Notes under the pieces: generated by a model | What the model saw: only the letters and a program-made list of their open reading frames with translations | Databases searched by the model: none | What the model was told of the DNA's origin: nothing | Shown here: in pieces, positions 1 through 64,000 of the stretch | How positions within the stretch are numbered: position 1 is the first letter of the stretch | Layout of the letters: each line of letters begins with the position of its first letter | Translations under genes and position numbers: made by a program | Assembly: GCF_000760215.1 (NCBI RefSeq) | Contig: NZ_JNAW01000004.1 | Span: 124,001-188,000, forward strand | DNA length: 64,000 nt | From: Prochlorococcus sp. MIT 0603 | GTDB lineage: Bacteria; Cyanobacteriota; Cyanobacteriia; PCC-6307; Cyanobiaceae | Reading direction: 5' to 3'

Positions 1-848
1 TTATCACTAGCATTATTCATTGCAGTCATTCTGCTAGCCAGCTCAGAAGCTGCAGCTTCTTGCAATGCTCGAAGCAATTGATTCTGCAAATAAAGAGGGA
101 GCAACGAATTCAATAAGTCATCAGGAGCCTGCTCAAAAACCACATCAGAAGGTAATGCAGGTTGATCATTCGCAGGTGCAGAATCTTTCTCTATGACAAG
201 ACGACTATCTTTTGTCGTGATCCTGAAAATTTCATCTTCATCTTCAGCTATGCCTTGTGGATCTAGAGGGAGAAGAGTTTGAACTACTGGGTTGCAGCTA
301 ACTAAACTGATAAACTTTGTATATATGATCTCAACTCTATCAGTACTTGCTGAAAGGAACTTCGACAAGACTTCACTAGTGGCCTCTTCTGCATCCTTTG
401 ATGTAGGCACTTGTTCTAGGTCTTGAAAAGAAGCACTAACCTTATACTGATTACTTCTATTTTGAAAATAAGTAATTGCTTTTCTTCCTATTAGAACCAA
501 ATCAACCTCAAATCCCTGCTTCTTCAATTCATCAAAACGTTGCTCAGTCCGTTTAATAACATTCGTATTATAACCGCCACACAAGCCACGGTCACCAGTC
601 ACAGAGAGCAATGTAACCTTCTTAACCTCACGTTTTTTGAGCAATGGGGAATCAGCAGCCTCAAATTGCATACGTGACTGAATATTCTCAAGAACTCTTG
701 CCAAACGATCTGCAAATGGACGACTCTTAAGAACCTGATCTTGCGCACGTCGAACTTTAGCAGCTGCAACAAGACGCATTGCCTCAGTAATCTTGCGAGT
801 GTTCTTAACGGAAACAATCCTGTCTCGGATTTCCTTTAGGTTTGCCAT
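1..848 (-). CDS. atpG: ATP synthase gamma subunit (3' end cut by window edge)
   Basis: Central rotor stalk of the F1 sector, linking proton flow through the c-ring to catalysis in alpha/beta. About 282 codons are visible from the ATG at 848. No stop is reached at base 1, so the C-terminal helix lies outside the window. The N-terminus (MANLKEIRDRIVSVKNTRKI) is the typical gamma coiled coil. The GDRGLCGGYN motif follows at about residue 85. The acidic stretch around residues 200-245 matches the extra segment of photosynthetic gamma subunits, which is known to limit ATP hydrolysis in the dark. It is the last visible gene of the atp cluster, 28 bases after atpA. Confidence 0.97.
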   Translation of the reverse strand, partial: MANLKEIRDRIVSVKNTRKITEAMRLVAAAKVRRAQDQVLKSRPFADRLARVLENIQSRMQFEAADSPLLKKREVKKVTLLSVTGDRGLCGGYNTNVIKRTEQRFDELKKQGFEVDLVLIGRKAITYFQNRSNQYKVSASFQDLEQVPTSKDAEEATSEVLSKFLSASTDRVEIIYTKFISLVSCNPVVQTLLPLDPQGIAEDEDEIFRITTKDSRLVIEKDSAPANDQPALPSDVVFEQAPDDLLNSLLPLYLQNQLLRALQEAAASELASRMTAMNNASD

Positions 849-876
849 GAATAAAAATCTCCTGGGTACCCTAAGG

Positions 877-2394
877 TTAAGCAGATGCCAACATAGAGGA
901 CTTAACCTCATTAATTGACTCTCTCAAAACATTCTCAAGATCTTCACTGAGTTTCTTTTCAGATAAAACCTTATCTATATAATCTGGTTTACTGGTTTTT
1001 AAATATTCACGAAGTTCTGAGGAGAATTGTACTACTTGTTCAACAGGGATTTCATCAATCAAACCTTTTACACCTGCATATACAACTGCCACTTGCTCTG
1101 CGAGGTTTAAAGGTGCAAATTGAGCTTGCTTAAGAAGTTCTCTTAAACGCTTTCCTCTTTCAAGTTGTTGCTGAGTAGCTTCATCTAAATCAGAGGCAAA
1201 CTGTGAGAACGCGGCAAGCTCATCAAACTGAGCTAATTCAAGTTTCAAGGTACCTGCAATCTTCTTAATTGCCTTTGTTTGAGCGGCTCCTCCTACTCGA
1301 CTAACAGAGATACCAACATTAATAGCTGGCCGCAAACCTGAGTTAAAAAGATCTGCGCTTAAAAAGATTTGTCCATCAGTAATTGAAATTACATTGGTTG
1401 GAATATAAGCAGAGACATCTCCTGCTTGTGTTTCAATTATCGGCAAAGCTGTCATAGATCCACTGCCCATTGCATCAGAAAGCTTTGCAGCTCTTTCAAG
1501 CAAACGACTGTGACAATAGAAAACATCTCCTGGATAAGCCTCACGACCTGGTGGGCGTCTTAGAAGAAGAGACATCTGGCGATAAGCCTGAGCCTGTTTT
1601 GTTAAATCGTCATAAATAACTAAGGTAGCTTTACCTTGATACATAAAATGCTCAGCTATAGCTGCACCTGTATATGGAGCAAGATATTGTAATGCTGCAG
1701 CTTCTGAAGCACTAGCATTAACAACTATTGTGTATTCTAATGCCCCTTTTTCTCGTAAGACCTCAACAACTTGGGCAACAGAAGCAGACTTCTGGCCAAC
1801 CGCTACATATACACAAACAACATCTTGCCCCTTCTGATTGATGATTGTATCAATCGCAATAGCTGTCTTTCCTGTTTGACGATCTCCAATAATCAACTCT
1901 CGTTGTCCTCTACCTATAGGAATCATTGCATCGATAGAAGTTATGCCTGTCTGCATAGGCTCATGTACAGACTTCCTTTTAATAATTCCAGGGGCTATAG
2001 ACTCTATTAATCTTGAATCACTTGTAGGAATTTCGCCATTTCCATCAACTGGCTGACCAAGAGGGTTTACAACCCTACCCAACATTGCCTCTCCAACAGG
2101 AACAGAAGCAATTTTGCCTGTCGCTTTAACAGTACTTCCTTCTTGAATTCCAAGACCTTCCCCCATAAGAACAGCACCAACATTGTCATCTTCTAAATTC
2201 AATGCGATACCTTCAGTTCCATCTTCGAATTCAACTAATTCTCCAGCCATAGCCTTCTCAAGGCCATAAACTCTCGCAATTCCATCACCGATCTGAAGAA
2301 CGGTTCCTACATTGCTTACTGAAACAGATTTATCGTAATCAGCAATTTGCTTCTTAAGAATTGAACTGATTTCGTCGGGACGTATAGAGACCAT
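877..2394 (-). CDS. atpA: ATP synthase alpha subunit
   Basis: Non-catalytic nucleotide-binding subunit of F1, alternating with beta around gamma. It is 505 residues, the normal length. The P-loop [13 protein letters not shown] lies near residue 170. The alpha/beta signature [14 protein letters not shown] is near residue 365. The ATG at 2394 opens with [17 protein letters not shown], the usual cyanobacterial N-terminus. It sits 65 bases downstream of atpH and 28 bases upstream of the gamma gene, all on the minus strand. Beta and epsilon genes are absent from the window, as expected in cyanobacteria, where they form a separate locus. Confidence 0.99.
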
Positions 2395-2459
2395 GGGAAA
2401 AGTAAGTAATTAAATAAAGAATGAAAAAGGAAGAAGGAAAGTGAAAAGAGTTTGCTTAG

Positions 2460-3008
2460 CTAGCTTACCTTTGCAAGCTCAAGACCCAATCGGCGAACCT
2501 GACCTGAAAGACTTGCATCGATAACCTTAGATCCAACATTGATAACAAAGCCTCCAATCAAATTAGAATCAACTTTTAAATCTAATTCTAAATTGTCAGT
2601 GCCTGCAACCGATTGAACAATTTTGAGAATTTCCAGTTGTTGATTTTCATTTAACTCAACAGCTGAAGTTACAGTAGCCAAAGCAATATTACGTTGTTCA
2701 CGGTAAAGCTCCAGCAACCTTTCAAGGACTGAATCTAAAAATCCTATACGTTGTCTATCTGCTAACAACTTCAAGAGATTAAGAAAAGAAGGAGTCAAAT
2801 CCTTAGAGAAGATCTTCTCAAGAACTGCTTTTTTAGTTTCAATTTCCAGTACGGGTGAAGCCATTGCACCACTAAATTCAGGAGATTGATTCCAAAGCTC
2901 TAGTAAAGATTTAGACTGTTCAACTATCTTTTCAACTTCTTTACGGCTTTCAGCTACTTGAAGGAATGCTTCAGCATATGGAGTTGTGATTGTATTCAGA
3001 AGAGGCAT
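2460..3008 (-). CDS. atpH: ATP synthase delta subunit
   Basis: Peripheral-stalk subunit (the OSCP equivalent) that clamps the top of the alpha3beta3 hexamer to the b/b' stalk. It has 182 residues, normal for the family. The N-terminal helical domain (TPYAEAFLQVAE) is followed by the conserved C-terminal segment SNLIGGFVINVGSKVIDAS. Its ATG overlaps the last base of the atpF stop codon, which suggests translational coupling within the operon. In plastid-style nomenclature this gene is called atpD. Confidence 0.96.
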   Translation of the reverse strand: MPLLNTITTPYAEAFLQVAESRKEVEKIVEQSKSLLELWNQSPEFSGAMASPVLEIETKKAVLEKIFSKDLTPSFLNLLKLLADRQRIGFLDSVLERLLELYREQRNIALATVTSAVELNENQQLEILKIVQSVAGTDNLELDLKVDSNLIGGFVINVGSKVIDASLSGQVRRLGLELAKVS

Positions 3009-3523
3009 TAAATATCTCCAATATTTTTAATTGATTGTTTTAAAAACTTATCTTGAGATTTTTCATCAAAGTTTTTAGAAAGGCTTGATAAAGCTTTTTC
3101 GATAGCCAACTTGGCAGCTTCTCTCCTTAGTTGGCTGCTTACTCTAGAAGCTTCTAAGTTGAGATCAGATGCAGCTCCTTGCTTGATACGCGCCATTTCC
3201 AAAACAGTACGTTTCTCACTTTCCAATCGAATTGCATCAGCTCTTGCTCTGCAATCTTCTCGGATCTTACCTGCTTTTTTCTCAGCAGATGCAAGCTCTA
3301 ATTTTGCTTTTTTGAGTGAATTTGACGCATCTGCCAAACGTTCTTCTGCGTCTTTAAGGTCCTGCAAAATTGTAAAACGTCGTCTCTCAAGCATACTTCC
3401 TAAGAAATTAGGAAGAAATTTGTAGAGACCAAAGATAACAACTGCAAGATTGAGAATATTCGTCTCAAATAAATTGAGATTCAGACCAAAACCTTGAGCC
3501 GCAAAAAGTAAGGAATGATTCAT
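3008..3523 (-). CDS. atpF: ATP synthase subunit b (first stalk subunit)
   Basis: Membrane-anchored half of the heterodimeric peripheral stalk that holds F1 still against the rotor. It has 171 residues. One transmembrane segment lies at about residues 23-42, followed by a long charged coiled coil (residues 50-165) rich in Ala, Lys and Glu. It overlaps the b' gene by four bases and atpH by one. The presence of both b and b' is typical of photosynthetic organisms, where the stalk is a heterodimer rather than a b homodimer. Confidence 0.96.
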
Positions 3524-3981
3524 TTTGCTGCTAATAACCTTTGGACAATCAAATCACCTAACTCATTAGCATCAGATTGAAGCTTATTGAGAGCATTCGC
3601 ACGTTGAGAATCAATTTCTCTCCTTGCATTTTCTCTAGAGGTATTGGCTTCAGAATTTGCTAAATCCAAAGCCTCTTTATAAAGCTTTTCAGAATCTTCT
3701 TCTGCCTCAGAAATGACCTTCTGCGCTGCCTTACGAGCTTCCTTAAGTTGACTCTTGAGATCACTCTCAAGCTTTTCAACCTCAGCCAGTTTGTTTTTAG
3801 CCTCGGTTCTACTAGTGAGGACATAGTCTTCTCTCTCTTCAACAACCCGACCAACGGGCTTGAAGAAAAGAACATTAAGGATGTATGTGAGGAGAACAAC
3901 CTGAGCAGCCATAAGTGGCAAGGTTGCATCGAAGTCAAATAGACCTCCTTCACTAGCACCAAACAGAAGCAAGCTTGTCAT
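3520..3981 (-). CDS. atpG: ATP synthase subunit b' (second stalk subunit)
   Basis: Partner of subunit b in the peripheral stalk. It has 153 residues. A membrane segment lies at about residues 20-42 ([20 protein letters not shown]), then [11 protein letters not shown] and a coiled coil to the C-terminus. It overlaps atpF by four bases. It follows the c-subunit gene after a 145-base gap in which I recognise no gene. The symbol atpG is used for b' in many cyanobacterial records and is easily confused with gamma, which is why the product name matters here. Confidence 0.95.
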
Positions 3982-4126
3982 GTGGCAGGGGTGCGTGAAA
4001 TTAAAACGTGTCTTAAAAGTTTTAAGAGCCAGGGGAATGAATAATGATCAAATCAAGTTTGAGGAAGATCTAAAAACAAATAAAAATACTTTTGATTAAA
4101 GATCAACCCCTTCAATTTGAATTTGA

Positions 4127-4402
<276 letters not shown>

Positions 4403-4505
4403 CTAAGCGCGTATTAAAGAGAAACCGGAAGTTTATACCTGCGAGGGGGACATCTCATAGTTCATACGATGGAACCAAAAGAAATTGAACCTATTCGCAA
4501 GGGTT

Positions 4506-4534
4506 TTGCTAGAAAATTGAAAGATTTCTAGCAA
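4506..4534 (-). promoter_or_regulatory. Stem-loop between atpB and atpE
   Basis: Ten-base perfect arms (TTGCTAGAAA and TTTCTAGCAA) enclose a nine-base loop. It lies 12 bases downstream of the subunit a stop and well upstream of the subunit c start. No strong T-run follows on the minus strand, so a full terminator is unlikely. Partial termination, or a processing or stabilising role that raises c-subunit mRNA, is inference. Confidence 0.5.
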
Positions 4535-4546
4535 CAAAAGTTTTGA

Positions 4547-5272
4547 TTAATGATGCTCTTCTACTGCTTCACCAATGTAGTAAGCAGCAAGAGTTGCAAA
4601 AATCAAGGCTTGAATAGCACTAGTAAACAAGCCAAGAAACATTACAGGAACAGGAAGAACTAGTGGCACTAGAAAAACAAGTACTGCAACAACTAATTCA
4701 TCTGCAAGAATGTTTCCGAATAAACGGAAGGAAAGAGAAAGAGGCTTCGTGAAATCTTCAACAATCTTGAACGGAAGCATGATTGGCGTTGGATGAACGT
4801 AGTACTCGAAGTAACGCAATCCTTTGTTGCTCAAGCCCGCATAAAAATATGAAAGTGAAACCAAAAGAGCCAATGCGACGGTTGTATTTATATCCGCCGT
4901 AGGTGCACCTAATTCTCCACTAGGGAGTTCAATTAACTTCCAAGGGATTAAAGCCCCACCCCAATTGCTCACAAAAATGAACAAAAAGAGAGTTCCTATA
5001 AATGGCATCCAGTCCCTATAGACTTTTTCTCCAATTTGGGTACGAGCTAAATCACGAATATAATCCCAAAGAAATTCAAGAAGATTTTGAACTCCTTTAG
5101 GATCACGTTCCATCTTTTTAGTGCCAACAACAACAAGAGTTAGCAATGCACCAATCAGAATCCAGGAAGTCATGAAGACTTGCCCATGAATTCTGACGTT
5201 TCCTATTTGCCAATAAAGATGTTGACCAACTTCAAGTGCAGCAAAAGGTAAAACAAATGGAGAGGTACCCAT
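4547..5272 (-). CDS. atpB: ATP synthase subunit a
   Basis: Membrane subunit carrying the two proton half-channels next to the c-ring. Starting at the ATG at 5272 ([20 protein letters not shown]) gives 241 residues, the usual cyanobacterial length. An in-frame ATG at 5305 would add 11 residues ([11 protein letters not shown]) that I do not expect in the family. The essential arginine is in the segment [17 protein letters not shown]. Five or six hydrophobic segments are visible. No strong ribosome-binding site precedes either start. It lies downstream of atp1 on the minus strand. Confidence 0.95.
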
Positions 5273-5356
5273 TTTTAGAAGAATGAAAAGTCGCCAAAGC
5301 GACATTGTGTCTTAAGTTAAGCCTTGAAACTATCTTCAAAATTAATAAACAGCTTT

Positions 5357-5836
5357 TTAAGCAGAAGGCTCAATCAAAAACTGAAAAATTAAAGATGGCT
5401 TATAAAGCAAAAAGCCAACCAAAGCAGGCGTTAGATCAAGTCCAGGTAATTTTGCAATCACCAAAACTAGTAATACCGGAACAATCAATTGAACCTTACT
5501 GACTGAAGATGAGGTTTTCCCAAGAGATCCAATGCTTTTTGCAAGAAGACGCAAATACAAGATTCCTGAAAAGGCTCCAATTAGAAGACTAAAAGCAGCA
5601 TGAGTCCCAAAAAAGCTGATCGTAAACAAGACTGATAAAGCTGTTACGAACAAAGTCATTCTGAATATGCGTAGCTGAAGCGAAACATATTCATCAACTA
5701 AATCTCTAGAGGTGATCTCTGGAGATTCAAGGTCAATTGAAGGATTAAGGTTCTTACTGGTACCAGAATGTGCACAAATAGATTCCTCTCCAATTGGGGA
5801 GTTTTCTACTGATGTAACACGGGGCGATGCCAGCAA
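5357..5836 (-). CDS. atp1: ATP synthase assembly protein I (Atp1/AtpI-like)
   Basis: Small membrane protein at the head of the ATP synthase cluster, thought to assist c-ring assembly. It has 159 residues from a TTG at 5836. About 50 polar N-terminal residues are followed by four hydrophobic segments (about 56-75, 78-95, 115-133 and 135-152). Identification rests on position, size and topology, because the family is poorly conserved in sequence. The true start could be further downstream. The gene is divergent from ftsW across a 334-base gap. Confidence 0.8.
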   Translation of the reverse strand: MLASPRVTSVENSPIGEESICAHSGTSKNLNPSIDLESPEITSRDLVDEYVSLQLRIFRMTLFVTALSVLFTISFFGTHAAFSLLIGAFSGILYLRLLAKSIGSLGKTSSSVSKVQLIVPVLLVLVIAKLPGLDLTPALVGFLLYKPSLIFQFLIEPSA

Positions 5837-6140
5837 AGGCTCGTATACTCCAAAGGCCCGCGGAATCTACCATGCAGTAGGTAAAAAAACTGCTTTAGAA
5901 CTTGAAAACTGCTTAAAAATTTTTCTTTTACTTTTTTAGACCTTCAAATGAAGCGGAAACAGCAAGCTTAGGTAAGAAAAACAACACACTAATTCCACAA
6001 AGGGCTATTTAATAAAGCCACCAAAATAAAAAAAAATCAAACTTTATATAAAATTGAATGTAAAATAGTTCTATAAGTAATGGGAAATAAAAGGCCATAA
6101 CTTAAGAGAGACTGCAATTCCCTCTTAGCATTGAAGAGAA
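5837..6140. other. Divergent intergenic region between atp1 and ftsW
   Basis: About 300 A+T-rich bases with no convincing ORF. They must hold the promoter of the atp cluster (leftward) and that of ftsW (rightward). I see A/T-rich -10-like words, for example near 6050, but nothing I can assign with confidence. The right end carries the long palindrome listed separately. Confidence 0.4.
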
Positions 6141-6175
6141 GCCAAGTCCTAAATAAATATTATTTAGGACTTGGC
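6141..6175. repeat. Perfect 16-bp inverted repeat with 3-base loop at the ftsW 5' end
   Basis: Arms GCCAAGTCCTAAATAA and TTATTTAGGACTTGGC match without a mismatch around the loop ATA. The right arm contains the TTG at 6171 that would be the longest ftsW start. As RNA this would be a stable hairpin in the ftsW leader. As DNA it could be a dimeric regulator site. It is not a plausible terminator for either divergent neighbour, because no T-run follows on the plus strand. Confidence 0.7.
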
Positions 6176-7463
6176 AAACTGGATTTTAAGAGGCTCAATA
6201 GAAAAGAACATTTCAATAAATCCTTTGACTAGCCGCACAATCAAACCGATTGAGAGAGGCTATGATCCCGCAAAGATATCAAAGAGGTACCTTGCAAGAA
6301 ATGTAGCTAAAATCTCCTTCTGGCAAAGAGTTATGCCACTTCCATGGGAACTTTGGCCAGCAGAGGCAAGATTATTATTAGCTCTAATGCTTTTCTGGAG
6401 CATAGCTGGCCTTTTTATTCTTGGTTCGGCCAGCTGGTGGGTTGCAGCCAGAGAGATGGGTCAAGGTAGTTATTTCATAAATCGTCAAATAATTTGGCTG
6501 ATAATTAGCTGGTCAATTGCTTCGCTCTCAATATCAATTAACCTAAGACAATGGTTGAGGCTATCCAAATCATTCTTAATAGTTTGCCTGTTATTAGTAG
6601 GAGCAACTCTTGTTTTTGGAAGCAACATTAATGGAGCTTCCCGTTGGTTAATTCTTGGTCCTATTAGGATCCAACCATCAGAATTAGTCAAACCCTTTTT
6701 AATACTTCAATCTGCAAGTCTATTTACTCAGTGGAAGCGCATAAAAAACGGACAAAAGCTTTTAGAGCTTAGTATTTTCGGCACATTAATTATTCTTATT
6801 CTAAAGCAACCAAACCTTAGCACTGCTGCACTATTAGGAATTATAATTTGGATGATTGCACTATCTGCAGGAATACGATTTAGAAATCTTTTGATAACTG
6901 CTTTATTAGGATTCAGTCTTGGCATATTTAGTATTACTAGGAATGAATACCAATTACTTCGTGTTACATCATTCCTTAATCCATGGGAAGATCCTCAGGG
7001 GAATGGCTACCAACTTATACAAAGTCTTCTAGCAATCGGTTCTGGTGGATGGTTTGGCGAAGGCTATGGACTATCCACGCAAAAGCTGCTCTATTTACCT
7101 TTCTTAAATACAGATTTTATTTTCTCAGTTTATGCTGAAGAATTTGGCTTTGCAGGATCATTTATGCTCATAGCTTTTTTAATGCTAATCGCATTCCTTG
7201 GATTAAGGATATCTCTTCGCAGTCAGAATAATTACTCTAAGCTTATCGCAATTGGTTGTAGCGCAATGCTTATTGGGCAATCAATTATGCATTTAGCTGT
7301 AGCATCAGGATCAATGCCTACAACTGGACTGCCATTACCATTTATTAGCTATGGAGGGAATTCTTTACTTTCTAGTTTTCTAATTGGAAGCTTATTACTT
7401 CGATGCTCTCTTGAGTCAACTGGTTTGATTGGTGGACTAAAAGTCAAGAAGGCACTCTACTAG
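6171..7463 (+). CDS. ftsW: Cell-division lipid II polymerase FtsW (SEDS family)
   Basis: Polytopic SEDS glycosyltransferase that polymerises septal peptidoglycan. Up to 430 residues, about ten membrane segments from residue 62 on. Family landmarks are visible: GASRWLILGPIRIQPSELVK, the loop LLYLPFLNTDFIFSVYAEEFG, and GLPLPFISYGGNSLL near the end. The first 54 residues are polar and variable. The TTG at 6171 lies inside a hairpin, while a TTG at 6225 and an ATG at 6333 (MPLPWELWPAEARL) are alternatives. The last would give 376 residues, closer to the conserved core. Confidence 0.93.
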   Translation: MANWILRGSIEKNISINPLTSRTIKPIERGYDPAKISKRYLARNVAKISFWQRVMPLPWELWPAEARLLLALMLFWSIAGLFILGSASWWVAAREMGQGSYFINRQIIWLIISWSIASLSISINLRQWLRLSKSFLIVCLLLVGATLVFGSNINGASRWLILGPIRIQPSELVKPFLILQSASLFTQWKRIKNGQKLLELSIFGTLIILILKQPNLSTAALLGIIIWMIALSAGIRFRNLLITALLGFSLGIFSITRNEYQLLRVTSFLNPWEDPQGNGYQLIQSLLAIGSGGWFGEGYGLSTQKLLYLPFLNTDFIFSVYAEEFGFAGSFMLIAFLMLIAFLGLRISLRSQNNYSKLIAIGCSAMLIGQSIMHLAVASGSMPTTGLPLPFISYGGNSLLSSFLIGSLLLRCSLESTGLIGGLKVKKALY

Positions 7464-7573
7464 ATATTGTAAAATTTAAATTTAAAATACTGATTACATA
7501 GATTCTTATTTCTTACCTAAATCTTGCGATATCAGATCTAGCTCAAACCAGTGAGCAACTAATTAGCCATGGC

Positions 7574-8227
7574 TTGGAATCCCCAGGTCCTTTGACATTA
7601 GCAATTGTATTCATAGCTGGCGTTTTAACTAGTCTTGGGCCATGTTCTTTATCCCTTTTACCTGTAACTGTTGCTTACCTATCAGGTTTTAACGAAACAC
7701 AAAACCCTTTTATTAAAAGCCTATTATTCTGCAGCGGGATTGTTTCTTCATTAGTAATCCTTGGGAGTCTAAGTGGATTATTTGGCAAGATATATGGCCA
7801 ACTACCATCTGAAGTAACAATCATAGTCCCATTAATAATGGTTTTGATGGGTTTAAACTTATTAGGAATCTTAAAATTCAGACTTCCTAATGGACCTGAT
7901 TTTGTTGGATTGCAAGAAAAATCTCCAAATTCTCTTGCACCAATTGCGGCAGGGCTAACATTCGGATTAGCTTCTTCTCCTTGCACAACTCCAATATTAG
8001 CTGTAATTCTTGCTTGGATAGCTCAAAGTGGGAACCCTTTGATTGGAGTTGTTATTCTTGCTTGTTTTGGATTTGGGCAAGTCATAACTTTGTTCATTGC
8101 AGGAACAACTGCAGCAGCAATTCCCAAACTTTTAGAAATGAAGCGATTCAGCAAATGGGTACCAGCATTAAGTGGCGCGATTTTTTTAATTACAGGGTTG
8201 TTAAGTCTCTTTGCTCAGTGGATATAA
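7574..8227 (+). CDS. ccdA: Thiol-disulfide transporter CcdA (cytochrome c biogenesis)
   Basis: Thylakoid or plasma membrane protein that passes reducing power to the lumen for haem attachment to c-type cytochromes (System II). It has 217 residues from a TTG. The paired cysteines are in SLGPCSLSLLPVTVAY and ASSPCTTPILAVILAW, and six membrane segments are visible. The frame stays open upstream to 7502 and reads ...LAQTSEQLISHGLESPGPL, which looks like genuine N-terminal sequence, but it offers no ATG, GTG or TTG. The real start may be a rare codon such as ATT at 7502. ccsB follows after four bases. Confidence 0.92.
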   Translation: MESPGPLTLAIVFIAGVLTSLGPCSLSLLPVTVAYLSGFNETQNPFIKSLLFCSGIVSSLVILGSLSGLFGKIYGQLPSEVTIIVPLIMVLMGLNLLGILKFRLPNGPDFVGLQEKSPNSLAPIAAGLTFGLASSPCTTPILAVILAWIAQSGNPLIGVVILACFGFGQVITLFIAGTTAAAIPKLLEMKRFSKWVPALSGAIFLITGLLSLFAQWI

Positions 8228-8231
8228 ACAG

Positions 8232-9521
8232 ATGAAATATTTGAGAAGAGTTATTAATTGGTTAGCCAGTTTAAAAGTTGCGATTGTTCTTTTACTTCTT
8301 ATTGCAATATCCTCTTCTATTGGCACTGCAGTACCTCAAGGCCAACCTGCTGAAATTTATTTAAGCACATATAGTACGAATAAATTTTTAGGCTGGATAA
8401 ATGGAGAACTATTACTGCAAATGCAGTTAGATCATGTCTACTCAAGCCTTTGGTTCATCATTCTTCTTGCCTGGCTATCACTATCGCTAATTATTTGTAG
8501 CTGGAAAAGACAATTTCCAACCCTACAAAAATCAATGGCTTGGATAGATTATAAAGACCCTAAGCAAATTCAGAAATTAGCTATATCTAAAACCTTTAAA
8601 GTCAATCAATCGGATAAAGGAATTGGAAATTTAGAAGATTATCTAATACATCAAGGGTGGAATGTTCAAAAGAAATCTTATAGATTAGCGGCTCGCAAAG
8701 GATTAATAGGGAGAGTTGGGCCCCCATTAGTTCATTTTGGCATGATAGTCCTAATGTTTGGGGCAACATTAGGTGTTTTACAAGGAGACCGGTTGGAAAA
8801 ATTTCTTGCCCCAGAGAGATCTTTAGATCTACTAAGTCCTAATGGAATAAATAAAGTAAATCTCAAGCTAACTGATTTCCAAATTGAAAGAGGGCCAAAT
8901 GGTGAACCTGAGCAGTTTCGATCAAAACTAGAACTAACTGATAAGAAACTAAAAAAAGAATTCACTAAAGAAATTAGTGTCAATCATCCTTTACGCTTTA
9001 ACGGTATAACTATATATCAAGCAGATTGGTCTCTTGCGTCAATAACTATTCAAATAGATGGAAGCCCGAAGCTACAATTCCCTTTAAATAAAATCGATGA
9101 ACTTGGCGAGCAAGTTTGGGGTGTTGTCATACCAAGTATGAACACTCCAAATGATCAAGTTCTTTTAACTGTTTCTAGTGAAGAAGGTCCTGTAAGAGCA
9201 TTTAATATAAAAGGTAATTCCATCGGTTTAGCAAGGCCCGATGGGGGAATAATAGAAACTGCAAACTCTAAAATAAAAGTCTTCAATATCTTACCAAGTA
9301 GTGGAATATTACTAAAATATGACCCCGGAGTACCAATTGTTTATATAGGTTTTTCTATATTTTTAATAGGTAGTATTCTTAGTATTATATCGACTAAGCA
9401 AATTTGGATAATTTCTGAAAAAGAAAATAGTTTATTATATATAGGAGGGTTGTCAAACAGAAATACAATAGGTTTTGCCAATCAATTTCCATTAATTGTT
9501 AAAGCAGCCTATAAAAATTAA
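8232..9521 (+). CDS. ccsB: Cytochrome c biogenesis protein CcsB/Ccs1 (ResB family)
   Basis: Partner of CcsA in the System II haem lyase, delivering haem and keeping apocytochrome thiols reduced. The ATG at 8232 (MKYLRRVINWLASLKVAI) gives 429 residues. A TTG at 8211 would overlap ccdA and looks spurious. Three N-terminal hydrophobic segments (about 14-31, 73-92 and 162-180), a large lumenal domain and a final membrane helix near residue 375-395 match ResB/Ccs1. The conserved GPPLVHFGMIVLM segment is clear. It is coupled to ccdA and overlaps convergent queF by four bases. Confidence 0.94.
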   Translation: MKYLRRVINWLASLKVAIVLLLLIAISSSIGTAVPQGQPAEIYLSTYSTNKFLGWINGELLLQMQLDHVYSSLWFIILLAWLSLSLIICSWKRQFPTLQKSMAWIDYKDPKQIQKLAISKTFKVNQSDKGIGNLEDYLIHQGWNVQKKSYRLAARKGLIGRVGPPLVHFGMIVLMFGATLGVLQGDRLEKFLAPERSLDLLSPNGINKVNLKLTDFQIERGPNGEPEQFRSKLELTDKKLKKEFTKEISVNHPLRFNGITIYQADWSLASITIQIDGSPKLQFPLNKIDELGEQVWGVVIPSMNTPNDQVLLTVSSEEGPVRAFNIKGNSIGLARPDGGIIETANSKIKVFNILPSSGILLKYDPGVPIVYIGFSIFLIGSILSIISTKQIWIISEKENSLLYIGGLSNRNTIGFANQFPLIVKAAYKN

Positions 9522-9913
9522 ACTTTCTTCCTTGAACCATGACTTGCTTTTATAATTGTATGAATATTTCCTCGGGGATTAAAATCTGCTTCTAATTGCA
9601 TCCATGAAGGGTTAGCAGCTTCAACAAAATCATTTAAAATTTTATTTGCGACCTCTTCATGAGAAATCTTCTTATTGCGATAACTGTTTATATATAACTT
9701 CAGAGATTTCAACTCCAAGACTTTTTCAAAGGGTTGGTATAACAACTTAATTACTGCAAAGTCTGGATAACCAGAGAATGGACACTGACAAGTAAATTCT
9801 GGTAATTCTATAGAAATTTCATAGTCCCTCCCAATGCTGGGATTATCAAAACATAGAATTTCTCCATTAGAAATTGATCTTTCACCATACATCTCGGAAG
9901 TTTCAGATTTCAT
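9518..9913 (-). CDS. queF: NADPH-dependent 7-cyano-7-deazaguanine reductase QueF
   Basis: Reduces preQ0 to preQ1 in queuosine synthesis for tRNA wobble modification. The ATG at 9913 gives 131 residues, matching the short (type I) QueF. A TTG at 9931 would add six. The nucleophilic cysteine is in FTCQCPFSGYPDFAVI. The substrate-binding ELKSLKLYINSYRN and HEEV segments follow. The gene converges on ccsB with a four-base overlap. Confidence 0.95.
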   Translation of the reverse strand: MKSETSEMYGERSISNGEILCFDNPSIGRDYEISIELPEFTCQCPFSGYPDFAVIKLLYQPFEKVLELKSLKLYINSYRNKKISHEEVANKILNDFVEAANPSWMQLEADFNPRGNIHTIIKASHGSRKKV

Positions 9914-10064
9914 CGCAGTAGACCTACCCAAAAATTAAGTAAATATTTTAAAACTAATTCTTTATTCATTAATGACAAGCTTGAGAAGTTAATCCTCCTG
10001 ATTTTTAAATCAAGTTGCCTCGAAGGAAAAGCGATTTCAAGCAATATTCCAATATGTATCATCT

Positions 10065-10370
10065 ATGACAAACAAAAATCTCATTAAAAGCGGTAATAGA
10101 ACCAGCTCCGAAATAGCTTCTCTTATGGATATGTGGTTTGTTCATTATAATGACCGGATTAATCTAAGGGTCGCAAGTATTCATGGCATGCTTTGGATGC
10201 AAACACATTTTGAAAGCAGTCACTGGGAAACTATTTCTTCTAATGAAGTTAGCCTAAGCACAAGTGATGCAGCAATGCTTCTCAATGATGCACAAGAAGC
10301 AGGGCTAATACTAAGTTCAGTTCCAGCAATTACAATTTCACTAAATTCCAAAGAAAACTCATTAAAATAA
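10065..10370 (+). CDS. Conserved-looking small protein of unknown function
   Basis: 101 residues from an ATG, soluble, no membrane segment or metal motif. A central stretch (MWFVHYNDRINLRVASIHGMLWMQTHF) looks folded, and a second part (SDAAMLLNDAQEAGLIL) looks helical. It lies between queF and glnB on the same strand as glnB, 25 bases upstream, so the two may share a transcript. I do not recognise a named family. The codon use is like that of its neighbours and argues for a real gene. Confidence 0.75.
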   Translation: MTNKNLIKSGNRTSSEIASLMDMWFVHYNDRINLRVASIHGMLWMQTHFESSHWETISSNEVSLSTSDAAMLLNDAQEAGLILSSVPAITISLNSKENSLK

Positions 10371-10380
10371 AGATTAATAG

Positions 10381-10734
<354 letters not shown>

Positions 10735-11535
10735 TTACAAGGTATTTTTCACTAGCTCATGCAGATTGGGAATCTGTTCATTGCCATGACTGCTAATCCA
10801 AAGAAAATATTCATGATTACCAGCAGGACCAGTTATGGGGGAGGCAATTGCTCCCTTTATCTTCCATCCCTGAGATTTTGCAAAGTCCATTATTTTAGTT
10901 AAAGCATATAGATGAGATTTAGGATCTTTTACCACTCCCCCTTTTCCTACTAAATCTCTGCCAACCTCAAACTGAGGTTTTACCAAAAGCAATGCTTCAT
11001 GATCGTTCTGCTTCAGAAGAGATTTAATACTAGGAAGAACAAGTTGTAAAGAAATAAAGGACAAATCTGCTACAGCTAAACTCGGTGGGATATCTCGCGG
11101 ATCGTATAAGTCCATAGGCTTCAGATTACGAATATTAGTTCTCTCTCTTAATACAACTCTTGAATCATTTCTTAAAGACCATGCAATTTGTCCATAACCA
11201 ACATCAATTCCATAGACCTGAGAGGCCCCTCTCTGCAACAGACAATCAGTAAACCCTCCCGTTGAAATCCCAGCATCTAGACATACTCTCCTAGCAGTTT
11301 TTATTGGGAATTGGTCTAAAGCAGCTTCTATCTTTTCACCACCTCTAGAAACATATTTTGGAGATCTCTTAATAGTTATCTCAAGATCATTGGAAACTTG
11401 TTTCCCAGGTTTATCTAAGAGATTTCCAGAAATATCTCTTACTTGTCCTGCTCTGATAAGTTTTTGTGCGTGCTCACGAGTAGGCACAAGACCTTTGGTC
11501 AGGAGGTGAACATCAAGTCGGTTTTTTTTGGTCAT
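10735..11535 (-). CDS. TlyA-family rRNA 2'-O-methyltransferase (S4 + FtsJ fold)
   Basis: The ATG at 11535 (MTKKNRLDVHLLTKGLVPTR) gives 266 residues; upstream in-frame codons are unlike the family. An S4 RNA-binding domain spans residues 4-65. It is followed by a Rossmann methylase with the SAM loop CLDAGISTGGFTDCLLQRGA and the acidic LAVADLSFISLQLVLPS. The family includes TlyA, which methylates cytidines in 16S and 23S rRNA. The exact target here is not shown by the sequence. The stop is adjacent to the glnB stop, with no gap. Confidence 0.9.
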   Translation of the reverse strand: MTKKNRLDVHLLTKGLVPTREHAQKLIRAGQVRDISGNLLDKPGKQVSNDLEITIKRSPKYVSRGGEKIEAALDQFPIKTARRVCLDAGISTGGFTDCLLQRGASQVYGIDVGYGQIAWSLRNDSRVVLRERTNIRNLKPMDLYDPRDIPPSLAVADLSFISLQLVLPSIKSLLKQNDHEALLLVKPQFEVGRDLVGKGGVVKDPKSHLYALTKIMDFAKSQGWKIKGAIASPITGPAGNHEYFLWISSHGNEQIPNLHELVKNTL

Positions 11536-11582
11536 ATCGTCATAAAAGCAAACAAGAAACCGAATAAAAACCGCAGAAGTTA

Positions 11583-11894
11583 ATGGTTTTGGAAAATCTA
11601 TTAGAAGATTTATCAAATGCATCCCAAAAGGACGTAATGGAAAAAAGCTTTAAACCACACAAAAAAGGTAAGAAGGCTTTTAGGAAGCATATTCATTTAA
11701 TGCCAGTGGTGAAAAGTTCAAATCTTTTAGAACTCCTTCGTCCAGGAAGTTTTGTTCGATTAGAAAATCAACCACTTGATTTACCTCCTTTTCAGTTAAT
11801 TTCCTGCAAAGGAGGGAGGTGCTTTGTTAGGCAACAAACTTGGGGGAAATATATTCATTGGGAAGTTGCACACCACCGATTAAAGTCAGCTTAA
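11583..11894 (+). CDS. Conserved cyanobacterial hypothetical protein
   Basis: 103 residues from an ATG. The N-terminal 35 residues are basic and polar (KPHKKGKKAFRKH). The C-terminal two thirds carry a compact, strongly conserved-looking segment: LLRPGSFVRLENQPLDLPPF, then GGRCFVRQQTWGKYIHWEV. I recall similar unnamed proteins in marine Synechococcus, but I cannot assign a function. It is divergent from the TlyA-type gene (47 bases) and 45 bases upstream of purB on the same strand. Confidence 0.78.
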   Translation: MVLENLLEDLSNASQKDVMEKSFKPHKKGKKAFRKHIHLMPVVKSSNLLELLRPGSFVRLENQPLDLPPFQLISCKGGRCFVRQQTWGKYIHWEVAHHRLKSA

Positions 11895-11939
11895 ACAAAA
11901 AGAACTACATTTTAGTTCTATAGAAAAATTTAAATTCCT

Positions 11940-13235
11940 TTGATTGATCGTTACACACTCCCTGAAATGGGGAAAATTTGGACTGAACATGCCAAGTTTC
12001 AAAGCTGGCTAGACGTAGAAGTTGCTGCATGTGAAGCCAACGCAGAACTAGGCAAGATTCCTCAACATGCAATGAAAGAGATAAGAGAAAAAGCTAACTT
12101 CAGTACAACAAGAATTCTTGAGATCGAATCAGAAGTTAAACATGATGTGATTGCATTCCTTACAAATTTAAATGAAGTTATTGGGGATTCAGGCCGATTT
12201 ATTCACGTTGGGATGACCAGTAGTGATGTATTAGATACTGGCCTGGCCTTGCAATTAAAAGCTGCTGTAAAGCTATTAATTAAAGAAATAAAAATACTTC
12301 AGGAGGTAATCAGGGCAAAAGCAAAGGCTCACAAAAATACATTTATGATTGGGAGATCACATGCAATTCATGGCGAACCCATTACTTTTGGATTCAAGCT
12401 TGCTGGATGGTTAGCTGAAACTATTAGAAATCAAGAAAGACTTGAAGAATTAGAAAAAAATATCTCTGTGGGTCAAATCAGTGGTGCAATGGGAACATAT
12501 GCCAACACTAATCCTGAAATCGAAAGAATTACTTGTGAGCATTTGGGCTTAATTCCAGATACAGCAAGTACACAAGTGATCTCACGAGACCGACATGCTG
12601 ACTATGTTCAAACACTTGCTTTAGTTGGTTGTTCATTAGATCGATTTGCTACTGAGATCAGAAACCTACAAAGGACTGATGTCCTTGAAGTAGAAGAAGG
12701 TTTTTCTAAGGGACAAAAAGGTAGCTCTGCTATGCCTCATAAAAGGAATCCAATTAGGAGTGAACGTATTAGCGGACTTGCAAGGGTTCTTAGAAGCTAT
12801 GTAGTGGCTGCGTTGGAAAATGTTGCTTTATGGCATGAGCGGGATATTAGCCATAGTTCAACAGAAAGAATGATGTTGCCTGATACATCAATAACTCTGC
12901 ACTTCATGTTAAGAGAAATGAGCGAAGTCATACAAGGGCTAGGAGTCTATGAAGGGAATATGATCAAAAACATGAATGTTTATGGTGGCGTCGTTTTCAG
13001 TCAGCGTGTCCTTTTAGCGCTTGTAGAAAAAGGTATGAAACGCGAAGAAGCATATGAATTGGTACAAAAGCATGCTCATAATGCTTGGAATACAGATTCG
13101 GGTAATTTCCGAGCTAACCTTATAGCAGATAAAGCAATTACAACCATACTTTCATTAGAGCAACTCAATAGTTGCTTTAGTCCTGAGATACACCAAGATA
13201 ATCTAGATGTTATTTGGAATCGACTTGATCTTTAA
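11940..13235 (+). CDS. purB: Adenylosuccinate lyase
   Basis: Fumarate-releasing lyase that acts twice in purine synthesis, on SAICAR and on adenylosuccinate. It has 431 residues from a TTG start (MIDRYTLPEMGKIW), the usual bacterial N-terminus. The superfamily signature SSAMPHKRNPIRSE is near residue 262. The catalytic-loop sequence HVGMTSSDVLDT and the histidine region GRSHAIHGEPITFG are intact. It is followed 45 bases later by fumC, a member of the same superfamily. Confidence 0.97.
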   Translation: MIDRYTLPEMGKIWTEHAKFQSWLDVEVAACEANAELGKIPQHAMKEIREKANFSTTRILEIESEVKHDVIAFLTNLNEVIGDSGRFIHVGMTSSDVLDTGLALQLKAAVKLLIKEIKILQEVIRAKAKAHKNTFMIGRSHAIHGEPITFGFKLAGWLAETIRNQERLEELEKNISVGQISGAMGTYANTNPEIERITCEHLGLIPDTASTQVISRDRHADYVQTLALVGCSLDRFATEIRNLQRTDVLEVEEGFSKGQKGSSAMPHKRNPIRSERISGLARVLRSYVVAALENVALWHERDISHSSTERMMLPDTSITLHFMLREMSEVIQGLGVYEGNMIKNMNVYGGVVFSQRVLLALVEKGMKREEAYELVQKHAHNAWNTDSGNFRANLIADKAITTILSLEQLNSCFSPEIHQDNLDVIWNRLDL

Positions 13236-13280
13236 GTCTATTTCCCCAGCATTTAGGTTCTTAATCACTAATGACTAGAG

Positions 13281-14696
13281 ATGTCTTCAAAAGAAAATTC
13301 AATGACTCAATTATTGCGACTAGAAACTGACAGCATGGGGACAATAGAGGTTCCTAAAGACTCCCTATGGGGAGCCCAAACACAAAGAGCACTAATTCAT
13401 TTTGCGATTGGAGACAACAAGATCCCCATTAAACTTATTTATGCCTTAACAAAAATTAAAAAGTGTGCAGCCATAACTAATTATGGCTTAGGGGTGATTA
13501 CAGCAACTGATAAAGACTACATTATTCAAGCATGCGAAGAAATCATTTCAGGTCGTCATGACAATCAATTTCCACTTACGGTATGGCAAACAGGAAGTGG
13601 TACTCAAACAAACATGAATGTAAACGAAGTTATTAGCAATATTGCAGCACTAGTCAGCGGTAACGACTTAGGTAGTCATAAACCATTGCATCCAAATGAT
13701 CATGTAAACCGCTCACAATCAACTAATGATGTATTTCCATCGGCAATTCATATAGCAACAGTACAAGAAATTCTTGGGAATCTTATACCGGAACTTGAAT
13801 TACTGACTAATGTATTTGAGGAAAAAATAAGTGAGTGGGATCAAATTGTTAAAACTGGCAGAACCCATCTTCAAGATGCTGTACCTTTAACTCTTGGACA
13901 AGAAGCATCTGCTTGGAAAGAGCAACTCCTAATAGCTAGTAACAGAATTAAAGGAAGTATCAAAGAACTTTTTTCACTACCTCTTGGAGGGACGGCAATC
14001 GGAACAGGGGTCAATACACCAAAAAATTTCGACAAAGAGATTGTAAATGAAATTGCAAAATTAACCGGATTACCTTTTCAACCTGCTGTTAATAAGTTTG
14101 CCATTATGGCTAGTCATGATGGATTAGTTAATACGATGTCTCAATTAAAATTACTAGCTGTATCACTATTTAAAATAGTCAATGATCTGCGTCTCCTGGG
14201 GTCTGGACCACGAGCAGGGCTAGGAGAGCTATTGCTCCCAGCCAATGAACCAGGTAGCTCTATCATGCCAGGGAAGGTTAACCCAACACAATGCGAAGCC
14301 ATGGCAATGGTTTGCACTCAAATAATGGCCCTCGACACTGCAGTAAGTATGGCTGGGAGTGGTGGACATCTACAAATGAACGCTTACAAACCTTTAATAG
14401 GATTCAACATTTTACAAAGCATTGAGCTGCTCACTAGTGCTTGCAAAAGATCTAGAATATCTATGATAGAAAATATTCAGCCTAACTTAAATACAATCCA
14501 AAGGAATCTCGACCAATCACTAATGCTCGTCACAAGTTTATCCCCAAAAATTGGTTATGAAAAAGCTAGTGAGATCGCCCAGTATGCTCATCTACAGAAC
14601 GTAAGTCTCAGAGAAGCATCAAAGCATTTAGGATATGTAAGCGAAGAAGAATTTAATAAGCTTGTCGATCCAAGATTAATGGCTGGTCTAAATTAA
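13281..14696 (+). CDS. fumC: Fumarate hydratase, class II
   Basis: Interconverts fumarate and malate, and would recycle the fumarate released by PurB and by arginine synthesis. It has 471 residues. The ATG at 13281 is used here; an ATG at 13302 is an alternative that removes seven residues. Motifs are TGSGTQTNMNVNEV, the substrate loop GRTHLQDAVPLTLGQE, and the signature GSSIMPGKVNPTQCEAM. The gene ends 13 bases before the convergent helicase gene. Confidence 0.97.
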   Translation: MSSKENSMTQLLRLETDSMGTIEVPKDSLWGAQTQRALIHFAIGDNKIPIKLIYALTKIKKCAAITNYGLGVITATDKDYIIQACEEIISGRHDNQFPLTVWQTGSGTQTNMNVNEVISNIAALVSGNDLGSHKPLHPNDHVNRSQSTNDVFPSAIHIATVQEILGNLIPELELLTNVFEEKISEWDQIVKTGRTHLQDAVPLTLGQEASAWKEQLLIASNRIKGSIKELFSLPLGGTAIGTGVNTPKNFDKEIVNEIAKLTGLPFQPAVNKFAIMASHDGLVNTMSQLKLLAVSLFKIVNDLRLLGSGPRAGLGELLLPANEPGSSIMPGKVNPTQCEAMAMVCTQIMALDTAVSMAGSGGHLQMNAYKPLIGFNILQSIELLTSACKRSRISMIENIQPNLNTIQRNLDQSLMLVTSLSPKIGYEKASEIAQYAHLQNVSLREASKHLGYVSEEEFNKLVDPRLMAGLN

Positions 14697-14709
14697 CTCT
14701 CTGTCATAG

Positions 14710-17502
14710 TTATAGATTCTCATTAGACAGTTGTTCAGTGGCAGGGTTTGAACTTACCTGATTCGCAGTTTCTTTGTATAGAAGATCCTCCTCTTCACGA
14801 ACTGGAAATCTATTCAACGATTTTAATGATATAGCAGCATTACATTTCAACTGTTTACTAATTGCCCAGCAATAAGGAAGTTGTGCAAGTAGATCAATAG
14901 TACGACGGATTATTCTTACCACATCACCCTCGTCTAATGAAGTATTGGCAATTAAATCATTCCAAGTTGAGCCATTAGCCCATTTTTCTACTAAGCCCAT
15001 CATCTCAGGATTGAGATGAATTGGTACATCTACACTAAATCTTTGCTGAACTCTCAAAAGCTCACGGTGAACGCCTGAAAGATCGTTCAGAGCTTCTAAA
15101 GATTCAGAAGAAGGCCGGAACCCAGTCCATATATCAGGTCGATTTACTTCAGTGCTAATAGCTTGCAAAACACCCGCCAATTGAGAAGGGTGTAACTCAT
15201 CTAAATGGCCACTCATTAGAACAAGACCTAACCACAGTTCATTATCTCCTCTTATTACACCAACAGTTCTTCCTATTTCTGTGGACTCTAAATTGTCCAC
15301 ACATCCAAAGTATTCCAAAATCTCAAGAAGTGCCAAAAAAAGTTCCCAATGACGATTGGCTCGATGGTGAATCAATTGCTTGCGATCCTGTATCTCAAGA
15401 TGAAGTTCCTCCATTCGTCGTCGATGTTTCTTGAGTTTTTTTCTATCGCCCCATTGATGCGCTGGCAAATTGAATAACTCTTCTTCTAAAGATTTGACGA
15501 GAGCAGCCTGAGAAAGAACTTCACTTGCAAGATCATACTGCGGGGTATGCATGTCATGAGCTTGGGCTGCCTCTGAAATAAGAAAAGCAATTTCATTACT
15601 ATTTTGATCTCCATAAGATATCTCCCCTAGACGTTTCAATACAGGGCTTTTTATAGATTGAACATTCAAGCAACTCAAGTCTGCATGAAGACCTACTACA
15701 GACTGGCAAGCAATCAGGATCCAAATATTTTCATCGGTTAAACATAAAAGAAGTGGTGAATGGTTTAATTTCTTATATTTCTCGACAATTACTGCAGGAA
15801 TAACTCTTCCCCCAAATGAAGAAACCTTTAAGCTAATTAGAGAACCAATACTTGCAAAGTCTAAAGCCAATATAAGTTCACTTGAAAGAGTGTCTGCTGC
15901 TTGTTTCTGGAGGATACGAAATAATCGTCTCTCTTCTTTAAGCCGGTTTCTACGTTTTTCGTAATCTTCAAAATCATCCCATGGAATATCACCAACCACA
16001 GCCCTTACTTTAGCCAATTCATTGCTTAACTCGTCCAAAACTTGCTCTTCATCAAACAAATCCAGACCAGCCAAATAACACCCAAAGCTTCTTTGAACCA
16101 ACTCTCTGGATTTTTCAAGATCATAACGCTGCAGAAGGTTTAATACCATTCCATAACTGGGAGTAAACTGACTTATCAAAGGATTGGCAGAGCACATCGC
16201 TAATTGCCCCGCTTCCCGAACACCTTCAAATCGAGTTTGCACAGTAATGACATGTCCTTGAGGATCTAAGCCACGTCTACCGGCTCTTCCGGCCATCTGC
16301 AAAAATTCACTGCCTGTTAGTTGTCGATGTCCATTCTCAGTTCGCTTGGACAGTGAAGAGATAACAGTACTACGAGCAGGCATATTAATTCCTACAGCTA
16401 ATGTCTCTGTCGCAAAAACAACTTTTACCAACCCTTGTTGAAATAATTCCTCAATCAACTCTTTCCATGCAGGCAAAACACCTGCATGATGAGAAGCAAT
16501 CCCTCTTCGAAGAGCATCAAGATGAACCCCGTCACGAATCCCTTCGGGATTCTTTTTAATATATGTATTTAAGCGAGCTTCAATCCTTTCTTTTTCAGCA
16601 TTAGAAACTAAAGCCAATGAGCCTGAAATATCTTTCACTGCCCTATCACATCCTCGGCGACTAAATATGAAATAAATAGCTGGGAGCATTTCTCTCTCAG
16701 CCATTTTATTAACAACAAATCTTATTGAAGGAGCTTCAGGTTGTAATTGCCTAGGAGAAGAGCGCCCCTTACGCCTTTGCCCTTTTGGAGGTCGCCAAAC
16801 TTTACAATTTGGATGTAACCCTGTTCGAGAATCATTTAATAAGGGATGCAAACCTTTTGCACTGCAAAAATTAAAGTTCAGTGGTACTGGCCGAAAATCA
16901 CTCAATATCAATTCCGTAGGTCCATGTACCTTCTGAATCCAATCAGTCAATTGCCCAGCATTAGCAACTGTTGCTGATAGTGCTACTAATTGAACCGATG
17001 AAGGGCAATGAATAATCGACTCTTCCCAAACAGTTCCTCGTTGAGAATCATTCATATAGTGGCATTCATCTAATACAACAGCTTCAACATCTGCAAGCGG
17101 GTCATCATATTCATCCGCTTCTGCATAAAGCATATTTCTAAAGATTTCTGTTGTCATAACAGTTATAGGGGCTCCTCTATTAACACTCACATCACCCGTA
17201 AGCAGAGCAACATTTTCATAGCCAAATTGATTACGGAAATCTCTCAGTTTCTGGTTAGATAAAGCTTTTAATGGTGTTGTATATAAAACCTTTTGATCAT
17301 GAGCAATAGCTCGATAAATGGCATATTCTCCAATGACAGTTTTACCAGAACCAGTAGGCGCACTCACTACCACAGAGTGTCCTTGATTTAAAGCATCAAT
17401 AGCCTCAAGCTGGAAATCATCTAAGAGAAATGGGAAAATGTCTCCTGGATCTAAATCCTCATGACCAAAATTAGAAATCGTTTTTCTCGCCTCCAAGACC
17501 AA
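14710..17502 (-). CDS. Ski2-like superfamily 2 RNA helicase with DSHCT-type C-terminus
   Basis: 930 residues from a TTG. Walker A SAPTGSGKTVIGEY lies near residue 48, the DEVH-type box is DECHYMND, motif III is LSATVAN, and motif VI is QMAGRAGRRGLDP near residue 405. A long helical C-terminal part resembles the Ski2/Mtr4 family. These enzymes unwind structured RNA and DNA-RNA hybrids and feed RNA decay in eukaryotes; the role in cyanobacteria is not well defined. The exact start is uncertain, since the conserved part begins at about residue 22 (DIFPFLLDDFQLEAI). Confidence 0.9.
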   Translation of the reverse strand: MVLEARKTISNFGHEDLDPGDIFPFLLDDFQLEAIDALNQGHSVVVSAPTGSGKTVIGEYAIYRAIAHDQKVLYTTPLKALSNQKLRDFRNQFGYENVALLTGDVSVNRGAPITVMTTEIFRNMLYAEADEYDDPLADVEAVVLDECHYMNDSQRGTVWEESIIHCPSSVQLVALSATVANAGQLTDWIQKVHGPTELILSDFRPVPLNFNFCSAKGLHPLLNDSRTGLHPNCKVWRPPKGQRRKGRSSPRQLQPEAPSIRFVVNKMAEREMLPAIYFIFSRRGCDRAVKDISGSLALVSNAEKERIEARLNTYIKKNPEGIRDGVHLDALRRGIASHHAGVLPAWKELIEELFQQGLVKVVFATETLAVGINMPARSTVISSLSKRTENGHRQLTGSEFLQMAGRAGRRGLDPQGHVITVQTRFEGVREAGQLAMCSANPLISQFTPSYGMVLNLLQRYDLEKSRELVQRSFGCYLAGLDLFDEEQVLDELSNELAKVRAVVGDIPWDDFEDYEKRRNRLKEERRLFRILQKQAADTLSSELILALDFASIGSLISLKVSSFGGRVIPAVIVEKYKKLNHSPLLLCLTDENIWILIACQSVVGLHADLSCLNVQSIKSPVLKRLGEISYGDQNSNEIAFLISEAAQAHDMHTPQYDLASEVLSQAALVKSLEEELFNLPAHQWGDRKKLKKHRRRMEELHLEIQDRKQLIHHRANRHWELFLALLEILEYFGCVDNLESTEIGRTVGVIRGDNELWLGLVLMSGHLDELHPSQLAGVLQAISTEVNRPDIWTGFRPSSESLEALNDLSGVHRELLRVQQRFSVDVPIHLNPEMMGLVEKWANGSTWNDLIANTSLDEGDVVRIIRRTIDLLAQLPYCWAISKQLKCNAAISLKSLNRFPVREEEDLLYKETANQVSSNPATEQLSNENL

Positions 17503-17621
17503 CCTAATTTATCCTAATAAATCAACCCAGTTCCCTCATCTAATAATTTCACCTCATAAAAGGCATCCAAATGCCCAATATGAAATCAGTTCAACCAGCA
17601 AACTCCTCTTAAAATAGCGTT

Positions 17622-18764
17622 ATGAAAGAAATCCCTCAGTCAAGATTACGTAAAATAAGAACATTGACACTGAGTGAAGATTCAGGTCATTTAAGATTGC
17701 TGAACAACGATGAAGAGATCTCTCTCATAGATCTAGCCAGTAATGATTATCTCGGGCTTAGTCAAGATTCCAGATTAATCGAGGCCGCGAAACAATCAAT
17801 GATTTCTGAAGGTATTGGTGCTGGCGGGTCACGTCTTGTAACTGGTAATCGTCCGATACACAACAAACTGGAAAAAGCTCTGAGCAAGTGGCTTGGCTTT
17901 GAAAAAGTATTACTTTTCCCTAGTGGATTTCAAGCTAATATCGCAGCAATGAATGCATTGGCTAATCGAAAAACTGTAGTCATAGCAGACAAGTTCATCC
18001 ATCACTCTCTATTAGTTGGTATAAAATCAAGCGGGGCAAAGCTTAAGCGATTTAATCACAACAGCCTTACTGATCTAGAAAGGTTGCTAAAAATACATGT
18101 TAAGAAAGAATCTTATTATCCACCTTTAGTGGTCACTGAAAGTCTATTTAGCATGGAGGGGACTAGCCCAAAACTTAAGGAAATCGCCGCTTTATGTAAC
18201 CAATATCACGCCATGCTTTTTGTAGACGAAGCACATGCTTTAGGAGTAATGGGCTCCCAAGGGCGAGGTCTGTGTTATGAATTATCACAGACAATAACAA
18301 TGATTAGTGGGACTTTTGGTAAGGCATTTGGTAGCGGAGGTGCTTTCCTGGCAACAAACAATGTCCTTGGTGAACAGATAATTCAAACTAGCGGTGCTTT
18401 CCGTTATACAACTGCTCTTGCCCCTCCATTAGCTGCTGCTGCTTTAGAAGCACTTAATATTATTAAGTCAGACCCACATAAAGGGGAAAAGCTTCAAGCA
18501 AAATCTTTACTTTGGAGATCAGAACTTTCCAAGAATGGATGGGCTTACCCGAAAGGGAATGGTCCCATTATTTCACTTGTAATAGGCAGTGATCAAGAAT
18601 CTCTCAACAAACAACATCAACTCGAAAAGAATGGTCTCCTAACTATGGCTATAAGACCACCGACTGTTCCAGAAGGGACAGCTCGTCTAAGATTGGTGGT
18701 TAGAGATAATTTACCTAACGGCACATTGAAAAAATTATTACTTCATCTTGGCAAACAACTATGA
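17622..18764 (+). CDS. bioF: 8-amino-7-oxononanoate synthase
   Basis: PLP enzyme that joins pimeloyl-ACP and alanine in biotin synthesis. It has 380 residues. Landmarks are LASNDYLGLS, GAGGSRLVTGN, VDEAHALGVMG and the PLP lysine in SGTFGKAFGSGGAFL. It is the first gene of a tight plus-strand cluster. It overlaps the following esterase gene by four bases, so bioF through bioD are probably co-translated from one mRNA. Confidence 0.96.
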   Translation: MKEIPQSRLRKIRTLTLSEDSGHLRLLNNDEEISLIDLASNDYLGLSQDSRLIEAAKQSMISEGIGAGGSRLVTGNRPIHNKLEKALSKWLGFEKVLLFPSGFQANIAAMNALANRKTVVIADKFIHHSLLVGIKSSGAKLKRFNHNSLTDLERLLKIHVKKESYYPPLVVTESLFSMEGTSPKLKEIAALCNQYHAMLFVDEAHALGVMGSQGRGLCYELSQTITMISGTFGKAFGSGGAFLATNNVLGEQIIQTSGAFRYTTALAPPLAAAALEALNIIKSDPHKGEKLQAKSLLWRSELSKNGWAYPKGNGPIISLVIGSDQESLNKQHQLEKNGLLTMAIRPPTVPEGTARLRLVVRDNLPNGTLKKLLLHLGKQL

Positions 18765-19477
18765 AACAGGTGATCACTATGCATGGTTGGTGTGGTGATA
18801 GCACCTATTGGATTAATTGGGAAAACCACTTTAAAAACAATGGATGGCTCTGGCAAAATTCCGAGAGAGGCTATGGATATATCAATAGTTATCAACCTCT
18901 ATGGGAAGAAAATCTAAAGAGTTCAAATAAACATAGAAAAGTTCTACTTTGTCATTCTCTTGGGATGCATCTAATTCCCAAGCAAATACTGTCCGAGGCA
19001 TCTGATATTATCCTGCTTAATAGTTTTAGTCGTTTCATCCCTAATAGCAAAAAAAGTAGAGCTATAAAAGTTGGCTTGCAAGGCATGCAAAAGCATTTTT
19101 TTACAAGCACAGAAGAAGCTATGCTTTTAAAGTTTCTTATAAAAGCAAGTGATCCCTATCCAATCAATCAATCACTTAAAGGTCCTCTTAACAAAGGAAT
19201 TTCTTTAGAAGGACGAAAAAAACTAATTACCGATTTGAATATGCTGATAAACACGAATGGATTACCTCCAGGACTCACTAAACAAACAAATGTTCTAGTA
19301 GTAAATGGCGCAGACGACAAAATCATTGGGACATCAACAACTAATGAACTATTAAGAGATCTCCGAAAATATCTTCATTCACCACCAATTCACTGGATAG
19401 TGAAAGGACAAGGCCACTTTATTGATTTTTCTAAAGTAATTACAAAAATTAATAGCTGGTTACTCAAAGCACAATGA
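18761..19477 (+). CDS. bioK: Alpha/beta hydrolase, BioK-type pimeloyl-ACP methyl ester esterase
   Basis: 238 residues. The likely role is to hydrolyse pimeloyl-ACP methyl ester made by the BioC pathway, ending chain elongation so that BioF can act. The fold shows an oxyanion segment (MHGWCGDSTYW), a nucleophile elbow LLCHSLGMHLIP (Cys instead of Gly at the first position), an acid in NGADDKIIG, and a catalytic His in GQGHFIDF. Marine cyanobacteria are known to use BioK instead of E. coli BioH. Assignment rests on the position between bioF and bioC plus the triad. Confidence 0.82.
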   Translation: MKQVITMHGWCGDSTYWINWENHFKNNGWLWQNSERGYGYINSYQPLWEENLKSSNKHRKVLLCHSLGMHLIPKQILSEASDIILLNSFSRFIPNSKKSRAIKVGLQGMQKHFFTSTEEAMLLKFLIKASDPYPINQSLKGPLNKGISLEGRKKLITDLNMLINTNGLPPGLTKQTNVLVVNGADDKIIGTSTTNELLRDLRKYLHSPPIHWIVKGQGHFIDFSKVITKINSWLLKAQ

Positions 19478-20229
19478 CTATACGCAAGCAAAATCCTATA
19501 ATTAAAAACTTTGGCCAAGTTTCTGAAACATATAACAAAGCTGCATTCTTACAAACTGTATTTGCAAACAAAATTGCTGAGCAATGTTCCAAACAAAATG
19601 TACCCCAAGGTCTTTGGCTTGATTTAGGTTCAGGTACTGGCCTGCTTGCTGATGCACTTGAAAAGATCTATACCAATCAAGCAGTGTACAGAGTAGATGG
19701 TTCCTCAAATATGTTGAAACAACACCCTCAAAATAGTCTCACAAAAGTCTTTGATTTAAATGCTGGTCTACCTAAATTAATAGAGCCACCAACCCTAATT
19801 GCATCAAGTTTTGCACTCCATTGGTTAAAAGATCCTGAAACAAGATTAAAAGAGTGGTTCTCAAGTTTGGCTCCAAAAGGTTGGCTAGCAATAGCTTTAC
19901 CTGTCCAAGAAAGCTTCCCTGAGTGGCATAAGGCTGCAATTCAAGCAAATGTGAAATGCACTGCAATCCAATTCCCTTGTCACACTTCATTGCTTAAAGT
20001 AATCACTAAAGAAAATATCAAATTTCAAACAATCGAAAGGATTACACAAGAAGCATCAAGTGTAACTAAATTGTTGAAATCTTTTGTACATGTTGGAGCA
20101 CATACCAGCACAAGCAAATCACTTAAAGTGAGTGAATGGCGAAGACTACAAAAATCATGGCCAACATCTACAAAGAATCATCTTCATCAACTGACCTGGT
20201 CCATCCAAATACTTATAGCTCAAAAATGA
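19474..20229 (+). CDS. bioC: Malonyl-ACP O-methyltransferase
   Basis: SAM-dependent methylase that primes pimelate synthesis by capping malonyl-ACP. It has 251 residues with SAM motif I in LWLDLGSGTGLLADALEK and a later ASSFALHWLKDPE segment typical of BioC. It overlaps the esterase upstream and bioD downstream, four bases each. The methyl group it adds is presumably removed by the adjacent esterase. Confidence 0.9.
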   Translation: MTIRKQNPIIKNFGQVSETYNKAAFLQTVFANKIAEQCSKQNVPQGLWLDLGSGTGLLADALEKIYTNQAVYRVDGSSNMLKQHPQNSLTKVFDLNAGLPKLIEPPTLIASSFALHWLKDPETRLKEWFSSLAPKGWLAIALPVQESFPEWHKAAIQANVKCTAIQFPCHTSLLKVITKENIKFQTIERITQEASSVTKLLKSFVHVGAHTSTSKSLKVSEWRRLQKSWPTSTKNHLHQLTWSIQILIAQK

Positions 20230-20882
20230 ATTTGCAAACTTTACGAGTAATAGTATGTGGAACAGATACGGATGTTGGTAAAACTATTGTAAGTAGCCTT
20301 CTTGTTCAAGGCTTAAATGCTATTTATTGGAAACCTATCCAAAGTGGACTTGAAGATGGTAGTGACACAAATACAGTATGCGATCTTTTAAGCCTCCCCA
20401 AAGGAAGGTATCTGCCAGAACTTTACAAATTCAAAGCACCTGTTTCGCCACACTGGGCAGCAGAGCAAGAAAATACAATGATTAAATCTCATACTTTAAA
20501 ATTACCTATTAGAAAACACCCTCTTGTAATAGAGACTGCTGGAGGTGTCATGGTGCCATTAAATCGACAATATTTGCAAATAGATCTATTAGAAGAGTGG
20601 ATGTTGCCAATCATCCTTGTCGCAAGAAGCGGGTTAGGTACCCTTAATCACACACTCCTTACTATTGAGGCTTTAAAAAAAAGAAAGATCCCTATTTTGG
20701 GAATAATTCTCAATGGAGCCTTCCATAAAGACAATCCAAAAACATTGCAAGAATTTGGAGGGATACCTATACTTGCTCAATTGCCAATCTTATCAAAGAT
20801 ATCAACCGAAAGTCTTTCTGAACAATGGACAAAGCAAAAGCTAGCTCATCAAATTGAAATCGCATTAAGGCTAACTAATTAG
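20226..20882 (+). CDS. bioD: Dethiobiotin synthetase
   Basis: ATP-dependent carboxylase that closes the ureido ring of biotin. The ATG at 20226 overlaps the bioC stop as ATGA and gives 218 residues. Starts further upstream would read through bioC in another frame and are rejected. The P-loop is GTDTDVGKTIVSSLL. The substrate-binding KPIQSGLEDGSD and ETAGGVMVPLN follow. A 209-base gap separates it from bioA. Confidence 0.95.
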   Translation: MNLQTLRVIVCGTDTDVGKTIVSSLLVQGLNAIYWKPIQSGLEDGSDTNTVCDLLSLPKGRYLPELYKFKAPVSPHWAAEQENTMIKSHTLKLPIRKHPLVIETAGGVMVPLNRQYLQIDLLEEWMLPIILVARSGLGTLNHTLLTIEALKKRKIPILGIILNGAFHKDNPKTLQEFGGIPILAQLPILSKISTESLSEQWTKQKLAHQIEIALRLTN

Positions 20883-21091
20883 GTGTTGCTCTACCCGAAA
20901 TGAAAACTTCCTGAATAGTACTTTTTAAATTGACTTAAGATGCCAAGGAACTATTCCAAATTAAAAATATAAAAAGAAAAATGCCTTGAGATTGATTACA
21001 GTAATTACTAATATTAAAGAAAAAATAGAGTTATTATTATTTTTCGACACGTGAACTATTAATTACTTCTTCTTTTTCTAATTTCAACAAA

Positions 21092-22396
21092 ATGAATAGC
21101 TCCAAAAACAATATCAAATCATTTAATCAAGAATGGCATCCCAATATCTGGCCACCTTTTACACAAATAACCCTTTCACAACCACCTCAGAAAATAATAC
21201 GTGGCAAAGGCTCTCTTCTTTATCGAAAAGATGGAAGCTCCCTTATCGATGCAATTAGCAGCTGGTGGGTAACACTTCATGGGCATTCAGATCCTTTTAT
21301 AGCAGAAGCTATTTATCAACAGGCAAATCAACTTGAGCAAGTAATCTTCGCTGACTTTACACATGAACAAGCAGAGAAGCTTTCAGAAAGGTTAAGTAGA
21401 GCAACAGGTCTTCAACGCTTGTTTTTTTCTGACAACGGTTCAACTGCTGTAGAAGTAGCTCTTAAGCTTGCATTGCAATGGTGGCATAACAAAGGAGAAG
21501 CAAGACAACAGATAATTGCATTTGAAGGTGCCTACCATGGTGATACTTTTGGAGCTATGGCGGTCGGAGAACGTAATTTATTTAACGAGCCATTTGAAAA
21601 AATGCTTTTCCCTGTGAGCAGAGTACCCTGGCCTGCTACTTGGTGGAATGATGCAGAAGTTGAAGAGCGTGAGGAGAAAGCCATAAAAAAACTTGAAGAA
21701 TTGCTCGAAACACCTACTGCAGCTGTGATCCTTGAGCCACTTATTCAAGGTGCAGGTGGGATGACAATGGTTAGAAGTGAGTTTTTAGAAAAGGTTCAAA
21801 GGGTTGTCCGTCAATCCACGGCATTGCTAATCGCTGATGAAGTTATGGTTGGGTTTGGGAGGAGTGGATCCTTATTCGCATCACAGCGTGCCAAGATTTT
21901 TCCAGACTTAATGGCTTTATCAAAAGGTTTAACCGGTGGATCCCTCCCAATGGGTGTAACTATGGCGAGTGAGAAAATCTTCGAATGTTTTATCAACGAC
22001 AATCCGCGAAACACTTTTTGGCATGGGCATAGTTTTACAGCAAATCCTTTAGGTTGTGCAGCGGCAAATGCAAGCTTAGATCTCCTTGAAAGAAATCCAA
22101 ACTCATACCGTAATTTCGAATCCAGGCATTTACCACACCTCAAAGAGATTGCTAATCATCCAAAAGTGAAGCGAGTTAGACTCACTGGGACAATTGCTGC
22201 TTTTGAGTTGAAAACAAATAATAAAGATGGTTATCTAAATGTAGCTGGTAAAAGCATTAAGGCCTACGCATTAGAGCGCAATGTATTTATAAGGCCTCTT
22301 GGAAATGTGATATACCTTTTGCCTCCACTATGCATTACTAATGAGCAATTAAGTTATTGTTATTCAGTAATCCAATCTGGTCTAGACAATTTCTAA
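21092..22396 (+). CDS. bioA: Adenosylmethionine-8-amino-7-oxononanoate aminotransferase
   Basis: Transfers an amino group from SAM to make 7,8-diaminononanoate in biotin synthesis. It has 434 residues of the class III aminotransferase fold. Motifs are SSWWVTLHGHSDPF, the PLP-binding segment LLIADEVMVGFGRSGSLFA, and the catalytic lysine in ALSKGLTGGSLPMGV. The 209-base leader is A+T-rich with no gene in it, so bioA may have its own promoter. It ends four bases before the convergent DUF3143 gene. Confidence 0.96.
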   Translation: MNSSKNNIKSFNQEWHPNIWPPFTQITLSQPPQKIIRGKGSLLYRKDGSSLIDAISSWWVTLHGHSDPFIAEAIYQQANQLEQVIFADFTHEQAEKLSERLSRATGLQRLFFSDNGSTAVEVALKLALQWWHNKGEARQQIIAFEGAYHGDTFGAMAVGERNLFNEPFEKMLFPVSRVPWPATWWNDAEVEEREEKAIKKLEELLETPTAAVILEPLIQGAGGMTMVRSEFLEKVQRVVRQSTALLIADEVMVGFGRSGSLFASQRAKIFPDLMALSKGLTGGSLPMGVTMASEKIFECFINDNPRNTFWHGHSFTANPLGCAAANASLDLLERNPNSYRNFESRHLPHLKEIANHPKVKRVRLTGTIAAFELKTNNKDGYLNVAGKSIKAYALERNVFIRPLGNVIYLLPPLCITNEQLSYCYSVIQSGLDNF

Positions 22397-22400
22397 TTAA

Positions 22401-22667
22401 TCAAGGGCCATGTTTTAAAGCTGCTTCAATATCTTGTCGAGGCAAGCCATATGGAAAGCTAAATTGACTTTTCATACCACTATCACTCCATACTATTGTC
22501 AACTCATCTTGTTGAATCATTATCTCAGCTGACCATTGAGACTTCTTCCATATCCAAAGACATGGATTTTGAGTGTTTTGTTCGGCTCCAAGGGTGCGTA
22601 ACCAAAGTTCTAAAGCAACTAAAGAATGTTGGTTCAATGGTGTGCTTGCAGGGGGGAGAGTCGTCAT
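22401..22667 (-). CDS. DUF3143 family protein
   Basis: 88 residues from an ATG. The pattern NQHSLVALELWLRTLGAE followed by a short beta-rich part with several tryptophans (WIWKKSQWSAEIMI, ELTIVWSD) fits DUF3143, a family I know only from cyanobacteria and plastids. Function is unknown. It lies 46 bases downstream of a J-domain gene on the same strand. That pairing hints at a chaperone-linked role, but this is inference. Confidence 0.8.
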   Translation of the reverse strand: MTTLPPASTPLNQHSLVALELWLRTLGAEQNTQNPCLWIWKKSQWSAEIMIQQDELTIVWSDSGMKSQFSFPYGLPRQDIEAALKHGP

Positions 22668-22713
22668 TACAAATCAAGCATGAAGTAATACTTAAGGGAA
22701 CAATGTCTAATAT

Positions 22714-23154
22714 TTATAGCCAACTTGGGTTTATATATAATGCTTTCCCATTAACAATTGCAAAGGTAATTCCCAATATTAGACTAATGCCCAATGCAAG
22801 ACATAGCAGCATCAAAGAAAACAATTCCCCACCAGAAAGTGGTCTTCTATTACCAGTATTAATAACTGTTTTAATAGAAACACTTTTATTCATCTGATAG
22901 CTCTTATCAAAAACTTCATTAGTTAACGTTGAATCTTTTAAAGTATGGTCATATAACTTTCTCCTAATAGGATCAGAAAGTATTTCATAAGCTTCACATA
23001 CTTCACGAAATTGTTCTGACGCTTCATCAACTGGGAGCAATGTAATGTCTGGATGCAAAACCTTACTTAAACCATGAAATGCCTTCTTAATACTATGCAA
23101 ATCAGCACTGTGAGGAACTCCCAAGATTTTGTAATAACTTCTAGTCACAATCAA
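22714..23154 (-). CDS. Membrane-anchored J-domain (DnaJ-like) protein
   Basis: 146 residues. An N-terminal J-domain (about 5-68: YYKILGVPHSADLHSIKKAF) has the HPD tripeptide at KVLHPDITLLP, needed to stimulate Hsp70 ATPase. A polar linker follows, then a C-terminal membrane helix (about 114-135). There is no Gly/Phe region or zinc finger, so this is a type III J-protein that would recruit DnaK to a membrane site. It shares the strand with the DUF3143 gene and is divergent from rsmG. Confidence 0.88.
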   Translation of the reverse strand: MIVTRSYYKILGVPHSADLHSIKKAFHGLSKVLHPDITLLPVDEASEQFREVCEAYEILSDPIRRKLYDHTLKDSTLTNEVFDKSYQMNKSVSIKTVINTGNRRPLSGGELFSLMLLCLALGISLILGITFAIVNGKALYINPSWL

Positions 23155-23220
23155 GAAGTCGATCTCAAAAAGATCTGAGGATTTTTACATCCCAATTCTA
23201 TATAAACATTACTTAAAACT

Positions 23221-23964
23221 ATGCTGAAACAAACTGAATTTAAAAAATTAGAAAATGAAATCTGGGCTCATCTAGGATGGCAACCTTCTAAGCAACAACT
23301 AGAGCAACTTAGCAAACTGCAGTTATTGCTGAAAAAATGGAATAAACAAGTTAATTTAACTCGTCTGATAGAAGGTAACGATTTTTGGGTATGTCAAATC
23401 CTTGACAGCCTTTGGCCAATCAAGGAAATGCTTCTAAGACAAGAAGAAGCTGTGAAAATAATTGATGTAGGAACAGGCTGCGGACTTCCAGGCTTAGCCC
23501 TTGCAATAGCTCTAAAAAACTCGTCTGTAACATTAGTAGATTCCATATTGAAAAAAACAAATGCCATAGAAACAATCGTTAAGGAACTAGGTTTAATAGA
23601 CAGAGTAAATATTCGCACCGAACGCATAGAAGTTACAGGCCAAAACCTAACTTTTAGAAGTAGCTTTGATTTAGCTTTAGCCAGAGCAGTGGCTAAAGGT
23701 CCTGTATTAGCTGAGTATTTAATCCCACTTTTAAATCAAAGTGGACAAGGGATCATCTACAAAGGTAAATGGGGTAACAATGAGCAATTTGAATTAAAAG
23801 CAGCACTTTCCAAACTTCATGGGGAAATGCAGGAAGTTAAAAGTTTCGAGTTACCTCAAGATAAAGGTATCAGACATGTCATATTTCTAAGATGCAAAAA
23901 TAAATGTCCACCCGAATATCCAAGGGCAATAGGTATACCTACTAAAAAACCTTTAAACAACTAA
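23221..23964 (+). CDS. rsmG: 16S rRNA (guanine-527-N7)-methyltransferase
   Basis: Methylates G527 in the 530 loop of 16S rRNA; loss gives low-level streptomycin resistance in other bacteria. It has 247 residues. The N-terminal helical segment includes LKKWNKQVNLTRLI, and the SAM loop is IIDVGTGCGLPGLALAIAL. The conserved LARAVA segment and the C-terminal KGIRHVIFLR are also present. It overlaps the convergent aldo/keto reductase gene by four bases. Confidence 0.95.
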   Translation: MLKQTEFKKLENEIWAHLGWQPSKQQLEQLSKLQLLLKKWNKQVNLTRLIEGNDFWVCQILDSLWPIKEMLLRQEEAVKIIDVGTGCGLPGLALAIALKNSSVTLVDSILKKTNAIETIVKELGLIDRVNIRTERIEVTGQNLTFRSSFDLALARAVAKGPVLAEYLIPLLNQSGQGIIYKGKWGNNEQFELKAALSKLHGEMQEVKSFELPQDKGIRHVIFLRCKNKCPPEYPRAIGIPTKKPLNN

Positions 23965-25175
23965 TTTGAAGACAAAGGAGTTAAGGAACTCCCTTTATAT
24001 CTTTCTCTAAGTTCACGAAGTCTTTCAATGATTTTATTAGGCCAAGGACTTAATCGAAGTACTAGTCTTATGGAATCTTCACTGACTTCGCCATCTAAGC
24101 AATTAGAGTTGGCACCTGGGAACCAATGACTACCATTTCCTAGCAAGCCATAACGTGCCTGCACATAAGCGTCCATATCCCAAGATTTGTAAAGGGTATA
24201 CAACCACATCAAAACAGGGATATTAATGTGCCCAGGCGTTTGCTTCCAACTAGGCAATCCATCCTTCCATGTGTTCATCCATTCTTCACCAAGTGACGCA
24301 TTAGCGGCATTACTAAGACGTTTTGTAATCTCTGGCAAGAAGCAATGTCTCTGGTCAAATAAATTTACGGCCTGAAGGTGAAGATTAAAATCTTGAATAC
24401 TTGATATCCCAACACTTAAAGTATGTACTCTGTGGTCACTCAAACAAAATAAATCATTAAAAACAATGGGATGAAGAGGTAAGCATAGTTCCAATAATTT
24501 ATCTGAAGGACTATGTAAATGGCCTCCCTTATCAGTAGGGCTAATAACAAAAACACCTAAATCATATTTCGCAGCAGCCGACAAAGCTGGCTCATTATCC
24601 TGAAAAATAAAATACCAATGAAGATTTACATAATCAAACTCATTTGTCTCAATAGCCTTAACAATAAGATCAGTCTCTCCATGAGTAGAAAATCCAACAT
24701 GATCGATAAGCCCTTTATTCTGCCATCTCCTAACAACATCCATGCATCCACCAGGACGCAAAGTTTGCTCAAGATGCTCAGGAAGATTTAATCCATGTAT
24801 CGCAAGAAGATGTAGCTTTTTGCATTGCAAGTTGGAGAAACTTACTTGAAGTTCTTCTTCAAATTCAGTGGGGTCTTCTCTTGGTGGAATTTTAGTTTGA
24901 ATAATTCGTTTACAATCAATAATCCTCCTCTTCCCCCAACCAAGCTGCAATTCTGAAGTACCGTAATGTCTTGCAGTCTCTAAATGGTGGAATCCGTTCT
25001 TAGCTGCAAATTGCAATATTTCCTCTAGGTTAGTTTGACTATTATCCAGAATATCCTCTGGAGCCAAATCCTTCCAACTCTGCTGAAAGCGCATCCCTCC
25101 TATCGACAAAATAGGCATATTTATTTCTGTTCGTCCAAAACGGCGAGTCGGTACTGAGTTAACATCACTAAACAT
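23961..25175 (-). CDS. Aldo/keto reductase family protein
   Basis: 404 residues, longer than the usual 320 or so. The barrel is recognisable (RRFGRTEINMPILSIGGMRF). The active-site Tyr is in ETARHYGTSELQLG, where Glu stands where most members have Asp. Lys is in RIIQTKIPPRED and His in LLAIHGLNL. The last 100 residues are a separate region seen in a cyanobacterial subgroup. The ferredoxin gene lies 30 bases upstream on the same strand, so a ferredoxin-linked reduction is possible; the substrate is unknown. Confidence 0.85.
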   Translation of the reverse strand: MFSDVNSVPTRRFGRTEINMPILSIGGMRFQQSWKDLAPEDILDNSQTNLEEILQFAAKNGFHHLETARHYGTSELQLGWGKRRIIDCKRIIQTKIPPREDPTEFEEELQVSFSNLQCKKLHLLAIHGLNLPEHLEQTLRPGGCMDVVRRWQNKGLIDHVGFSTHGETDLIVKAIETNEFDYVNLHWYFIFQDNEPALSAAAKYDLGVFVISPTDKGGHLHSPSDKLLELCLPLHPIVFNDLFCLSDHRVHTLSVGISSIQDFNLHLQAVNLFDQRHCFLPEITKRLSNAANASLGEEWMNTWKDGLPSWKQTPGHINIPVLMWLYTLYKSWDMDAYVQARYGLLGNGSHWFPGANSNCLDGEVSEDSIRLVLRLSPWPNKIIERLRELRERYKGSSLTPLSSN

Positions 25176-25205
25176 TTTTTACTACTTCAAAAAAAAAAAC
25201 AAATC

Positions 25206-25565
25206 TCACCTTAATGGTGGTAAGCCAAGAGATCGAATGGGAGTTTCTTTCAATTTACGCTTTAGATTATCTAAGTCTTCAAATCCAACCCAATCAATAC
25301 AGTTTACTGGACAAGTATCTATTGCTTCTTGAATTAACTGAGTACTATCTCCATCTTGGCGAAATGCTCTAGCCCTGCCATTTACTGGCTCCATTGCAAA
25401 AGTATTAGTGGCAACACAACTGCAATATGTACAACCTATGCATAAAGATTCATCAACCCAGACTGCTTTTGAACGTAGCTGCCCTCCCAGAACGGGTTCT
25501 TTCCCATTCTTTTGGGTTTCGTTTAATGCTTTTACTTGAAAAGCTAATACAGGGTCATTAGTCAA
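25206..25565 (-). CDS. [4Fe-4S] ferredoxin-like protein
   Basis: 119 residues from a TTG. Residues 37-95 hold a bacterial-type cluster motif, SLCIGCTYCSCVATNTF, with the partner cysteines in DTCPVNCIDWVGF. The pattern CxxCxxC...CP ligates one [4Fe-4S] cluster; the additional cysteines might serve a second site. It is 12 bases downstream of the Ycf35 gene and 30 upstream of the aldo/keto reductase in a four-gene minus-strand run. A role as electron carrier for that run is inference. Confidence 0.88.
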   Translation of the reverse strand: MTNDPVLAFQVKALNETQKNGKEPVLGGQLRSKAVWVDESLCIGCTYCSCVATNTFAMEPVNGRARAFRQDGDSTQLIQEAIDTCPVNCIDWVGFEDLDNLKRKLKETPIRSLGLPPLR

Positions 25566-25577
25566 TAGACTAATAAA

Positions 25578-25970
25578 TTAAGAGTCCCAGCGTGTAACAA
25601 CTAACTCAATCGACCCATCAAGATTATTTTTTCTTTCAGTCACTTCAAACCCTTCTTCCGCGGTAGCTGAAAGTACGGTGCTCAATGCATATTGCTGAGT
25701 TAGCTTCGATAAAAAGCGATCAACAGGAATTGTTTCCTTCCAAAGATCTAAATCAGTTACAAGCTCATAAGCCTTTGTATTTTGATTCCATCTAAAACCA
25801 ATATCGCCTCCTTTAGTCATTTTAACTTTCAATTCCGCCTGAACAGTTTGGCCACGATAACCACGAACATGTTGTTGACCTTGTTCAGGAACATAGCCTA
25901 ATTGAATCAAAGCCTGAAGAAGAGGCTCTTTTTTACGTAGCTGAGTTTTGACGGTACTAAAATGAGACAT
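25578..25970 (-). CDS. ycf35: Ycf35 family protein (DUF1257)
   Basis: 130 residues. It opens with SHFSTVKTQLRKKEPLLQAL and carries GYRGQTVQAELKVKM and DIGFRWNQNTKAYELVTDLD, which identify Ycf35, conserved in cyanobacteria and red-lineage plastids but uncharacterised. It overlaps the DUF2997 gene by one base, a pairing common in cyanobacteria, so the two are probably made together. It contains no cysteines or membrane segment. Confidence 0.9.
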   Translation of the reverse strand: MSHFSTVKTQLRKKEPLLQALIQLGYVPEQGQQHVRGYRGQTVQAELKVKMTKGGDIGFRWNQNTKAYELVTDLDLWKETIPVDRFLSKLTQQYALSTVLSATAEEGFEVTERKNNLDGSIELVVTRWDS

Positions 25971-26182
25971 CAGATGATTTGAATTTGCTCTGGAGTTAGC
26001 TGTGACTGAACTGCTGAGGAACTGTTATAAGCCTCAGAAGTCAACTCAGTCTGCTCAACACTGCCTAAAGCAGCCTCAAGCTTTTTGGTCAACTGATAAC
26101 AGTCCTGACCAATCACTCCCTCAACGGTCTCTTCAACCAAGCCATCTTGTCGAATCTTAAATTTAAGGGTTCGATTAGGCAT
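25970..26182 (-). CDS. DUF2997 family small protein
   Basis: 70 residues from an ATG. The segment LKFKIRQDGLVEETVEGVIGQDCYQLTK matches DUF2997, a small cyanobacterial and phage-associated family of unknown function, with one conserved cysteine. It is the first gene of the run DUF2997, ycf35, ferredoxin, aldo/keto reductase. Its ATG is preceded by an 87-base A+T-rich gap that would carry the promoter. Confidence 0.85.
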   Translation of the reverse strand: MPNRTLKFKIRQDGLVEETVEGVIGQDCYQLTKKLEAALGSVEQTELTSEAYNSSSAVQSQLTPEQIQII

Positions 26183-26269
26183 TAAGGGAAATTAAATGAT
26201 TTAAATGATATATAAAACTGAGCCAAAAAGTGTACACAATTGATACAAGTAAACATTAACAATCAAAAA

Positions 26270-27079
26270 TTACAATAAAACGCCATTTTCCATAAGACTT
26301 TTCAGCCTGGAAACTACCTCTGGGTTTTTTATTTGTTCCAAAGCAATTCTCGCCTCATATCTGACTGAAGGTTCTAGATCATGAACTAAAACAAGGAAAA
26401 GGCCTTCACTTAGTTCAGTTTTTAAATGCTCTGATAATTTTTCATATAAACGCCCTAGTGACCAAATACAATTACTGCGAACCAGTGGTTCTTGATCAAT
26501 TCGTAATCCAAGAAGAAGCTCTGACACTACAATTTGTGCTTGTTCAATAGAGGAGGCCCCAACTTCAGCTAGAGAGCTGGCAGCCCATAATCTCACGGCC
26601 GCAACATCATTATGCAAAGCCGTAATTAATGGCTCCATTACTGGGAAACCTGAATAATTACCTAAACTCCATGCAGCAGCCTTTCTTACGTAAGCATTTG
26701 CATCTGACTGTAATAAAGCAAGGAGACTCTCGACTGCTTGAGGAGATGGATTTCTACCTAATGCATATACAGCGCTCATTCTCAATACTGGGCAAGATTC
26801 TTTCAATAAGGGTATTAAGTATGGAAGGGCTCTTTCATCTCTATGCTCACAAAAAACCCTCAATCCCTGCAAACATTCTTCTTTCCCCTGCTGTAACCAT
26901 TTCAAGCCCAATTGGCATTCATTGGAAACCTGGCTTCCATCTGAATTAAATGCTTCAAGTTCAATATCATCTAGGGGGTCACCCTGTAGTTCAGCTGCCA
27001 ACTCTTTTGCAAGAATATCAGGATCAATCGCAAGACTTTTTAGTCCCTCATCAGCTGATTTGAATCTCTCTTGTTTCAT
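26270..27079 (-). CDS. HEAT-repeat protein (PBS-lyase-type repeats)
   Basis: 269 residues. After a polar N-terminus, about five HEAT repeats of roughly 31 residues run from residue 78 to the end: ALPYLIPLLKESCPVLRMSA, AVESLLALLQSDANAYVRKA, VMEPLITALHNDVAAVRLWA, and two more. These repeats resemble those in phycobilin lyase subunits CpcE/F and in many scaffold proteins. There is no bilin-lyase partner next to it, so I call it a scaffold of unknown role. It follows the 41-residue membrane ORF on the same strand. Confidence 0.85.
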   Translation of the reverse strand: MKQERFKSADEGLKSLAIDPDILAKELAAELQGDPLDDIELEAFNSDGSQVSNECQLGLKWLQQGKEECLQGLRVFCEHRDERALPYLIPLLKESCPVLRMSAVYALGRNPSPQAVESLLALLQSDANAYVRKAAAWSLGNYSGFPVMEPLITALHNDVAAVRLWAASSLAEVGASSIEQAQIVVSELLLGLRIDQEPLVRSNCIWSLGRLYEKLSEHLKTELSEGLFLVLVHDLEPSVRYEARIALEQIKNPEVVSRLKSLMENGVLL

Positions 27080-27113
27080 ATTCAGATATTAACCAGAGTA
27101 AGCAACCTCTGAT

Positions 27114-27239
27114 TTACCCATGAGGCGCAGGTGCAAGCATATCTCCTGGCAACCAAATACGTGCAGTTACAGCGAATAACGCTAAACCAAAGAGAGAGAC
27201 TATGATTAGAGGTAGAATTGTTGTTCGTAAAAAGCTCAA
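27114..27239 (-). CDS. 41-residue single-span membrane protein (unannotated-type small ORF)
   Basis: A short frame starting with TTG at 27239 and ending with TAA at 27114. It reads MSFLRTTILPLIIVSLFGLA at the start and ends RIWLPGDMLAPAPHG. One hydrophobic helix spans residues 8-25. It fills most of the gap between the symporter and HEAT-repeat genes on the same strand, and its composition is that of a real protein. It could be a small thylakoid or photosystem-associated subunit, but I recognise no named family. Confidence 0.6.
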   Translation of the reverse strand: MSFLRTTILPLIIVSLFGLALFAVTARIWLPGDMLAPAPHG

Positions 27240-27299
27240 TGGAAAAATCTTTTTGAATCATCTTGCTTCAAAGTCTAAAAAGAATAAACATTAATACAA

Positions 27300-29054
27300 T
27301 CAAAAAGATCTTTTGAAGAAATTTCTTTTCATTACTAAGAAAGACAAAACAGCACATGATAAGCCTAGCCAGGCTGTTATTTGCTGATGCAATAAGAAAC
27401 CACCAGTTGCAAAAAGTAATCCAAACAATACTCCAACACTCAACATGAAACGCATTATCAAATTCTGCAAAGAGTGCACTGGAGTAACTCCAAAGCGTTT
27501 TCGCAAATGCTCCCAACCAGGCCCCGGAGGTCTTACAAGACGAACAAACCCCTCTAATACTTCTTCGCTTTCAGGAGGTGTTATCCACAAAGCAATTAAC
27601 CAGACTATTGCTGTGATTACAGTTGTAAACATAAGCTTGATACCATAATCATCAATACGAAGAAGAGGTACAACAGATGTTGTAAATCCAATAAAAAAGC
27701 CACATATCATTGCAGCTAACTCAGCTGCTGCATTAATGCGCCACCAAAACCATCTTAAAACGAGAACAACTCCTGGTCCTGTACCCATAGCTATAACCAA
27801 CCGAAATATTGCGCCAATACTTTCACTAAATAATGCAGTAATTATTCCAATGCTTAAAAGCAATAAACACGTTCCTTGACCAACTAACAATAGTTCCTGA
27901 TGACTTGCCTGAGGTCTTAAAAATCTCTGATAAAGATCATGTGTTAAATAACTAGAACCCCAATTCAAAGATGTACTTACAGTACTCATAAAAGCAGCGA
28001 CCAAAGACACTACAACAATCCCTAGAATTATTGGCGGAAGATAATCAATTGCCAGCTTCGGATAGCTTAACTCCCAATCCTGTTGAGATGGCAAAAGAAT
28101 AAGTGCAGCAAGACCTACAACAATCCATAACCAACTTCGTAAGAGATAATTCACAACAAGAAATATCCATCCTGCTAATTCCGCTTGATGCTCGTCTTTA
28201 GTAGCAAGCAAACGTTGAATAAACTCTCCACCTCCATCACTCCTACGAAAGCTCCACCATTGAAGAGAAAGAAATGCAGTAAAAGTAGCAGTGCTTATTC
28301 CTGCGCGTCCAATCCATTGAAAACCATCTTCAGTCCAGACCCATGGAAAAAATGACAAAAGTTCAGGTCTGTCAAGTTCTTGCAAACTAGATAACATTTG
28401 AGACATTCCCCCAGAGGCTCGAATAACAGCAAATGCAAGAGCAAAAGCACCAAGTAATGCAAGTACTAACTGGACAAAGTCATTAACAACAACCGCCCAC
28501 AATCCGCCTAAGACTGTGTATATAAGCATGAAGAGAGCAACAACAAAAAGCAGTAGCAATGTGTCACTAACAAATCCATAGATTTGATGTCCATCGACTA
28601 TTTCAAGAGCTTCTGCTACTTTTTTTAGTGCTAAGAATGCATATCCAATCCCTATACAGTTGATGGGGATCGCAAGCAAAAATGCTTTAGTCCCTCTTAA
28701 TAAAGCTGCTACAGAACCTCCATAACGTAATTCTGTAAATGCTGCATCAGTCAAGACTCCACTTCGTCTCCACATTGGTGCAAAAATAACTGTCATGGCA
28801 ACATGGGCTAACCCAAAGCTCCACCACTCCCAATTACCAGCAAGGCCTCTTGTACCAACAAGACCTGCAACATAAAGAGGGGTGTCTATAGAGAATGTCG
28901 TTGCTGCCATAGAAGCCCCTGCAAGCCAACCAGTCAGACTTCGCCCAGCAACAAAATAATCATCCTCATTCCTATTTCTACGTGCTAAAAACAGACCCAA
29001 AGAAACTGAGGCTAATAAATAAATAAATAGAATCAACCAATCTATTAATGACAT
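27300..29054 (-). CDS. Sodium:solute symporter family protein
   Basis: 584 residues with about 13-14 membrane segments, typical of the SSF family (PutP/PanF type). The first helix runs through LILFIYLLASVSLGLFLARR. The family loop EDDYFVAGRSLTGWLAGASM and the sodium-site helix AFMSTVSTSLNWGSSYL are visible. The substrate cannot be told from sequence. It lies 39 bases after rlmN on the same strand and is followed by the 41-residue membrane ORF. Confidence 0.9.
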   Translation of the reverse strand: MSLIDWLILFIYLLASVSLGLFLARRNRNEDDYFVAGRSLTGWLAGASMAATTFSIDTPLYVAGLVGTRGLAGNWEWWSFGLAHVAMTVIFAPMWRRSGVLTDAAFTELRYGGSVAALLRGTKAFLLAIPINCIGIGYAFLALKKVAEALEIVDGHQIYGFVSDTLLLLFVVALFMLIYTVLGGLWAVVVNDFVQLVLALLGAFALAFAVIRASGGMSQMLSSLQELDRPELLSFFPWVWTEDGFQWIGRAGISTATFTAFLSLQWWSFRRSDGGGEFIQRLLATKDEHQAELAGWIFLVVNYLLRSWLWIVVGLAALILLPSQQDWELSYPKLAIDYLPPIILGIVVVSLVAAFMSTVSTSLNWGSSYLTHDLYQRFLRPQASHQELLLVGQGTCLLLLSIGIITALFSESIGAIFRLVIAMGTGPGVVLVLRWFWWRINAAAELAAMICGFFIGFTTSVVPLLRIDDYGIKLMFTTVITAIVWLIALWITPPESEEVLEGFVRLVRPPGPGWEHLRKRFGVTPVHSLQNLIMRFMLSVGVLFGLLFATGGFLLHQQITAWLGLSCAVLSFLVMKRNFFKRSF

Positions 29055-29093
29055 TAAGATTTATCATTTTGAATAATTCTATTTAAACCGTTT

Positions 29094-30149
29094 CTATGAC
29101 ATTTCCGCATTAAAACGTCTCAGTTGTCCACATGCTGCGTTTTTATCAAGACCTCGACTTCTACGCAAGCTAACAGCAATTCCTCTTTTCTCTAGGATTT
29201 GCATAAAACTTCGAACACGATCATTACCAGGACGTTTAAATGTTTCTCCGTCGATCGGATTATAGGCAATAAGATTTACATGGCTCTGAAAACCACCAAC
29301 AAGATCAGCCAGCTCTTCCGCATGTTCAATATGATCATTCAAAAATCCCAGTAATATATATTCAAAACTCACTCGCCTACCTGTTATGTCTATATAATGT
29401 TGACAATCTTCCATTAGAGATTTGATGGGGTAAGCATTTGCAGATGGTATTAATGTCTGGCGCAACTGTTGGTTTGGTGCATGTAAGCTTAACGCAAGAG
29501 TGAATTGCGCACTACCAAGTAAATCAATAGCCTTTTCCCCTAGCTGTGGCAAGACATTCCTAACACCCACAGTGCTTACAGTTATTCTGCGTTGGCCAAT
29601 GCCTAGATCTTCATTTATACACCTAATAGAAGATAAAACTGCTTCAACATTTAAAAGAGGTTCACCCATGCCCATAAAAACAACGTGAGAAGGACGTCTT
29701 TCAAAAGCTGTACTAACTGCAAAAAACTGGTCTACTATTTCGTTCACTTTCAATGAGCGTTGAAGTCCTCCTTTGCCAGTAGCACAAAACTTACAACTCA
29801 TTGAGCAACCAATTTGACTGGATACACAGACAGTCAAACGTTTCTCTGTAGGGATGCCAACTGTCTCAATAGTTTGATTATCAGAAGTAGAAAGTAATAG
29901 CTTTATAGTGCGATCATTAGATCTAAGGCGATTCACTTCTTTCAGGGCTCCAACATTAAAGCCTTTATTAATCAAGGACTCCCTCCAAGACTTAGGCAAG
30001 ACAGTTATATCCTCAATATTTCGTATGCCTCTTTGATATAGCCATTGATAGAGTTGCCGTCCTCTGAAAGAAGATTCACCATTATCTACAGCCAAATTTT
30101 CAAGTTGGGTCAGATTTAACCCGAGTAAATCAACTGTGTTACTTTCCAA
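29094..30149 (-). CDS. rlmN: Dual-specificity RNA methyltransferase RlmN
   Basis: Radical SAM enzyme that makes 2-methyladenosine at A2503 of 23S rRNA and A37 of some tRNAs. It has 351 residues. The cluster motif CxxxCxxC is in [28 protein letters not shown] and the methyl-carrying cysteine near the C-terminus (KNAACGQLR) are intact. It starts 11 bases downstream of the HLI gene, so the two are probably co-transcribed, possibly from the rpo operon. Confidence 0.96.
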
Positions 30150-30160
30150 TTATGAAATAC

Positions 30161-30313
<153 letters not shown>

Positions 30314-30350
30314 TTAAGCCTCCTCATAGATGTGGTAAAAATAACCGCCA

Positions 30351-34466
<4,116 letters not shown>

Positions 34467-34501
34467 CTAATCGGTGTTTTTTAAAAGTAATGAATAAAAG
34501 T

Positions 34502-39747
<5,246 letters not shown>

Positions 39748-40007
39748 TCGAGAACCTACTGCGGATAAAAGAAGGAACTGATCATCTTGGGACTGCAACC
39801 ATTTCAAATGAATTAATATTGAATCATTGAGAAGAAACACTTAACTCAATAGTTCAATCGAAATCACCTAATAAGGACAACAGTCGAAAGCTAAACCCTT
39901 TAAAAAGAAAGGCTTCTCAAGACACACATCAAGAGAAACCATGCCAAGCCAAGACAATATTTAATACTACACTTTAATTGGTTTTTTTTATCTAGGAAAT
40001 CCTCAAT
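39748..40007. other. Intergenic region upstream of rpoB
   Basis: 260 A+T-rich bases between the rpoB start and the tatD stop, both genes on the minus strand. The minus strand has A/T-rich -10-like words near 39960, but no clear -35 element. I see no small ORF or strong hairpin. Confidence 0.35.
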
Positions 40008-40790
40008 TTATGGTAAACCAAACAATACTCTCGCATTCAAAGTACTGCTCTCAGCAATATCAGAGAAATCTTGACCCCTAATATCGGCAATCTTCAGAGC
40101 AACTGACTGCACATATGCAGGTTCATTTCGCTTCCCTCGATTTGGTATTGGTGCCAAGAAAGGACAGTCGGTTTCTATAAGAAAACGATCTTGTGGAACA
40201 TTTAAAGCACATTCGTGTATCTGCTTTGCTTTAGGGAAAGTAACTGTACCGCTAAAACTTATATAAAAACCTAAATCCAAAAATCTTTGCATCTCTTCCA
40301 CTGTCCCCCCCCAACAATGCATAACACCTGAAACCGCTCGACCCTTATCCTGCAAATCAGTAAGCAAATCAAACATTGGGGAAGCAGCATCTCTGCAATG
40401 AACAATTACTGGTAAATTCAACTCAAATGCCAAGTCTAGTTGAGGCATTAGTACAGCCATTTGTTCTTCTAAATTCGAATCTCGGTACAAATCCAATCCA
40501 AGCTCTCCAATTGCTACTACTCGAGAATCTTCACGCGCAGACTTTCTCAAAACTTCTATCGTCTCATCTCCCTTCCAATGTTTTGTATCTAAAGGATGAA
40601 CTCCAACTGAATACCTAAGCTCTGGGAATCTGTCAGCCAAAGCCTTAATAGCAGGTATCTCAGATGGTTCCACACATGCATGAAGCAAACTTTTTACTCC
40701 TGCTGCTCTCCACCGAGAAGCAACCTCCTCTAAATCATCTTGAAAAGTAGAGAAAACAATATGGCAATGACTATCTATAAGGGAATTCAA
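40008..40790 (-). CDS. tatD: TatD family metal-dependent deoxyribonuclease
   Basis: 260 residues, a TIM-barrel metallohydrolase with 3'-5' exonuclease activity in characterised members. Metal ligands are visible as IDSHCHIVFS at the N-terminus, VAIGELGLDLYRD, PVIVHCRDA, GVMHCWGG, and FLIETDCPFLAP. It is 70 bases downstream of rpsT on the same strand, an association common in cyanobacteria, and the two may be co-transcribed. Confidence 0.95.
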   Translation of the reverse strand: MNSLIDSHCHIVFSTFQDDLEEVASRWRAAGVKSLLHACVEPSEIPAIKALADRFPELRYSVGVHPLDTKHWKGDETIEVLRKSAREDSRVVAIGELGLDLYRDSNLEEQMAVLMPQLDLAFELNLPVIVHCRDAASPMFDLLTDLQDKGRAVSGVMHCWGGTVEEMQRFLDLGFYISFSGTVTFPKAKQIHECALNVPQDRFLIETDCPFLAPIPNRGKRNEPAYVQSVALKIADIRGQDFSDIAESSTLNARVLFGLP

Positions 40791-40860
40791 TTTTCTAAAA
40801 GTAGATAGTATTCATAATCTTAATTTTCTATATGAAAAAATTCACTCTGATTTATTTTTC

Positions 40861-41169
<309 letters not shown>

Positions 41170-41287
41170 TTACTGCTGGACTAGAAAAGATCCTAGCTTA
41201 AAGACCTAAAGAAAAAAAAACTTTTTTAAATTCTAGGCAATTTATTCTTTAAGCCCTAACTTTAGGGAAGAGTTTGTAAGTAAAAGA

Positions 41288-42610
41288 TTGACTCAAAGAA
41301 AGCAAATATTGAATTGCACCAAAAACTTGCAAGAAGCTCAACAATATTTGGAGAAAATAGCTTCCCGCACTTGTTTAGATAAACAAGAAAAGGTTCTTGA
41401 ATCAGTCCAAGAGATTCTTCAAGAAGTCAAAGATTATGGTAACAAGGCTTTATTGAGACTTACAGAAAAGTTTGATGGTTTTAGACCAGACCCTTTAGAA
41501 GTATTGGCCAAGCATACTGAAAAAGCATGGAATGAAACTCCTAAAGAACTTCAAGAGGCTTTAAAGCTAGCTAAAAAGCGAATCAAAGAATTTCACAAAG
41601 AACAAATCCCAAAAGATATTCTCCTAACTGGTTCTTACGGAGAAAAAATAGGAAAACGTTGGACCCCCGTTCAGAAAGCAGGTATTTATGTCCCTGGAGG
41701 GAGGGCTTGCTACCCCAGTACAGTTCTTATGAATGCCATACCAGCGCTAGTCGCTGGGGTAAAAGACATTGTAATGGTTTCACCAGCTAATCCAAATGGT
41801 CAATTAAATAAAACCGTTCTTGCAGCAGCATATATTGCTGGAATAAAGAAGATATTTAGAATCGGTGGTGCACAAGCAATAGGAGCGCTTGCTTACGGAA
41901 CAGAAACGATCCCACGAGTTGATGTCATTAGTGGTCCAGGAAATATCTATGTAACTCTTGCAAAGAAATCTGTTTATGGACAAGTAGGTATTGACTCACT
42001 TGCAGGGCCCAGTGAAGTGCTAATTATTGCCGATCATAGTGCTGACATTAGTCAAGTGGCAGCTGATCTACTAGCCCAAGCAGAGCATGATCCTTTAGCA
42101 GCTTCTATCTTATTGACAACAGATTCAAACCTTGCAGAAAAAATTGACTTGGAACTTGAAAATCAATTAAAGGGTCACCCTCGTTCAGATATTTGCATTA
42201 AAGCTCTTAAAGAGTGGGGACTAATAGTGATTTGCGAAAAACTTGAAACATGCGCAATATTAAGCAATCAATTCGCACCAGAACATCTTGAATTGTTAAT
42301 TGAAAACCCAGTTGAATTTTCTTCTCAGATTACAAATGCTGGCGCTATATTTTTAGGCCCATGGAGTCCAGAAGCTACAGGAGATTACCTTGCTGGTCCA
42401 AATCACACATTACCGACTTCTGGAACTGCAAGATTCAGTAGTGCACTGGGAGTAGAAACTTTTATGAAAAGTTCATCCATAATTAATTTTTCAAAACATG
42501 CTTTAGAAAAAACTAGCAATGCAATTATTGAAATAGCCAATAGCGAAGGTTTATATAGTCATGCAGAGTCTATAAAGCTAAGAACATCTAAGATTTCTTC
42601 AAACGATTAA
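41288..42610 (+). CDS. hisD: Histidinol dehydrogenase
   Basis: Catalyses the last two oxidations of histidine synthesis, using NAD and zinc. It has 440 residues from a TTG start. Motifs are [53 protein letters not shown], the zinc ligands in QAEHDPLA, and [10 protein letters not shown]. Its 3' end overlaps the convergent rpiA by 23 bases. Confidence 0.97.
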
Positions 42611-43301
42611 CAGTAGTAGTTCCATCAATTATTTCTCCAATTAAAACTTCATTAGTAAGATTTACAAATAAGCCATTTTCTAAAACCCCAGCGATATTAT
42701 TAATCTGCTTCTCTAACTTTTCAGGATCCTCAATCCCATTATCAAAACTCACATCGAGAACTAAATTCCCTTGATCAGTTACAACTGGTCCAGCTTTTTT
42801 GTGCGCCATTCTCAGTTCAGAAGTAGATCCTAAATTATCTAATTGCTTTTGAACCACTTGCCAAGCAGAAGGCATTACCTCAACTGGAAGCATAAAATCT
42901 AAATTTAACTTCTGAACAATCTTGCTTGAATCAACAACAACTACAAATCGGTCTGCTAGAGATGCAACCAATTTTTCTTGAACATGGCAAGCTCCACCAC
43001 CCTTAATAAGCTGAAAAGAAGGGTCTACTTCATCAGCGCCATCAATAGCCAAATCTATATTGCTAATTGCAGAAAAAGCTTGTAAAGGAATATCTAACTG
43101 TGTAGCAAGAACCTCACCTTGAAAAGATGTTGTCACTCCAGTGATGTCTTTTAAAGTACCCTCTTTCAATTTTTGGCCTAAGGATTCGATCATTAAAGCA
43201 GCTGTAGAGCCTGATCCAAGACCCACTATCATGCCATCTTTTATTTGCTCAACAGCCGCATTTGCTACTGCAATTTTCATTTTTGTCTGTAGATCTGTCA
43301 T
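42588..43301 (-). CDS. rpiA: Ribose-5-phosphate isomerase A
   Basis: Interconverts ribose-5-phosphate and ribulose-5-phosphate in the Calvin cycle and pentose phosphate pathway. The ATG at 43301 ([20 protein letters not shown]) gives 237 residues and a family-like N-terminus. An ATG at 43319 would add six. Conserved parts are [36 protein letters not shown] and the C-terminal [10 protein letters not shown]. It overlaps hisD by 23 bases tail to tail and lies downstream of the protease gene on the same strand. Confidence 0.96.
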
Positions 43302-43331
43302 CTGTAATGCTCTAAACATATAGAAAGATTT

Positions 43332-44471
<1,140 letters not shown>

Positions 44472-44590
44472 CTAGATTTTAAAGCTTGCACCAAATCAAC
44501 TGCAAGGAAGGCAAATGGGAGAAATTTTTTCAAAATCAAAATATTTTGAAAGTATAGAAAAGTAAAAGATCATCCAGTAGAATTATTTTG

Positions 44591-44620
44591 CCTGACGGTT
44601 ACCTCCTTTAGGGAGGCAGG
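44591..44620 (+). promoter_or_regulatory. Leader hairpin before rimP burying a Shine-Dalgarno-like GGAGG
   Basis: CCTCC at 44602-44606 pairs with GGAGG at 44612-44616 around a five-base loop. CCTG at 44591-44594 can pair with CAGG at 44617-44620 outside it. The GGGAGG word is about 20 bases from the TTG at 44637, too far for an ordinary ribosome-binding site, and is locked in the stem. A role in controlling the rimP-nusA-infB operon is inference. Confidence 0.4.
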
Positions 44621-44636
44621 TGAAAATTAAAAACTG

Positions 44637-45137
44637 TTGGGCTTCAGATCCAACTATCAATCCTGTCTCTTGCAAAAGAAACTCGTCAAAGATCTAGAGC
44701 ATTTAGCTGCCAATTCAGCTGCAAAAGAAGGATTTGAAGTTGTTGGGTTGAAGTTAATTACCCAAATAAAGCCTATGACAATTCAAGTTCAAATTCGTCA
44801 TCAAGATGGTGGAGATGTAACTTTGGATGATTGTTCAAAGATGACTGGTCCAATTAGCGATTCTATTGAAAGGGCGCAATTAGTAAATTCAGCTTATATA
44901 TTAGAAATCAGTAGCCCTGGTCTTAATGATATTCTAGAAACTGACAAGGAGTTTGAGACATTCAAGGGGTTCCCTATTGAAGTATCTACAAAAAATCAGT
45001 CACAATCTTTTGTTCTTAAAAGCGGTTTACTTCATACAAGATCAGAAGAACATCTACTAATAAATGTAAAAGGGAAAATGAACAAGATTCCAAGAAAAGA
45101 TGTCATTCAAGTTCGACTAGCAAGTCCAACTGGATAG
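44637..45137 (+). CDS. rimP: Ribosome maturation factor RimP
   Basis: Assists 30S subunit assembly. Up to 166 residues from a TTG at 44637; a TTG at 44670 is an alternative that starts at the conserved LQKKLVKDLEHLA. The N-terminal domain includes AAKEGFEVVGLKLI and MTIQVQIRHQDGGDVTLDDC. The hinge AYILEISSPGLNDIL is clear, and the C-terminal domain is SH3-like. It is the first gene of the conserved rimP-nusA-ylxR-infB operon and is divergent from the protease gene. Confidence 0.93.
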   Translation: MGFRSNYQSCLLQKKLVKDLEHLAANSAAKEGFEVVGLKLITQIKPMTIQVQIRHQDGGDVTLDDCSKMTGPISDSIERAQLVNSAYILEISSPGLNDILETDKEFETFKGFPIEVSTKNQSQSFVLKSGLLHTRSEEHLLINVKGKMNKIPRKDVIQVRLASPTG

Positions 45138-45181
45138 CATCAAAATTCAATCCTTTATCCCAATTCCCCCCTCCATCATCG

Positions 45182-46615
45182 ATGGCATTAGTTCTTCTCC
45201 CCGGACTCAACAATTTAATCGAAGACATTAGTGAGGAGAAAAAACTCCCTGCTCAAGTCGTAGAGACTGCCCTTAGGGAAGCTTTGCTCAAAGGTTATGA
45301 AAGGTATAGAAGGACTCTTTACTTAGGAATAAATGAGAATCCTTTTGAAGAAGAATATTTCAGCAACTTTGATATTGGGTTAGACCTTGATCAAGAAGGT
45401 TATCGAGTACTGGCTAGCAAAATTATTGTAGAAGAAGTTGAAAGCGAAGATCATCAAATTGCTCTATCAGAAGTAATGCAAGTTGCTGAAGATGCTCAAA
45501 CAGGAGACACAGTAGTACTAGACGTAACTCCTGAGAAAGAAGAGTTTGGGAGAATGGCAGCATCTACTACCAAACAAGTTCTTTCTCAAAAGCTGAGGGA
45601 TCAGCAAAGAAGAATGATTCAGGAAGAATTCGCAGATCTTGAAGATCCAGTCCTAACTGCAAGGGTAATTCGTTTTGAAAGGCAATCTGTAATCATGGCT
45701 GTAAGTTCTGGATTAGGAAGGCCAGAAGTAGAAGCAGAGCTTCCCAAAAGGGACCAACTTCCTAATGACAACTATCGAGCGAATGCAACATTCAAAGTCT
45801 TTTTAAAAGAAGTTAGTGAGGTTCCAAGAAGAGGGCCTCAGCTTTTTGTGAGCAGAGCAAATGCAGGACTAGTAGTTTATTTATTTGAAAATGAAGTTCC
45901 AGAAATTCAAGAAGGATCTGTGAGGATCGTTGCCGTTGCTCGAGAAGCAAATCCTCCTACCAGATCTGTTGGACCAAGAACAAAAGTAGCTGTTGATAGC
46001 ATTGAAAGAGAAGTAGATCCAGTAGGGGCATGCATTGGAGCAAGAGGATCAAGAATTCAACAAGTGGTCAATGAACTTAGAGGTGAAAAGATTGATGTTA
46101 TTCGTTGGTCCACTGACCCAATTCAATACATATGTAATTCATTGAGTCCTGCAAGAGTTGAAGTTGTAAGGCTAGTTGATCCAGAAGGTCAACATGCTCA
46201 TGTTCTTGTGCCGCCAGATCAATTAAGTCTTGCAATTGGTCGTGAAGGGCAAAATGTGAGACTTGCAGCAAGATTAACCGGTTGGAAGATTGATATAAAA
46301 AACTCCCAGGAATATGACCAAACTGCTGAAGATGCAATCGTAGCTGAACTAATTTCTCAAAGGGAAGAAGAAGAAGCCCTTCAAAAAGAAGCTGAAGATC
46401 GCTTGGCCGCCGAGCAAGCTGCAAGAGCTGAAGAAGATGCCAGATTGAGAGAACTCTATCCACTTCCTGAAGACGAAGAAGAATTTGAAGCGGAAGGAGA
46501 TAACGAAATTTTAGAAACAGATGAAAAGGATCTTGTTAACAATTCCAAAGACACTCAAAATCAACAATCCTATATTGAAGAAGACCCTAATTCAGATGAG
46601 GCTAGAACCCGGTGA
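45182..46615 (+). CDS. nusA: Transcription elongation/termination factor NusA
   Basis: 477 residues. The N-terminal RNA-polymerase-binding domain starts at MALVLLPGLNNLIEDISEEK. An S1 domain lies at about 130-200. Two KH domains follow, with VDPVGACIGARGSRIQQVVN and LAIGREGQNVRLAARLTGW. The last 100 residues are acidic and helical, in place of the acidic repeats of E. coli NusA. It starts 44 bases after rimP and overlaps the ylxR start by four bases. Confidence 0.97.
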   Translation: MALVLLPGLNNLIEDISEEKKLPAQVVETALREALLKGYERYRRTLYLGINENPFEEEYFSNFDIGLDLDQEGYRVLASKIIVEEVESEDHQIALSEVMQVAEDAQTGDTVVLDVTPEKEEFGRMAASTTKQVLSQKLRDQQRRMIQEEFADLEDPVLTARVIRFERQSVIMAVSSGLGRPEVEAELPKRDQLPNDNYRANATFKVFLKEVSEVPRRGPQLFVSRANAGLVVYLFENEVPEIQEGSVRIVAVAREANPPTRSVGPRTKVAVDSIEREVDPVGACIGARGSRIQQVVNELRGEKIDVIRWSTDPIQYICNSLSPARVEVVRLVDPEGQHAHVLVPPDQLSLAIGREGQNVRLAARLTGWKIDIKNSQEYDQTAEDAIVAELISQREEEEALQKEAEDRLAAEQAARAEEDARLRELYPLPEDEEEFEAEGDNEILETDEKDLVNNSKDTQNQQSYIEEDPNSDEARTR

Positions 46616-46890
46616 CACAAAATCGCGTCCTGCGTCGCTGTGTTGCTTGTAGACAAATACTCGATCGCAAGCAGTTATGGAGAGTAATCAGGGATTGTCA
46701 GGATGGAGTAGTTCTCGACAAAGGAATGGGAAGATCAGCTTATCTATGTCCCAATGAGAACTGTCTCAAAGAAGCATGGCAGCGAAAACGTTTACAGAAA
46801 GCCCTGAGGTGTCAGGTCAATGTAAGTGTTATAGAGGTGCTGCAAAATAGGTTGAATCACTGCAATGATTCAATTACTAAGGCAATATAA
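46612..46890 (+). CDS. ylxR: YlxR family RNA-binding protein (DUF448)
   Basis: 92 residues from a GTG that overlaps the nusA stop (GTGA). The core RRCVACRQILDRKQLWRVIR and GRSAYLCPNENCLKEAWQRK match YlxR, a small basic nucleic-acid-binding protein always found between nusA and infB. Studied homologues bind DNA or RNase P and influence gene expression; the role in cyanobacteria is not established. Confidence 0.93.
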   Translation: MTQNRVLRRCVACRQILDRKQLWRVIRDCQDGVVLDKGMGRSAYLCPNENCLKEAWQRKRLQKALRCQVNVSVIEVLQNRLNHCNDSITKAI

Positions 46891-46955
46891 AAGGGTGTAT
46901 ACCCAATTAAAGGGAACTACATCCAAAAGACTGTCAGCATCAACACGAAACTTTA

Positions 46956-49900
46956 ATGACAAGCAGCGGAAAAATCAGGATCTACGAACTATCCAGAGAT
47001 TTAAATCTGGATAATAAAGATGTGCTTGATGCTGCTAAAAAGCTTTCGATCTCAGCTAAAAGTCACAGCAGCTCGATAAGTGATATAGACGCGAACAAAA
47101 TAAAAGAATTGGTTTCACAAAAAACAACTAGAAAGGCTGAGTCACAAGCCAAGCAAAATGCAGGCAAGGAAATTCTCTCTCTGAAAAAAGCTAGTGAATT
47201 ATCTAAAACACAATCTAAATCAATTAAAAAACAAAATGAAAAGAAAGAACCCAGCTTAAAAAGCAAGCCATCAGATCCACCAAAAATACATTCAAAATCG
47301 CCTAAACCTCCTTCTCCACCAAAAGCTATAGACAGTCAAAAGCAGCAATCATCTCAGCCACTTACTCTACAAAGCCCTTCAACTCCTCGTCCAAAGCAAG
47401 TTCCTATAAGCAAACCTTCGGTATCTCCTCCTATACAACCTAAAACAACATCTGTTTCTAAGTCTCCTAATAAAGAGTTTCAACCTCCTGTTTCCAGAAA
47501 ATTACCAGTACAAAATAGTACATCTAGCAAAAAGATAGATATTGTAAGCAAGCCAAAATCACTACGAACACCAAATTCCGCCAAGTCAATTAAGCCGGCC
47601 ATAGAAACTAAACCTAACAACCCAAACCCACCCCAAGCTGAAGCCAATAGGCCTCAAGCCAAAGCTCCTCAAAGACCTATAGCACCACCACCAAGACCCA
47701 AACTTCAGCCTAATTTCAAACCTAAGCCTGGCAGAACGAATCAAAGTGGGGTAGCAAATAGAAATACTGCTTTACCTCAACGCAATCCTGGAATTCAACC
47801 TCGTCGTTCAAATAATCGAAACAATCTTCCAACTAGAGATCAAGGCAAGCCTCCCACCAAGAGTAATAAAGTTGAACTAGTAGGAGCTCCAATAAGAAGG
47901 AATAGCAATTCTCCTACTGGGATTGGAGGCAAGGTATCTAAAAATGAAAACTTTAGGCAAGGCTCCTCAGGTTCGGTAGTCAAACAGTCTCCCCAAAGAC
48001 GCTCTGATGGAAATAGTGGAGGTCGTTCACAAGCACGTCCTAGGCCAGGAATGCCTTCTGGAATGCGAAAACCAGTTGCACCTGGTGAGCTTATGCAACT
48101 GCAGAAACCCACAAATAAAGTTAGTCCTCCAATAAAACGTTCTGATATTCCAAAAGGACCTAAACGCGAAAGCTCTCAGACAGCCAAGCCACCTACAAGC
48201 AGACCAACCCCAAGCCCTTCTTCAGCCCCCAAGAGGCCACCTCAAAGAATTGGTTCTCCAGGTTCATCAGCTAGAAAAAGGAAGCCGGATTGGGATGATG
48301 CAGCAAAACTAGAAGCTCTTAGAAATAAATCACCACAAAAACAACGACAAAAAGTTCACATTATTGGGGAAAACGATGATGCATTAACTGCTGAGACAAG
48401 TGGTTTTGCAGGTGGACAACAAGCAGTCGTTCTTTCTGCAAGCCTTGCACGTCCTTCAACTCCAAAAAACAAAGTAACCAAAAAGCAAACTGCCAAACCA
48501 TCAGGCGCACTGAAAAAGAGGAAAAAAGAATCTACACGTCAAAGACAACGTAGAAGAGCAATGGAATTACGTGCAGCACGTGAAGCTAAACAAATCCGGC
48601 CAGAAATGATTGTTGTTCCTGAAGACAACATTACAGTTCAAGAGCTCGCAGATAAACTCAGTGTGGAGAGTTCAGAAATTATCAAATCTCTCTTCTTTAA
48701 AGGAATAACAGCAACAGTTACACAATCATTAGACCTTCAAACAATAGAAACCGTAGCAGAAGAGTTTGGTGTTCCAGTATTACAAGATGACGTCGAAGAA
48801 GCTGCAAAGAAAACAGTCGAAATGATCGAAGAGACAGATATTAAGCACCTAATGAGAAGGCCACCTGTCGTAACAGTGATGGGACACGTTGATCACGGAA
48901 AAACAAGTTTGCTAGATGCAATACGCAAAGCCAGAGTAGCAGCAGGAGAGGCAGGAGGCATTACTCAACATATTGGTGCTTATCAAGTAGATGTCCTTCA
49001 TGATGAGAAGCAACGTAAATTAACCTTCCTTGATACTCCAGGTCATGCAGCTTTTACTGCCATGCGAGCTAGAGGAACAAAAGTCACTGATGTAGCCATA
49101 CTTGTAGTTGCTGCTGATGATGGAGTACGTCCTCAAACACTAGAAGCAATTAGTCATGCTAGAGCTGCGAAGGTGCCCATAGTAGTAGCAATCAACAAAA
49201 CAGATAAAGAAGGAGCTTCACCAGATCGTGTTAAGCAAGAGTTATCTGAACATGAACTTGTTGCTGAAGAGTGGGGAGGAGATGTTGTAATGATTCCAGT
49301 TAGTGCAATTAAAGGTGAAAATATAGATAAATTATTAGAAATGATTCTCCTTGTCACTGAAGTCGAAGACTTGCAAGCTAATCCAGATCGGCTGGCAAAA
49401 GGAACAGTAATCGAAGCACATTTAGATAAAGCAAAAGGACCCGTGGCGACCCTGCTCGTACAAAATGGGACGCTTAAATCAGGTGACGTTTTAACAGCTG
49501 GTCCTGTATTAGGAAAAGTCAGAGCGATGGTTGATGAAAATGGTCAGAGGCTCAAAGAAGCTGGTCCATCTTGTCCAGTAGAAGCCTTGGGATTTAATGA
49601 AGTCCCTACTGCAGGAGATGAATTCGAAGTTTACCCAGATGAAAAGTCTGCCAGAAATGTTGTTGGTGAAAGAGCCTCTGATGCAAGAGCTACTCGACTT
49701 GCACAACAAATGGCTTCAAGGAGGGTATCTCTTTCTTCAATGTCAGGGCAAGCCAATGAAGGAGATCTAAAAGAGTTAAATCTAATCCTTAAAGCTGACG
49801 TGCAAGGAAGCGTTGAAGCGATACTTAGTTCTCTTGAGCAATTACCAAAAGACGAAGTACAAGTAAGGGTCCTGCTCTCTGCTCCTGGGGAAATAACTGA

Positions 49901-50384
49901 AACTGATGTTGATCTTGCTGCTGCTTCAGGAGCCGCAATTATAGGTTTCAATACTTCAATGGCATCCGGCGCTAAAAGAGCTGCTGATGCAAATGGTGTT
50001 GATGTTCGTGATTATGAGGTTATTTATAAACTTCTAGAAGATATTCAATTAGCCATGGAAGGACTTCTAGAACCAGACATGGTAGAAGAAAAAATTGGAG
50101 AAGCAGAAGTGAGAGCTATATTTAATATTGGCAAAAGTGCCGTTGCAGGTTGCTATATCTCTAATGGCAAGCTTCAACGTAATTGCAAAGTACGCGTGAA
50201 AAGAGCTGAGCAGATTGTCTTTGAAGGAGACCTTGATTCTCTCAGACGCAATAGAGATGTTGTCAAAGATGTCTCCAGTGGCTTTGAATGTGGAGTAGGA
50301 TGTGACAGATTCGCAAATTGGAAAGAGGGAGACATCATTGAAGGTTATAAACTAGTAACACAACGTAGAAAATTAAGTACTTAA
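46956..50384 (+). CDS. infB: Translation initiation factor IF-2
   Basis: 1142 residues. The GTPase that brings initiator tRNA to the 30S subunit. An N-terminal IF2N-like segment (residues 1-50) is followed by a long low-complexity Pro/Ser/Lys/Gln-rich linker to about residue 480. A second IF2N segment comes next, then the G domain near 640 with [22 protein letters not shown] and AINKTD. The C-terminal domains end in [20 protein letters not shown]. The linker is typical of large cyanobacterial IF-2. It is the last gene of its operon. Confidence 0.98.
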
Positions 50385-50495
50385 ACCTCCTCTTTCCATC
50401 ACAAATACCTTAAATAGTTAACGTCACTTGAGAATTATTATCAATCACAACTCTTTAGTAGACATAATAAATCTATACACAAGTATTCAATAGCA

Positions 50496-50514
50496 GGGGG
50501 CTTTGGAAGTCCTC
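50496..50514. terminator. Probable terminator downstream of infB
   Basis: GGGGGCTT at 50496-50503 pairs with AAGTCCTC at 50507-50514 (eight pairs, two of them G-U) around a three-base loop, followed by ATTT. It lies between the convergent infB and DUF3493 genes. The T-run is short, so efficiency is uncertain. Confidence 0.45.
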
Positions 50515-50521
50515 ATTTCCT

Positions 50522-50758
50522 TCAATCTTCTCGAGATCGGTCTAAAAACACAAAAGTAGAAAATAGAAAGAAAGCTATTAATTGTATCCCAAGGTCATTT
50601 AATAATACTGTTTCACCCGAGAAAGATCTTACTCCCATAATCAATAAACCAACCCCTGCCGAAGCCGATAATGCAATCCAGACAACACGCCTGACTCCTC
50701 GAAAGGGACTTCTAGACTCTTTCAAAAGCTTTTCTCGCATTTTGGGATCTAAAGTCAA
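50522..50758 (-). CDS. DUF3493 family membrane protein (LPA3-like)
   Basis: 78 residues. MREKLLKESRSPFRGVRRVV is followed by two membrane helices (about 24-43 and 53-71) and a charged tail (DRSRED). The SPFRGVRR pattern and topology fit DUF3493, which includes the plant LPA3 protein needed for photosystem II accumulation. A photosystem assembly role is therefore plausible but not shown. It is convergent with infB and divergent from tRNA-Thr. Confidence 0.82.
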   Translation of the reverse strand: MTLDPKMREKLLKESRSPFRGVRRVVWIALSASAGVGLLIMGVRSFSGETVLLNDLGIQLIAFFLFSTFVFLDRSRED

Positions 50759-50776
50759 TGTAAAATCCTTTGTATA

Positions 50777-50848
50777 GCCGGTGTAGCTCAGGGGTAGAGC
50801 AACTGATTCGTAACCAGTAGGTCAGCGGTTCAATTCCGCTCACCGGCA
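50777..50848 (+). tRNA. trnT-CGU: tRNA-Thr (anticodon CGU)
   Basis: A complete cloverleaf: seven-pair acceptor stem (GCCGGTG with CACCGGC), D-arm GCTC/GAGC, anticodon loop TTCGTAA, T-arm AGCGG-TTCAATT-CCGCT and discriminator A. The CCA end is not encoded. The anticodon CGU reads ACG threonine codons. The last pair of the anticodon stem (position 31-39) is an A-C mismatch. Confidence 0.96.
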
Positions 50849-50990
50849 TGATTATTTATTTATATAAGATTTTAGAATCACAGCAAACAAAACAGGGCTT
50901 TTCAATCAAAAGAGTTTCAAATAATATTGTCTCCTGCATGGAAATATGAAGGTCCATCAAAGATGGATGGAGAGTTTTCTCGTAAACACC
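50849..50990. other. Noncoding segment downstream of tRNA-Thr with two short hairpins
   Basis: No ORF of note. On the plus strand TCCATC-AAA-GATGGA (50953-50967) and GAGA-GTTT-TCTC (50970-50981) can fold just before the strong terminator hairpin. This may be the tRNA trailer or a separate small RNA. Expression data would be needed to decide. Confidence 0.35.
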
Positions 50991-51025
50991 AAAAAGGAAG
51001 GGAGCTCTAAGAGCTCCCTTCCTTT
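50991..51025. terminator. Strong intrinsic terminator hairpin, 15-bp perfect stem
   Basis: AAAGGAAGGGAGCTC (50993-51007) pairs perfectly with GAGCTCCCTTCCTTT (51011-51025) around the loop TAA. Five A's at 50991-50995 give a TTTTT tail on the minus strand, while the plus-strand tail is only TTT. It is therefore a better terminator for leftward transcripts, such as the RNA at 51090-51267, but could work both ways. Confidence 0.8.
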
Positions 51026-51089
51026 GCCGATTCAGTTATTAACAAATAATTAAACAACCAGTAATCAGTTTGAAAAATGTATTTAGAAG

Positions 51090-51267
51090 CTTCTGGCTAG
51101 TGGCGCCTGGGGCCAATTTTCCTAGTTGTAAGGCTTAAACTCCTATAAGGGCACCTAAACGATGCAGAAAGAGTATCGACTGAATTGACGCACCTAAATC
51201 ATTGATCCTTGTCGCTTCAGACGATAGCCTACTTTTTCAGTGAGACTGTTGGAGCAGGGGCCAGAAG
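51090..51267 (-). ncRNA. ssrS: Probable 6S RNA (RNA polymerase regulator)
   Basis: 178 bases bounded by a perfect eight-pair closing stem (CTTCTGGC 51090-51097 with GCCAGAAG 51260-51267). Inside are CCTG/CAGG and CCAA/TTGG, then a large central bubble (about 51117-51130 and 51231-51248). Further in are AGGCT/AGCCT, AAGG/CCTT and an apical CGAT/ATCG hairpin. This closing stem, bubble, terminal stem layout and the length are those of 6S RNA, which mimics an open promoter and binds sigma-70 polymerase. I favour the minus strand because it carries AAGCCTTACAACT on the 3' side of the bubble, close to the E. coli 6S sequence as I remember it, and because the strong terminator with a T5 tail follows. 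A TATTTA at 51080-51085 placed for a plus-strand start argues the other way, so the strand is not certain. Confidence 0.5.
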
Positions 51268-51636
51268 TCAATCTGCTTCTGCTAAATACTCAGGTGGAGT
51301 GTCTACCATAAAAGGTGCCTCTGAGTTCGATATGTATATCATTACGGTGTTTTGGTCTTCTTGCAATCAGCCTTAATGCCCATTGCATTTTAATTAAAAA
51401 AGAGCGAGAATAATAAATTGGTGCTTTTTCAAGCTAATTACTTGCTTCACTTGTGAAATATCACTATGAATGAGTGGTGCTATTACTTGTTTAAACTAAG
51501 AACAGTCGCAGAAAATGCTGCAAATGATATGTAAAAAGATAGGAAATACAGTGAAATAATGGATTCTTAATAATTAATAGAACTAATTACTCAAACAAAT
51601 ACCTCAAATAATATATATAAATATACCTAAAGGCTT
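51268..51636. other. Noncoding region between the 6S-like RNA and the orphan ORF
   Basis: About 370 bases with no convincing ORF. CAGAAG (51262-51267) can pair with CTTCTG (51276-51281), and ACTCAG (51288-51293) with CTGAGT (51321-51326). A TATTTA-like -10 word exists on the minus strand near 51286-51291. The rest, 51340-51636, is A+T-rich and I see nothing definite in it. Confidence 0.35.
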
Positions 51637-51996
51637 TTATTTTACTGCTAAGGATATAATCAATTGAACCAATTCTTTCCCATAGCAATTTGGGTTTAGC
51701 CTTCTTGCCTTTTCATCAAATGCATTACAAGAATAATTAAGATCTCTGCTGTCACAGCAATCGCAAACTATATGCACTTTTCTCCCTTGCTTAACCTCCT
51801 TAACTCTTGCGAATATCCAATCTCTAGCTCTATCATTTGTCCATTCATCAAATGTTCCGAAACAATCCGATGATTTCTTATTGGTACCTTTATCAACAAA
51901 AATGCCCGAATGAAGCAATCTTTTATACCTAAAGCCTTGTCTCCTTGATTGTTTTATTCCAATGTGTACAAGTTCAAATTTAAGCAAAGTAGTCAT
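51637..51996 (-). CDS. Orphan hypothetical protein, cysteine-rich
   Basis: 119 residues from an ATG at 51996 preceded closely by GAGG. Basic N-terminal half; residues 74-105 carry five cysteines (VCDCCDSRDLNYSCN, then PNCYGKEL) that could bind a metal. No family is recognised. It lies in the sparsest part of the window, next to noncoding RNA, and could be a strain-specific gene. The long open frame and regular composition favour a real protein, but it is not certain. Confidence 0.6.
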   Translation of the reverse strand: MTTLLKFELVHIGIKQSRRQGFRYKRLLHSGIFVDKGTNKKSSDCFGTFDEWTNDRARDWIFARVKEVKQGRKVHIVCDCCDSRDLNYSCNAFDEKARRLNPNCYGKELVQLIISLAVK

Positions 51997-52186
51997 TCCT
52001 CAATCATTCAAAAATCCTTGATTTTTATATAGTTTTATACTCTAAATTGTTGTAAAAAAAATTCTTTCTGAATAGGTAGCCAATACTCCTAACCTGTTTT
52101 AAGAAATTCCTCCCTAGTTTATAACATTAACTTTTTAAATTGCGTTATCATTTTCAATGAATTTACCAGGCTAGTAAAATTGGCCA

Positions 52187-53812
52187 ATGGGGAAAACAAA
52201 ATCCCATAAATTTAATAAGGCAAACCATGCTCTCTCTGACTTAAAAGATGAGAAGGTTTTAATCATAAGGCTGCCCTGCAATCCAATATTTCCCATTGGA
52301 CCAATTTATCTTGCTGATCACTTACACAAGCGCTTCCCAGAATTACCTCAAAGAATCCTTGATCTTGCAGCTTTGCCTGTGATTGATGTCAAAAGAGTCC
52401 TAATAGCTAACATAAAAAGTTTCCAGCCCTCCCTACTAGTTTTTTCTTGGAGAGACATTCAAATCTATGCTCCTGTTGACGGACGAGGAGGGAACCCCCT
52501 CCAACATTCATTTGAAGCTTTTTATGCACGAAACCCTTTTAAAAGACTTCGAGGAGCACTTGGTGGACTACGTTTGATGAAAAGTCATTATGGGGAGCTT
52601 TGGAGAAATCAGGCATTAATAAAAGTTGGGCTCAAACAAGCAAGAAAATTTAAACAAAATGCAAGAGCTTTAATTGGAGGTGGAGCTGTAAGTGTTTTTT
52701 ATGAACAACTTGGTAAATCCCTTCCAAAGGGGACAATTGTTTCCATAGGGGAAGGCGAACCTCTATTAGAAAAATTACTTTTAGGACAAGATATAGAAAA
52801 AGAGAGATGCTTTGTTGTTGGTAAAAGTCCTAGGGAAGGTTTGATTCATGAGCAGCCAACTGAATCCATTAAAACAGCTTGCAACTATTCATACATTGCT
52901 TCTATTTGGCCTCAATTCGACTGGTACCTTGAAGGAGGGGATTTTTATATAGGTGTACAAACGAAGCGTGGTTGCCCACATAACTGTTGTTATTGCGTTT
53001 ATACAGTTGTCGAGGGTAAGCAAGTTCGAGTCAACTCTACACAAGAGATTATCAATGAAATAAGACAATTATATGATTTAGGTGTTAGGAATATATGGTT
53101 CACTGATGCACAATTCATTCCTGCTAGACGTTATATAGAGGATGCAAAAGAGCTATTAAGAGCTATTCATCAAGAGAGAATGATTGGGATTCGTTGGGCG
53201 GCATATATTCGCGCAGACAATCTTGATGCAGAACTAGCAAAATTAATGGTACAAACAGGAATGAATTACTTCGAAATTGGAATCACATCTGGTTCTCAAG
53301 AATTAGTTCGAAGAATGCGAATGGGATACAACTTGCGAACAGTACTTGAGAATTGCCAGCTGCTTGCTGATGCAGGCTTTAATGATCATGTCTCGGTGAA
53401 TTATTCATTCAATGTAATTGATGAAAGGCCTGAAACTATTCGTCAAACCATTGCTTATCACAGAGAATTAGAAAAAATCTTCGGGGCAGAGAAAATAGAT
53501 CCAGCTATCTTTTTCATAGGGCTTCAACCACATACTCATCTTGAGCAATATGGTTTTGAACAAGGTCTCATCAAGCCTGGATATAACCCAATGAGCATGA
53601 TGCCATGGACTGCACGTAAACTTTTATGGAACCCTGAACCAATGGGAAAAACTTTTGGCAAGATTTGCTTAGAAGCATTTGACTCCTGCCCTAACGATTT
53701 TGGGCGCACAGTAATTAACTTATTAGAAAGAGACTATGGGATTGCACCATTAGAGGAAGCATTACGTGCACCGCTAAAAGGACGCCCAGCAATCGCAAAA
53801 GCCATTCGATAA
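52187..53812 (+). CDS. B12-binding-type radical SAM protein
   Basis: 541 residues. The N-terminal part (about 20-220) has the cobalamin-binding-like fold (KVLIIRLPCNPIFPIGPIYL, IGGGAVSVFYE, VSIGEGEPLLEKLL). The radical SAM core starts near residue 265, with the cluster motif RGCPHNCCYCVYTVVEG and FTDAQFIPARRYIEDA. It resembles a cyanobacterial group sometimes labelled photosystem II high-light acclimation radical SAM protein; I am not certain of that label, and the substrate is unknown. It overlaps the convergent CPBP protease gene by 79 bases. Confidence 0.85.
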   Translation: MGKTKSHKFNKANHALSDLKDEKVLIIRLPCNPIFPIGPIYLADHLHKRFPELPQRILDLAALPVIDVKRVLIANIKSFQPSLLVFSWRDIQIYAPVDGRGGNPLQHSFEAFYARNPFKRLRGALGGLRLMKSHYGELWRNQALIKVGLKQARKFKQNARALIGGGAVSVFYEQLGKSLPKGTIVSIGEGEPLLEKLLLGQDIEKERCFVVGKSPREGLIHEQPTESIKTACNYSYIASIWPQFDWYLEGGDFYIGVQTKRGCPHNCCYCVYTVVEGKQVRVNSTQEIINEIRQLYDLGVRNIWFTDAQFIPARRYIEDAKELLRAIHQERMIGIRWAAYIRADNLDAELAKLMVQTGMNYFEIGITSGSQELVRRMRMGYNLRTVLENCQLLADAGFNDHVSVNYSFNVIDERPETIRQTIAYHRELEKIFGAEKIDPAIFFIGLQPHTHLEQYGFEQGLIKPGYNPMSMMPWTARKLLWNPEPMGKTFGKICLEAFDSCPNDFGRTVINLLERDYGIAPLEEALRAPLKGRPAIAKAIR

Positions 53813-54537
53813 CGAAACAGCAATAAAGCAAGACATGAAATGCCTAAAACACCCCCAACAGGATTAGGCGAAGAACCTCCTGGACCTATCAACCAAGTAG
53901 GCGTATTTAATGAAACATCTATAAAATTAGTATTTAATACAAACCATAACCCAACCAACCCCCCATGCAAACCTATACAACCATATATAGACCCATTATC
54001 TATTAGTCTTCTTATAGAAAGAACCAATCCCAAGAAAAATAAGCCAATCAAAAGGAATAACACCTCGATAACGCCTAAATTAGATTCTAGAAGTGAAAAG
54101 ATGTGTACCAAACTAAAGACTATTGACTGAATAAATACTCCCCTAGTAGATCCAAATAAAAGGTTTGCTTCGCCCCAAAACCAACCACGAAAGATCAATT
54201 CCTCTGCAAATGCGACGCCAAGCCCAAGAACAATTCCATTAATAAAGTTTCCAACATTTAAAGACCCTTCCCACTGGATCCAACTGGTAAAACATAAAGG
54301 TGCTAAAACGAAACCAAGCAAGCCAAAAGCCCACAAAATGCCTTTAAAAAAAGCCCTAAAAGAAGCGCGAATTCGAACTTTATGTAATCCCAAAAGAATC
54401 CGAGGGTTCTTTTTTTTCCATCGCCACTTTACCCAGCTAGGCAAGCAAATTAAAAAGAAAGTAAACGTTAGCGCAGTCACTAAAAGAGAACTGTTATTAT
54501 CCTCCATCTTGTAAAGAGAAAGCTGCATAGCTTGCAC
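53734..54537 (-). CDS. CPBP family intramembrane metalloprotease (CAAX-protease-like)
   Basis: 267 residues from a GTG at 54537, with about eight membrane segments. The Glu-Glu motif is in FAEELIFRGWFWGEA, the second histidine motif in VFSLVHIFSLL, and the third in GLHGGLVGLWF. The frame stays open upstream, and the extra 36 codons read like protein with another membrane helix (FIPTVIFFPILYLLSWF), back to a CTG at 54645 that overlaps the clpS stop. The true protein is probably longer. Its last 26 codons overlap the opposite radical SAM gene. Confidence 0.85.
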   Translation of the reverse strand: MQAMQLSLYKMEDNNSSLLVTALTFTFFLICLPSWVKWRWKKKNPRILLGLHKVRIRASFRAFFKGILWAFGLLGFVLAPLCFTSWIQWEGSLNVGNFINGIVLGLGVAFAEELIFRGWFWGEANLLFGSTRGVFIQSIVFSLVHIFSLLESNLGVIEVLFLLIGLFFLGLVLSIRRLIDNGSIYGCIGLHGGLVGLWFVLNTNFIDVSLNTPTWLIGPGGSSPNPVGGVLGISCLALLLFRYRMAFAIAGRPFSGARNASSNGAIP

Positions 54538-54641
54538 TATGAACCAACTCAGTAAATACAGTATTGGAAAAAAAATTACCGTAGGTATAAAACGACAAAG
54601 TTGAGTCGCCGAAGTCTTCCAAAAAGTAGTAATTAGATTAT

Positions 54642-54953
54642 TCAGTTTTCTGGTTCAATAGTGCTTATAAGACCTCTACTTTTGAGAGACTCACAATAAA
54701 ATTCCGCAGGCTCTAGATCACATGTAATAACTAATCCTATCCCATTATTATGGGTTTCCAACATAACTGACATAGCGTCCTGCTCACTAAGTTGTGGAAC
54801 AACCTCACGTAAAGTTTTCACAACATAATCCATTGAATTTATTGGATCATTATGAAGAAGAACCTTATATCTTGGCGATATCTTCCTCACCTTCTCAGTT
54901 TGTCTCTCAACAACTGCAGCACCGCCTGAGGTACAACTTGGATTTTCCACCAT
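54642..54953 (-). CDS. clpS: ATP-dependent Clp protease adaptor ClpS
   Basis: 103 residues. Binds N-degron substrates and passes them to ClpAP/ClpCP. After a 20-residue flexible N-terminus, the core has YKVLLHNDPINSMDYVVKTL, the N-end-residue pocket motif, and the conserved MLETHNNGIGLVITCDLEPA. It lies upstream of the CPBP protease gene on the same strand, with the likely coupling described there. Confidence 0.95.
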   Translation of the reverse strand: MVENPSCTSGGAAVVERQTEKVRKISPRYKVLLHNDPINSMDYVVKTLREVVPQLSEQDAMSVMLETHNNGIGLVITCDLEPAEFYCESLKSRGLISTIEPEN

Positions 54954-55014
54954 ATTAGAAATGGCTAATTGAAATTACTTTAAAAGTGATTAGGACTTTA
55001 AAGCATAATGTATA

Positions 55015-56241
55015 TCAAATGCTAGTGATCCTTCTCATAGCTTCTTCTACATTTTCGAGACTATTAAAAGCTGAAAGTCGGAAATAGCCTTCTCCAGCAG
55101 TACCAAATCCACTCCCAGGAGTTCCAACGACATTTGCATTATTAAGCAAAAAGTCAAAAAACTCCCAGGAATTCATACCTTTCGGGGCCTCTATCCACAC
55201 ATAAGGGGCATGTTGACCTCCAAAAACCTTATAGCCAGCCATCGATAATTTATTGCGGATTATTTCTGCATTCTTCATATAAAAACTTACTAGGTTTTTA
55301 GTTTCTATCGCTCCTTCTGATGAGTAAACCGCTTCTGCTCCTCTTTGGACAATATAACTAACACCATTAAACTTCGTACTTTGACGACGATTCCAAAGCG
55401 ACCACAAATCAACTTGTTCATCATTAGAAGTTTTACCTTTTAATGATTTAGGAATAACTGTGTAAGCACAACGGGTTCCAGTAAAACCAGCTTTCTTAGA
55501 AAATGAACGAAATTCAATCGCACAATCTTTTGATCCATCAATTTCAAAAATAGAATGCGGGATCAACGGGTCTTGAATAAAAGCCTCATAAGCAGCATCA
55601 AACAAAATCAATGCATTGTTTTTGTTTGCATAATCAACCCATCTTGCTAGATGATCTTTACTAGCCACAGCACCAGTTGGATTATTCGGAAAACATAAAT
55701 AAATTAAATCAACAGGCTCTTCGGGGACCTCTGCTTGAAAAGCATTATCTGAATTCAAAGGGATGTATAACAATCCTTCGTATTGTCCAGATTTTGATGC
55801 TCCCCCAGTCCTCCCATCCATAACATTGCTATCTACATATACTGGATAAACAGGGTCAGTTACTGCAATTCGATTACCTGAACCAAGAATATCAAGAATG
55901 TTGCTGCTATCACATTTAGAACCATCAGAAACAAAAATCTCGTCTGGAGAAATTTCACATCCTCTGGAGTGAAAATCATTTATGGCTATTGCTTCTCTAA
56001 GCCACAAATAACCTTGTTCGGGACCATATCCATGAAAACCTAAGCTGGTTCCCATTTCCTCAATTGCTTTTAGCATGGCCTTACAACAGGCTTGAGGCAA
56101 AGGCTCTGTAACATCACCAATCCCTAAACGAATAAGGTTTGATTGGGGGTTCGCCTGAGAAAAAGCATTTACTCTTCTAGAGATCTCTGGAAAGAGATAA
56201 CCAGCTTTAAGCTTTAGATAATTACTGTTGACCTGAACCAC
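55015..56241 (-). CDS. dapL: LL-diaminopimelate aminotransferase
   Basis: PLP enzyme of the plant/cyanobacterial shortcut of lysine synthesis, converting tetrahydrodipicolinate directly to LL-diaminopimelate. The GTG at 56241 ([20 protein letters not shown]) gives 408 residues, the family's normal size. An ATG at 56301 adds 20 unsupported residues. The PLP lysine is in [14 protein letters not shown], with [11 protein letters not shown] and [12 protein letters not shown] also clear. It is divergent from the second radical SAM gene. Confidence 0.96.
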
Positions 56242-56339
56242 GAGAAGAATTTGGTAAATCCATTTGTATATTGCCTGGGGAAAGGTATCTATGTGAAGCA
56301 AAACTGCATAGGATATATAAAGGAAAATGTTTTTCGATT

Positions 56340-59018
56340 GTGTCTAGTGAAATTCATTCCTTTGCGGAAGAGAAAAATCTTTGCAAGCCAATCAATTTTG
56401 AGAAATTGATTGATGTCAATATTCATAAACCAGCCCAATACATGGGCCATGAACTAGGTACAGAACAAAGAAATTGGGACTCCTCAAATGTACGGTGGGT
56501 ACTTAGTTACCCAGAACTATATGAAGTAGGAGCAAGTAATTTAGGTCACATCATTCTGTACTCAATTCTCAACAGTATTCCTAATCAAGTTTGCGATAGA
56601 GCATATCTTCCTGAACCTGATTTAGCAAACCATTTAAAAAAAAATTCAATCGGGTTATTTGGAGTTGAGTCCAGATGCCAACTTAAAAACTTCGATGTAC
56701 TCGGATTCAGTCTTAGTTATGAACTAGGCGCAACAAATATTTTAGAAATGCTTGATCTGTCTCATATCGACATCTATGCAAAAGATCGAGCTGACCTACC
56801 GCTAACGGATCCAAACTCAATACCATTAGTTTTTGCAGGAGGGCCTACTGCAACTAGCAATCCAGAGCCTTATGCTGACTTTTTTGATTTCTTTGCTCTT
56901 GGAGATGGTGAAGAGCTTCTTCCTGAAATTGGATTAGTTATTTCTAAATCAAAGGAATTACAAGCCAAAAGATCTGAAACTCTTCGCAGCCTTGCTGAAA
57001 TACCCGGCGTATATGTTCCATCACTATATCAACCATCAAGAGACTTCCTATCTCTGAAACCCCTAACCTCAAATGTACCAGAAAGAATTATTAGACGAGT
57101 GGCAACACCAATACCATATTATTCACTTGGTTTAGTTCCAAACGTTGAGACAGTACATGATCGGCTAACCGTTGAAATAAGAAGAGGTTGCACACGGGGG
57201 TGTCGTTTTTGTCAACCGGGTATGCTTACACGTCCAGCAAGAGATGTTGAGCCAGAAGAAGTTATCGCAGCAGTTGAAAAAGGTGTTCAAGAAACTGGGT
57301 ACAGCGACTTTTCTCTATTATCATTAAGCTGTAGTGACTACTTATCACTACCTACAGTTGGTATAGAACTTAGGAATAGATTAGCAGACAAAAACATCAC
57401 TTTACAGTTGCCAAGCCAAAGGGTCGATAGGTTTGACGACAATATTGCCCACATACTTGGTGGTAATAGACAGGCAGGGCTAACCTTTGCACCCGAGGCA
57501 GGAAGTCAACGCCTTCGCGATATTGTCAATAAAGGATTAACTGATGCAGAGCTTCTCCATGGAATACGTAAGGCCATGGAACATGGATACAAAAAGATTA
57601 AACTCTACTTCATGATTGGACTGCCAGGAGAAGAGGATATGGACATTAAAGGCATTGCCAGAACATGTAAATGGATCCAAGAAGAATGCAAAGAAGATTT
57701 TGGGAGATTAAAGTTAAATATCACTATTAGCAATTTCACTCCCAAGCCTCATACTCCATTTCAATGGCACAGTGTTTCAACTAAAGAATTAACTCGGCGG
57801 CAAAAAATTCTTAAAGATGAATTCATCCAACTTAGATTGAAAAATATAAAAGCTAATTATACAGATGTAAGAATTTCTGCCATAGAAGATTTCCTTGGTC
57901 GGGGAGATAGGAGATTGGCACCGGTGATTGAGTCTGCATGGAAACGTGGTGCAGGTATGGATGCCTGGTTTGAATCTCAAGATCGTGCATATAAAGCATG
58001 GTCAGAAGCTATCTCAGAGGCAGGGCTTTTTGGTCACTTTAGAAAGTTGGAAATGGGAAATTGGGGTACTACTCAAACTCTCCAGAAAAATGATTTAATG
58101 CATTTGTGTTCACAACCTCTCCCTTGGGATCATATCGACACTGGAATAGACAAAGCATGGTTAAGGAAAGATCTCCAAAAAGCACTATCAGAAAAAACTG
58201 TTCCAGACTGTTCATTTAATAGTTGCAGTAGTTGTGGTGTATGTGGACCAGAGTTAGGTCATAACCAAATCATCACTTCCTCTCCAATACCTATTCAAAA
58301 CAAAACAAAGCCTCCTCACACGACAAAGCAATGTCGTATAAGAGTTCAGTTTTCAAAGACATCGCCAATGCATTTAATTAGTCATCTAGACCTAATTCGA
58401 TTACTAGAAAGATCCTTAAGGAGAAGTGATTTGCCAATTAGCTATACCGGAGGATTTCATGCTCTTCCACGATTGCAACTCGCTCTTGCTTTACCTCTTG
58501 GGATAGAAGGTCTAGGAGAATGGATGGATATGGATTTCTTTCAAGAAATCCAGCCTTCATCTTTGAAAGAACAGCTGCAAAAATGCTTACCTAAAGGCAT
58601 ACATTTGATTAAAGCCAGTAAAATAGCTATCAATAAAAAGAGCCTCTCACAACAACTTATACAGGCAAACTGGAGTTTCAATTTAGAAAGTCAAACAAAC
58701 GAAAAATATACTTTTCATCAATGGAATGATTCTTTAGAAAGCATTCTCAATGCAGAATCATTAATTTGGGTAGATACTGATAAAAAAGGACGTCATCGAG
58801 AAAGGGATTTAAAGTCTCAATTAAAGAGTTTAAGGCTAATAAATGGCAATAATGCAGAGCCACTAGAGGCTATGTCTATCGAGTTGCAAGCCCTCATATC
58901 TCCTATAGGACAAAGCATCAAACCTATGCATATTCAATATTGGATAGCTAAATCTTTAGGTCAAGATTTAGCAATTAAAAATATAAAAAGAGAAGAGCTT
59001 ATCTTAGAAAGATGCTAA
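56340..59018 (+). CDS. B12-binding-type radical SAM protein fused to a DUF2344 domain
   Basis: 892 residues if translated from the GTG at 56340; a TTG at 56271 adds 23 unlikely residues. The N-terminal part ([35 protein letters not shown]) leads to a cobalamin-type domain with [18 protein letters not shown]. The radical SAM motif is [17 protein letters not shown] cysteine cluster ([15 protein letters not shown]) follows, then a DUF2344 domain ([20 protein letters not shown]). The fused family is widespread in cyanobacteria, is of unknown substrate, and is usually next to rne, as here. Confidence 0.9.
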
Positions 59019-59265
59019 AATTATATTGGGTTAAAAGGAGGCTCAGTAAGAGCTCACTTAGCCTAAGTTATTTTGGAAGAAAACCCGTCGTAAACTCAAA
59101 TATCCGGGGGGTAATATCCGGATCTTCAGCAATCAACCTTCAGAAAGAGCTAGTGCTCTGCATTATTCCTTCCAAAGAACTTAGAGTTTAACTTTTATCT
59201 GACTAAATGCAGTTTCACTGCAAATTGATTTTCAAATCAGAGCAAACAGTTCTAATTTTCTTTAT
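59019..59265 (+). promoter_or_regulatory. Leader region of rne with small hairpins
   Basis: 247 bases without an ORF. ATCCGG (59102-59107) can pair with CCGGAT (59118-59123), and ATATCCGG also occurs twice as a direct repeat here. A second hairpin is AGAGC-TAGT-GCTCT (59146-59159). RNase E mRNAs in other bacteria are autoregulated through leader structure and cleavage. Whether this leader does the same is inference. Confidence 0.4.
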
Positions 59266-61203
59266 ATGCCCCAGAAAATTATCGTCGCAGAGCAAGAGCG
59301 AATAGCAGCATTGCTTTCTGATGGCCGAGTAGACAAATTAATCGTTGCACAGGGTCGTTACCAAATTGGAGATGTCTATTTAGGGACAATCGAAAATGTC
59401 CTTCCTGGTATAGATGCTGCCTTTGTAAACATTGGTGCAAGTGAAAAAAATGGATTTATTCATGTTACCGATCTAGGACCTCTGAAAATTAAGCAGAGCG
59501 CCGCAAGTATTACTGAATTACTCAGACCTAATCAAAAGGTTTTAGTACAAGTAATGAAGGAGCCAACTGGGAATAAAGGCCCACGCCTAACAGGTAATTT
59601 AGCGCTGCCTGGAAGATATCTAGTTCTTCAACCTAATGGTCAAGGTGTCAATATTTCTCGTAGAATTAACCTTGAAAATGAACGGAATCGTCTTAAAGCA
59701 TTAGGAGTATTAATCAAGCCTCCTGGGACAGGAATTTTAATTCGATCTGAAGCTGAATCTGTATCAGAAGAATTAATAATTGATGATCTAGAAAGTCTTC
59801 TCAAAAAATGGGAATTAATACAACAAGCTTCAGATCGAGCTACTCCTCCTACTCTTTTAAGCCGTGACGAAGATTTTATACAAAGAGTTTTGCGTGATCA
59901 TATTAATCCAGAATTATCTGAAGTTATCCTTGAAACAACTGAGGGTAGTGATAGGGCTAAAAAGTACCTTTCTCAAGATGATGCAAAAGTAACTGTTCAA
60001 TGCCACAAGCAATCGGACAATATACTTGAACATTACAAGATTGACTTAGCAATCCTAAATGCCCTGAAACCTAGAGTAGACCTCCCTTCAGGAGGCTATA
60101 TCATAATTGAACCAACAGAAGCCCTCACCGTCATTGATGTCAATTCAGGCTCATTTACACGTTCCTCTAACTCTCGTGAAACAGTTCTTTGGACCAACTG
60201 TGAGGCAGCCATAGAAATAGCAAGACAATTAAAGCTTAGAAATATAGGCGGAGTAATAATTATTGATTTCATTGATATGGAATCACGAAGAGACCAACTT
60301 CAACTTTTAGAATATTTCACATCTGCAATAAAAGACGACGCATCGCGTCCACAAATATCTCAATTAACTGAATTAGGATTGGTAGAGCTTACAAGAAAGA
60401 GACAAGGCCAAAATATTTATGAGTTATTTAGCAAAGAATGCTCTAATTGTTCCGGATTAGGACATATTGCCAACATAACTGACAAAGACAAAAGAAATCC
60501 ATCCACATTAAACAGCAATTTAATTCAAAATGGTTCTTTGAATAATGATGAGGTTAATATAGTTGTCAACAACAAGAACAAAATTAATGAATCTACTAAT
60601 GAGAATCATGAAGCGGTAATTTCAAATATTTCACAAAGATCTTTTGACAAAGAAAATAACTTAGAAAAAACAAATCCTAAAAATGAAGCAGAGAATATAA
60701 TTATTGAAATGACAGAAGAAGAAGAGTTTGTATACAGTACTTTAGGGCTAAACCCAACATTAATCTTAGAAAAGCAACCAATTAATATTAATGAAAAAAA
60801 TTCTATTCAAGTAGTCCGCAAGAATAATAAGATCGAAAAGTCAATTAACCTTAGATCAGAAGAATTAGAAGCAGAAGTTCAAAACCTATCTAATAAAATG
60901 AAATCAGAAGTTCCAGATGAGATAAATAGCATAGAGGGAAATACTACTAATTCGAATCCAGAAATCAATCAGCAGAACAAAGTCGAAGTCGAAAACATCT
61001 CAAATATAGAGATGGCAGACTCAACAGATTCATTAAAACCAGAAGCAGAAGATACACGCAGACGAAGAAGACGCTCTTCCAATGAAAAAGACAATCACAA
61101 GGTAGATGGCATAGACGAAACAACGACACAAGATTCAAACCTAACTGAACAAGAAGCAGAAGATTCTCGCAGACGGAGAAGGCGCTCTTCAGCTGCAACA
61201 TAA
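59266..61203 (+). CDS. rne: Ribonuclease E/G (RNase E)
   Basis: Endonuclease that starts mRNA decay and processes rRNA/tRNA. It has 645 residues. The S1 domain is at about 35-120 (GDVYLGTIENVLPGIDAAFV). The catalytic DNase I-like part has VIDVNSGSFTRSSNSRET and VIIIDFIDMESRRDQ, and the zinc-link CSNCSGLGH follows near residue 405. The C-terminal 230 residues are disordered and acidic. They end in the nonapeptide RRRRRRSSA (635-643), known to bind PNPase in cyanobacteria. A second copy, RRRRRRSSN, lies at 598-606. rnhB follows after two bases. Confidence 0.96.
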   Translation: MPQKIIVAEQERIAALLSDGRVDKLIVAQGRYQIGDVYLGTIENVLPGIDAAFVNIGASEKNGFIHVTDLGPLKIKQSAASITELLRPNQKVLVQVMKEPTGNKGPRLTGNLALPGRYLVLQPNGQGVNISRRINLENERNRLKALGVLIKPPGTGILIRSEAESVSEELIIDDLESLLKKWELIQQASDRATPPTLLSRDEDFIQRVLRDHINPELSEVILETTEGSDRAKKYLSQDDAKVTVQCHKQSDNILEHYKIDLAILNALKPRVDLPSGGYIIIEPTEALTVIDVNSGSFTRSSNSRETVLWTNCEAAIEIARQLKLRNIGGVIIIDFIDMESRRDQLQLLEYFTSAIKDDASRPQISQLTELGLVELTRKRQGQNIYELFSKECSNCSGLGHIANITDKDKRNPSTLNSNLIQNGSLNNDEVNIVVNNKNKINESTNENHEAVISNISQRSFDKENNLEKTNPKNEAENIIIEMTEEEEFVYSTLGLNPTLILEKQPININEKNSIQVVRKNNKIEKSINLRSEELEAEVQNLSNKMKSEVPDEINSIEGNTTNSNPEINQQNKVEVENISNIEMADSTDSLKPEAEDTRRRRRRSSNEKDNHKVDGIDETTTQDSNLTEQEAEDSRRRRRRSSAAT

Positions 61204-61205
61204 TC

Positions 61206-61781
61206 TTGCAAGAGTTAAGAACTGCTGGTTTAGATGAAGTAGGCAAAGGCTCATTATTTGGTCCTGTATTTGCTGGCGCAGTAATTTTAGAAAAACAAAA
61301 TGAGATTTACTTGATTAACTCTGGAGTAAAAGATAGTAAGAAATTATCTCCAGAAAAAAGAATGTCTCTATTACCAATAATTAAAGAATATGCTCTGAAT
61401 TGGTCAATTGGACAAGCATCTGCAAGAGAAATTGATTTACTAGGGATAAGGTTGGCTACAGAAAAGGCAATGATTAGGGCCGTGCATAAATTGATTCCTC
61501 AACCTGAAATTCTCTTAATAGATGGCTGTCTCCCTTTAAGATCGTGGGAAGGGCCTCAAAAGACACTCGTCAAGGGAGAAGATAAATCAGTAGCAATAGC
61601 AGCAGCGAGTATTTTGGCCAAAGTCACTAGAGATGAACTCATCAAACAATTGGCACAAGCATATCCTTCATATGGATTAGAAAAGAATGTTGGATATGGA
61701 ACGCTTTTACATCGCAAAGCACTAATAAAACTAGGGGCAACTAAACTCCATAGAAAATCATTTCTCTCGAAGATCAAGTAA
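61206..61781 (+). CDS. rnhB: Ribonuclease HII
   Basis: Removes RNA from RNA-DNA hybrids and single ribonucleotides from DNA. It has 191 residues from a TTG two bases after the rne stop. The catalytic motif is GLDEVGKGSLFGPVFAGAV. Other acidic residues are in LIDGCLPLRS and AIAAASILAKVTRDELI, and the YGLEKNVGYGT motif is present. It is clearly coupled to rne, an arrangement common in cyanobacteria. Confidence 0.95.
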   Translation: MQELRTAGLDEVGKGSLFGPVFAGAVILEKQNEIYLINSGVKDSKKLSPEKRMSLLPIIKEYALNWSIGQASAREIDLLGIRLATEKAMIRAVHKLIPQPEILLIDGCLPLRSWEGPQKTLVKGEDKSVAIAAASILAKVTRDELIKQLAQAYPSYGLEKNVGYGTLLHRKALIKLGATKLHRKSFLSKIK

Positions 61782-61787
61782 TTGGCT

Positions 61788-62303
61788 TTATTGTTCTAAG
61801 CACCAGGAAGAGAAATCACGAACCAACTGCTGACCTACTCGAGACTTAATTCCAAGTAAAATACCATTTAAAATTGATTGCCCAGTTGATTCCAATATTT
61901 TTGGTGGTATTAATTTTAACAAAGGTGGTTGACTAACACTTACTCCTAAAAAGGCTTCTCCCACCAAGCCTTCGTCCGTAGCAATTAATGTTGCATCAAG
62001 CATCAATTCAAAATCATCTACCAACCCAAGGCCTTTGAGCTCGCTATCAGTTGCATGCATTTGCAACTTGTTACCTTCACTATTTACAACAGCTATTGAT
62101 ACAACAGGGTTTACCTCTAGCTGAAACACCTTAAAACTGGTAACAGTATACCGAAAACTACCTTGACCTAACGCTACAAGCTTTTTTGGATCAAGCATTG
62201 CTCCAACCACCCTTTCCTGTTGTAAGAGATAATCAGGAAGTCGCTGAACATTCTTTTTGACAGGTAAGTCAATTTTTTGTCGAGCATTAAAAGCCAGAGA
62301 CAT
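61788..62303 (-). CDS. DUF1997 family protein
   Basis: The ATG at 62303 (MSLAFNARQKIDLPVKKNVQ) gives 171 residues; in-frame ATGs at 62324 and 62369 are less likely. The last of these would overlap pheA. The pattern LPDYLLQQERVVGAMLDPKKLVALGQGSFRYTV and a lipid-binding-like beta fold fit DUF1997, found in cyanobacteria and plants. Function is unknown. It is convergent with rnhB (6-base gap) and divergent from pheA (54 bases). Confidence 0.85.
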   Translation of the reverse strand: MSLAFNARQKIDLPVKKNVQRLPDYLLQQERVVGAMLDPKKLVALGQGSFRYTVTSFKVFQLEVNPVVSIAVVNSEGNKLQMHATDSELKGLGLVDDFELMLDATLIATDEGLVGEAFLGVSVSQPPLLKLIPPKILESTGQSILNGILLGIKSRVGQQLVRDFSSWCLEQ

Positions 62304-62357
62304 AATTGGCAATTGACGCGACATGATCCTATCGACACTTGCACTCTTTTTAAAATA

Positions 62358-63221
62358 ATGCCAACACAAGTGGCCTATCTCGGACCTAAAGGAACATATG
62401 CTGAAGAGGCAGCTTGTGCTTTGGCAAAGCTAGAAAGCCTTTCACAGCCAGAGTTTGTTCCATATTCAGGAATCAGGAATGTCATCGAACATCTAGCTAA
62501 TAAAGATTGTAAAGCTGCTGTAGTACCTATCGAAAACTCTGTGGAAGGTGGAGTAACAGCAACATTAGATTCTTTATGGAGTTATCAAGATTTATTTATT
62601 CAAAGAGCGATTGTCTTGCCGATACGTCATGCATTAATCAGTAGTGGATCCTTAAGGGACATTTCAGAAGTATTATCTCACCCACAAGCCCTTGCACAAT
62701 GCACTAATTGGCTTCATGAAAATCTACCCAATGCTGTTCAATTACCAACCAGTTCAACCTCAGAAGCTGTAAGAATGGTTGAGGGAAGTAAATTTAGAGC
62801 TGCTATAGCATCTAAAACATCTTCTGAAATCAAAGGAGTAAAAATCCTGGCCTATCCTATTAATGATGTTGCAGGTAATTGTACTCGGTTTGTATTACTT
62901 AGCGATCAAGAAAATAGCTTTAATAATCAAACTGACATAGCAAGTTTTGCATTTTCTCTTCATTCAAATACTCCTGGAGCATTATTAAAAGCATTAAAAT
63001 GCATCTCAGATCTTGGGCTTAATATGAGTCGAATAGAGTCACGGCCCTCAAAAAGAGAGTTAGGAGAATATATATTCTTTGTAGACATTGAATTAAGTAT
63101 AGAATCTATAGATAAAAGCAAAGATCTAAACACTCTATTAAAACCTTTTTGTGAAAATATTATTTACTTTGGCAGATATAAAAATAGTCAGTTCAACTTA
63201 GCAAACAATCTCAACCCCTAG
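62358..63221 (+). CDS. pheA: Prephenate dehydratase
   Basis: Converts prephenate to phenylpyruvate in phenylalanine synthesis. The ATG at 62358 (MPTQVAYLGPKGTYAEEAAC) gives 287 residues. The catalytic domain has VPIENSVEGGVTATLDSLW and the essential Thr in NDVAGNCTRFVLLS. A C-terminal ACT domain (LHSNTPGALLKALKCISDLGLNMSRIESRPSK) senses phenylalanine. There is no chorismate mutase domain, as usual in cyanobacteria. Its end overlaps the convergent methyltransferase gene by 11 bases. Confidence 0.96.
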   Translation: MPTQVAYLGPKGTYAEEAACALAKLESLSQPEFVPYSGIRNVIEHLANKDCKAAVVPIENSVEGGVTATLDSLWSYQDLFIQRAIVLPIRHALISSGSLRDISEVLSHPQALAQCTNWLHENLPNAVQLPTSSTSEAVRMVEGSKFRAAIASKTSSEIKGVKILAYPINDVAGNCTRFVLLSDQENSFNNQTDIASFAFSLHSNTPGALLKALKCISDLGLNMSRIESRPSKRELGEYIFFVDIELSIESIDKSKDLNTLLKPFCENIIYFGRYKNSQFNLANNLNP

Positions 63222-64000
63222 AACGGAAAATACCAAATTGCATTAATCCATTAGCAAATGCCCATTTCATAACAAGTATTGTCGGTACTTCCCTAAGGGC
63301 TTGAATAAATGATTTTGGACCTAATTCAATGAGAACATCAAATCTCCTTATGCCTTCAATTATTGAATCTTCCCAGGATGGATATGTATATTCAGTCCAA
63401 TCATTAATTTCGACTATACCTGCTGAATACTTACTCTCTCTTAAATTTTGTTGGAAGGATCTAATACTTGAAAATTCAGGATGGGACCATTGATTTAAAA
63501 GCTGTTTCATAATAAAGCCTTCTATCAAATTTAGTCCGCCTTTCTTAAAATCTCGCCTATTCCAATCTGCTACAGCTAATACACCACCTGGTCTTAACAC
63601 CCTAAGCATTTCATCAGCATAAAGTTGTTTATCAGCAATATGTGCACCAGCTTCAACACTCCATATGCCATCAAAAGTTCCATCCTCAAAATCCAAATCC
63701 AATGCATCCATCAATTGGAAATCACATAAAAGATTATCTGGAGTCAGCTCATTAGCCCTTTTGACCTGTTCAAGGCTAACAGTTATGGCAACAACTTCAA
63801 ATCCATAATCTTTAGCCAAGATCCTTGCGCTTCCTCCAATGCCGCAACCTATATCAAGGATTCTTGAGCCCTTAGGGAGTTTATCTAAACCGCTCCATTG
63901 AACTAATTTATGTACAAAATCTATCTTTGCTTGTTTAAAATCAGTTTTATTAGAAGATTGTGGATAATAACCAAGATGAATATGTTCGCCCCATAATTTC
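63211..64000 (-). CDS. MPBQ/MSBQ-type methyltransferase (N-terminus cut by window edge)
   Basis: The frame stays open to base 64000, so the start lies outside the window; about 263 codons are visible. WGEHIHLGYYP near the edge, then SAM motif I ILDIGCGIGGSARILAKDYG, SVEAGAHIADK, LRVLRPGGVLAVADWNRRD and a hydrophobic tail (REVPTILVMKWAFANG) match the Synechocystis Slr0418 type. That enzyme methylates 2-methyl-6-phytyl/solanesyl benzoquinol in tocopherol and plastoquinone synthesis. A gamma-tocopherol methylase is the main alternative. It overlaps pheA by 11 bases. Confidence 0.88.
   Translation of the reverse strand, partial: KLWGEHIHLGYYPQSSNKTDFKQAKIDFVHKLVQWSGLDKLPKGSRILDIGCGIGGSARILAKDYGFEVVAITVSLEQVKRANELTPDNLLCDFQLMDALDLDFEDGTFDGIWSVEAGAHIADKQLYADEMLRVLRPGGVLAVADWNRRDFKKGGLNLIEGFIMKQLLNQWSHPEFSSIRSFQQNLRESKYSAGIVEINDWTEYTYPSWEDSIIEGIRRFDVLIELGPKSFIQALREVPTILVMKWAFANGLMQFGIFRSRG

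Follow-up and report, generated by a model that had tools for sequence, protein, structure and literature searches.

A putative second arginine docking motif, derived from the terminal PNPase-binding nonapeptide, in the RNase E tail of one Prochlorococcus subclade

The C4 nonapeptide of Anabaena RNase E, RRRRRRSSA, binds PNPase (Zhang et al. 2014, as reported in PMC10989914 and PMC12489471). E. coli RNase E has two similar motifs, whose key residues Arg1012 and Arg1056 are 44 residues apart, and which engage adjacent protomers of a single PNPase trimer; each trimer takes only one tail, and the affinity of this double site is nearly three orders of magnitude over that of a single site (PMC12489471). 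RNA binding by the RNase E of P. aeruginosa is shared redundantly among several Arg-rich motifs, and the Arg motif AR1 binds RhlB (PMC11964227). The contacts of cyanobacterial RNase E with RNase II and CrhB map to the catalytic region (PMC10989914). Here we describe an RNase E of Prochlorococcus sp. MIT 0603 with two C4-like motifs in its tail. We found no description of this duplication in the literature searched, which was largely open-access.

The two arginine motifs and the DNA repeat

The window (the whole stretch of 64,000 nucleotides that was analysed) contains the following features.

59266..61203, + strand: rne, RNase E, 645 amino acids (PF10150 and NCBIfam profiles); catalytic part at residues ~1–400, non-catalytic tail at ~401–645
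61037..61079, + strand: direct repeat unit, copy 1, 43 nt
61042..61056, + strand: acidic flank EAEDT of copy 1
61057..61086, + strand: copy 1, RRRRRRSSNE, residues 598–607, the upstream C4-like motif; 96% pairwise identity among five carriers
61087..61152, + strand: diverged spacer between the motifs, residues 608–629; 36% mean identity among carriers
61148..61190, + strand: direct repeat unit, copy 2, 43 nt, 88% identical to the copy 1 unit
61168..61194, + strand: copy 2, RRRRRRSSA, residues 635–643, the terminal C4 nonapeptide, a PNPase site known in Anabaena
61206..61781, + strand: rnhB, RNase HII, beginning 2 bases past the rne stop

The open reading frame at 59266–61203 (+) was identified as RNase E by a PF10150 match at 1.9e-91. 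Its best NCBIfam match was RnaseECyano, at 701 bits and thus under the 900-bit cut-off of that profile, and its TIGR00757 match exceeded the TIGR00757 cut-off. The start codon of rnhB is apparently a TTG located two bases after the rne stop (61203–61206), suggesting translational coupling; a promoter and terminator scan of the rne locus gave signals at chance level only. AlphaFold modelling of the whole RNase E gave a mean pLDDT of 47, with most of the tail at 25–40, in a model that the shallow alignment made too poor to use; the low values in the tail are compatible with disorder.

The protein ends with EAEDS-RRRRRRSSA-AT (residues 635–645 from the first Arg), followed by TAA. The terminal copy therefore lies within ~15 residues of the C-terminus (635–643 of 645) and is an ordinary C4, as an earlier note on this DNA had proposed. 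That note had also described a near-identical motif 37 residues earlier, flanked by EAED and then Thr or Ser, and this motif is indeed present: the R6SS core of copy 1 is encoded at 61057–61080 in the context EAEDT-RRRRRRSS-NEKDN, and its first Arg is residue 598. The idea that the nonapeptide itself was duplicated holds for eight of its nine residues; the ninth is Asn, not Ala, in all five carriers described below, with RRRRRRSSN in four of them and RRRRRSSN in G003. In addition, copy 1 is internal, 47–50 residues from the RNase E end, and C4 sits 0–14 residues from the end. Copy 1 is best named C4-derived rather than an established PNPase site, the nonapeptide features that it misses being the Ala at position 9 and the terminal position. 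The window tail thus differs from the usual C4 tail in having an extra internal copy 37 residues upstream with Asn at position 9, although both of its motifs share the Arg6-Ser2 core of the cyanobacterial C4.

The codon similarity that had been noticed over about 40 bases corresponds to a 43-nt direct repeat, 88% identical, whose two units are offset by 111 nt; the motif spacing is 37 residues. Over the 13 codons of EAED-x-R6SS, the copies share 34 of 39 bases (P = 0.0013 under independent codon choice with local codon usage), and over R6SS alone they share 21 of 24 (P = 0.004 in the same test). When the whole 1.75-Mb genome was searched with the R6SS DNA pattern, both rne sites and one site reading RRSRRRS were found, and no other protein of the genome contained R6SS in this search. 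The tandem duplication of the C-terminal motif suggested in the earlier note is supported by this DNA similarity, by the matching EAED flank and by an origin in one carrier clade, which together point to derivation of copy 1 from C4; at the DNA level, strong evidence comes only from the window lineage.

Distribution of copy 1 and selection on it

Among the 14 species-level genomes of the window's genus, an rne match was found in 12, and its 3' end was readable in 11. The upstream motif is present in five of these 11 (G000; G003, also labelled L084; G006, also L085 or AG-412-P08; G009, also L083 or AG-409-F19; and G011, also L082) and absent in the other six (G001, G002, G005, G007, G008, and G013). 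The comparison of RNase E C-termini that had been proposed as a check thus found the upstream copy in four further sequenced species, where it is kept under selection, so the absence from all relatives that the note had named as refuting does not hold. In a tree built from 37 genes around rne and pnp (10396 columns), all carriers fall in one clade with a support of 100/100; a tree of two genes, PNPase and the catalytic part of RNase E, left the window unplaced. The carriers have the common signature R5-6-SSNE(K/T), in which G003 has five Arg, one fewer than the others. The flank reads EAEDP, ETEDP, or TDHPG in the other carriers (EAEDT in the window), and the motif-to-motif spacing is 36–39 residues across all carriers. 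Since the carriers are monophyletic and share this signature, the simplest reading is a single origin of the upstream motif in the common ancestor of this Prochlorococcus subclade, to which the extra copy in its exact form is limited. Two independent origins were rejected on the basis of the 37-gene tree, and an assembly artefact on that of the presence of the copy in five separately assembled genomes.

Two of the genomes without copy 1 display changes elsewhere in RNase E. At residues ~296–305, the conserved catalytic SFTRSANARET is altered to SFA-SANSSET in L091 (G001) and to SYTRAANSSQT in L092 (G005), both unusual for RNase E.

The mean pairwise identity among the five carriers is 0.90 in the catalytic part and 0.42 in the tail preceding the motif; it is 0.96 for R6SSNE, 0.36 for the spacer, and 1.00 for the terminal R6SSA. 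At four-fold degenerate sites, the window is 44–45% identical to the other carriers, which is near saturation. The conservation of the motif (96%, against 36% in the spacer) at such silent divergence indicates that copy 1 is old and under purifying selection in the carriers. In a neutral simulation calibrated on the four-fold sites of the carriers, one Arg codon was kept as Arg in all five lineages in ~2% of cases, and the retention of six Arg codons with at most one lineage-specific loss had P ~6e-10.

Gene conversion from C4 was considered as a cause of this conservation and ruled out in the three other six-Arg carriers, in which the codons of copy 1 and C4 share 15–18 of 24 bases, a chance level. 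In the window, the two copies share 31 of 36 bases, whereas window copy 1 shares just 21–25 of 36 with copy 1 of the other genomes. The unusual likeness of the two window copies (21 of 24 bases in the core) is suggestive, but only suggestive, of a later local conversion between copy 1 and C4 in the window lineage.

Arginine patches in cyanobacterial RNase E tails

In 208 distinct RNase E sequences, essentially cyanobacterial, a terminal motif of the Arg/Lys-run-SS type was found in 197 tails. Position 9 of these 197 motifs is Ala in 185 and Asn in none, compared with Asn in 5/5 carriers for copy 1. Six tails (L258, L267, L279, L199, L235, and L249) have a terminal Arg run without SSA, including RRRRRRVTSSE, RRRRRRGASE, RRRRRASAS, and RRRRRRSRA, and represent natural variants of the PNPase motif.

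All 19 sampled tails of the marine Synechococcus/Cyanobium type have three Arg patches, located at approximately -205 (RRRRGGRG), at approximately -95 (SSGRRRRRGGRG), and at C4. Only C4 is present in the non-carrier species of the window's genus and in high-light Prochlorococcus, and two patches are present in the carriers. These distributions indicate that the window's genus lost two patches and that the carrier clade afterwards regained a second one as a copy of the terminal motif. The cyanobacterial C2 and post-C3 patches resemble copy 1 in being Arg-rich and in lying in the same tail region upstream of C4, but they are of the RRRRRGGRG type, are positioned at ~-95 and ~-205, and were lost in the window's genus. 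In the high-light Prochlorococcus sequences L204–L211, C4 itself is mostly eroded to RKKRRRSSA or RKTRRRSSA, and both upstream patches are missing.

Separate upstream patches were found in other cyanobacteria. L191 (G074, of the same family) has a second C4-like motif, RRRRRSST, 42 residues before C4. L053 and L019 (Phormidesmis/Leptolyngbya) have RRRRKSSN 69 residues and RRRRSAS 53 residues before C4, respectively, and in the Cyanobium lineage weaker RR-SS patches are common 30–60 residues ahead of C4. An additional Arg-Ser patch ahead of C4 is therefore a recurrent solution, and the most exact copy is that of the window's clade. The patches of L191, L053, and L019 and the Cyanobium-type VEVPARRRRGSSR patches were rejected as orthologues of copy 1 on the grounds of their differing flanks, spacing, and phylogenetic position. 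In L285, L290, and L292, which are relatives of L191, RRRRGSSR sits equally far from the end (-53).

Possible roles of the second motif

The tail of the carriers resembles that of E. coli/Salmonella RNase E in having two similar Arg motifs ~40 residues apart in a probably disordered C-terminus. The E. coli/Salmonella motifs (beta2/Pro/Arg1012 and beta1/Pro/Arg1056), however, combine a beta-strand and a proline with a single key Arg and have no sequence similarity to the motifs here, and no His-strand-proline motif was seen by eye near copy 1 or copy 2. The absence of a beta-strand/proline motif makes the window pair at most an analogue of the E. coli type, not a member. PNPase binding has been shown for the E. 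coli motifs, whereas the window pair is known from sequence, and a shared function would imply a convergent origin. The AR and REER repeats of Pseudomonas RNase E are likewise duplicated short Arg-rich tail motifs, but they differ in sequence, have been shown to bind RNA, and vary in copy number.

The reading that we prefer, with a probability of roughly 0.45, is that copy 1 is C4-derived, was retained by selection, and acts together with C4 as a bidentate ligand of one PNPase trimer. C4 would have been duplicated once, in the ancestor of the subclade, giving RRRRRRSSNE, which would then have been kept as a second arginine docking motif. Linked by ~29–30 probably disordered residues, the two motifs would engage matching acidic surfaces of two protomers within a single trimer, which would raise avidity. 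This reading is preferred because two similar selected Arg motifs, 36–39 residues apart in all carriers, parallel the E. coli arrangement, and on this basis we infer that copy 1 binds PNPase, on the same trimer as C4. The acidic flank, which was duplicated together with the Arg run and is mostly retained in the carriers, also argues for this reading. On the other hand, position 9 of copy 1 is unlike that of any terminal C4, the motif is internal, and G003 has only five Arg, all of which count against PNPase docking. In the PNPase segment DGR(A/S)LDEV, the equivalent of E. coli residue 322 is Asp and that of residue 320 is Ala or Ser; of these two acidic positions used in E. coli, the second alone is clearly kept. 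No PNPase residue fixed in the carriers only was found, and hence no signal of co-evolution with the duplication.

The history of the Arg patches, three in marine Synechococcus/Cyanobium, one in the species of the window's genus with a single motif, and two in the carriers, would also suit a copy 1 that is mainly an RNA-binding Arg patch, restoring the function of the two lost patches, with C4 as the nearest source of arginines. The redundant RNA binding by the Arg-rich motifs of P. aeruginosa RNase E (PMC11964227) fits this idea, and the constant SSN in place of SSA would suit a loss of PNPase specificity. The lost patches, however, were RRRRGGRG-like, without SS or an acidic flank, and copy 1 has kept its SS and largely its acidic flank over a long divergence, beyond the needs of a charge patch; moreover, one patch suffices in the sister species and in high-light Prochlorococcus. 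We regard a mainly RNA-binding role as the chief alternative, at just under one chance in three. The fixed Asn at position 9 and the common NE(K/T) context might instead reflect re-specialisation for another partner, such as a helicase, RNase II, the membrane, or a clade-specific protein, and binding of RhlB by AR1 in P. aeruginosa (PMC11964227) offers a precedent. This seems quite improbable given that the known cyanobacterial contacts with RNase II and CrhB are in the catalytic region (PMC10989914).

The earlier note had suggested that two docking sites could recruit two PNPase trimers. This is only one option, as the E. coli/Salmonella motifs, 44 residues apart, hold two protomers of one trimer. 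Copy 1 is nearly the same as C4 and has been kept, and a linker of ~29 residues does not compel same-trimer binding, so recruitment of a second, separate trimer per RNase E protomer, or bridging of degradosomes into clusters, has some appeal. An RNase E tetramer, however, has four tails and a PNPase trimer three sites, so that binding sites would already be ample, and the sole solved double-motif case has one trimer per tail (PMC12489471); we consider this option unlikely, at about one chance in ten. Tandem duplications are frequent in disordered tails, which, together with the loss of one Arg in G003, would fit a neutral, functionless leftover. Conservation far over that of the spacer at near-saturated silent divergence (neutral P ~6e-10) speaks strongly against it, as do the codons of the two copies, which are no longer alike in the other carriers, so that copying from C4 is insufficient as an explanation. 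We give this explanation very little credence. The preferred reading remains the bidentate grip of copy 1 and C4 on one PNPase trimer.

By these comparisons, the tandem duplication of an already known docking motif is genuine, of long standing, and under selection. With the motif duplicated and conserved in a single clade and the other Arg patches lost, the RNA-degrading complex has probably gained a second grip, on PNPase or on RNA. The fuller scenario, in which a lineage short of other Arg patches duplicated its PNPase tag and independently reinvented an E. coli-like two-handed grip on one trimer, has about one chance in three. How the binding sites of an RNase E tetramer are matched to those of a PNPase trimer has been solved just recently, for E. 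coli, and the carrier clade and its single-motif sister species provide a natural paired experiment on valency. The Arg patches, passing from three to one to two, put the stepwise remodelling of a disordered scaffold on record. If the two-handed grip has indeed been reinvented, it would show how one small tandem duplication can turn a one-site degradosome into a two-site one.
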